Part shown: in pieces, positions 1 through 32,740 of the stretch
Numbering within the stretch: the first letter of the stretch is position 1
Layout: each line of letters starts with the position of its first letter
NCBI GenBank assembly: GCA_003220315.1
Contig: QHSA01000164.1
Coordinates: forward strand, 1 to 32,740
Source of the DNA: Candidatus Rokuibacteriota bacterium
Lineage (GTDB): Bacteria > Methylomirabilota > Methylomirabilia > Rokubacteriales > CSP1-6
Direction of reading: 5' to 3'
DNA: 32,740 bases
Notes under the pieces: model-generated
Database searches by the model: none
Seen by the model: only the letters and a program-made list of their open reading frames with translations
What the model was told of the DNA's origin: nothing
Position numbers and translations under genes: made by a program

Positions 1-842
1 TCCGTGTAGGGGACCGCCCGGTCGCTCTGGCCGTGAATCAAGATCAGACGTGCACGGATCTCGCCCACCACGCGCAGCGGCGACAGCTCGTCGAGGTAGC
101 GCTCGAGCGCGGGGGGAAGCCGGGCGAGGAACCGCGCGGCGCGGTCGGCGTCGGCGGCCATGAGCTCGGCGCGCGCGGCGGGCTCGAGCAGGTCGGCGTT
201 GGCGGCGACGAACGACCGCACCAGCTCCGGGTCGTGGACGACGCGGCCCCGCACGCCGCCGTACTCGTAGGCGCCCGTGAGCCAGAAACGGAGCACCTCG
301 CGCGCCGAGGCGTAACCGCCGAGACTCACGACCGCGCGCACGCGCTCGCGCACGCGGGGATCGGCCGCCGCGAGGAGCGCGGGCCCGGCCCCGACGCTCA
401 CGCCGAGGACGACCGAAGGGCTGGCGAGCGCGGCGAGCGTCGCCACGACGGGTGCGACGTCGTTCGACCCCAGGCGTCCGCGCGTGAGACCGGGGATCGT
501 CGGGACGGCGACGTCAAAGCCGCAGCGCGCCAGGAGCGTCGCCGCCTCACGCACCCGGGCGTCGTCCTTGCCCTCGGGGGCGAAGCCATGGACGAGCACC
601 AGGGGCGCGCTGCCTGGGAGCCCGGCCGGAACGTACCGGTCCACGGCGGCGCCGGCGACCGCGAGCGGCTCGCGCGTCGGCTCGAGCGTCAGCGCCGACA
701 GAGGCGCCAGCCGGCCCTGGCTCAGAAACTCGACGAGGAACGCGCCGGCCCACAGCGTGCGGCGACCGGCGTGCGCGATAGGAACGAAGAGGACGAGTGC
801 GAGGAGGAGGCCGGCGAGCCGGACTACTTCCGGTTGACGCAC
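1..842 (-). CDS. alpha/beta hydrolase, membrane-anchored or exported (3' end beyond window)
   Basis: Reading the minus strand from a GTG at 842 gives an open frame of 280 codons to the window edge. Residues 8-25 are a hydrophobic segment (signal peptide or anchor). The alpha/beta-hydrolase fold follows: an oxyanion-type LVLVHGF around residues 81-87, a nucleophile elbow GVSVG with Ser near 149, and LILIHGQSD near the edge, where the Asp is the likely acid. The catalytic His should lie beyond the window. The GTG start overlaps the last 19 bases of the upstream methyltransferase gene, so the two are probably translationally coupled. The substrate cannot be told; dienelactone-hydrolase or prolyl-oligopeptidase-like relatives are possible. 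The family is clear by motif order; the exact start is inferred. Confidence 0.75.
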   Translation of the reverse strand, partial: MRQPEVVRLAGLLLALVLFVPIAHAGRRTLWAGAFLVEFLSQGRLAPLSALTLEPTREPLAVAGAAVDRYVPAGLPGSAPLVLVHGFAPEGKDDARVREAATLLARCGFDVAVPTIPGLTRGRLGSNDVAPVVATLAALASPSVVLGVSVGAGPALLAAADPRVRERVRAVVSLGGYASAREVLRFWLTGAYEYGGVRGRVVHDPELVRSFVAANADLLEPAARAELMAADADRAARFLARLPPALERYLDELSPLRVVGEIRARLILIHGQSDRAVPYT

Positions 843-1453
843 TTCACGAGGCGCCACCCGTTGAACATGTTCGCCCGCGCGACGACCTCGGGCTCGAGCC
901 CGACCGCGGCGAGGAGCGGCCCGAGCGCGAGGTTCGACTTCCAGCCGAGTCGCGTGCAGAGGGGTGCCACCAGGTCCTCGAGCCACCCCATGACCCGGCG
1001 CTCGCTGCGGAAGTGGTTGAGGGTGACGAGGACGCCGCCTGGCTTGACCACGCGGCGCATCTCGCGAAGGACGGCGACCGGATCGGGGACCGCGGAAATC
1101 GTGTACGTCGCCACGGCCTTATCGAACTCGTCGTCTGCGAAGTCCATGGACGTTGCGTCCATGACCTTGAGCGTCACGTTCGGCATCGCCAGCGTCTGCA
1201 CCCGCTCGACGGCCTTGTCGAGCATCTCCGCGGAGAGGTCGATGCCGGTCAGCCGGCAGGCGGGCGGGTAGAGGGGCAGGTTCAGGCCGGTGCCGATCCC
1301 CACCTCGAGCACGGAGTCGCCGCGCTGGATGTCGAGGTGCTTGACGGCCGCGACGCGGCCCGGGGCGAAGATCCAGTCGAAGATGAAGTCGTAGACCGGG
1401 GCGTACAGCTCGTAGGCGCGCTCGACCTGCCTCTTCTCCAACGCCGCGTCCAC
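824..1453 (-). CDS. class I SAM-dependent methyltransferase, phosphatidylethanolamine N-methyltransferase (PmtA)-like
   Basis: The protein has 209 aa. Motif I (VLEVGIGTG, residues 48-56) binds S-adenosylmethionine, TGIDLSAEML (69-78) carries the acidic ribose-binding residue, and VVKPGG is the post-motif region typical of UbiE/PmtA-type enzymes. The N-terminal YELYAPVYDFIFDWIF followed by GRVAAV resembles the short bacterial PmtA family, which methylates phosphatidylethanolamine at the inner membrane towards phosphatidylcholine. I infer that role; a ubiquinone/menaquinone-type methyltransferase is the main alternative. The start is GTG with a GGAGGG ribosome site six bases upstream (1460-1465). 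It has its own promoter at 1522-1551 and overlaps the downstream hydrolase gene. Confidence 0.8.
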   Translation of the reverse strand: MDAALEKRQVERAYELYAPVYDFIFDWIFAPGRVAAVKHLDIQRGDSVLEVGIGTGLNLPLYPPACRLTGIDLSAEMLDKAVERVQTLAMPNVTLKVMDATSMDFADDEFDKAVATYTISAVPDPVAVLREMRRVVKPGGVLVTLNHFRSERRVMGWLEDLVAPLCTRLGWKSNLALGPLLAAVGLEPEVVARANMFNGWRLVKCVNRK

Positions 1454-1521
1454 TCAGAGCCCTCCAGCATTTTGGGTTTTGGATTCGAGGCCGGCGAACG
1501 GCAGATCGATTTGCTAGCGGT

Positions 1522-1551
1522 ATTCTACCCGCTGGCCGAAGCCGTTGCCAA
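1522..1551 (-). promoter_or_regulatory. sigma70-type promoter for the methyltransferase-hydrolase pair
   Basis: On the minus strand, TTGGCA (1551-1546) and TAGAAT (1527-1522) are separated by 18 bases, each one mismatch from consensus. The -10 box is about 70 bases before the GTG at 1453. The site sits in the 110-base gap after mgtE, which suggests the methyltransferase pair can be transcribed separately from the upstream operon. Confidence 0.55.
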
Positions 1552-1563
1552 GAGTCTTTTGCG

Positions 1564-2916
1564 TTAGAGCAGGAACCGTATCAACAGGGTGGCCAGGCCG
1601 AGGAACGAAAAGAATCCACACACATCGGTGAAGGTCGTGATGATCACGCTGGACGCGATCGCGGGGTCTATTCTAAAAGCCTTGAGCGCGATCGGGATGA
1701 GCGTGCCCACGACGGCGGCGACCAGCATGTTGAAGATGAGCGCGACGCCCAAGATGAGCGAGAGCAGGAGGTTACCCTTCCACGCGTACGCGACGGTCGC
1801 AAGCGCGAAGCCGCTGACCGCCCCGGTTGCGAGCGCGAGCCACATCTCCTTCCACAGCACGCGCCACAGGACGCTGCGGGTGAGGTCTCCGAGCGCGATG
1901 CCTCGGACGACGACCGTCGCGGTCTGAGTCGTGGCGATCCCACCCTCGGAGGCCACGATGGGCATGAACACGGCGAGCACCGCGAGATGGGCGATCGTCT
2001 TTTCGAACAGCCCGATGACGGAGGCCGCGATGATGGCCGTGGCGAGATTGACCAAGCGCCAAATGAGGCGCTTGGGCAGGACGGACCGCGGCGGATCCAG
2101 GACGTTCTCGTCGCCGCCGACGCCGCCGAGGCGCTGGATGTCCTCGGTCGCCTCCTCGCGGAGGACGTCGATGACGTCGTCCACGCCGATCGTGCCCAGG
2201 AGCCGGCGGTTCGCGTCCACGACGGGGATCTGGATCACGTTGTAGCGCTGGACGAGGCGCGCGACTTCCTCCTGGTCGGTGTCCACGGTCACGCTCTCCA
2301 CGTCCTCGGTGCGGATCGTCCGGATCGGCGCCGCCGGGTCCGCCGTGATGAGGCGGTGGAGCGGGACGAAGCCGACCAGGTGGTCGTGGTCGTCCACGAC
2401 GTAGACATAGAAAGCGCCGTCGCCCGTCTTCGCCTTGCGGATGTGCTCGATCGCCCGGGCCACCGTCACCGTCTCGGGCACGGCGACGAAGTCGGGTGAC
2501 ATGAGGCGGCCCGCGGTGCGCTCCGGATACTCGAGGAGCTCCTGGACCTCCTCGGCCTTCTCCTCCTCCATGAGGTCGAGGAGTTCCTCGGCCTGCTCCT
2601 TCGGCAGCTCCTCGACGACGTTCACGACCTCGTCGCTGGGCATGCGGTCGAGGGCGCGCGAGACCTCCGCCTCGTCGAGTGAGCCGATCAGCTCGCGCAG
2701 GATCGGATCGTCGAGCTCGGCGAGGACCGCGCCGGCCTGCTGGGGCGTGAGGAGCCGGAACACGCGGACCTGATCCTCGAGCGGGAGCTCGCGGATCACG
2801 CGCGAGACGTCGGCCGGATGCGCCCCGGCCAGGACATCCGCGAGGCGCTCTTCGCGGCCGCCTTCGAGCAACTCCCGGATTGCCTCCGTGAGCTGTGCCT
2901 GTGCCGTCTCTTCCAT
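1564..2916 (-). CDS. mgtE: magnesium transporter MgtE
   Basis: The 450-aa protein has the full MgtE layout. An acidic helical N domain covers about residues 10-130, with Leu/Glu-rich repeats. The Y-x-x-x-T-A-G-x-x-M linker follows at about 130-140, then two CBS domains to about 260, and a five-helix membrane domain from about 285 to the end. The pore-region segment reads MPIVASEGGIATTQTATVVVRG, where most MgtE proteins have GGNxGxQ, a modest divergence. The late Asp in IITTFTD matches the conserved selectivity-site aspartate. It imports Mg2+ (possibly other divalent cations) across the inner membrane, gated by cytoplasmic Mg2+ binding between the N and CBS domains. The start codon lies one base after the stop of the upstream DHH gene, so the two are one transcript. 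I saw no M-box-like leader. Confidence 0.93.
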   Translation of the reverse strand: MEETAQAQLTEAIRELLEGGREERLADVLAGAHPADVSRVIRELPLEDQVRVFRLLTPQQAGAVLAELDDPILRELIGSLDEAEVSRALDRMPSDEVVNVVEELPKEQAEELLDLMEEEKAEEVQELLEYPERTAGRLMSPDFVAVPETVTVARAIEHIRKAKTGDGAFYVYVVDDHDHLVGFVPLHRLITADPAAPIRTIRTEDVESVTVDTDQEEVARLVQRYNVIQIPVVDANRRLLGTIGVDDVIDVLREEATEDIQRLGGVGGDENVLDPPRSVLPKRLIWRLVNLATAIIAASVIGLFEKTIAHLAVLAVFMPIVASEGGIATTQTATVVVRGIALGDLTRSVLWRVLWKEMWLALATGAVSGFALATVAYAWKGNLLLSLILGVALIFNMLVAAVVGTLIPIALKAFRIDPAIASSVIITTFTDVCGFFSFLGLATLLIRFLL

Positions 2917-2917
2917 C

Positions 2918-3928
2918 TCAGCCTCGGAGCGCCTGGAGGAAGCGCGCCACGATCGCCTTCCGCAGCCCCTCGCCCGCCGGCTCGCCGACGCGAGCCTCCC
3001 AGTCGCGCAGGCGGATCACGGCCTTCGCCATCGCGCGGTGGCCGCCCGCGCGGCCGACCTCGCCGAACGCACGGCGCACCACATCGCCCGCGGCGCGAAC
3101 GTACCCCACGTTGCGCACGCTGATGTGGAGCTCGCCGTTCACGGTGCCGGACACGACCGACCACTCCGCGCCCTCGATCTGAAGGAAGAACTCCGCGAAC
3201 TGGGCGACCAGCTCGGGGTAGGCGACGGGCCCGAGGTGCGAGAAGACGACCCCGTGCGTGAGCTGCCGGCGCGCGATCCCGAGCGCCAGGACGTCGAGCG
3301 CCTCGTTGGGCAGCTCGGGGCGCTCGATACGCCGGAGCGCCGAGTGGTTTGCCAGCGGGTGCAGGTACGCGAACGCCTCGAGATCCGCCTTGGTGGCGCC
3401 CCGCTCGAGGTGGAGCGTGTCGGTCTTGATGCCGTAGAGGAGCGCCGTCGCGAGGCGCTGCGTGATCTTCACGTCCGCGGCGCGCAAGTACTCGGTCATG
3501 ATCGTCGAGGTCGCGCCCCACGAGGGGCGGATGTCCCGGAGGTGCGCCCGCGCGGGCGTCTCCTCGGGGTGGTGGTCGATGACGAGGTCGACCTCGCCGA
3601 ACGCCTCCTCGAAGAAGCTCGGCTGGGCGTCCACCATCGCGACCATGTCGTACTCGTCGATCGCGTGCCCCTTGATCTCTTCGACGTCGATGTCGAGGAT
3701 GCGGGTCATCGCCCGGTTCTCGGGACGCGTGATCGTGCCGAACGTGGCGATGGGCGCCGCCGCCTTGGTCCGCCCGAGGAGCGTCCGGAGCGCGAGCGCC
3801 GAGGCGATCGCGTCGGGGTCCGGGTCGTCCTGCATCATGATGAGCACCCGGTCGGCGGACGCGAAGTGGCTGCGGACCCGGTCCGTCCGGCTCCGTGCCG
3901 AGGCGCGCGAGGATGTCCGTTCACGCAT
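2918..3928 (-). CDS. DHH-family phosphoesterase (NrnA-like nanoRNase / pAp phosphatase family)
   Basis: The 336-aa protein shows the DHH superfamily motifs. Motif I is DDPDPDA (residues 34-40), motif II Asp is near 100 (AMVD), motif III is VIDHH (116-120), and GIKTDT is the fourth metal-site motif. A DHHA1-type C-terminal domain follows, with GGHRAMA in place of GGHxxAxG. Family members use two Mn2+ ions to hydrolyse short oligoribonucleotides, 3'-phosphoadenosine 5'-phosphate or cyclic dinucleotides. Which substrate applies here cannot be decided by eye. The N-terminal 20 residues are Arg/Ser-rich and unconserved-looking, so a later start is possible, though the ATG at 3928 is the first in frame. 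It is 43 bases downstream of the lyase gene and one base before mgtE. Confidence 0.85.
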   Translation of the reverse strand: MRERTSSRASARSRTDRVRSHFASADRVLIMMQDDPDPDAIASALALRTLLGRTKAAAPIATFGTITRPENRAMTRILDIDVEEIKGHAIDEYDMVAMVDAQPSFFEEAFGEVDLVIDHHPEETPARAHLRDIRPSWGATSTIMTEYLRAADVKITQRLATALLYGIKTDTLHLERGATKADLEAFAYLHPLANHSALRRIERPELPNEALDVLALGIARRQLTHGVVFSHLGPVAYPELVAQFAEFFLQIEGAEWSVVSGTVNGELHISVRNVGYVRAAGDVVRRAFGEVGRAGGHRAMAKAVIRLRDWEARVGEPAGEGLRKAIVARFLQALRG

Positions 3929-3971
3929 GCTCTCAGAAGTATGCTCCGCCCGCGCCGCGGGACAAGCGGAT

Positions 3972-5525
3972 TTATCCGAGGAACCTCGTCCGGAAATTCC
4001 TGAGGGCGCGGCTCGCCTGGACCCGCCGGCGGAGGGCCCGGTCGATCGCGCGCGGCCCGGTGAGCGCCGGCGGAGCCAGGATCCGGGTGAGCTCCCGGGG
4101 CGTCATCAACCCGTGCTCGAGCACGACGTCGCGGACCGCGACGCCCCGCGCCTGTGCCTGCTTGACGACCTCCGCGGTGACGTCGTAGCCGAGATAGGGC
4201 GAGAGCGCCGTGGCCTCGACACGGCTCCGCGCGAGGAGCTCGCCCACCCGGGTGCGGTCCACCCGGAGCCCGGCGATGCACCGCGTCCGCAATAACCGCG
4301 TCGCCCGGGTCAGAAGCTCGAGGCTCTCGGCGAGGTTCGTGGCGCAGAGCGGTGTCATCACGTTGAGCTCGAGCTCGCCCGCCGCGGCCGCCAGCGCGAT
4401 CGCGTGGTCGTTGGCCGCTACCTGGAAGCACGCCATCTGGACCGCCTCGGCCACGGAGGGGTTGACCTTGCCGGGCATGATCGACGACCCCGGCTCGACC
4501 TCAGGGAGACGCAGCTCGCCGAGGCCCGCCGCGGGTCCGGAGGCGAGAAGCCGCAGGTCGAAGCAGATCTTGCCGAGGTCTACGGCGAGGGCGCGCAGCG
4601 CGCCCGAGCACGCCAGGATCGGCCGCAAGCTCCACGTCGCCGTGACCGCGCTCGGCGCCGGGCGCAGGCGCCGGCCCGTGATCCGGGAGAGCTCGCGGAC
4701 GACCAGGACGCGGAAGCGCGGGTGCGCCGTCAGCCCGGTGCCCACCGCCGTGCCGCCCAGGCCCACGGCGTCGAGCTCCGCCTCGGTGGCCCGCAGCGCG
4801 GCTCCGGCTGCGCGGATCGCCTCGGCCCAGCCCGCGAACACCTGCCCGTACGTGATCGGGACCCCGTCTTGGAGGTGGGTGCGCCCGACCTTCACGACCG
4901 CCCGCTCGCGGCGGGCGAGCCGGGCGAGCGCGCGCTGGAGGGCGCCGAGCTCGTCGTGGAGTGCCGGGAGCAGCTCGAGCGCCATCAGACGGATGGCGGT
5001 AGGCGTCACGTCGTTCGACGACTGGGCGAGGTTCACGTGATTGTTGGGGTGGATCGGTGCCCAGCGCCCGCGCCGGCCGCCGAGCCGCTCGTTGGCCAGG
5101 TTCGCGATGACCTCGTTCACATTCATGTGGGTGGGTGTGCCGGCGCCAGCCTGGAACGGGTCGAGCACGGCGACGTCCGGGACCGTTCCGTCGGCGACGC
5201 GAGCGGCCGCCCAGACGATGGCGCGCGCCCACCCGCGGGGGAGAAGGCCGAGCCTCGCGTTCGCCCGCGCCGCCGCCGCCTTGACGTGCGCGTAGGCGCG
5301 GATCAGCGCCGGGTGGGGCGCGCGCCGGGAGAGCTGGAACGTCTCGCGCGCGCGCTGGGTGAAGGCGCCGTAGAGCGCCCGCGCCGGGACGTCCTTGACG
5401 CCGAGGCTGTCGCGCTCTCGGCGGATCCTCGCTACGCGCCGAATTTGGTCAGCCGGAGCGCGTTGGCCATGACGAGTGGCATCAGGTGGTGCGACGGGAG
5501 GACGCCGAGGCTGCCGGCCGCGCAC
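3972..5525 (-). CDS. aspartase/fumarase superfamily lyase (aspartate ammonia-lyase or class II fumarase-like)
   Basis: Superfamily hallmarks are in order: AGAGTPTHMNVNEV (about residues 126-139), NNHVNLAQSSND (161-172), the catalytic-base region GRTHLQD (214-220) and the signature GSSIMPGKVNP (346-356) on the mobile substrate loop. Members eliminate ammonia from aspartate or water from malate to give fumarate; the motifs are intermediate, so I do not choose. Conserved sequence begins only at about residue 34 (RIRRERDSLG), downstream of the apgM stop. No ATG, GTG or TTG lies between the GTG at 5525 and that point, nor for many codons after it. The 5525 start therefore implies a 94-base overlap with the mutase gene; otherwise a rare start such as the in-frame ATT at 5444 is used. 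The length of 517 aa is somewhat over the usual 460-470. Confidence 0.85.
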   Translation of the reverse strand: MRGRQPRRPPVAPPDATRHGQRAPADQIRRVARIRRERDSLGVKDVPARALYGAFTQRARETFQLSRRAPHPALIRAYAHVKAAAARANARLGLLPRGWARAIVWAAARVADGTVPDVAVLDPFQAGAGTPTHMNVNEVIANLANERLGGRRGRWAPIHPNNHVNLAQSSNDVTPTAIRLMALELLPALHDELGALQRALARLARRERAVVKVGRTHLQDGVPITYGQVFAGWAEAIRAAGAALRATEAELDAVGLGGTAVGTGLTAHPRFRVLVVRELSRITGRRLRPAPSAVTATWSLRPILACSGALRALAVDLGKICFDLRLLASGPAAGLGELRLPEVEPGSSIMPGKVNPSVAEAVQMACFQVAANDHAIALAAAAGELELNVMTPLCATNLAESLELLTRATRLLRTRCIAGLRVDRTRVGELLARSRVEATALSPYLGYDVTAEVVKQAQARGVAVRDVVLEHGLMTPRELTRILAPPALTGPRAIDRALRRRVQASRALRNFRTRFLG

Positions 5526-6643
5526 GCCCGCTCGGTGAAGGCGGTCACCGGATCCGCGCCGCAGTAGCGGCTCCAGAGGAGCACGGGCACCGGCTGCCAG
5601 CCGTGCGCGGCGAGCACCGACGGCGTCGCGTGGTCGCCCGTCACCACGAGGACATCCGGCTTGAGTGCCCGAATGTCGGGGACGGAGGCGTCGAGGCGCT
5701 CGAGGGCGGCGACCTTGGCGCCGAAGTCGCCGTCCTCGCCCGCCTTGTCCGTGTCCTTGTAGTGCAGGAAGAAGAAGTCGTACGCGTCCCAGTGCTCGCG
5801 GAGCGTCCTGAGCTCCTCGCCGAACGTGCCGCCCGTCTTGAGCACCTCCATGCCCACGAGCTTGGCGAGCCCGCGGTACATCGGATAGGCGGCGATCGCC
5901 GCGGGGCGGAGACCGAAGACCTCGGGAAAGCGCGGGAGCCTGGGGAGCCGGTCGAAGCCTCGCAGCAGGACCATGTTAGCGGGCGCCGCGTCGGCGAGCC
6001 GGCGGCGCGCGCCGGCGACGAACGCATTCACCCGCTGCGCCGACGCCTTCGCTTTCGGCTCGAGCGGCTTCACGGGAAGGGGGGCCCGGCCGAGCGCCTG
6101 CGGGTCGGTCTCGGAGAGCCGGCCCGAGAGTCCGCCCGCCTTGCCTCGGCCGCGCAGGACCAGGACGAAGCGGTGCTCCTTCACGGGCTCGACGAACAGC
6201 TCGACGCCCGGTAGCGGGATCCCCCGGAGCCGCTCGGTCAGGCGCACGCAGACCTCGGTGGGGATGCGCCCCGCGCGCCGGTCGGTGATGCGACCGGTGG
6301 AGTCAACGGTGCAGAAGTTGCCGCGCGCGGCCACATCGCCCGGGCGGAGGTCGAACTCGATCCCAAGGGCCTCGAGGACGCCGCGCCCGACCTGGTAGCG
6401 GAGCGGGTCGTAGCCGAAGAGCCCGAGGTGCCCGGGCCCGCTGCCGGGCGTGATCCCCGGCGCCACGTGGCGGATGAGACCGCACGCCGACTCGGCGGCG
6501 AGCGCCGCGAGGTTCGGCAGGCGCGCGGTCTCGAGCTCGGAGCGGCCGGTCTCGGGGCGCGGCAGGCCCCCCAGGCCGTCGAGCGAGAGCACGACGATCT
6601 TCGTGGTGTTCTGGACGACGAGCGGCGCGATCAGCTCCAGCAT
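5432..6643 (-). CDS. apgM: 2,3-bisphosphoglycerate-independent phosphoglycerate mutase, archaeal type
   Basis: The 403-aa length matches the ApgM family of the alkaline phosphatase superfamily. VVLSLDGLGG (residues 17-26) provides the first metal-binding Asp. GSGPGHLGLFGYDP carries the presumed phosphorylated Ser (68). HYKDTDKAGEDGD and VVTGDHATPS near the C-terminus supply the remaining metal-site Asp and His residues. It interconverts 3- and 2-phosphoglycerate in glycolysis and gluconeogenesis. The ATG at 6643 lies 13 bases after the stop of the fumarylacetoacetase-like gene, with a GGAGG further upstream, and the 3' end is overlapped by the lyase frame. The enzyme is common in archaea and some bacteria and often replaces GpmA or GpmI; whether others exist in this genome is unknown. 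Confidence 0.92.
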   Translation of the reverse strand: MLELIAPLVVQNTTKIVVLSLDGLGGLPRPETGRSELETARLPNLAALAAESACGLIRHVAPGITPGSGPGHLGLFGYDPLRYQVGRGVLEALGIEFDLRPGDVAARGNFCTVDSTGRITDRRAGRIPTEVCVRLTERLRGIPLPGVELFVEPVKEHRFVLVLRGRGKAGGLSGRLSETDPQALGRAPLPVKPLEPKAKASAQRVNAFVAGARRRLADAAPANMVLLRGFDRLPRLPRFPEVFGLRPAAIAAYPMYRGLAKLVGMEVLKTGGTFGEELRTLREHWDAYDFFFLHYKDTDKAGEDGDFGAKVAALERLDASVPDIRALKPDVLVVTGDHATPSVLAAHGWQPVPVLLWSRYCGADPVTAFTERACAAGSLGVLPSHHLMPLVMANALRLTKFGA

Positions 6644-6656
6644 CGATCGCGCCCGC

Positions 6657-7559
6657 TCACGCCTCCTTCACCGGGTTCTCGAGCCGCCCGAGCCCGGTGA
6701 TCTCCATTGTGACGACGTCACCCGGCTGGAGGTACACGGGCGGCTTCTTGCCGAGCCCGACGCCGGGCGGCGTTCCGGTGGCGATGAGATCGCCGGGCGC
6801 GAGCGTCATCAGCCCCGAGAGATAGCTCACGAGGTAGCGGACGTCGAAGATGAACGTCTTCGTGTTGCCGCTCTGCATCTGCTTGCCGTTCACCCAGGTC
6901 CGGAGCTCGAGGGCGTGTGGGTCGGTGATCTCCTTCCGGTCGGCGATGTAGGGGCCGACGGGCGCCGCAGTCTCGAAGATCTTCCCGGCCATCCACTGGC
7001 TCGTGATGAACTGGAAGTCCCGCGCGCTCGCGTCGTTGATGATCGTGTACCCCCACACGTAGTCGAGCGCCTGCTCTCTGGCGACGAAACGCGCCGTGCG
7101 GCCGATGACCACGCCCAGCTCGACCTCCCAGTCGAGCTGCTGAGAGCCGCGCGGCCTCAGGATGGGCTCGCCCGGGTCGCGGATCGAGTTCGACCACTTG
7201 GCGAAGATCGGTGGCTCCTTGGGAATCGGGTTGCCCGTCTCTTCGGCGTGATCCCGGTAGTTGAGGCCGATGCAAATGAACTTCCCCGGATCGGCGATCG
7301 GCGCGTGGAGGCGAGCGCTCGCGGCGGGTACGGTGACCCACTCGCTGATCGAGAGGACGGCCTCCTCGGCGGCGGCGCCGCCCTCGAGGAAGCCGCGCGT
7401 GCTCTGCGGCACCAGGGCCGCGGCGATCTCCCGAGCCCGTACGACGCCGCGCCGGGTGAGGGTAGCGGCAAGGCTTGCCTCGAGGTCGGCGATGCGATCG
7501 CCCCGAAGCGCGCCGAGGCGGGGGGACTGTTCGTTGGTGGAGAAGCGGACGAGCTTCAT
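6657..7559 (-). CDS. fumarylacetoacetate hydrolase (FAH) family protein
   Basis: From the ATG at 7559 the protein has 300 aa. FICIGLNYRDHAEETG (residues 94-109) is the family entry motif. DWEVELGVVIG carries metal ligands Glu145 and Glu147, and INDASARD carries Asp176. TGTPPGVG near the C-terminus is the usual oxyanion/lid segment. Family members are metal-dependent hydrolases or decarboxylases acting on 2-oxo acids: fumarylpyruvate hydrolase, acylpyruvase, oxaloacetate decarboxylase or 2-keto-3-deoxy sugar-acid enzymes. The substrate is not readable here. An upstream in-frame start at 7592 exists, but a GGAGG site at 7569-7573, nine bases before 7559, decides for the shorter form. It is the first gene of the minus-strand operon. 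Confidence 0.88.
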   Translation of the reverse strand: MKLVRFSTNEQSPRLGALRGDRIADLEASLAATLTRRGVVRAREIAAALVPQSTRGFLEGGAAAEEAVLSISEWVTVPAASARLHAPIADPGKFICIGLNYRDHAEETGNPIPKEPPIFAKWSNSIRDPGEPILRPRGSQQLDWEVELGVVIGRTARFVAREQALDYVWGYTIINDASARDFQFITSQWMAGKIFETAAPVGPYIADRKEITDPHALELRTWVNGKQMQSGNTKTFIFDVRYLVSYLSGLMTLAPGDLIATGTPPGVGLGKKPPVYLQPGDVVTMEITGLGRLENPVKEA

Positions 7560-7591
7560 GGCTAGCGGCCTCCAGACAGAAGTAGTGGCCA

Positions 7592-7617
7592 ATTATAGCC
7601 TTTCGCGAATTTTCGCG
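7592..7617 (-). promoter_or_regulatory. promoter with perfect TATAAT and TTTCGCG repeats for the FAH-family operon
   Basis: On the minus strand TATAAT (7597-7592) is a perfect -10 box, about 33 bases before the ATG at 7559. No good -35 box is seen at the right distance. Instead there are two direct copies of TTTCGCG (plus strand 7601-7607 and 7611-7617), the first forming the palindrome TTCGCGAA (7602-7609). This suggests an activator- or repressor-bound promoter. The regulator is unknown. Confidence 0.5.
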
Positions 7618-7687
7618 CCGCGAGCCGTTTGAGATATGCTGGGTGTCTCCAGATGCTAAGGCTCACCCGCGACCAGGAGGTCATCCG

Positions 7688-8296
7688 ATGAGGCTCGCGA
7701 CTCGGTCGATCGCGTTCGCGGTCGTGGTGTCGCTGCTCGGCTCGGGTCCGCTCGCGACGTTTGCCCGCGCGCAGCAACCGGCGCAGCCGCCCGCCGAGCA
7801 GCCGGTGCCACAACCCGAGCAGCCGGCGCCACAGCCCGAGCAGCCGGCGCAGCCCGCCGAGCAGGCCGCGCCACAGCCCGCCGAGCAGGCCGCGCAAGCG
7901 GCGCCGCCACCCGTGCAGCCCGCCGAACAGCCCGCACAGGCCGCGCCGCAGCCGGCACCACAGCCCGCCGCACAGCCCCAGCCCGCGCCGACGGCCGCCG
8001 GAGAGCCGCAGGTCGTGCAGGAGCCGGTCACGTTCGAGGAGCCCTCCGAGGGGACGGCGTGGTACGCGATGGGTGCCACCGTCTTGAATGTCGTGTACGT
8101 CCCGGGAAAGGCCATCACCTGCGTCCTGGGGATGGTCGTCGGCGGCGGCTTGCTCCTCGCCACGCTCGGCGCCGGCTACAAGGGCTCCGTGGCCTTCTTC
8201 AAGGAAGGGTGCGGGGGCAAGTGGATCCTGACGGCCAAGGATCTCAGGGGGACCGACTGGATCCTCGGCACCGGCGAGCGCCCCGAGTCGAATTAG
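7688..8296 (+). CDS. exported Pro/Gln/Ala/Glu-rich protein with conserved C-terminal membrane domain
   Basis: The start at 7688 is supported by AGGAGG about eight bases upstream; an in-frame start at 7643 lacks such a site. The 202-aa product has a signal peptide (residues 1-28, likely cut after ARA). A low-complexity linker of Pro, Gln, Ala and Glu runs from about 29 to 101. The compact C-terminal domain contains the segment GKAITCVLGMVVGGGLLLATLGAGYKG, probably membrane-inserted, and an EGCGGKW motif. The two Cys could pair. The C-terminal domain looks like a small conserved family in uncultured GC-rich bacteria, but I know of no function. The linker suggests spanning peptidoglycan or extending into the periplasm. 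The CusF-like frame begins at its stop codon. Confidence 0.75.
   Translation: MRLATRSIAFAVVVSLLGSGPLATFARAQQPAQPPAEQPVPQPEQPAPQPEQPAQPAEQAAPQPAEQAAQAAPPPVQPAEQPAQAAPQPAPQPAAQPQPAPTAAGEPQVVQEPVTFEEPSEGTAWYAMGATVLNVVYVPGKAITCVLGMVVGGGLLLATLGAGYKGSVAFFKEGCGGKWILTAKDLRGTDWILGTGERPESN
7772..7990 (+). repeat. degenerate in-frame repeat coding QPAEQ/QPAPQ units
   Basis: The DNA is built of CAGCCCGCC/GAGCAG-like units with irregular spacing that code for variants of Q-P-A-E-Q and A-P-Q-P. The units stay in frame, so this is a coding low-complexity array, not a spacer-repeat array. Replication slippage here would change linker length between strains. Confidence 0.8.
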
Positions 8297-8390
8297 TCGA
8301 CGCGTTCTCGTCGCGCTGCTCTTCATCGCCCTGCTCGCGGCGTTCGCCGCCGGCATCTGGGGCACCGTCCTTCGGCCCGCCGCGTACGAG

Positions 8391-8609
8391 GTGCGGGGCA
8401 CCATCGTGGCGCGCCCCGCGCCGGATCTCGTCCTCGTCAGCCACGACGCCGTGCAGGGGCTCGGGATGGGCGCCATGGAGCTGATGGCGATCGCCGCCGA
8501 GCCGGCGCTGCTCGACGCCGTGGGCCCGACGCCCGGCGACCGTGTCAGGCTTGCCGTCCGGGCGACCGGCGAGCGGCTCGTCCTGCTCCGCATTGAGCGG
8601 ATCCCCTGA
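8391..8609 (+). CDS. CusF-like periplasmic metal-binding domain protein (N-terminus extends upstream of the first normal start)
   Basis: The only in-frame ATG/GTG start is the GTG at 8391, giving 72 aa. The fold pattern is CusF-like: RGTIVARPAPDLVLVSHDAV, GLGMGAMELMAIAAEPALL, GDRVRLAVRATGERLVLLRIE. This matches the small beta-barrel of copper/silver chaperones, with a Met-rich MGAMELM stretch where CusF has PAMTM. The open frame continues upstream to about 8292 and encodes a hydrophobic leader (VLVALLFIALLAAFAAGIWG) directly ahead of this domain, so the real protein is probably about 105 aa and exported. No ATG, GTG or TTG precedes that leader; an ATT at 8292, overlapping the upstream TAG, or a CTG is possible. 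Convergent with the cytochrome c gene. Confidence 0.6.
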   Translation: MRGTIVARPAPDLVLVSHDAVQGLGMGAMELMAIAAEPALLDAVGPTPGDRVRLAVRATGERLVLLRIERIP

Positions 8610-8630
8610 CTCAGCGCGCGCGGCTGAGTC
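8608..8630. terminator. hairpin enclosing both convergent stop codons
   Basis: GACTCAGC (8608-8615) and GCTGAGTC (8623-8630) form a perfect 8-bp stem with a 7-base GC loop. The left arm holds part of the TGA of the CusF-like gene and the stop of the cytochrome gene read on the other strand. There is no T tract, so it may act as a bidirectional pause, a Rho-related site or an mRNA 3'-end protector. Confidence 0.45.
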
Positions 8631-8991
8631 CGCGCACGTAGGCGACGAGCTCGCGGATCTCCTCGTCCGACAACGCGGCGCCGAAGGCCGGCATGCCGGG
8701 ACGCCCGATCGGCGCGCCACCGTTCTTGATGATGTCGACCAGGTACTGGTCCGAGCGCTGATCGAGGCGCGCGGCGTCGGCGAGGTTCCCGGGACGGATC
8801 AGGAAGAGGGAGGCGCGCCAGGAGCCCCGCCCGTCCGGGCCGTGGCACGTCACGCAGAGCCCGTAGTAGAGGCGCTCGCCACGCGAGGCACCGCGCGGCG
8901 GACGCGGCGTGTCGAGCAGCGCGGCGAGGCCCGCCGTGAAGACGCCAATCGCCGCGATCGCGAGGACGAGGGCCAGGAGCGGCCGCCGCAT
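8611..8991 (-). CDS. membrane-anchored or secreted class I cytochrome c
   Basis: The 126-aa protein begins with a hydrophobic export segment (residues 3-24). It carries one haem-binding motif, CVTCH (46-50), followed by GPDGRG. Met100 in GRPGMPAFG is the likely sixth haem ligand. The C-terminal helix LSDEEIRELVAYVRGL is typical of small mono-haem c-type cytochromes. It would transfer electrons in the periplasm; the partner is not encoded nearby. The start is ATG at 8991. The gene converges on the CusF-like gene with one base between stops and diverges from the sugar transporter operon. Confidence 0.9.
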   Translation of the reverse strand: MRRPLLALVLAIAAIGVFTAGLAALLDTPRPPRGASRGERLYYGLCVTCHGPDGRGSWRASLFLIRPGNLADAARLDQRSDQYLVDIIKNGGAPIGRPGMPAFGAALSDEEIRELVAYVRGLSRAR

Positions 8992-9006
8992 GGCGTCGAG
9001 GATAAG

Positions 9007-9049
9007 GCGGAAATACCGCTTGACAAACTGGCTCCCAAACGGATAAAAA
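9007..9049 (+). promoter_or_regulatory. sigma70 promoter of the plus-strand sugar ABC operon
   Basis: A perfect TTGACA (9020-9025) is followed 16 bases later by GATAAA (9042-9047; a TAAAAA register at 18 bases is also possible). An inverted repeat GCGG-AAATA-CCGC (9007-9019) abuts the -35 box and could be an operator. The -10 is about 70 bases before the binding-protein ATG. Confidence 0.6.
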
Positions 9050-9118
9050 GACTAGCCTTTTCTGTCGTCGAGTATCGTCAGTTCGCCGCCGCTCCCACGA
9101 ATACGATGGAGGCCGACG

Positions 9119-10450
9119 ATGAGTGATTCGCGACTGGTGCAGGCCGACCGCCCCACCGTGACCCGCCGGAGCTTCCTGAAGGTGACCGGCGCCGGCGCCA
9201 CGGGAGGGGCGCTCCTCGCGATGCTCGATGCGCGGCAAGCGCCGGCGCAGCTCAAGGGGACCTCGCTCCGCGTGATCCTATGGTCCCACTTCGTTCCGGC
9301 CTACGACGCCTGGATCGACGATTTCGCCAAGAAGTGGGGCGAGCAGAACGGCGCCACCGTGCGCATCGACCACATCCCGCACCTCGAGCTCCCGGCGCGC
9401 TACGCCGCAGAGTTCGCCGCGGGCGCGGGACACGACCTCATCTACTTCGCGGGCCAGATCCTGACGGGCCAGTACTACAGGCACCTCGTGGACCTCTCCG
9501 ATCTCGCCAACGACCTCGGCACGCGGTACGGCCCGTGGATGCCGAGCGCGAAGAGCGCGGCCCAGGTCGCGGGCGTCTGGTACGCCGTCCCGGACTACTT
9601 CATCTCGATCCCGGTGCTCTGGCGCAAAGATCTCTTCGAGTCGGTCGGGCGCCCCGCGCCGAAGACGTGGGACGACCTGCGCGTCGCGGCGCGGCTGCTC
9701 CGGCCGAAGGGGCATCCGACGGGCATGCAGTTCTCCCACTGCAACGACGCGAACCACAACTGGCGCGCGTTGCTCTATTGCTTCGGCGCCAAGGAGACCG
9801 ATGCGTCCGGGCAGAGCATCGAGCTGGACTCGAAGGAGACGCGCGAGGCGCTCCGCTTCGCCAAGGCGCTGTACGACGAGGGCATGACGCCGGAGGTCTT
9901 TTCCTGGGACGACGCCTCGGACAACCGGTACCTCGCGTCCGGGGTCGCGAGCTGGATCCACGACGCGATCTCGGCGTTCCGGACCACCGAGGACACGAAC
10001 CCCAAGGTCTTCAAGGAGACGTACGTCCTGCCCGAGGCGGCGGGGCCGGGCGGCACCTGGAACGTCGGTGAGCCGAACGTGTGGGCGATCTGGAAGTTCT
10101 CGAAGAACGTCCCCGCGGCCAAGGAGTTCATCTTGGCCGTCGCGAACAGCCAGAAGGAGGCGATGGGGGCGAGCCGCGGCTACAACATGCCGTTCCTCCG
10201 CCGCCGGTACGACAAGCCGATGCCGGGGCTCGGGCAGGACGCGAAGCTCGGGACGCTCCAGGAGCAAGACAAGATCACAGCGTTCTTCGGCCACCCCGGG
10301 CCGATGACGCCCGCCGCGCAGGAGGTGCTCACCACGTTCATCGTCCCCGACATGTTCACGCGCGTGGCGCGCGGCGCGAGCATCGACGAGACCATGAAGT
10401 GGGGCGTGGGGGAGATCCGGCGGATCTACGCCAAGCACAAGGCCACGTAA
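9119..10450 (+). CDS. sugar ABC transporter substrate-binding protein, Tat-exported
   Basis: The 443-aa protein is of the extracellular solute-binding family 1 type. A twin-arginine signal (TRRSFLKV, residues 15-22, then a weakly hydrophobic stretch and AQAPAQ) marks export through Tat. The mature part has the family-1 layout with DLIYFAG near the first hinge, PKTWDDLRVAARLL and VWAIWKFSKNVPAAKEFI. It should capture a carbohydrate or polyol in the periplasm for the permeases just downstream. The substrate is unknown. GGAGG lies six bases before the ATG. It is closely similar along its whole length to the binding protein at 13918, including a shared block around FSWDDASDNRYLASGV. Confidence 0.9.
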   Translation: MSDSRLVQADRPTVTRRSFLKVTGAGATGGALLAMLDARQAPAQLKGTSLRVILWSHFVPAYDAWIDDFAKKWGEQNGATVRIDHIPHLELPARYAAEFAAGAGHDLIYFAGQILTGQYYRHLVDLSDLANDLGTRYGPWMPSAKSAAQVAGVWYAVPDYFISIPVLWRKDLFESVGRPAPKTWDDLRVAARLLRPKGHPTGMQFSHCNDANHNWRALLYCFGAKETDASGQSIELDSKETREALRFAKALYDEGMTPEVFSWDDASDNRYLASGVASWIHDAISAFRTTEDTNPKVFKETYVLPEAAGPGGTWNVGEPNVWAIWKFSKNVPAAKEFILAVANSQKEAMGASRGYNMPFLRRRYDKPMPGLGQDAKLGTLQEQDKITAFFGHPGPMTPAAQEVLTTFIVPDMFTRVARGASIDETMKWGVGEIRRIYAKHKAT

Positions 10451-10454
10451 CCAC

Positions 10455-11438
10455 ATGGGGCACCTCGCCTCGGGCGGCGGCAGGTCGCCCGGGGCTTCGC
10501 TCTCGGTGCCGGTCGGCGGCCGCGCGAAGGCGTTGCCCTGGTGGCGCACCCCGAGCGTTCGCCGCTACCTCTTCGGCTACACGCTGCTCGCCCCGGCGGT
10601 GCTCTACGTCGGCGTCCTGGTGGGCGCGCCCTTCCTCTTCTCGCTCTACCTGGCCCTCAGCGACGCGTCGGTCGGTGCGCCGGTCGCCCGGTTCGTTGGC
10701 CTGGAGAACTTCACCTCCGCGCTCGAGACCGGGGTGTTCTGGACCGCGGTGCGCAACACGCTGGTCTTCACCGTCGGCGCGGCGGTGATGAAGGGGTTCC
10801 TCGGGACCACGCTCGCGTTCCTGCTCGTGCAGCCGTTCAAGGGCCGGCGCGTGGTGCGCGGCCTCGTGGTCATCCCGTTTACCATCCCGATCGCAATCAG
10901 CGTCCTCGGCTGGAAGTGGATGTTCGACTCGCAGTTCAGCGTCCTCAACTGGGCGCTGAGCGGCCTCGGGCTCATCGGCGAATACGGGACCCCGGACTGG
11001 CCGGTGTGGCTCGGGCAGCCGATGCTCGCGCTCGCGTCCGTGATGTTCGTCAACGTCTGGCGGAGCTTCCCGTTCAGCGCGATCGTCCTGCTGGCGGGGA
11101 TGACCTCGGTGAGCCCCGAGATCATCGACGCGGCGAAGGTGGACGGGGCCACCTTCATGCAGCGCTTCCGGAAGATCATCGTGCCGATGATCGCGCCGAT
11201 CCTCTTCGTTGGGGCGGCGTTCGACACGGTCTTCACGCTCTCCGACCTCAGCATCGTCTACCTGCTGACGAACGGCGGGCCCGACGGCGCGACCGAGATC
11301 CTGCCGACGCTCGCCTACAACACCGGGATCCGCGGTGGCGCGCTCGGCCGGGGGGCCGCGATCTCGCTCTTCCTCTTCCCGCTGCTGCTGCCGGCCATGG
11401 TCCTCCTGCTCCGCACCCTCCGTCGGAGGCAGTACTGA
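10455..11438 (+). CDS. sugar ABC transporter permease, MalF/UgpA type
   Basis: The 327-aa inner-membrane protein has six predicted transmembrane segments after a roughly 35-residue cytoplasmic N-terminus; the first is YTLLAPAVLYVGVLVGAPFLF. The EAA loop, which docks onto the ATPase, reads EIIDAAKVDGATFMQRFRKI and keeps the consensus Asp-Gly. It begins four bases after the binding-protein stop. Its TGA overlaps the ATG of the next permease (TGATG), indicating coupled translation of a heterodimeric channel. No ATPase gene follows on this strand. Confidence 0.92.
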   Translation: MGHLASGGGRSPGASLSVPVGGRAKALPWWRTPSVRRYLFGYTLLAPAVLYVGVLVGAPFLFSLYLALSDASVGAPVARFVGLENFTSALETGVFWTAVRNTLVFTVGAAVMKGFLGTTLAFLLVQPFKGRRVVRGLVVIPFTIPIAISVLGWKWMFDSQFSVLNWALSGLGLIGEYGTPDWPVWLGQPMLALASVMFVNVWRSFPFSAIVLLAGMTSVSPEIIDAAKVDGATFMQRFRKIIVPMIAPILFVGAAFDTVFTLSDLSIVYLLTNGGPDGATEILPTLAYNTGIRGGALGRGAAISLFLFPLLLPAMVLLLRTLRRRQY

Positions 11439-12310
11439 TGGCGGTCGTCGCCCAACGGGCGCCCTGGAGCCGCCGCGCCAAGGAGATCCGTCGCCACACC
11501 CTCATCTACGTCGGGCTGACCCCGTACCTGGTCATCGCGGTGTTCCCGATCCTCTGGATGCTGATCACCGCCTTGAAGCAGGAACCGGACCTCTATCGGA
11601 TGGACGTCGTGCCGTTCTGGTTCCACCTGCCGCCGACGCTGAAGAACTTCGAGTTCCTGTTCCAGCGGACGTTCTACGGCGACTGGCTGGTCAATACGCT
11701 GAGTATCTCCCTCTTCGTCTCGGCGATCACGCTGCTGACGGCCGTGCCCGCGGGCTACGCGCTCGCGCGGCTCCGGTTGCCGTTCGCCGAAAACCTGGGG
11801 ATCGCCATCTTCATGACGTATCTCGTGCCGTCGATCATCCTGTTCATCCCGCTCTCGCGGGTCGTGAGCGAGCTCGGCCTCCAGGACACCTGGTGGTCGC
11901 TGGTCGTCGTGTACCCGACCTTCACGATCCCGTTCTGCACCTGGCTCCTCATGGGGTTCTTCAAGACGGTGCCGTTTGAGATCGAGGAGGCGGCGATGAT
12001 CGACGGGTGCGGCCAGTTCGGCGCGCTCCTGCGCGTGGTGCTGCCGGTGAGCTGGCCGGGGGTGATCACGTCGGTGATCTTCTCGTTCACGCTGTCCATG
12101 CAGGACTTCCTCTACTCGCTCGCCTTCGTCTCCATCTCCGAGCAGAAGCCCGTGCCGCTCGGCGTGGCGACGGAGCTGATCCGAGGCGACGTGTACTTCT
12201 GGGGCTCGCTCATGGCGGGCGCGCTGCTCGTCGGGGTACCGGTCGCGATCGTCTACAACCTCTTCCTCGACAAGTTCATCACGGGCATCACGGGAGCCGT
12301 GATCAAGTGA
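11438..12310 (+). CDS. sugar ABC transporter permease, MalG/UgpE type
   Basis: Starting at the ATG that overlaps the previous TGA, the product has 290 aa, the usual MalG length. The same frame is open far upstream, but the sequence there is only the shifted reading of the MalF-type gene. Six membrane segments are visible, the first being TPYLVIAVFPILWMLITALK. The EAA loop is EIEEAAMIDGCGQFGALLRV. It pairs with the preceding permease. The gene ends 40 bases before the cupin start, and the arrangement suggests one transcript. Confidence 0.92.
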   Translation: MAVVAQRAPWSRRAKEIRRHTLIYVGLTPYLVIAVFPILWMLITALKQEPDLYRMDVVPFWFHLPPTLKNFEFLFQRTFYGDWLVNTLSISLFVSAITLLTAVPAGYALARLRLPFAENLGIAIFMTYLVPSIILFIPLSRVVSELGLQDTWWSLVVVYPTFTIPFCTWLLMGFFKTVPFEIEEAAMIDGCGQFGALLRVVLPVSWPGVITSVIFSFTLSMQDFLYSLAFVSISEQKPVPLGVATELIRGDVYFWGSLMAGALLVGVPVAIVYNLFLDKFITGITGAVIK

Positions 12311-12350
12311 CGCGTTCGGGGAGTGCATGCGGCATTGGCGGAGGAGATCG

Positions 12351-12800
12351 ATGAAACTCAAGGGCACGGTCGCAGTCGTGGTCGGGCTGCTCATTCTCGT
12401 GGGGGGCGCGTACGCGCAGGACGCGAAGCCGGCGCAGCCGACGGGCGTCAAGAGCCGGGGCCTCGTGGGCTCTACCGGGGCGATTGCCAGCGTCGCGGTA
12501 TCGGTTCCAGCTGCTCTCTCCGGCCAGGTTGTCGAGTTGGCGCCCGGCGGCCAGAGCGGGAAGCAGAAGAACCTCGCCCCGTCGTTCATCTACGTGCTCG
12601 AAGGCACGCTCGTGATCGAGACCGAGGGCGGGCCGATCGGCGTCTCCGGGATCCAGTACCACGGCGAGGGACAGTCGTACGCCGGCCCGGCCGGTCTCTG
12701 GTACAACATCATGAACACCGGCCAGGCGCCCGCCCGATACCTCATGCTGTTCGTCGCCGCGCCGGGCGCCAAGACGTGGGAGCAGGCGAAGGAAGACTAG
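12351..12800 (+). CDS. secreted cupin-domain protein
   Basis: The ATG at 12351 follows GGAGG closely; an upstream start at 12327 would add Arg-rich residues before the signal peptide. Residues 1-22 form a Sec signal peptide (cut after AYA). The mature 127 residues make a single cupin barrel: ELAPGGQSGKQ, FIYVLEGTLVIETEGG and WYNIMNTGQAPARYLMLFV. The first cupin motif lacks the usual His-x-His, having Lys-Gln-Lys instead, so canonical metal binding is doubtful. A sugar-binding or non-catalytic role is possible. It sits between the permeases and the beta-propeller on the same strand, so a periplasmic accessory function in ligand capture or modification is inferred. Confidence 0.8.
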   Translation: MKLKGTVAVVVGLLILVGGAYAQDAKPAQPTGVKSRGLVGSTGAIASVAVSVPAALSGQVVELAPGGQSGKQKNLAPSFIYVLEGTLVIETEGGPIGVSGIQYHGEGQSYAGPAGLWYNIMNTGQAPARYLMLFVAAPGAKTWEQAKED

Positions 12801-12816
12801 CGCGCCGAGGGGAGCC

Positions 12817-13818
12817 GTGAGGGGCTCTGCGCGCCTCGCCGGGACGGTGCTTCTCGTCTCGGCTACGCTTGCCGGCCCGTCGCGCGCGCAGACCGAAGGC
12901 GACCTCGTCGCGACAGGGGTGCCGCGTCCCCTCCAGCTCGTCGCGGACGGGCCGAGCCTCATCGTCCTGAGCCCCGGCGCGCGCGGGGACGCCGCCGCCG
13001 AGATCTATCGCGTCCCCCTGGACGCCGATCTCCCCGTGGACCTGTCGCGTCAGCCGCGGATCCGGATCCCGCTGGCCGTCTCCTCGGCGGCGACGCTCGG
13101 GAGCCTCGCGCTCGACCCGCGATCGGGCGACCTCTTCCTCGGCGAGGAGAACGGGACGCGGATCTGGCGGCTCTCTCCCGACGAGCGGCTGACGCTCTAT
13201 GCGACCGGGCTCCGCCGCCTCGCCGGCGGCGGGACGCTCGCGTTCGACCGGCTGGGCCGCCTCGTGATCGTCGACTACGCCGACCCGTTCCTCTCGCAGC
13301 CCGAGGAGCGGCCACCCCCCGGCCTCGAGCAGCTCCGCGAAGAAGACTATCGGGGCCCGCTGGTCTTCCGACTCACCTTCGACCCTGCAGTCCCGCTGCC
13401 GCGCCGCCTCGGGCACCTGGCACCGCTGTTCCCCCGCGCCTGGGGTGGCCGGGCGAGCGGGATCGCGCTGCCGCACATGATCTCCCTGGTGGCGCTCGCC
13501 ACCGACGATCTCGTGCTTCTCACGTCGAGCGGCGAGCTCTTCCGCCTCGGCCGCGACGGCGCGTTCGGGCTCGTCACGCGACTCCCGCGTGGCCAGTACA
13601 ACCGCACCCACATGGTGGCGGCGCCGGACGGAACGGTCTTCGTCAGCGGAGGATTCCATGTCGGGAGCGTCTTCCAGGTGTCGCCGGAGGGGGGAGTCAC
13701 GACGCTCGCCAGCAAGATGGCCGATCCCCAGGGCATCGCGCTCGACCACCACGGCTGGCTCTACGTCGCCGAGTCATCCTTCCACCGGATCGTGAGGCTC
13801 CCGATCCCGGGTCGCTGA
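12817..13818 (+). CDS. secreted NHL/SMP-30-like beta-propeller protein
   Basis: A GTG start at 12817, 16 bases after the cupin stop and preceded by GAGGGGAG, gives 333 aa with a signal peptide (about residues 1-24, cut after SRA). The mature protein consists of repeated beta-propeller blades, recognisable as SLALDPRSGDLFLGE, TLAFDRLGRLVIVDYADP, MVAAPDGTVFVSGGF and GIALDHHGWLYVAESSFHRIVRL. Such propellers include gluconolactonase/SMP-30 enzymes, which bind a divalent metal, and non-catalytic NHL binding proteins. I cannot identify a complete metal site. Location downstream of sugar permeases suggests periplasmic action on the same ligand or a derived lactone; that is inference. Confidence 0.75.
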   Translation: MRGSARLAGTVLLVSATLAGPSRAQTEGDLVATGVPRPLQLVADGPSLIVLSPGARGDAAAEIYRVPLDADLPVDLSRQPRIRIPLAVSSAATLGSLALDPRSGDLFLGEENGTRIWRLSPDERLTLYATGLRRLAGGGTLAFDRLGRLVIVDYADPFLSQPEERPPPGLEQLREEDYRGPLVFRLTFDPAVPLPRRLGHLAPLFPRAWGGRASGIALPHMISLVALATDDLVLLTSSGELFRLGRDGAFGLVTRLPRGQYNRTHMVAAPDGTVFVSGGFHVGSVFQVSPEGGVTTLASKMADPQGIALDHHGWLYVAESSFHRIVRLPIPGR

Positions 13819-13836
13819 CCACGCGGGTCGTGCGTG

Positions 13837-13865
13837 TTGACAACACGGCAGGCGCCGCCTAGACT
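13837..13865 (+). promoter_or_regulatory. sigma70 promoter for the second plus-strand binding protein
   Basis: Perfect TTGACA (13837-13842), a 17-base spacer and TAGACT (13860-13865) lie about 52 bases before the ATG at 13918 and 20 bases after the beta-propeller stop. It implies independent expression of this binding protein. Confidence 0.6.
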
Positions 13866-13917
13866 CCCCAGACGTTCCGCTCGTTCACCGTCCGGACCCG
13901 AGCGAGGTGATCCAGGC

Positions 13918-15249
13918 ATGAACGACGACACCGAGACCCCGGCTCCGTCAGACCCGAACCGCCGCGCGTTCCTGAGGCAGACTGGCCTCGGGATCGCTGG
14001 CGCCTCGATCGCCACCATGCTGGCGGCCGGCCAGGCGCCGGCCCAGATCCGGGGGACGAGCCTTCGGATCCTCCAGTGGAGCCATTTCGTCCCCGCCTAT
14101 GACGTCTGGTTCGACAAGTTTGCCCAGGAGTGGGGAGACAAGAACGGGGTCCGGGTGCGGATCGATCGGATCCCGCACCTGGAGCTTCCGTCGCGGCTGG
14201 CCGCCGAGTTCGCGGCGGGGAGCGGCCACGATCTGATCTATTTCGTGGGCACGATCCTCACGGGGCTCTACTATCGGAATCTCGTCGACGTCGGCGATAT
14301 CGCCGAGCGGATCGGCACGCGGTGGGGCGGCTGGCTCCCGGCGGCGATCCCCGTCGCCGTGGTCGAGGGGCGGTGGCACGCGGTGCCGGACTTCTACATC
14401 CTCGCCCCGCTGCTCTGGCGCAAGGACCTGTTCGACCAGAACAACCTCCAGCCGCCCGACACGTGGGAGCTGGCGCGGGTTGCCGGCCGGACGCTGAAGG
14501 CCAAGGGCCACCCCACCGGGCTTGCGTTCTCCCACTGTAACGACGCGAACCTGTTCCTGCGCTCCATCCTCTTCGGCCACGGAGCGCAGGAGGCCGACCC
14601 CTCCGGTCAACAGATCTTGCTCGACTCCAGGGAAACGCGCGAGGGGCTCAAGTTCCTGAAGGCGATGTTCGACGAGGCGATGACGCCCGAAGTCTTCTCC
14701 TGGGACGACGCGTCGGACAACCGATACCTCGCGTCGGGCGTCGCGTGCTGGATCCACGACGCGATCTCGGCCTACCGGACGACGGAGGACACCAATCCGA
14801 CGGTCTTCGCGCACACGCACGTCGGGCTCGAGCCGCAGGGCCTCCCCGGCAAGCGCGTCGCCATCTCGAATCCGAACGCCTACGCCATCTGGAAGTTCTC
14901 GAAGAACGCGCAGGCCGCGAAGGAGTTCCTCATCCATCTCGCCGACAACTGGAAGGACGCCATGGTCGGCAGCCGCGGGTACAACATGCCGTTCCTGCGG
15001 GACGCCTACCGGAAGCCGATGCCCGTGATCGGCACCGACCCCAAGCTGCAGGTCCTCCAGGATTTCCCCAACATCGTCGCGTTCGCCGGCTACCCCGGGC
15101 CGTTCACGCCCGCGATCCAGGAGGTCGTCGCGACGTTCGTGCTCCCGGACATGTGCACGCGGGTGGCCCGGGGCCAGAGCCCGGACGACGCCGTGAAGTG
15201 GGCGATGGGGGAGTACCGGCGGATCTACGCCAAGTACAAGCGGGGCTGA
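13918..15249 (+). CDS. sugar ABC transporter substrate-binding protein, Tat-exported (paralogue of the one at 9119)
   Basis: The ATG at 13918 yields 443 aa, the same length as its paralogue. An upstream in-frame start at 13834 would lie inside the promoter. The twin-arginine motif is NRRAFLRQ (about residues 18-25), with the cut likely after APAQ. By eye, well over half of the aligned residues match the protein at 9119, including WSHFVPAYD, RIPHLELP with one change, and FSWDDASDNRYLASGVA. The C-terminal region ends in MGEYRRIYAKYKRG. No permease follows on this strand; the next genes are convergent permeases on the minus strand. It may deliver ligand to either neighbouring permease pair. Confidence 0.88.
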   Translation: MNDDTETPAPSDPNRRAFLRQTGLGIAGASIATMLAAGQAPAQIRGTSLRILQWSHFVPAYDVWFDKFAQEWGDKNGVRVRIDRIPHLELPSRLAAEFAAGSGHDLIYFVGTILTGLYYRNLVDVGDIAERIGTRWGGWLPAAIPVAVVEGRWHAVPDFYILAPLLWRKDLFDQNNLQPPDTWELARVAGRTLKAKGHPTGLAFSHCNDANLFLRSILFGHGAQEADPSGQQILLDSRETREGLKFLKAMFDEAMTPEVFSWDDASDNRYLASGVACWIHDAISAYRTTEDTNPTVFAHTHVGLEPQGLPGKRVAISNPNAYAIWKFSKNAQAAKEFLIHLADNWKDAMVGSRGYNMPFLRDAYRKPMPVIGTDPKLQVLQDFPNIVAFAGYPGPFTPAIQEVVATFVLPDMCTRVARGQSPDDAVKWAMGEYRRIYAKYKRG

Positions 15250-15253
15250 GGGC

Positions 15254-16117
15254 TCACGCGCCCTCCACCATCGCCGCGGTGAGGCCGCGCACGTACCCCC
15301 GCGCGAAGAGCGCGCAGGCGGTCGCGACGGGGATGGCGGCGAGGTTCACGCCCGCCACCGCGACCAGCTCCTCGAGGCTCACGTCCATCACGCCGAGCCC
15401 GGCCGCGACCGTCTGCCGCGTCGGATCGAGCAGGAAGATCGACGCGAACATGAAGTCGTTGCCGACGGTGCCGACGGTGAAGAGCGCCGCCGCGACGAGC
15501 ACGTTCCGGCTCATCGGCAGCACGATCCTGAGAAAGGCGGTGGCCGGTGTGGCGCCCTCGACCAGCGCCGACTCCTCGATCTCCCGCGGGAGGTGACGGT
15601 AGTACGCGGAGAGGATCCAGACGCAGAAGGGCAGCGCCATCGTCGAGTAGATGAGGATGAGCGCGCCGTGACTGTCGTCGAGACCGAGGGCGATGAGCAC
15701 CTGGTAGAGGGGGATGAACAGGATCGTGTGGGGCACGACGTAGGTCGCGAAGAGCGCGCGCCGCCACCAGAGCCAGCCCGGGGGTTGGAGTCGACCCAGC
15801 GCGTAGGCGGCGAGCACGCCCGCCACGAGGGTGACCACGAGGCTCGCGCCGAGCACGACGGCGGAGTTGGCGAGCCAGCGGACGAAGGGCACCCGGGGCA
15901 GCACGACGAAGCCGCGGACGCGCGTCCCGGGGCCAGCGAGCAGCTCCGCGTAGTTCTCGACGGTCGGGTCGGCGACGTAGAACGGGCTGCCGAAGACATC
16001 CTCCTGGGGCGTCTTCAGCGACTGCACGGTGATGAAGTAGATCGGGAAGACGCTGTAGGCGGCGACGAGCGCCAGCGCCGCCCCGTGGATCCAGCGCGCG
16101 AGCCGTCCGCGGCTCAC
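15254..16117 (-). CDS. sugar ABC transporter permease, MalG type (third pair)
   Basis: A GTG at 16117 overlaps the TGA of the preceding permease (GTGA), giving 287 aa. The frame is open further upstream only as a shifted reading of that permease. Six membrane segments are visible, starting with IHGAALALVAAYSVFPIYF. The EAA loop reads EIEESALVEGATPATAFLRI. A roughly 30-residue periplasmic insertion is seen early (VENYAELLAGPGTRVRGFVVL). It forms the channel with the gene at 16114 and ends four bases from the convergent binding-protein gene, with a small GAG-GG-CTC inverted repeat at the junction. Confidence 0.9.
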   Translation of the reverse strand: MSRGRLARWIHGAALALVAAYSVFPIYFITVQSLKTPQEDVFGSPFYVADPTVENYAELLAGPGTRVRGFVVLPRVPFVRWLANSAVVLGASLVVTLVAGVLAAYALGRLQPPGWLWWRRALFATYVVPHTILFIPLYQVLIALGLDDSHGALILIYSTMALPFCVWILSAYYRHLPREIEESALVEGATPATAFLRIVLPMSRNVLVAAALFTVGTVGNDFMFASIFLLDPTRQTVAAGLGVMDVSLEELVAVAGVNLAAIPVATACALFARGYVRGLTAAMVEGA

Positions 16118-17055
16118 GCGGGCGCCTCCCGCGGGGGGTCGAACCAGCGGAAGAGGACGGCCAGCGCGAGCAGCAGGAGCGGCACCAGCGACAGCGACCA
16201 GGCGGCCGCCTCGGCGAACTCCCCGCTCCGGATCCCGAGCCAGTAGGCGTAGGTGCCGACGACCGGAAAGATGACGCGGCCGCCCGTGAGCATCCACACG
16301 TTGGCCAGGTCGGCGAAGGCGGTGGTGAACGAGAGGAACACGGCCAGCGCCAGAAACGGACGCAGGAGCGGCAGCGTCACGTGGCGGAAGCGCTGCGCGG
16401 CGCTCCGGGTCTCGAGCCGGGCGTAGTCGAACAGCTCCCTGGGGATCGCGTTGAGCCCGGCCAGGAGGAACACCGCGGTGAACGACGCGCCTCGCCAGAT
16501 GTTGAAGAGCGCGACGGAGGCGAACGTGTAGGCGCCGGCGCCGGCGACCCCGTCCACCGCGTGCTTCCAGTGTCCCACGGCCACGCTGTACGACGTGATG
16601 AGCGGCGGGTTGAGCATCCAGTACCAGGCCACGACCGTCACGCCGCCCGGATATGCCCACGGGAGGAACACCGCCAGGAACACGAGCGCGCGCCCCCGAC
16701 AGGGCCGCGCGAGCAGGAGGGCCAGCGCCACGCCGACCGCGAGCTTGGCGAGGGTGGTGACGACGAAGTAGACGACGGTCGTGGCGAGCGCGCGCCAGAA
16801 GAAGGCGTCGGCCAGCATGGTCCGGTAGTTCGCGACCCCGACAAACGAGCGGCTCTCGGCGCGGCTGGCGAAGCTCGTGAGGCTGATCCAGACCTCCCAG
16901 GCGACCGGGTAGGCGAGGACGCCGAGCACGAGCAGGACCGCCGGGGTGAGCAGCGCGTAGGCGACGAGGATCTCGCGCCGCCGTACGGAGCCGGCCGGCG
17001 CCTGCGCCGGGCCATGAGGAACGGAGCCGGGTCGCACCTGTGTCAGGCCACCCAC
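16114..17055 (-). CDS. sugar ABC transporter permease, MalF type (third pair), with divergent EAA loop
   Basis: The conserved sequence begins at RRREILVAYALLTPAVLLVL. The 5' end is uncertain: in-frame GTG codons occur at 17055 and 17037 and another at 17151. All lie inside two copies of a 63-bp direct repeat and none has a good ribosome site. I use 17055 (313 aa). Six membrane segments follow. The EAA loop reads ELFDYARLETRSAAQRFRHV, lacking the consensus Asp-Gly kept in the other five permeases here. That may alter contact with the shared ATPase. Stop and start overlap with the MalG-type gene downstream. Confidence 0.82.
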   Translation of the reverse strand: MGGLTQVRPGSVPHGPAQAPAGSVRRREILVAYALLTPAVLLVLGVLAYPVAWEVWISLTSFASRAESRSFVGVANYRTMLADAFFWRALATTVVYFVVTTLAKLAVGVALALLLARPCRGRALVFLAVFLPWAYPGGVTVVAWYWMLNPPLITSYSVAVGHWKHAVDGVAGAGAYTFASVALFNIWRGASFTAVFLLAGLNAIPRELFDYARLETRSAAQRFRHVTLPLLRPFLALAVFLSFTTAFADLANVWMLTGGRVIFPVVGTYAYWLGIRSGEFAEAAAWSLSLVPLLLLALAVLFRWFDPPREAPA

Positions 17056-17076
17056 CGAGTCGCGCCGGCCCCGCGG
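17014..17076. repeat. 63-bp direct repeat, copy A
   Basis: Aligned with 17100-17162 at an offset of 86 bases, 61 of 63 positions are identical. Mismatches are C/G in GTGT(C/G)AGG and G/A in GTCGC(G/A)CC. This copy overlaps the presumed 5' end of the minus-strand permease gene. Confidence 0.9.
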
Positions 17077-17099
17077 CCTCCGCTGGAATGCGAAGCGTG

Positions 17100-17162
17100 A
17101 TGAGGAACGGAGCCGGGTCGCACCTGTGTGAGGCCACCCACCGAGTCGCACCGGCCCCGCGG
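17100..17162. repeat. 63-bp direct repeat, copy B
   Basis: Second copy, in the gap between the ATPase gene and the permease gene. Both copies contain the shorter internal echo GTCGCACC / GTCGCRCC about 30 bases apart. I do not recognise the family; no open reading frame explains it. Confidence 0.9.
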
Positions 17163-17176
17163 TCCCCGTTACAACG

Positions 17177-18268
<1,092 letters not shown>

Positions 18269-18287
18269 GGTGTCTCTCCCTCTCCCT

Positions 18288-19139
18288 TCAGCCTTTCACG
18301 GACCCGGTCAGGCCCGTGACGTAGTACTCCACGAAGAACGAGTAGACGAGGGCGACGGGGATCGAGCCGAGCAGCGCGCCCGCCATCAGCTGGCCCCAGA
18401 AGTAGATGTCGCCGCGGATGAGCTCGGAGACGACGCCGACGGGCACCGTTTTCTTCTCGGGTGACGAGAGGAAGACGAGCGCGTAGATGAACTCGTTCCA
18501 CGACAGCGTGAACGCGAAGATGCCGGCGGACAGGATACCGGGCACGGCGATCGGGAAGATGATCCGGAGCATCGCGCCGAAGCGCGTCGCGCCGTCGATC
18601 CGCGCGCACTCCTCCAGCTCCTTCGGAATCGTTTTGAAGTACCCCATCAGGAGCCACGTACAGAACGGGATCAGGAAGGTCGGGTAGGTCAGGATCAACG
18701 CCCAGGGCGTGTCGCCGAGCTGGAAGGTCCGGATGATGTTCGCGAGCGGGATGAAGAGGAGCGTGGGCGGCACCAGGTAGGTCACGAAGATCGAGGTCCC
18801 CAGCGCCCCCGCCATCGGGAACCGGAGCCGCGCCAGCGCGTACCCCGCCAGGAGGCCGCAGAAGAGCGAGATCGCCGTGGAGGCCACCGCGATGAAGAAC
18901 GTGTTCCACAGCCACTGCGGGAACGTCGTCTTCGCCATCAGGTCCCGGAAGTGTTCCAGCGTCGGCTGCAGGGTCCAGAAGGGCGTGTTGGTCGCCGCGC
19001 GCCACGAGCGGTACAGCTCGGCGTCGGGGCGGATGGCGGTGATCAGCATCCAGTAGAAGGGGAACAGCGTCCCCACGACGAAGACCGTGAGGGGGATGTA
19101 GAAGTACACCCACCGCTTCCACGTGCGCTCGATCAGCAT
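18288..19139 (-). CDS. sugar ABC transporter permease, MalG/UgpE type
   Basis: The 283-aa inner-membrane protein has six predicted helices, the first being YIPLTVFVVGTLFPFYWML. The EAA loop ELEECARIDGATRFGAMLRI keeps the ATPase-docking consensus. The ATG at 19139 is three bases after the stop of the MalF-type partner, so translation is probably coupled. It lies directly upstream of the ATPase gene, which makes this pair the most likely primary partner of that ATPase. Confidence 0.93.
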   Translation of the reverse strand: MLIERTWKRWVYFYIPLTVFVVGTLFPFYWMLITAIRPDAELYRSWRAATNTPFWTLQPTLEHFRDLMAKTTFPQWLWNTFFIAVASTAISLFCGLLAGYALARLRFPMAGALGTSIFVTYLVPPTLLFIPLANIIRTFQLGDTPWALILTYPTFLIPFCTWLLMGYFKTIPKELEECARIDGATRFGAMLRIIFPIAVPGILSAGIFAFTLSWNEFIYALVFLSSPEKKTVPVGVVSELIRGDIYFWGQLMAGALLGSIPVALVYSFFVEYYVTGLTGSVKG

Positions 19140-19142
19140 CGC

Positions 19143-20111
19143 CTACGCGCCCTCCATTCTGCGGAGGTAGCGGAGCTGCAGCCAGACGACGACGAAGAGC
19201 ACCGGGAGCATGAAGAGCGAGATCGCGGCGCCCTCGCCGAGGAGGCCCGTCGCCACGCCGACCTGGTACGCGTACGTCGCGAGCAGGTGCGTGGAGTTCG
19301 CCGGCCCGCCCCCCGTGAGCACATAGATCAGCTGGAAGTCGGAGAAGGTCTGGATGACCGAGAAGACGACGACCACGATCGTCACCGGCTTGAGGAGCGG
19401 CCACGTCACGTACCAGAAGCGCTTCCAACCGTTGGCGCCGTCGAGCGACGACGCCTCGTGCAGGTCGGGGTTGATCGTCTGCAGCCCCGCCAGCAGCGTG
19501 ATCGCGAAGAACGGCATGCCGCGCCACGTGTTGACGACGATCGCGCACCACATGCCGTACGTGCCGTCGGAGAGGAACGGGAGCTTGGTGGTGATGAGGT
19601 CGGCCCTGAACAGGAGCCAGTTGAGCACGCTGAAGGTCGGGTCGAACATCCAGCGCCAGGCGAAGGTCGACAGCACGGTGGGCACGATGAAGGGCAGGAG
19701 CATCGAGGCCCGCACGATGCGCTTGCCGCGGAAGTGCCGGTTCAGCAGGAGCGCGAGCCACATCCCGAGCGTCAGCTTGAAGAGCGTCGCCCAGAAGGTG
19801 TAGAAGAACGTGTTCCCGAACGCCGTCCGGAAGATCGAGTCGTTCCACGCCTTGGCGAAGTTCTTGACCCCGACGAACTCGCCCGCGTTCCCGACGCTCG
19901 TGCTCGACAGCGACAGCCAGACGCCCATGATGAAGGGGTACGCGATGAACGTGCCCAGGATCACGACGGCGGGTGCTAAGAGGAGAGCCGCGAGCGCGCG
20001 CTCGTTCTCGAGGAGCCGCGTGAGCCTCTGCGGCTGGGTGGTCCGTGGGTGGGGAAGCACCACCTCGAGGCCGGCGGCGCTCCCCGCTCCTCCGGCAATC
20101 GGCTTGTTCAC
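19143..20111 (-). CDS. sugar ABC transporter permease, MalF/UgpA type
   Basis: The 322-aa protein starts at a GTG three bases after the preceding binding-protein stop. About 40 residues of cytoplasmic N-terminus precede the first helix (LAALLLAPAVVILGTFIAYPF). The EAA loop reads DLHEASSLDGANGWKRFWYV, with the Asp-Gly kept. It forms the heterodimer with the MalG-type gene immediately downstream and is served by one or both of the tandem binding proteins upstream. Confidence 0.92.
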   Translation of the reverse strand: MNKPIAGGAGSAAGLEVVLPHPRTTQPQRLTRLLENERALAALLLAPAVVILGTFIAYPFIMGVWLSLSSTSVGNAGEFVGVKNFAKAWNDSIFRTAFGNTFFYTFWATLFKLTLGMWLALLLNRHFRGKRIVRASMLLPFIVPTVLSTFAWRWMFDPTFSVLNWLLFRADLITTKLPFLSDGTYGMWCAIVVNTWRGMPFFAITLLAGLQTINPDLHEASSLDGANGWKRFWYVTWPLLKPVTIVVVVFSVIQTFSDFQLIYVLTGGGPANSTHLLATYAYQVGVATGLLGEGAAISLFMLPVLFVVVWLQLRYLRRMEGA

Positions 20112-20114
20112 GCC

Positions 20115-21428
20115 CTATCCATAGATCTTGCCCAGCTCACCCGCGGCCCACTTCACCGCGTCCTCGGCCTTCATACCCTGGCAGGCCTTGGCGTACATGT
20201 CGACCATGATGTACTTCGTGTAGGCTTCGGTCGCCCGCGCCGACGGCGGCCCCGCGTAGCCGATCATGCGCGAGGCGGCCGCCGCCTGACGGTAGATCTT
20301 CATGGGCGGGTCGACCCGCTCCCACATGGCGTGCTGCTCCCAGTACTTCGTGGCGCCGACCGAGAAGCCCTCGGCGACCTCGAACCACTTCGCGAACTGC
20401 TCCTTGCCGTGGAGCCACTTGAGGAAGTCCTTCGCCAGCTTGACGTTCTTCCCGTACCGCATCACGGCGTGCGAGAAGGCGACGTGGTAGCTGTAGGTGC
20501 CTGCGGGCCCGTTCGGGATCGGCCCGTGCTGGATGTCCTTCACCATCGACTCGCCCTTCTCGTCCTTGATCTTGTCCGCCCCCCGCTTGGCCGCGATGTA
20601 GATCGAGGCTCCGTTGAGCGTCGCCGCGATCTCGCCCGACAGGAACGCGCGGTTGTTCGACGTGTCGTCCCACGCGAAGCCGCCCTCGTCGCACGCGTCC
20701 TTCCAGAACGCCTGCATGAACTTCACGGCCTCCACCGTGGCCGAGCCGTCGAGCACGACCTTCTTGCCCGTCCGGTCCACCTCCATGCCGCCGAAGCCCC
20801 ACGTGAGCGGGTAGGCCCACGCGGGCGCGTCGCCGAAGGTGTGGCCGAGCGTCTGGCCGATCGGCTTGCCTTTCTTCTTGAGCTTCATCCCGACCTGCCG
20901 CAGCTCGTCGAGCGTCTTTGGCCACGTGGTCTGCCCGACCTCCTCGAGCCAGGACTTCCGGTAGGCGAACTGGAGCCCGACGATGCCGTGCGGCAGCGCG
21001 AGCCACCGCCTGCCGTCCTTCGCCGCGGCCTCGGACTGCGCGTAGTAGGCGCCCTGCTCCGTGCCCAGCCACTCGCCCAGGTCGGTGACGTCGACGAGCC
21101 CGTTCGCGTAGAGGTGGGGCCAGTTGTGGAGCATCATGATGACATCCGGCCCCGCGCCCGACTGGATCGCCGCGGTGATTCGCGGCTGCAGGTCGTTGGC
21201 GTTGATGAACTCGAAGACGACCTCGGCGCCCAGCGCCTTCGAGGCCTCGCCCGCCTGACGCTTAAGCTCCACGTCGCACGCGGGGACGAAGTCGACCCAG
21301 CGCAGGATGTTGAGTCGCGTCCCCTGCGCGAACGCCGGCGCCCGCCGCGCGGCGACCACGGACTCGAGACCCGTCGCCGCGACACCCGCGGTGAGGCCGG
21401 TGGATTTCAGGAAGTCTCTGCGACGCAT
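20115..21428 (-). CDS. sugar ABC transporter substrate-binding protein, Tat-exported (tandem copy 2)
   Basis: The ATG at 21428 is chosen because GGAGGG precedes it and because MRRRDFLKST then begins directly with the twin-arginine motif; the frame extends upstream into the preceding gene's end. The 437-aa product is a family-1 solute-binding protein. RWVDFVPACDVELKRQ, INANDLQPRITAAIQSGAGPD and DMYAKACQGMKAEDAVKW are shared closely with the gene at 21455. It is a recent paralogue of that gene and more distant from the two plus-strand binding proteins. It lies three bases upstream of the MalF-type permease. Ligand unknown. Confidence 0.9.
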   Translation of the reverse strand: MRRRDFLKSTGLTAGVAATGLESVVAARRAPAFAQGTRLNILRWVDFVPACDVELKRQAGEASKALGAEVVFEFINANDLQPRITAAIQSGAGPDVIMMLHNWPHLYANGLVDVTDLGEWLGTEQGAYYAQSEAAAKDGRRWLALPHGIVGLQFAYRKSWLEEVGQTTWPKTLDELRQVGMKLKKKGKPIGQTLGHTFGDAPAWAYPLTWGFGGMEVDRTGKKVVLDGSATVEAVKFMQAFWKDACDEGGFAWDDTSNNRAFLSGEIAATLNGASIYIAAKRGADKIKDEKGESMVKDIQHGPIPNGPAGTYSYHVAFSHAVMRYGKNVKLAKDFLKWLHGKEQFAKWFEVAEGFSVGATKYWEQHAMWERVDPPMKIYRQAAAASRMIGYAGPPSARATEAYTKYIMVDMYAKACQGMKAEDAVKWAAGELGKIYG

Positions 21429-21454
21429 GTGCCCTCCCGGGCGAGACCGCCCGC

Positions 21455-22786
21455 CTAGCCCTCGTAGATCTTCTTGAGCTCGGCCTCCGCCCACTTCACC
21501 GCGTCCTCGGCGCTCATGCCCTGGACGGCCTTGGCGTACATGTCGGTGACGATGTACTTCGAGAAGGCCTCGGTCGCCTTCGCCGTCGCCGGTCCGGAGT
21601 AGCCGAAGATCCGCGTGCTACGGGCGGCGGTCCGGAAGATCTGGAGCGGCTTGTCGACCTTCGACCACATGGGGTTCTGCTCCCAGGCCTTCGTCGCGCC
21701 GACCGAGTAACCCCCCTGCGTCTCGAACCACTTCCCGTAGTTCTCCTTCTTTTGGAGCCAGCGCAGGAAGTCCTTCGCGAGCTTCGGGTTCTTCGAGTAC
21801 TTCATGATCGCGTGCGACATCGGGAGGTACATCGTGAACGCGCCCGCGGGCCCGGCCGGCAGGTTCTGGTGGTCGATGTCCTGCCACATGGGCTCGCCCT
21901 TCTCGTCCTTGATCTTCTCTTGCTGGCGCTTCGCCACGATGTAGATCGACGCACCGTTGAGCGTCGCCGAGATCTCGCCGGCGTGGAACGCGCGGTTGTT
22001 GTTCGTGTCGTCCCACGCGAGGCCGCCCTCGTCGCAGCACTCCTTCCAGAACGCTTGCATGAACTTCACCGACTCGATCGCGCCCTTGCCGTTGAGGACC
22101 ACTTTCTTGCCGGTCTTGTCGGTCTCGGCGCCGCCGAAGCACCACAGCATCGGATAGCAGAAGGTCGGGGCGTCGCCGAACGTGTGGCCGAGGGTCTGGC
22201 CGTACGGCTTGCCCTTCTGCTTGAGCTGGGCGAACAGCTTCCGCGCCTCGTCCCAGGTCTTCGGGTACTCGTGGGCCCCCGCCTCCCTTAGCCACGACCG
22301 CCGGTAGGCGACGGCATTGCCGATGATCGAGTGCGGCACGGCGAGCCAGAGGCCGCCGACGTGGGCCGAGGACGGCCAGACGTCGTAGAAGCCGCCCTCG
22401 GACCTCGCCAGCGAGGTCGCGAGATCGCTGACGTCGACGAGCTGGCTCCCGTAAAGCTGCGCCCAGTTGTAGAGCATGATGAAGATGTCGGCGCCCGAGC
22501 CCGACTGGATCGCGGCGGTGATGCGCGGCTGCAGGTCGTTCGCGTTGATCGTCTCGAGCACGACCTCGGCGCCGAGCGCCTTGGAGGCCTCCGGCATCTG
22601 GCGCTTGAGCTCGACGTCCGACTCGGGGATGAAGTCGACCCAGCGTACCCAGTGGAGCTTCGTCCCCTGCGCGTAGGCGGGAGCCCGGCGCGCCGCGACG
22701 ATGCCCTCGATGCCGGTCATCGCGACCGCCGCTGTGGTACACGTCGCCGTGATGAACTGCCGGCGATTCAGCTTCTTGGCGTCCAT
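21455..22786 (-). CDS. sugar ABC transporter substrate-binding protein, Tat-exported (tandem copy 1)
   Basis: The ATG at 22786 follows a strong AAGGAGG site eight bases upstream, which overrules the longer in-frame start at 22819. The 443-aa product carries NRRQFITA (residues 8-15) as Tat motif and a cut near AYAQ. The mature region matches the neighbour at 20115 over its whole length, with shared INANDLQPRITAAIQSG and AFWKECCDEGGLAWDDTNNNRA-type blocks (the latter with substitutions). It is the first gene of the minus-strand transporter operon. The gap to the second binding protein is 26 bases. Confidence 0.92.
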   Translation of the reverse strand: MDAKKLNRRQFITATCTTAAVAMTGIEGIVAARRAPAYAQGTKLHWVRWVDFIPESDVELKRQMPEASKALGAEVVLETINANDLQPRITAAIQSGSGADIFIMLYNWAQLYGSQLVDVSDLATSLARSEGGFYDVWPSSAHVGGLWLAVPHSIIGNAVAYRRSWLREAGAHEYPKTWDEARKLFAQLKQKGKPYGQTLGHTFGDAPTFCYPMLWCFGGAETDKTGKKVVLNGKGAIESVKFMQAFWKECCDEGGLAWDDTNNNRAFHAGEISATLNGASIYIVAKRQQEKIKDEKGEPMWQDIDHQNLPAGPAGAFTMYLPMSHAIMKYSKNPKLAKDFLRWLQKKENYGKWFETQGGYSVGATKAWEQNPMWSKVDKPLQIFRTAARSTRIFGYSGPATAKATEAFSKYIVTDMYAKAVQGMSAEDAVKWAEAELKKIYEG

Positions 22787-22902
22787 GCGTGATCCTCCTT
22801 GATCAAACACAGCGGGCAATCGTCGCCGGTCGCGGCAACGCTTCCAGCGGATCGCTCAGTAACCGCGCTGAGTGGGGCTTAACCTCTGAGAAAGGCGCCG
22901 AT

Positions 22903-22931
22903 TTTGCAGCATCCGTGCCGCGAGGTGTCAA
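22903..22931 (-). promoter_or_regulatory. probable promoter of the minus-strand sugar ABC operon
   Basis: Read on the minus strand, a perfect TTGACA (22931-22926), a 17-base spacer and a weak -10 TGCAAA (22908-22903) lie about 117 bases before the ATG at 22786. A second weak candidate, TTGAAT near 22990, is also present. The 292-base gap 22787-23078 holds no gene I can support. The weak -10 suggests need of an activator. Confidence 0.45.
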
Positions 22932-23078
22932 TGAGCCGTCCTCAGCCCCCGAATTGACGCACTCTAGAACACTCTCCACGAGTAATTCAAGGGGGCGGTC
23001 GTCGCTCTGGCATGTCGCGTGTCCGGAAATTCACGGGGCCGTCCGACGGGCCCGGGCGCCATGTCGCGCCCCGCCGTC

Positions 23079-24290
23079 CTAGGCGGCGCCTCCCACGAGG
23101 ATCCGCGGCGGTCTGAAGGTGAACGCCAGCGCCATCGCCCCGGCGCCGATGGCGGTGGATGCGAGGAACAGCCAGGCGTAGGTTCCGAGGGCATCGTGGA
23201 TCCAACCCCCGGCGAACGAGCCGAACCCCATGCCGAGCGTCGAGATGAGGAAGACCGCCCCGTAGGCCGTCCCCATCACCTTCTCGCCGAAGTACTCGCG
23301 CGTGACGAGGGCGTAGAGGGGCATGACGCCGCCGTACGCGATGCCGAAGACGACGGCGGCCGCGAAGAAGCTCCAGGCCTCGCGCGTGAAGAGGTACGAG
23401 AAGACCATCGCCGCCTGGAGGGCCAGGCCCGCGACGAGGGTACGCTTGGCGCCGAAGCGGTCGGCGAGGAGACCCGAGCCGATCCGTCCCGCGATCGACG
23501 AGAGCCCCGAGACGCCGAGGACGGTCGCCGCCACCATGGGGATGACCCCCTGGTCGATCGCGTGCGTCACCATGTGGAAGATCGGTCCCGAGTGCGCCGC
23601 GCAGCAGGCGAAGTGCGTCAGCGCGATCGCCCAGAACTGCGGCGCGCGGAGCACCTGGCCCGTGGAGAAGTCACGCTGGCGCGTCGCGGCGCCCCCCATC
23701 GCGACCGTCCCCATCTCGCCCGGCGCGTTGCGGATCAACAGCGCGACCGGGATCGTCACCACCCAGGCGAGGTCGCCGAGCACCAGCATCGCCACCCGCC
23801 AGTCGTAGAGCGACGTGAGCCAGCGGGTGAGGGGCGAGAGGAGGAGCATCCCGGCGCCGCCCCCGGCGGAGACGACGCCCACGGCGAGGCCGCGGTTGGC
23901 GGTGAACCACTTCGTCGCCGTCGCGGAGAGCGGCGCCAAGAACGCGCCCGCGGCGAATCCCACGGCGACACCGAACGTCACGTTGAGCTGCCAGAGCGCG
24001 GTCGCCTGGCTCGACAGGACCAGGCCCGTGCCCAGGAGCACGCCGCCGGCGACCGTGACACCACGGCTGCCGAGCCGGTCCGAGAGCGCGCCCCAGAAGA
24101 AGGAGCCGAGCCCCATCGCGATCCAGTTCGTCAGCGCGACCAGCGAGATGGCGCTCCGGCTCCAGCGCATCGAGTCCTCGAGAGGCTTCAAGAAGACGCC
24201 GAGCGCGAAGAGCGACCCCTGCCCGACCGCGACGATCGTGGCGGCCGCCGCGAGGACGACCCAGCCGTAGAAGAGTCCGCGCTGACTCAT
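23079..24290 (-). CDS. MFS transporter, oxalate/formate or monocarboxylate-type
   Basis: The 403-aa protein has about twelve hydrophobic segments. It starts with LFYGWVVLAAAATIVAVGQG, an opening typical of the OFA/monocarboxylate branch of the major facilitator superfamily. The loop 2-3 motif reads GALSDRLGSRGV, and the repeat in the second half is GSGLLADRFGAKRTL. It would move a small organic acid or similar solute across the inner membrane. Binding residues cannot be assigned. It is transcribed away from the MscS gene with 71 bases between them. It is a single gene; the next gene downstream is the separate binding-protein operon. Confidence 0.85.
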   Translation of the reverse strand: MSQRGLFYGWVVLAAAATIVAVGQGSLFALGVFLKPLEDSMRWSRSAISLVALTNWIAMGLGSFFWGALSDRLGSRGVTVAGGVLLGTGLVLSSQATALWQLNVTFGVAVGFAAGAFLAPLSATATKWFTANRGLAVGVVSAGGGAGMLLLSPLTRWLTSLYDWRVAMLVLGDLAWVVTIPVALLIRNAPGEMGTVAMGGAATRQRDFSTGQVLRAPQFWAIALTHFACCAAHSGPIFHMVTHAIDQGVIPMVAATVLGVSGLSSIAGRIGSGLLADRFGAKRTLVAGLALQAAMVFSYLFTREAWSFFAAAVVFGIAYGGVMPLYALVTREYFGEKVMGTAYGAVFLISTLGMGFGSFAGGWIHDALGTYAWLFLASTAIGAGAMALAFTFRPPRILVGGAA

Positions 24291-24361
24291 GGGCGCGAAC
24301 TACGATAACACGTCGCGCCACCCGTATCGGCCGCTCGCCGACTGCGATAGCATGGAGCGCC

Positions 24362-25405
24362 GTGTGGGACCTGCTCCGGCCCGGGCTCGCGTTCGTCGCC
24401 GCCACGGTGATGGCGCTGGTGCTCCGCGCCGTCCTGCTCTCCCTGCTCCGGCGCGGGGCCCGACCGCCGAACGGCTGGGCCTCACTCGGCCAGGCCATCC
24501 GGCTGCCGTCGATGCTCTGGTCCATCGTGCTCGGCCTCTGGGTGGCCATCGCGATCGCCGGCGAGACCGAGCGTATGTCGCGGCGTCTGTCCCAGCAGCT
24601 CGGCCTCGTCCTCGAGGTCGCGATCATCCTGTCCGTGACCATCACCGTCGCCGGCGTCGTCAGCACGCTCATCGAGCACGCGAGCGAGCGGCGGGCGCTC
24701 GGCGGCCCCGTCACCGGGCTCGGCCAAGCCGTCGCGCGCGGCGTCGTCTTCGCCGTCGGCCTGCTCGTGCTGCTCGACGCGCTCGGCATCCAGATCACGC
24801 CGATCCTGACCGCCCTCGGCGTCGGCGGCCTCGCCGTGGCGCTCGCGCTCCAGGACACGCTCTCGAACCTCTTCGCGGGCGCCCACCTCCTCGCCGACAA
24901 GCCGATCCGCGTCGGCGACTACGTGAAGATCGCGGACACGGTCGAAGGGTACGTCGTGGACATCGGCTGGCGCTCCACGCGTGTCCGCATGCTCCAGAAC
25001 ACGGTCGTCGTCGTGCCGAACAAGAAAGTCGCCGAGTCGATCATTACCAACTACGACTTGCCCGAGCCGCGCCTGTCGCTCTCGATTCCGGTGAGCGTGA
25101 GCTATCGGAGCGAGCCGGACCACGTCGAGCGCGTGCTCGTCGACGAGGCGACCAAGGCCGCGGGGAAGATCCCCGGGCTCCTCGCCGAGCCCGCGCCCTT
25201 CACCCGCCTCATCCCCGGGTTCGGCGAGTCGTCGCTCGATTTCACGCTGACCTGCCAGATCGCGTCGTTCGTGGACCAGTATCTCGTCCAGCACGAGCTG
25301 AGGAAGCGCCTCCTGCGCCGCCTGCGCGCGGAGGGGATCGAGATTCCCTACCCGGTCAGGACGGTGGAGTTGCGCCAGCCGGGCGCGGGCTCGGCGCCGG
25401 GGTGA
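24362..25405 (+). CDS. mechanosensitive ion channel, MscS family
   Basis: The start is GTG at 24362 with GGAG five bases upstream. The 347-aa protein has four membrane segments (about residues 5-25, 48-68, 82-104 and 118-140). The pore helix and beta domain of MscS follow: ITPILTALGVGGLAVALALQ, then DTLSNLFAG, and DYVKIADTVEGYVVDIGWRSTRV. VVVPNKKVAESIITNY precedes a C-terminal alpha/beta domain. It opens under membrane tension to release solutes on osmotic downshock. The Ala/Gly-rich pore helix is intact. The last residues are Pro/Gly-rich. It converges on the MFS gene at 25436 across 30 bases without an obvious terminator. Confidence 0.92.
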   Translation: MWDLLRPGLAFVAATVMALVLRAVLLSLLRRGARPPNGWASLGQAIRLPSMLWSIVLGLWVAIAIAGETERMSRRLSQQLGLVLEVAIILSVTITVAGVVSTLIEHASERRALGGPVTGLGQAVARGVVFAVGLLVLLDALGIQITPILTALGVGGLAVALALQDTLSNLFAGAHLLADKPIRVGDYVKIADTVEGYVVDIGWRSTRVRMLQNTVVVVPNKKVAESIITNYDLPEPRLSLSIPVSVSYRSEPDHVERVLVDEATKAAGKIPGLLAEPAPFTRLIPGFGESSLDFTLTCQIASFVDQYLVQHELRKRLLRRLRAEGIEIPYPVRTVELRQPGAGSAPG

Positions 25406-25435
25406 GGAAGGAGCGGGCCCGGGTGAGGAACGCCG

Positions 25436-26653
25436 CTACCCGAGGCGCGGGTGCTCGCGGACGAGCGCCAGGACCAGGAGCCCGACCGCCATCGTGAGCG
25501 CCAAGCCGAGCCACGGCCCGCGGTCGCCGCCCGCCCACTCGACGCACGCGCCGAAGACCGGTGGGCCGAGCGTGACGCCGAGCGAGGAGACCGCAAGGCC
25601 GAGGCCCACGGCGGTGGTGGCGGCGCGGGGGCCCGCCAGCTCAGCCATCAGCGTGTGCTGGACGCCGTTCCAGCCGATCCCGAAGAAGCCGAAGACGACC
25701 GCGAGCGGTACCAGCCAGCGCGCGGGCGACGCCGGCCCTGTGAACGCGATCGCGATCGAGCAGAGCGTCGAGCCGCAGCCGGCGATCGTGAGTGGCGTAC
25801 GGCGCCGGCCCCCGAACGTCCGGTCGGAGAGGACGCCGAACGCGATGCGGCCCAGCACGCCGCCGGCCTGAGCGAGCGCGAGATAGCGGCTCGCCGCGAG
25901 CAGCCCGAGGCCGACGACGTCCTGGAGGTAGAGCGCGAGGAACGCCATCCACACGGTCTGCATCGCGGCGAAGACCAGCGTGGCGAGGGCGACGAGCCAG
26001 AGGTCGCGCGTGAGGAGCACCGCCCGGACGGGGCCACGCTCGCCTGGCGCGCGCCGCGCGAGCGCGTCGCCGGGCGGGTCGCGGTAGATCAGCGCGCACG
26101 CGGCGGCGCAGACGACGATGAGGAGCGCGGCGACGACGACCGCGCGCCGCCAGCCCAGGCGGAGCGCGAGCATGGGAACGATCGCCGCGCCCAGCATGCC
26201 GCCGAACGGCAGCCCCACCTGCTTGAGCCCGACCACCGTCGCGCGCCGCCGGGGCGGGAACCACGACATCGCCGCGGTGGTGGACGCGGGGTTGAGCGTG
26301 CCGTAGCCGACCCCCGCCGCGACCATCAGCGCGATGAAGACGGTATACGAGGGCGCCGTGCTCGCGGCGAGGAGCCCCGCGGCGATCAGCGCCTGGCCGA
26401 GGACGAGCATCTTCGCCGTGCCCCAGCGGTCGGCGAGCACTCCCGCGAAGAGCGACATGGCGACGGGACCCAGGTAGTAGGCGGGGAGGAACGAGCCTGC
26501 CTGCGTGAGCGTGAGGCCGAGGTCCGCTTGGATCAGCGACGCGATCGCGGGGATCCCGAGCGGCCCGATGTTGGCGACGGTCTGCGCCAGCACGATGAAC
26601 GTGAGGATCACCCAGCGCCGGGCCGCCGGGTCGGCGTTCAGCGCGCGGGTCAC
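25436..26653 (-). CDS. MFS transporter
   Basis: The 405-aa protein has about twelve membrane helices. The loop 2-3 motif is GVLADRWGTAKML, and the second-half counterpart is FGVLSDRTFGGRRRTPL. The N-terminal helix contains LAQTVANIGPLGIPAIASLIQ. The family cannot be narrowed beyond a general anion/drug-type MFS carrier. Start GTG 26653 overlaps the TGA of kdsB (GTGA), so it is the last gene of the aldolase-LLM-kdsB operon. A role in exporting or importing a metabolite of that operon is inferred only from position. Confidence 0.87.
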   Translation of the reverse strand: MTRALNADPAARRWVILTFIVLAQTVANIGPLGIPAIASLIQADLGLTLTQAGSFLPAYYLGPVAMSLFAGVLADRWGTAKMLVLGQALIAAGLLAASTAPSYTVFIALMVAAGVGYGTLNPASTTAAMSWFPPRRRATVVGLKQVGLPFGGMLGAAIVPMLALRLGWRRAVVVAALLIVVCAAACALIYRDPPGDALARRAPGERGPVRAVLLTRDLWLVALATLVFAAMQTVWMAFLALYLQDVVGLGLLAASRYLALAQAGGVLGRIAFGVLSDRTFGGRRRTPLTIAGCGSTLCSIAIAFTGPASPARWLVPLAVVFGFFGIGWNGVQHTLMAELAGPRAATTAVGLGLAVSSLGVTLGPPVFGACVEWAGGDRGPWLGLALTMAVGLLVLALVREHPRLG

Positions 26654-27390
26654 GAGCGGCGGGGTACCAGGCGGGCTTCGGCGGCGCGAAGGTCGGCCTC
26701 CGTGTCCACGCCGATCGTGGGCTCGTCGGTCTCGAGGACCACGATCGGGACGCCGTGCTCAAGGAAGCGGAGCTGCTCGAGCTTCTCGGCTTGCTCGAGC
26801 GGCGAGGGTGGCAGGCGATGGAACGCCTCGAGCGCCGCGCGCGTGTAGGCGTAGAGGCCGACGTGCTTGAAGCGGGGGACGCCGCGGGCATCGCGGTCGT
26901 AGGGGACCGGGTACTTCGAGAAGTAGAGCGCGTGGCCGTCGGCGGCGCAGACGACCTTGTTCACGGCCGGGTTGTCCGCCTCCTCCGGGCGGAGGCGGAT
27001 CTTGAGGGTCGCCACCTGCGTGTCCGCCCGCTCGCGGAACGGGTCCAGGAGCCGCGCGATGTGGCTCGGCGTGACGAAGGGTTCGTCGCCCTGGACGTTG
27101 ACGTAGACGTCGGCGGCGCGCGACTGGGCGACCTCCCAGACACGGTCGGTGCCGGACGGATGGTCGGCCGACGTCAGGATCGCGGGGACCCCGTGCCGCG
27201 CGCAGGCCTGGACGACCTCGTCGGCGTCGGTCGCCACGAGCACCTCGGCGAGGTCCGGCGAGCGCCGGGCCGCCTCCCAGACGTGGACGACCAGGGGCTT
27301 GCCCGCGATGTCGCGCAGCACCTTGCGCGGCAGGCGCGTGGAGCCGAGGCGCGCGGGGACGACGCCGAGGGCCGTGAGGCGCCGACTCAC
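26650..27390 (-). CDS. kdsB: 3-deoxy-manno-octulosonate cytidylyltransferase
   Basis: With the GTG at 27390, supported by GGAGG five bases upstream, the product has 246 aa, the usual KdsB size. A longer GTG start at 27414 would overlap the upstream gene. VVPARLGSTRLPRKVL (about residues 10-25) is the nucleotide-binding loop, TSADHPSGTDRVWE and VNVQGDEPF carry the metal and CTP contacts, and the C-terminal half has FKHVGLYAYTR. It activates KDO as CMP-KDO for lipid A core synthesis in the cytoplasm, evidence for a Gram-negative outer membrane with LPS. No other KDO gene is in the window. Confidence 0.93.
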   Translation of the reverse strand: MSRRLTALGVVPARLGSTRLPRKVLRDIAGKPLVVHVWEAARRSPDLAEVLVATDADEVVQACARHGVPAILTSADHPSGTDRVWEVAQSRAADVYVNVQGDEPFVTPSHIARLLDPFRERADTQVATLKIRLRPEEADNPAVNKVVCAADGHALYFSKYPVPYDRDARGVPRFKHVGLYAYTRAALEAFHRLPPSPLEQAEKLEQLRFLEHGVPIVVLETDEPTIGVDTEADLRAAEARLVPRRS

Positions 27391-27400
27391 GAGCCCTCCC

Positions 27401-28396
27401 TCACGGAAAGGCACGTAGCGTGCGGTGGAGCGCGGCCCGCGCGTCGGGCGGCGCGAACGGCACGATCACCGGCTGCGTCAGCCCGGCGCGGGCGAACTCG
27501 GTGATGCGAGCGCGACAGACGGCCTCGTCGCCGACCACGCCGAGGCCGTCGAGGAAGCGCGGCGAGACCCGCTTGACCGCGCCCCCCCGGTCGCCCGCCT
27601 TCCAGGCGGTGGTCACGGCGTCCACCTCGTCCCCGAACCCGGCCGACCGGAAGAAACTCGCGTAGGCGTCCACGCTCGCGTAGCCGGTGATCTCGCGCGC
27701 CAGCGCCTCGCGCGCCGTCGTGGGGTCGTCGGTGACACACGTGCGGACGAACGACGCGATCTCGAAGCCGTCGAGCGCTCGCCCCGCCCGCCGCGCGCCG
27801 GCCTCCAGATGCTTGATCGAGGCCGGCACGGTCTCGGGCGGGATCCAGTTGAGCACGACGCCGTCCGCGATCTCGCCCGCGAGCTCCAGCATCCCGGGGC
27901 CGAGCGCGGCGAGGACGACGCGGACGGGCTTCTCGGGAGGCGGCGCCGTCATCCGGAAGTTCTTCACGTGGTAGAACGTGCCCTCGAAATTCACGCGCTC
28001 GCCGGACGCCGCCAGGCGGATGATCTGGACGGCCTCGCGGATCTGCCGCAGCGAGTTCCCGAAGGGGAGCCCGTGCCAGTCAGAGACGATCGCGCGGCTC
28101 GAGAGGCCGAGCCCGAGGGCGACACGCCCCGGTGCCACGTGGCCGAGGCTCGCGGCGGAGACTCCCAGGACCACGGGCGTGCGGGTCTGGACGGGGATGA
28201 CCGCCGAGCCCACGTGGATCCGCTCGGTGTGAGACGCGATGAGCGTCATGAGGCTGATCGCGTCGTACCCCGAGGACTCACCCACCCACGCGGTGTGGTA
28301 GCCGCGCGCCTCGGCCTCGCGCGCGACGGCGACGAACTCCGCGACGGGGCGCGTGGCGAAGGGGGAGAGGACGATGCCGAGCCGCGGCGGGCTCAC
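27401..28396 (-). CDS. LLM-class (luciferase-like) F420/flavin-dependent oxidoreductase
   Basis: The GTG at 28396 overlaps the TGA of the aldolase gene (GTGA) and gives 331 aa; the much longer open frame upstream is a shifted reading of other genes. The protein opens with RLGIVLSPFATRPVAEFVAVAREAE and has AWVGES, ERIHVGSAV, and GRVALGLGLSSRAIVSDWHG in the phosphate-binding region. These are typical of the bacterial luciferase-like TIM-barrel family that uses F420 or FMN. The substrate is unknown. It is located between an HpcH/HpaI aldolase and kdsB, ten bases before the kdsB start. Confidence 0.88.
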   Translation of the reverse strand: MSPPRLGIVLSPFATRPVAEFVAVAREAEARGYHTAWVGESSGYDAISLMTLIASHTERIHVGSAVIPVQTRTPVVLGVSAASLGHVAPGRVALGLGLSSRAIVSDWHGLPFGNSLRQIREAVQIIRLAASGERVNFEGTFYHVKNFRMTAPPPEKPVRVVLAALGPGMLELAGEIADGVVLNWIPPETVPASIKHLEAGARRAGRALDGFEIASFVRTCVTDDPTTAREALAREITGYASVDAYASFFRSAGFGDEVDAVTTAWKAGDRGGAVKRVSPRFLDGLGVVGDEAVCRARITEFARAGLTQPVIVPFAPPDARAALHRTLRAFP

Positions 28397-29166
28397 GCGT
28401 CGGTCTTGACGGCGTCGCGCGCGGCCTTCGCCGCCCCGAGGAGGAAGCGCTGGTCGTTCACCATCCCGACGAGCCTCCAGCCTTCGCGGATGCGCCGGTT
28501 GACGGTCTCGGGCTTGAGGCTGTGGATACCGGCGGCGACCCCGTGGCGTCGGGCCGCGGCGAGGACCGTCTGCATCGCCGCCTCGAACTCGGGATACGGC
28601 GGCTCGAGCGAGGGCTGGAGGCCCGCCGATGCGCACCAGTCGTTCGGTCCGACGTAGCAGGCGTCGATGCCGGGGACGGAGAGGATCGCGTCGATGTTCG
28701 CCACGGCGTCCACGTGCTCGATCTGGGCGATGACGAGGATCTCGTCGTTCGCGCGCCGGAAGTAGGTCGGCGCGTCGGTCTTGAACGAGAGCGCGAAGCG
28801 CCCGGCGCCGAGGCTTCGCACGCCCTCGGGCGGGTACTTGCACGCCCGGACGAGCAGCTCCGCTTCTTCGCGCGTGCGAACGTTCGGCGCGAGCACACCC
28901 CAGGCGCCGGCGTCGAGCACCCGCTTGACGTTCGCTTCGTCGAGCGCGTGGACGCGGACGAGCGGCGCGCACGGATAACGGGTGATCGTCGCGAACATCG
29001 TCGCCAGCGTCGCCAGGTCGATGGGCCCGTGCTCGGTGTCCACGAGGAGCCAGTCGAAGCCGACCGACGCCATCAGCTCGGCCACCAGCGGATCGCCGAA
29101 GTTCAGGAGGCTGCCGAAGCACGCCTTGCCGGCGGCGAGCCGCTGCTTCACGTGGTTGGGCGTCAT
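28393..29166 (-). CDS. HpcH/HpaI-family aldolase
   Basis: The ATG at 29166 gives 257 aa, the family length; an upstream in-frame start at 29277 would cross the divergent gene. Motifs are GSLLNFGDPLVAELMASVGFD, LVDTEHGPID with the catalytic-region His, VRVHALDEANVKRVLDAGA, and the metal ligands Glu in IAQIEH and Asp in YVGPND. Class II aldolases of this family cleave or form 2-oxo-3-deoxy acids such as 4-hydroxy-2-oxoheptanedioate or 2-keto-3-deoxy-rhamnonate to pyruvate and an aldehyde. The precise substrate is not readable. First gene of a four-gene operon. Confidence 0.9.
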   Translation of the reverse strand: MTPNHVKQRLAAGKACFGSLLNFGDPLVAELMASVGFDWLLVDTEHGPIDLATLATMFATITRYPCAPLVRVHALDEANVKRVLDAGAWGVLAPNVRTREEAELLVRACKYPPEGVRSLGAGRFALSFKTDAPTYFRRANDEILVIAQIEHVDAVANIDAILSVPGIDACYVGPNDWCASAGLQPSLEPPYPEFEAAMQTVLAAARRHGVAAGIHSLKPETVNRRIREGWRLVGMVNDQRFLLGAAKAARDAVKTDA

Positions 29167-29174
29167 TGGACGGC

Positions 29175-29180
29175 AGTATA
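29175..29180 (-). promoter_or_regulatory. -10 box for the aldolase operon, nearly leaderless
   Basis: TATACT on the minus strand lies only eight bases before the ATG at 29166; a transcript starting at the usual distance would have almost no 5' leader. No convincing -35 and no ribosome site are seen (upstream bases CTGCCGTCCA). Confidence 0.4.
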
Positions 29181-29191
29181 GCGCGGGAGAC

Positions 29192-29220
29192 TTGCCGCCG
29201 GTCGAGCCGTGCGCTAGGCT
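29192..29220 (+). promoter_or_regulatory. probable promoter for the divergent LLM gene
   Basis: TTGCCG (29192-29197), 17 bases, TAGGCT (29215-29220), 35 bases before the GTG at 29255. It is back to back with the aldolase -10 box in an 88-base divergent gap. Confidence 0.4.
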
Positions 29221-29254
29221 CGCCGACCATGAACACCCGAAGGGGGATGCGCCC

Positions 29255-30160
29255 GTGAGAGCCGGGATCTCGCTCACGAGCCGTCACGCGGTGAAGGACC
29301 CGCGTCAGGGCGCGCGCTGGATGATCGAGCGCGCGCGGGCGGCCTGGGAGGCGGGGCTCGACTCGCTCTTCCTCGGCGACCATCACGCGACCGCCGTGCC
29401 CTACTACCAGAACGTCCCCATGCTCGGGCGACTGCTCGCCGAGTGGGGAGACAGGCCCGCCGGCTGCCTCTTCCTCCTGCCGCTCTGGAATCCGGTCCTC
29501 GTGGCGGAGCAGGTGGGGACGCTGGCGGCGCTCGCGCGGGGACGCTTCATCCTCCAGTGCGGCCTCGGCGACGACGAGAGCCAGTTCGCCGCGATGGGCG
29601 CGCGCCTGACGACGCGCCCGTCGGCGTTCGAGGAATCGCTCTCGATCATCCGCCGGCTCCTCGCGGGCGAGGTCGTGTCGTCGTCCGGGCGCTTCGCCGT
29701 CAGGGACGCGCGGGTCGCGCCGACGCCGTCGGAGCCGGTCGAGGTCTGGATCGGCGCCAGCGCGGAGGTCTCCATCGATCGCGCCGCGCGCCTCGGCGAT
29801 GGCTGGCTCGCTTCGCCCGGACTCTCGTTCGACGAGGCGCGCCGCCAGGCCGCATACTACCGCGAGCGCTGCGCCGTCTATCGCCGCACGCCGTCGGCGG
29901 TCGCGATCCGTCGCGACGTCTACGTCGGCGAGTCTCCGGGCGAGGCCAAGGCGGTCCTCGAAGCCGCGCTCGCCCGCGGATACCGCGGGTTCGGTGGGGA
30001 GGCGCTCGTTGCGGGTTCGGTGGACGAGGTCGTCGAGCGTCTCCGAGCGCTCGGGGCGATGGGCTACACCGACGTCATCGTCCGCCATCTCACCGACGAG
30101 CCGTCCGAGGTCCTCGGATCGCTCGCGCGTCTTCGACGCGTGCGGGCGGCGGTTCGTTAA
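29255..30160 (+). CDS. LLM-class (luciferase-like) F420/flavin-dependent oxidoreductase
   Basis: The GTG at 29255 with GGGGG about ten bases upstream gives 301 aa. The frame is open further upstream, but that part is antisense to the aldolase gene. Features are SLFLGDHHATA, PLWNPVLVAEQVGTLAALARGRF, LQCGLGDDESQFAAMG and VWIGASAEVSIDRAARLGDGWL, which are luciferase-like monooxygenase/F420-reductase hallmarks. It is clearly of the same superfamily as the protein at 27401 but not a close copy. Transcribed divergently from the aldolase operon; the two may share regulation. Followed by a hairpin terminator. Confidence 0.87.
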   Translation: MRAGISLTSRHAVKDPRQGARWMIERARAAWEAGLDSLFLGDHHATAVPYYQNVPMLGRLLAEWGDRPAGCLFLLPLWNPVLVAEQVGTLAALARGRFILQCGLGDDESQFAAMGARLTTRPSAFEESLSIIRRLLAGEVVSSSGRFAVRDARVAPTPSEPVEVWIGASAEVSIDRAARLGDGWLASPGLSFDEARRQAAYYRERCAVYRRTPSAVAIRRDVYVGESPGEAKAVLEAALARGYRGFGGEALVAGSVDEVVERLRALGAMGYTDVIVRHLTDEPSEVLGSLARLRRVRAAVR

Positions 30161-30166
30161 AACCTT

Positions 30167-30189
30167 GGAGGGGGGCTTCGCCCCCCTTC
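30167..30189 (+). terminator. GC hairpin after the LLM gene
   Basis: GGGGGGC (30170-30176), loop TTC, GCCCCCC (30180-30186) form a perfect stem extended by A-T, a G-T wobble and G-C pairs. It begins seven bases after the TAA. No T run follows; on the minus strand the AAGG flanks are equally non-canonical. Confidence 0.6.
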
Positions 30190-30213
30190 CGAAACCTCCC
30201 CCTTGGATCGGTT

Positions 30214-30232
30214 GCGCGGGCGAAGCCCGCGC
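30214..30232. repeat. second perfect hairpin, GCGCGGGC-GAA-GCCCGCGC
   Basis: An 8-bp perfect stem with a GAA loop, 27 bases after the first hairpin and about 60 bases before fabI. With the first hairpin and the CCTTGG repeats around it, it looks like a composite intergenic element rather than a single terminator. Confidence 0.6.
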
Positions 30233-30291
30233 TCGAAGCACGGTAACTCGACGCGCTGATAGCCGTATCATGAGTCCCGGAGGTCGCGCGT

Positions 30292-31065
30292 ATGGGTCTG
30301 CTCGACGGCAGAACCGGGATCGTCTTCGGTGTCGCCAACAAGCGCTCCATCGCCTGGGCGATCGCCCAAGCGCTCGCGGGCGCCGGGATGCGTCTGGCGT
30401 TCACCTACCAGGGTGACCGCCTCAGGGAGAACGTCGAGGCGCTGGCCGGGACGCTGCCTGGCTCGGTGATCTACCCCTGTGACGTCGCGTCGGACGGCGA
30501 GATCGGCGCTGTCTTCGCCGGCGTCGCGCGCGACCTCGGGCGCCTCGACACGCTCGTCCACTCGGTGGCGTTCGCCCAGCGTGAGGACCTCGAGGGCGAC
30601 TTCGTGGCGACCTCGCGCGAGGGGTTCCGCGTGGCCCACGACGTCTCCGCGTACTCGCTCGTCGGGCTCGTGCGCGCGGCGATGCCGCTGCTCGAGAAGT
30701 CGGAGCACGGGTCGGTGATCGCGATGACGTACCTCGGCGCCGAGCGCGTCGCCGCCGGCTACAACGTCATGGGCGTGGCCAAGGCCTCGCTCGAGGCCAC
30801 CGTCCGTTACCTCGCGGCGAGCCTCGGCCCGAAGGGGGTCCGTGTCAACGCGATCTCGGCCGGTCCCGTCAACACGCTGGCCGCGCGCGGGATCCGTGGC
30901 TTCACCGAGATGCTCACGCATCACGCGGAGAGGGCGCCCCTGCGCCGCAACGTCGAGCTGCGCGAGGTCGGCGACACCGCGCTCTTCCTGGCCTCCCGCA
31001 TGGCCTCGGGCATCACGGGCGAGGTCATCTACGTGGACTGCGGCTACAGCATCATGGCGGTGTAG
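30292..31065 (+). CDS. fabI: enoyl-[acyl-carrier-protein] reductase (NADH), FabI
   Basis: The 257-aa length and layout match FabI. The cofactor segment is GIVFGVANKRSIAWAIAQAL, with the FabI-type Gly-x5-Ser-Ile spacing. The active site contains TYLGAERVAAGYNVMGVAKA with Tyr147, Tyr157 and Lys164 in the positions of the E. coli catalytic Tyr and Lys. The C-terminus has SGITGEVIYVDCGYSIM. It reduces trans-2-enoyl-ACP in the last step of each fatty acid elongation cycle and is the target of triclosan and isoniazid-type inhibitors in other bacteria. GGAGG lies about seven bases upstream of the ATG. The stop codon is immediately followed by the hutU ATG. Confidence 0.94.
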   Translation: MGLLDGRTGIVFGVANKRSIAWAIAQALAGAGMRLAFTYQGDRLRENVEALAGTLPGSVIYPCDVASDGEIGAVFAGVARDLGRLDTLVHSVAFAQREDLEGDFVATSREGFRVAHDVSAYSLVGLVRAAMPLLEKSEHGSVIAMTYLGAERVAAGYNVMGVAKASLEATVRYLAASLGPKGVRVNAISAGPVNTLAARGIRGFTEMLTHHAERAPLRRNVELREVGDTALFLASRMASGITGEVIYVDCGYSIMAV

Positions 31066-32736
31066 ATGAGCGCCCCCAGGGGCCGTCCCGCCGAGCCGAT
31101 CAGGGCGCCGCGTGGGGCCGCGATCTCGTGCAAGGGCTGGGCGCAAGAGGCGGCGCTCCGGATGCTCATGAATAACCTCGACCCCGACGTCGCCGAGCGC
31201 TGGGAGGACCTCGTCGTCTACGGCGGCTCGGGCAAGGCCGCGCGGAGCTGGGAGGCCTACCACACGATCGTCGCGACGCTCCGGCGGCTCGAGGGCGACG
31301 AGACGCTGCTGATCCAGTCGGGGAAGCCGGTCGGCGTCTTCACGACGTCCCCCGACGCACCGCGCGTCCTGATCGCCAACGCCATGCTCGTCCCCGCGTG
31401 GGGCGACTGGGAGCATTTCCGGCGCTACGAGGCGATGGGGCTCACGATGTACGGCCAGATGACGGCCGGCTCGTGGATCTACATCGGGACGCAGGGGATC
31501 CTCCAGGGCACCTACGAGACGTTCGGCGCGTGCGCGCGGAAGCACTTCGGCGGAACGCTCGCCGGACGCCTTGTGCTCTCCGCGGGGCTCGGGGGGATGG
31601 GCGGGGCCCAGCCGCTCGCCGTGACGCTGAACGAGGGTGTCGGGCTCTTCGTCGAGGTCGATCGCGGCCGGATCGAGCGGCGGCTGCGCCTCCGCTACGT
31701 CGACCGGATGACCGCCTCCATCGACGAGGCCCTCGGCTGGGCGGAGGAGGCACGCGCGAAGCGCACACCGCTCTCGATCGCGGTCCACGGCAACGCCGCG
31801 GAGGTGCACCCCGAACTGGCGAGCCGCGGGGTCCGCTTCGACGTCGTCACCGACCAGACCTCGGCCCACGACATGCTGAACGGCTACATCCCCGCGGGGC
31901 TCTCGGTCGAGGCCGCGGCCGAGCTCCGCGCGCGCGATCCCGAAGCATACCTCGCGCGCGCCTACGCCTCGCTCGCCGAGCACATGCGCGCGATGCTCGA
32001 GCTCCAGAAGCGCGGCGCGATCCTCTTCGACTACGGCAACAACGTCAGACGCGAGGCCGAGAACGCCGGCGTGACCGACTTCGCCTACCCCGGCTTCGTG
32101 CCTGCCTTCATCCGCCCACTCTTCTGCGAGGGCCAGGGACCGTTCCGCTGGGTCGCGCTCTCGGGTGACCCCGAGGACATCTACGCCACCGACGGCGCCC
32201 TCATCGACGCGTTCCGAGACAACACGCACCTGGTCCGCTGGCTCCGTCTCGCGCACGAGCGGGTTCACTTCCAGGGGTTGCCCGCCCGCATCTGCTGGCT
32301 CGGCTACGGCGATCGGGTGAAGGCGGGACGGATCTTCAACGATCTGGTCGCGTCCGGGCGGGTGAGGGCCCCGATCGTGATCGGCCGCGACCACCTCGAC
32401 TCGGGCTCGGTCGCCTCGCCGAATCGCGAGACGGAGTCGATGCGCGACGGCTCGGACGCGATCGCCGACTGGCCGATCCTCAACGCCCTCGTGAACACGG
32501 CGGCGGGCGCGACGTGGGTCTCCGTCCACCACGGCGGCGGCGTCGGCATCGGCTACTCGATCCACGCGGGCATGGTCGTCGTCGCCGACGGCAGCGCGGA
32601 CGCGGCGCGCCGGCTCGAGCGCGTGCTGACGACCGACCCGGGCACCGGCATCATGCGCCACGCCGACGCGGGCTACGCGGAGGCGATCGCCGCGGCCCGG
32701 CGCCACCGCCTCGACCTGCCCGGGATCACGGCGTGA
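31066..32736 (+). CDS. hutU: urocanate hydratase
   Basis: The 556-aa protein is full length for urocanase. [21 protein letters not shown] opens the enzyme, and [14 protein letters not shown] follows. The NAD+-binding Rossmann core reads [12 protein letters not shown], then FDYGNN, and the signature [16 protein letters not shown] holds the conserved active-site Cys. [17 protein letters not shown] is near the end. It converts urocanate to 4-imidazolone-5-propionate, the second step of histidine breakdown, using tightly bound NAD+ as electrophile. The ATG directly abuts the fabI TAG with no gap. Partner genes hutH, hutI and hutG, if present, would lie to the right of the window or elsewhere. Confidence 0.95.
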
Positions 32737-32740
32737 GGGC

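Follow-up and report, generated by a model that had tools for sequence, protein, structure and literature searches.

A secreted six-bladed β-propeller and a secreted cupin are, in our reading, periplasmic accessories of one sugar ABC importer: they would be inherited and replaced together with the importer as a cassette, and would act on the ligand or hold it before it reaches the solute-binding protein. We put the probability of this reading slightly above one half (about 0.55). Sugar ABC importers are usually read as a binding protein, permeases and an ATPase; here, two secreted proteins are tied in. The reading draws on five lines of sequence-based support, namely the secretion-type N-termini of both proteins, their predicted folds, the co-occurrence of propeller and permease, the fixed place of the cupin, and the exchange of two versions of the locus (A and B) as a block.

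The window, that is, the whole 32,740-nucleotide stretch of DNA that was analysed, is one complete contig (G000:C301) of a 4.26 Mb genome assembled in 301 contigs at 98% completeness. On its plus strand lie, in order, SBP1, PermA1, PermB1, the cupin, the propeller and SBP2; converging on them from the minus strand are PermB2-PermA2, the MalK-type ATPase, PermB3, PermA3 and SBP3. No RNA elements or tRNAs were found within the window. The features that matter here are as follows.

6657 to 7592, minus strand: FAA-hydrolase family protein; conserved flank, outside the module
8614 to 8991, minus strand: cytochrome c of the cbb3-III type; conserved flank gene close to the left boundary, outside the module
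9119 to 10450, plus strand: SBP1, binding protein of the SBP_bac_1 family (CUT1-like) with a Tat-type signal, version A (Pfam, trees)
10455 to 11438, plus strand: PermA1, ABC permease, BPD_transp_1 (Pfam)
11438 to 12310, plus strand: PermB1, ABC permease, BPD_transp_1 (Pfam)
12351 to 12800, plus strand: secreted single-domain cupin, 149 aa, with a degenerate metal site (Cupin_2, model, alignment)
12817 to 13818, plus strand: secreted six-bladed NHL-type β-propeller, 333 aa, the importer's constant partner (profiles, predicted structure)
13837 to 13865, plus strand: sigma-70-like promoter match TTGACA-17-TAGACT between the propeller stop and SBP2 (consensus match alone)
13918 to 15249, plus strand: SBP2, second binding protein, version-B lineage, 63% identical to SBP1 (Pfam, SBP tree)
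15254 to 16144, minus strand: PermB2, from the second pair of permeases; converges on the propeller and is exchanged with the module (tree)
16114 to 17050, minus strand: PermA2, the partner of PermB2; its start codon is uncertain, the reading frame being open from 17151
17177 to 18268, minus strand: MalK-like ATPase; conserved flank, with an exchange boundary at the 3' end of the gene

The original prediction had placed a secreted cupin and a secreted propeller 3' of the permeases, on the same strand and inside a sugar ABC operon. ORFs and coordinates agree with the first part: 40 bases separate the end of PermB1 (12310) from the cupin ATG (12351), 16 bases separate the end of the cupin stop codon (12800) from the propeller GTG (12817), and a purine-rich ribosome-binding stretch lies immediately 5' of both starts. 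The cupin start at 12351, and not the in-frame ATG at 12327, fits the orthologues. Inspection also bore out the signal-like N-termini, as a hydrophobic N-terminus was seen in 20/20 cupins, followed there by A-x-A-Q-like sites, and in 17/21 propellers, the four misses probably reflecting start-codon choice. The operon claim holds insofar as the pair sits in the SBP1-PermA1-PermB1 unit; however, it sits at the 3' end, and SBP2 has a promoter-like site of its own. Because a consensus promoter match precedes SBP2, the SBP1 unit probably ends with the propeller gene, although a call at 13837-13865 made by consensus match is weak evidence in such organisms.

SBP_bac_1, two BPD_transp_1 permeases and an ATPase with OB_MalK/TOBE_2 were all found above their Pfam cut-offs, so that every part of a CUT1-type importer (binding protein, permease pair and MalK-type ATPase with OB/TOBE) is present. 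The locus differs from other CUT1 importers in its two permease pairs, its shared ATPase and the two secreted accessory proteins inside an exchangeable block. The MalK-type ATPase is presumably common to both permease pairs. The nearest solved relatives of the locus binding protein are of the maltose/sorbitol type, and the CUT1-like binding proteins suggest an oligosaccharide, a glycoside or a polyol as the ligand class.

We followed the module through 57 genomes of the same family as the window, in which a PermB1 orthologue was a permease of 71% identity or more and a propeller was a protein matching a profile model at E up to 1e-10. Absence of the pair from orthologous transporter loci had been named as the outcome that would speak against the original prediction. 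Instead, a PermB1 orthologue was present in 35/57 genomes and the propeller also in 35/57; both occurred in 34, so that the propeller adjoins the permease in 34/35 permease genomes, and the cupin was found in 32/35. Both permease/propeller mismatches were contig ends: in G033 the permease and the cupin are followed by the end of the contig, and G066 has a propeller fragment. Across the 57 family genomes, the propeller was found beside the PermB1 orthologue and nowhere else, with one propeller gene per genome (that of G061 in two pieces). In the remaining 21 of the 57 genomes, we found neither a PermB1 orthologue nor a propeller. Eight module-less loci (L169-L176) were inspected, and 8/8 gave no PermB1, PermB2, cupin or propeller match and kept the flank genes of PermB3, PermA3 and SBP3 type. 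More distant PermB1-like permeases (62-64% identity) had no cupin or propeller match nearby in 3/3 loci inspected. A scan of a genome collection for relatives returned 20/20 loci from Candidatus Rokuibacteriota metagenome-assembled genomes, which does not show a restriction because the pattern prefilter reaches a limited distance.

The cupin behaves differently. It lies between PermB1 and the propeller in 30/30 loci that have all three genes on one fetched stretch, which is the outcome of the proposed search for conserved cupin-propeller-permease neighbourhoods; however, it is on the strand opposite to the permease in 20 of these loci and on the same strand in 10, and in the three genomes of genus g23 the propeller is directly 3' of the permease and no cupin was found. 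On the module trees, 2 to 4 changes suffice to explain the cupin states (same strand, opposite strand, absent). The predicted pairing of cupin and propeller in one operon thus applies to part of the family, and a single cupin-propeller operon as a conserved unit is ruled out by the loci with inverted or absent cupins. Of the two, the propeller accompanies the importer constantly, and the cupin is optional.

The binding protein, permeases, cupin and propeller occur in two diverged versions, A and B, and the flanks are conserved around a block of ~8 kb in which one version is exchanged for the other, an observation that is new here. Compared with G002 of the same genus, nucleotide identity of the window is 89.4% at 5002-9004, 65-79% over pieces spanning 9108-16983, and 94.3% from 17179 onward. 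A second comparison within the genus, with G003, gave 89.9% up to 7809, 74.7% for 8292-12308 and 92.4% from 17179, with a less sharp left boundary. Both comparisons put the right-hand boundary at 17179, where the ATPase gene has its 3' end, and the limits of the exchange coincide with the importer genes. That propeller and cupin are hitchhikers, independent periplasmic proteins lying in the exchanged region by accident, is very unlikely given these matching limits and the exclusive placing of the propeller beside the PermB1 orthologue in the 57 genomes, although a variable cupin orientation and a genus without the cupin would fit it.

Gene trees tell the same story. A single branch separates A from B in those of SBP1, PermA1, PermB1, cupin, propeller and PermB2, with a support of 84 for PermB2 and 99-100 for the other five; the exception in the SBP tree is SBP2, the additional binding protein of the window and G015, which falls on the version-B side. 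The labels A and B were assigned after the synteny table and the first trees; the trees of cupin, PermA1, PermB2 and SBP came later. In the trees of ATPase, FAA and PermB3, genera are mostly clades, and the A/B labels require 8, 6 and 7 changes, respectively, close to the shuffled-label means of 8.4, 6.6 and 6.9. Genera g1, g4 and g18 each contain both versions. AU tests on propeller, PermB1, cupin and PermB2 rejected the genus as a clade in 12/12 cases (p at most 4.2e-4); for the ATPase, where the comparison covered g1 and g18, these genera are clades with support of 99 and 94.

No genome was seen to hold versions A and B together, and for this reason in-place replacement through recombination in the flanks would be the simplest reading of the trees and alignments. 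It is possible that the pattern reflects hidden paralogy instead, with both versions once neighbors and then differentially lost; against this stand the single propeller gene per genome and the lack of any genome with both versions. Mis-binned contigs as a cause of the pattern are excluded where both flanks share one contig (the window, L072 and L075). Within versions, module genes sometimes disagree in detail (G027, for example, groups with different neighbors in the PermB1 tree than in that of the propeller), so the block has probably undergone smaller internal exchanges as well.

Two flanking proteins were considered as parts of the system and set aside. The FAA-hydrolase-type protein lies outside the divergent block and tracks genus phylogeny. 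The cytochrome c likewise lies outside the block, and cytochrome c matches also occur in module-less loci.

Several loci depart from the common layout. The window is a hybrid, a version-A locus that carries an added SBP2 of the version-B lineage; the counterpart of SBP2, seen in G015 alone, belongs to the same lineage. The genome of the window has a further SBP1 relative of 65% identity where another contig begins (G000:C104:6-1238). In most loci, no separate binding protein adjoins PermB2-PermA2 (SBP2 is carried by the window and G015 alone), yet the pair is exchanged with the module. At the G026 locus (L106:7324-7523), the binding-protein gene between cytochrome c and PermA1 is gone, leaving a promoter-like stretch and a ten-codon ORF, and the permeases, cupin and propeller are kept despite this loss; no SBP1 relative above 35% identity was found elsewhere in that genome. 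PermA3 and SBP3 also gave no match at this locus, so an assembly fault is possible there. At two further loci, a TonB-dependent receptor or a BBP2 porin lies between the propeller and PermB2 (L089:6036-8174 and L100:12220-13407) and possibly serves as the outer-membrane entry for the same ligand.

Structure prediction of each protein, which had been proposed as a check, gave a confident six-bladed propeller (pLDDT 82, pTM 0.83, from 21 sequences) and a cupin-like model of moderate confidence. The propeller model matched best to NHL propellers and to the designed Pizza proteins (Z about 25 over ~243 residues, rmsd 2.5), which makes it an NHL-type six-bladed fold on a predicted, not solved, structure. 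Its Pfam matches to NHL, SGL and Vgb were all below threshold. With family profiles at E up to 0.01, ScyD/ScyE matched 21/21 propellers, NHL 17/21 and SGL 11/21. ScyD/ScyE (NCBIfam NF033206) is therefore the best curated family (best E 1e-14), but the window propeller scores 41.8 bits against a cut-off of 80 and falls short of membership. ScyD/E belong to cyanobacterial scytonemin clusters, and the setting here is not such a cluster. The lactonase RPA3624, DFPase and the AA12 dehydrogenase all score within 1.5 Z of the best fold match, so the fold cannot decide the function of the propeller.

Lactone processing, which the original prediction had offered as one role, fared poorly. In this explanation, lactones would be opened before import by the propeller, acting in the periplasm as a sugar lactonase of the SMP-30/gluconolactonase type (SGL; PF08450, SMP-30/gluconolactonase/LRE). 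The propeller shares the six-bladed fold with that family, RPA3624 is a β-propeller lactonase among the fold matches (Z 24.1), and the weak SGL matches reach a best E of 3.4e-5. However, the window propeller scores 15.8 bits against an SGL cut-off of 26.3, and NHL and ScyD/ScyE match more members than SGL does. The metal-binding set of SMP-30/gluconolactonase is Glu/Asn/Asp. The comparison with two SGL proteins from the same genome covers the C-terminal part of the propeller and leaves the N-terminal Glu unaligned; in the part covered, the residue facing their PDG/NG motif is not conserved, being Q, G, E, A or N. We regard a lactonase as improbable.

Less probable still, and in our view hardly credible, is that the propeller works as a PQQ-type dehydrogenase with the adjacent cytochrome c as its electron acceptor. 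An AA12 pyranose dehydrogenase (6i1t) is among the fold matches with Z 23.8, and the cytochrome c gene is 127 bases from SBP1. Nevertheless, many propeller folds share the same Z, no PQQ-dehydrogenase family matched, the cytochrome c is not part of the exchanged block, and in 3/8 module-less loci (L169, L174 and L175) a cytochrome c match is also found on the ATPase side.

The main rival to ligand handling is that the propeller is a non-enzymatic adaptor, assisted by the cupin, through which the binding protein or an uptake route across the outer membrane would dock to the permease. The closest folds include the NHL propellers TRIM, PknD and Thin, several of which bind proteins or RNA, and the propeller travels with both the permease and the binding protein; the TonB receptor and the BBP2 porin between propeller and PermB2 would also fit. 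MalM of the maltose operon, an importer-linked periplasmic protein without known chemistry, would be the nearest case. On the other side, the receptor and the porin each occur in a single locus, and the propeller has 17 invariant polar residues that could equally form a ligand site; among them are R37, D58, E62, E111, N112, R115 and D153, and further invariant residues are R185, R196, R263, D303, E319 and H323. We consider an adaptor unlikely, though less so than a lactonase. More generally, linkage to the importer can mean regulation or scaffolding instead of ligand chemistry.

The window cupin belongs to Cupin_2 (PF07883), which it matches at E 9.6e-9 with 35.3 bits against a cut-off of 27.2. 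Its model (pLDDT 73) has as best fold match a manganese hydroxynitrile lyase at Z 11.8; across the Cupin_2 metal proteins, including the Granulicella hydroxynitrile lyase, TM1459 and DddK, the shared fold gives Z 10.3-11.8 over 89-105 residues, at the moderate confidence of the cupin model. The metal site itself differs from theirs. It is degenerate in the window (Q72, N74, F79, Y118), and Q72, N74 and Y118 stand at the three classical His positions, so that the two motif-1 histidines and the motif-2 histidine of a metal-dependent cupin are not there. The missing His-x-His noted by the original prediction proved general: in transporter-linked cupins, histidine occupies the first classical position in 0/30, the second in 6/30 and the third in 27/30, which means that the first-motif His is lost in 30/30 and the second in 24/30. 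All three are kept in 4/4 secreted paralogues without transporter linkage; such secreted paralogues, in which the HxH...H motif is intact, lie at L092, L093, L094 and L095, where no gene of the importer adjoins them. Judged by alignment, the classical cupin metal site is gone. His104, at a new position, is invariant in 30/30 transporter-linked cupins, and a different metal site in the cupin is possible.

The residence of propeller and cupin in an importer cassette that is exchanged as a block points to the two secreted proteins helping to handle the imported sugar outside the cell membrane. Judging by analogy, their role would most likely be periplasmic ligand conditioning for the binding protein, so that the presentation or modification of the ligand suggested by the original prediction is still the most plausible idea. 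The importer would consist of SBP1-PermA1-PermB1 with PermB2-PermA2 as a second permease pair and a shared MalK-type ATPase, and propeller and cupin would act on the periplasmic ligand, or hold it, ahead of the binding protein. The leading part, and the essential step, would fall to the propeller; in the simplest form, it would interconvert forms of the ligand in the manner of an anomerase or mutarotase, the activity that NanM has on sialic acid. Having lost its classical metal ligands, the cupin may be a dispensable aid in binding or anomer handling. A fixed cupin-propeller complex is not required, as the cupin is inverted in 20/30 loci and absent from three genomes. A bolder version, in which importer specificity is swapped within a genus as the ~8 kb A/B cassette with a metal-free cupin, and the propeller represents a new, indispensable class of periplasmic sugar-form enzyme, seems doubtful to us.

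PMC8141875 describes NanM (YjhT) as a periplasmic, Kelch-related β-propeller that is a sialic-acid anomerase, and YhcH (DUF386) as a second sialic-acid anomerase, a cytoplasmic metalloprotein. Within what that source presents, the likeness is that of a periplasmic β-propeller tied to sugar uptake, alongside a second protein that handles open and cyclic forms (the feature of YhcH). The cupin differs from YhcH in being secreted and in having lost the classical metal ligands, and NanM serves another type of importer. Kelch proteins are the relatives of NanM, and profile searches here at E up to 0.1 and 1 matched neither a Kelch nor a NanM model, so the analogy is one of role, not of family. The original prediction had called a pair of periplasmic proteins attached to an importer a nonstandard arrangement; this is true in part, but with NanM a periplasmic propeller anomerase already serves a sugar importer. 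Literature searches of incomplete coverage returned no paper joining Rokubacteria, ABC transporter and cupin, and none joining cupin and β-propeller with a periplasmic ABC solute-binding protein.

In soil proteomes from a Rokubacteria-rich site, sugar and amino-acid ABC transporters were among the most abundant proteins, which the passage in question does not assign to Rokubacteria (PMC6784897). Comparative genetics gives an "uncharacterized propeller" a place in an uptake system of uncultured soil bacteria where its part can be tested, and the natural A/B swaps are a means to learn which importer parts must match.

A search of 95 genomes of the phylum gave, outside the family, one split propeller gene (G038) and six genomes with short partial matches. 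The G038 gene, which encodes a propeller relative 35-40% identical and comes from a different family within the order, is split by contig ends (the end of L098 and the start of L099). It is not beside an SBP-permease operon and possibly represents a pre-transporter form.
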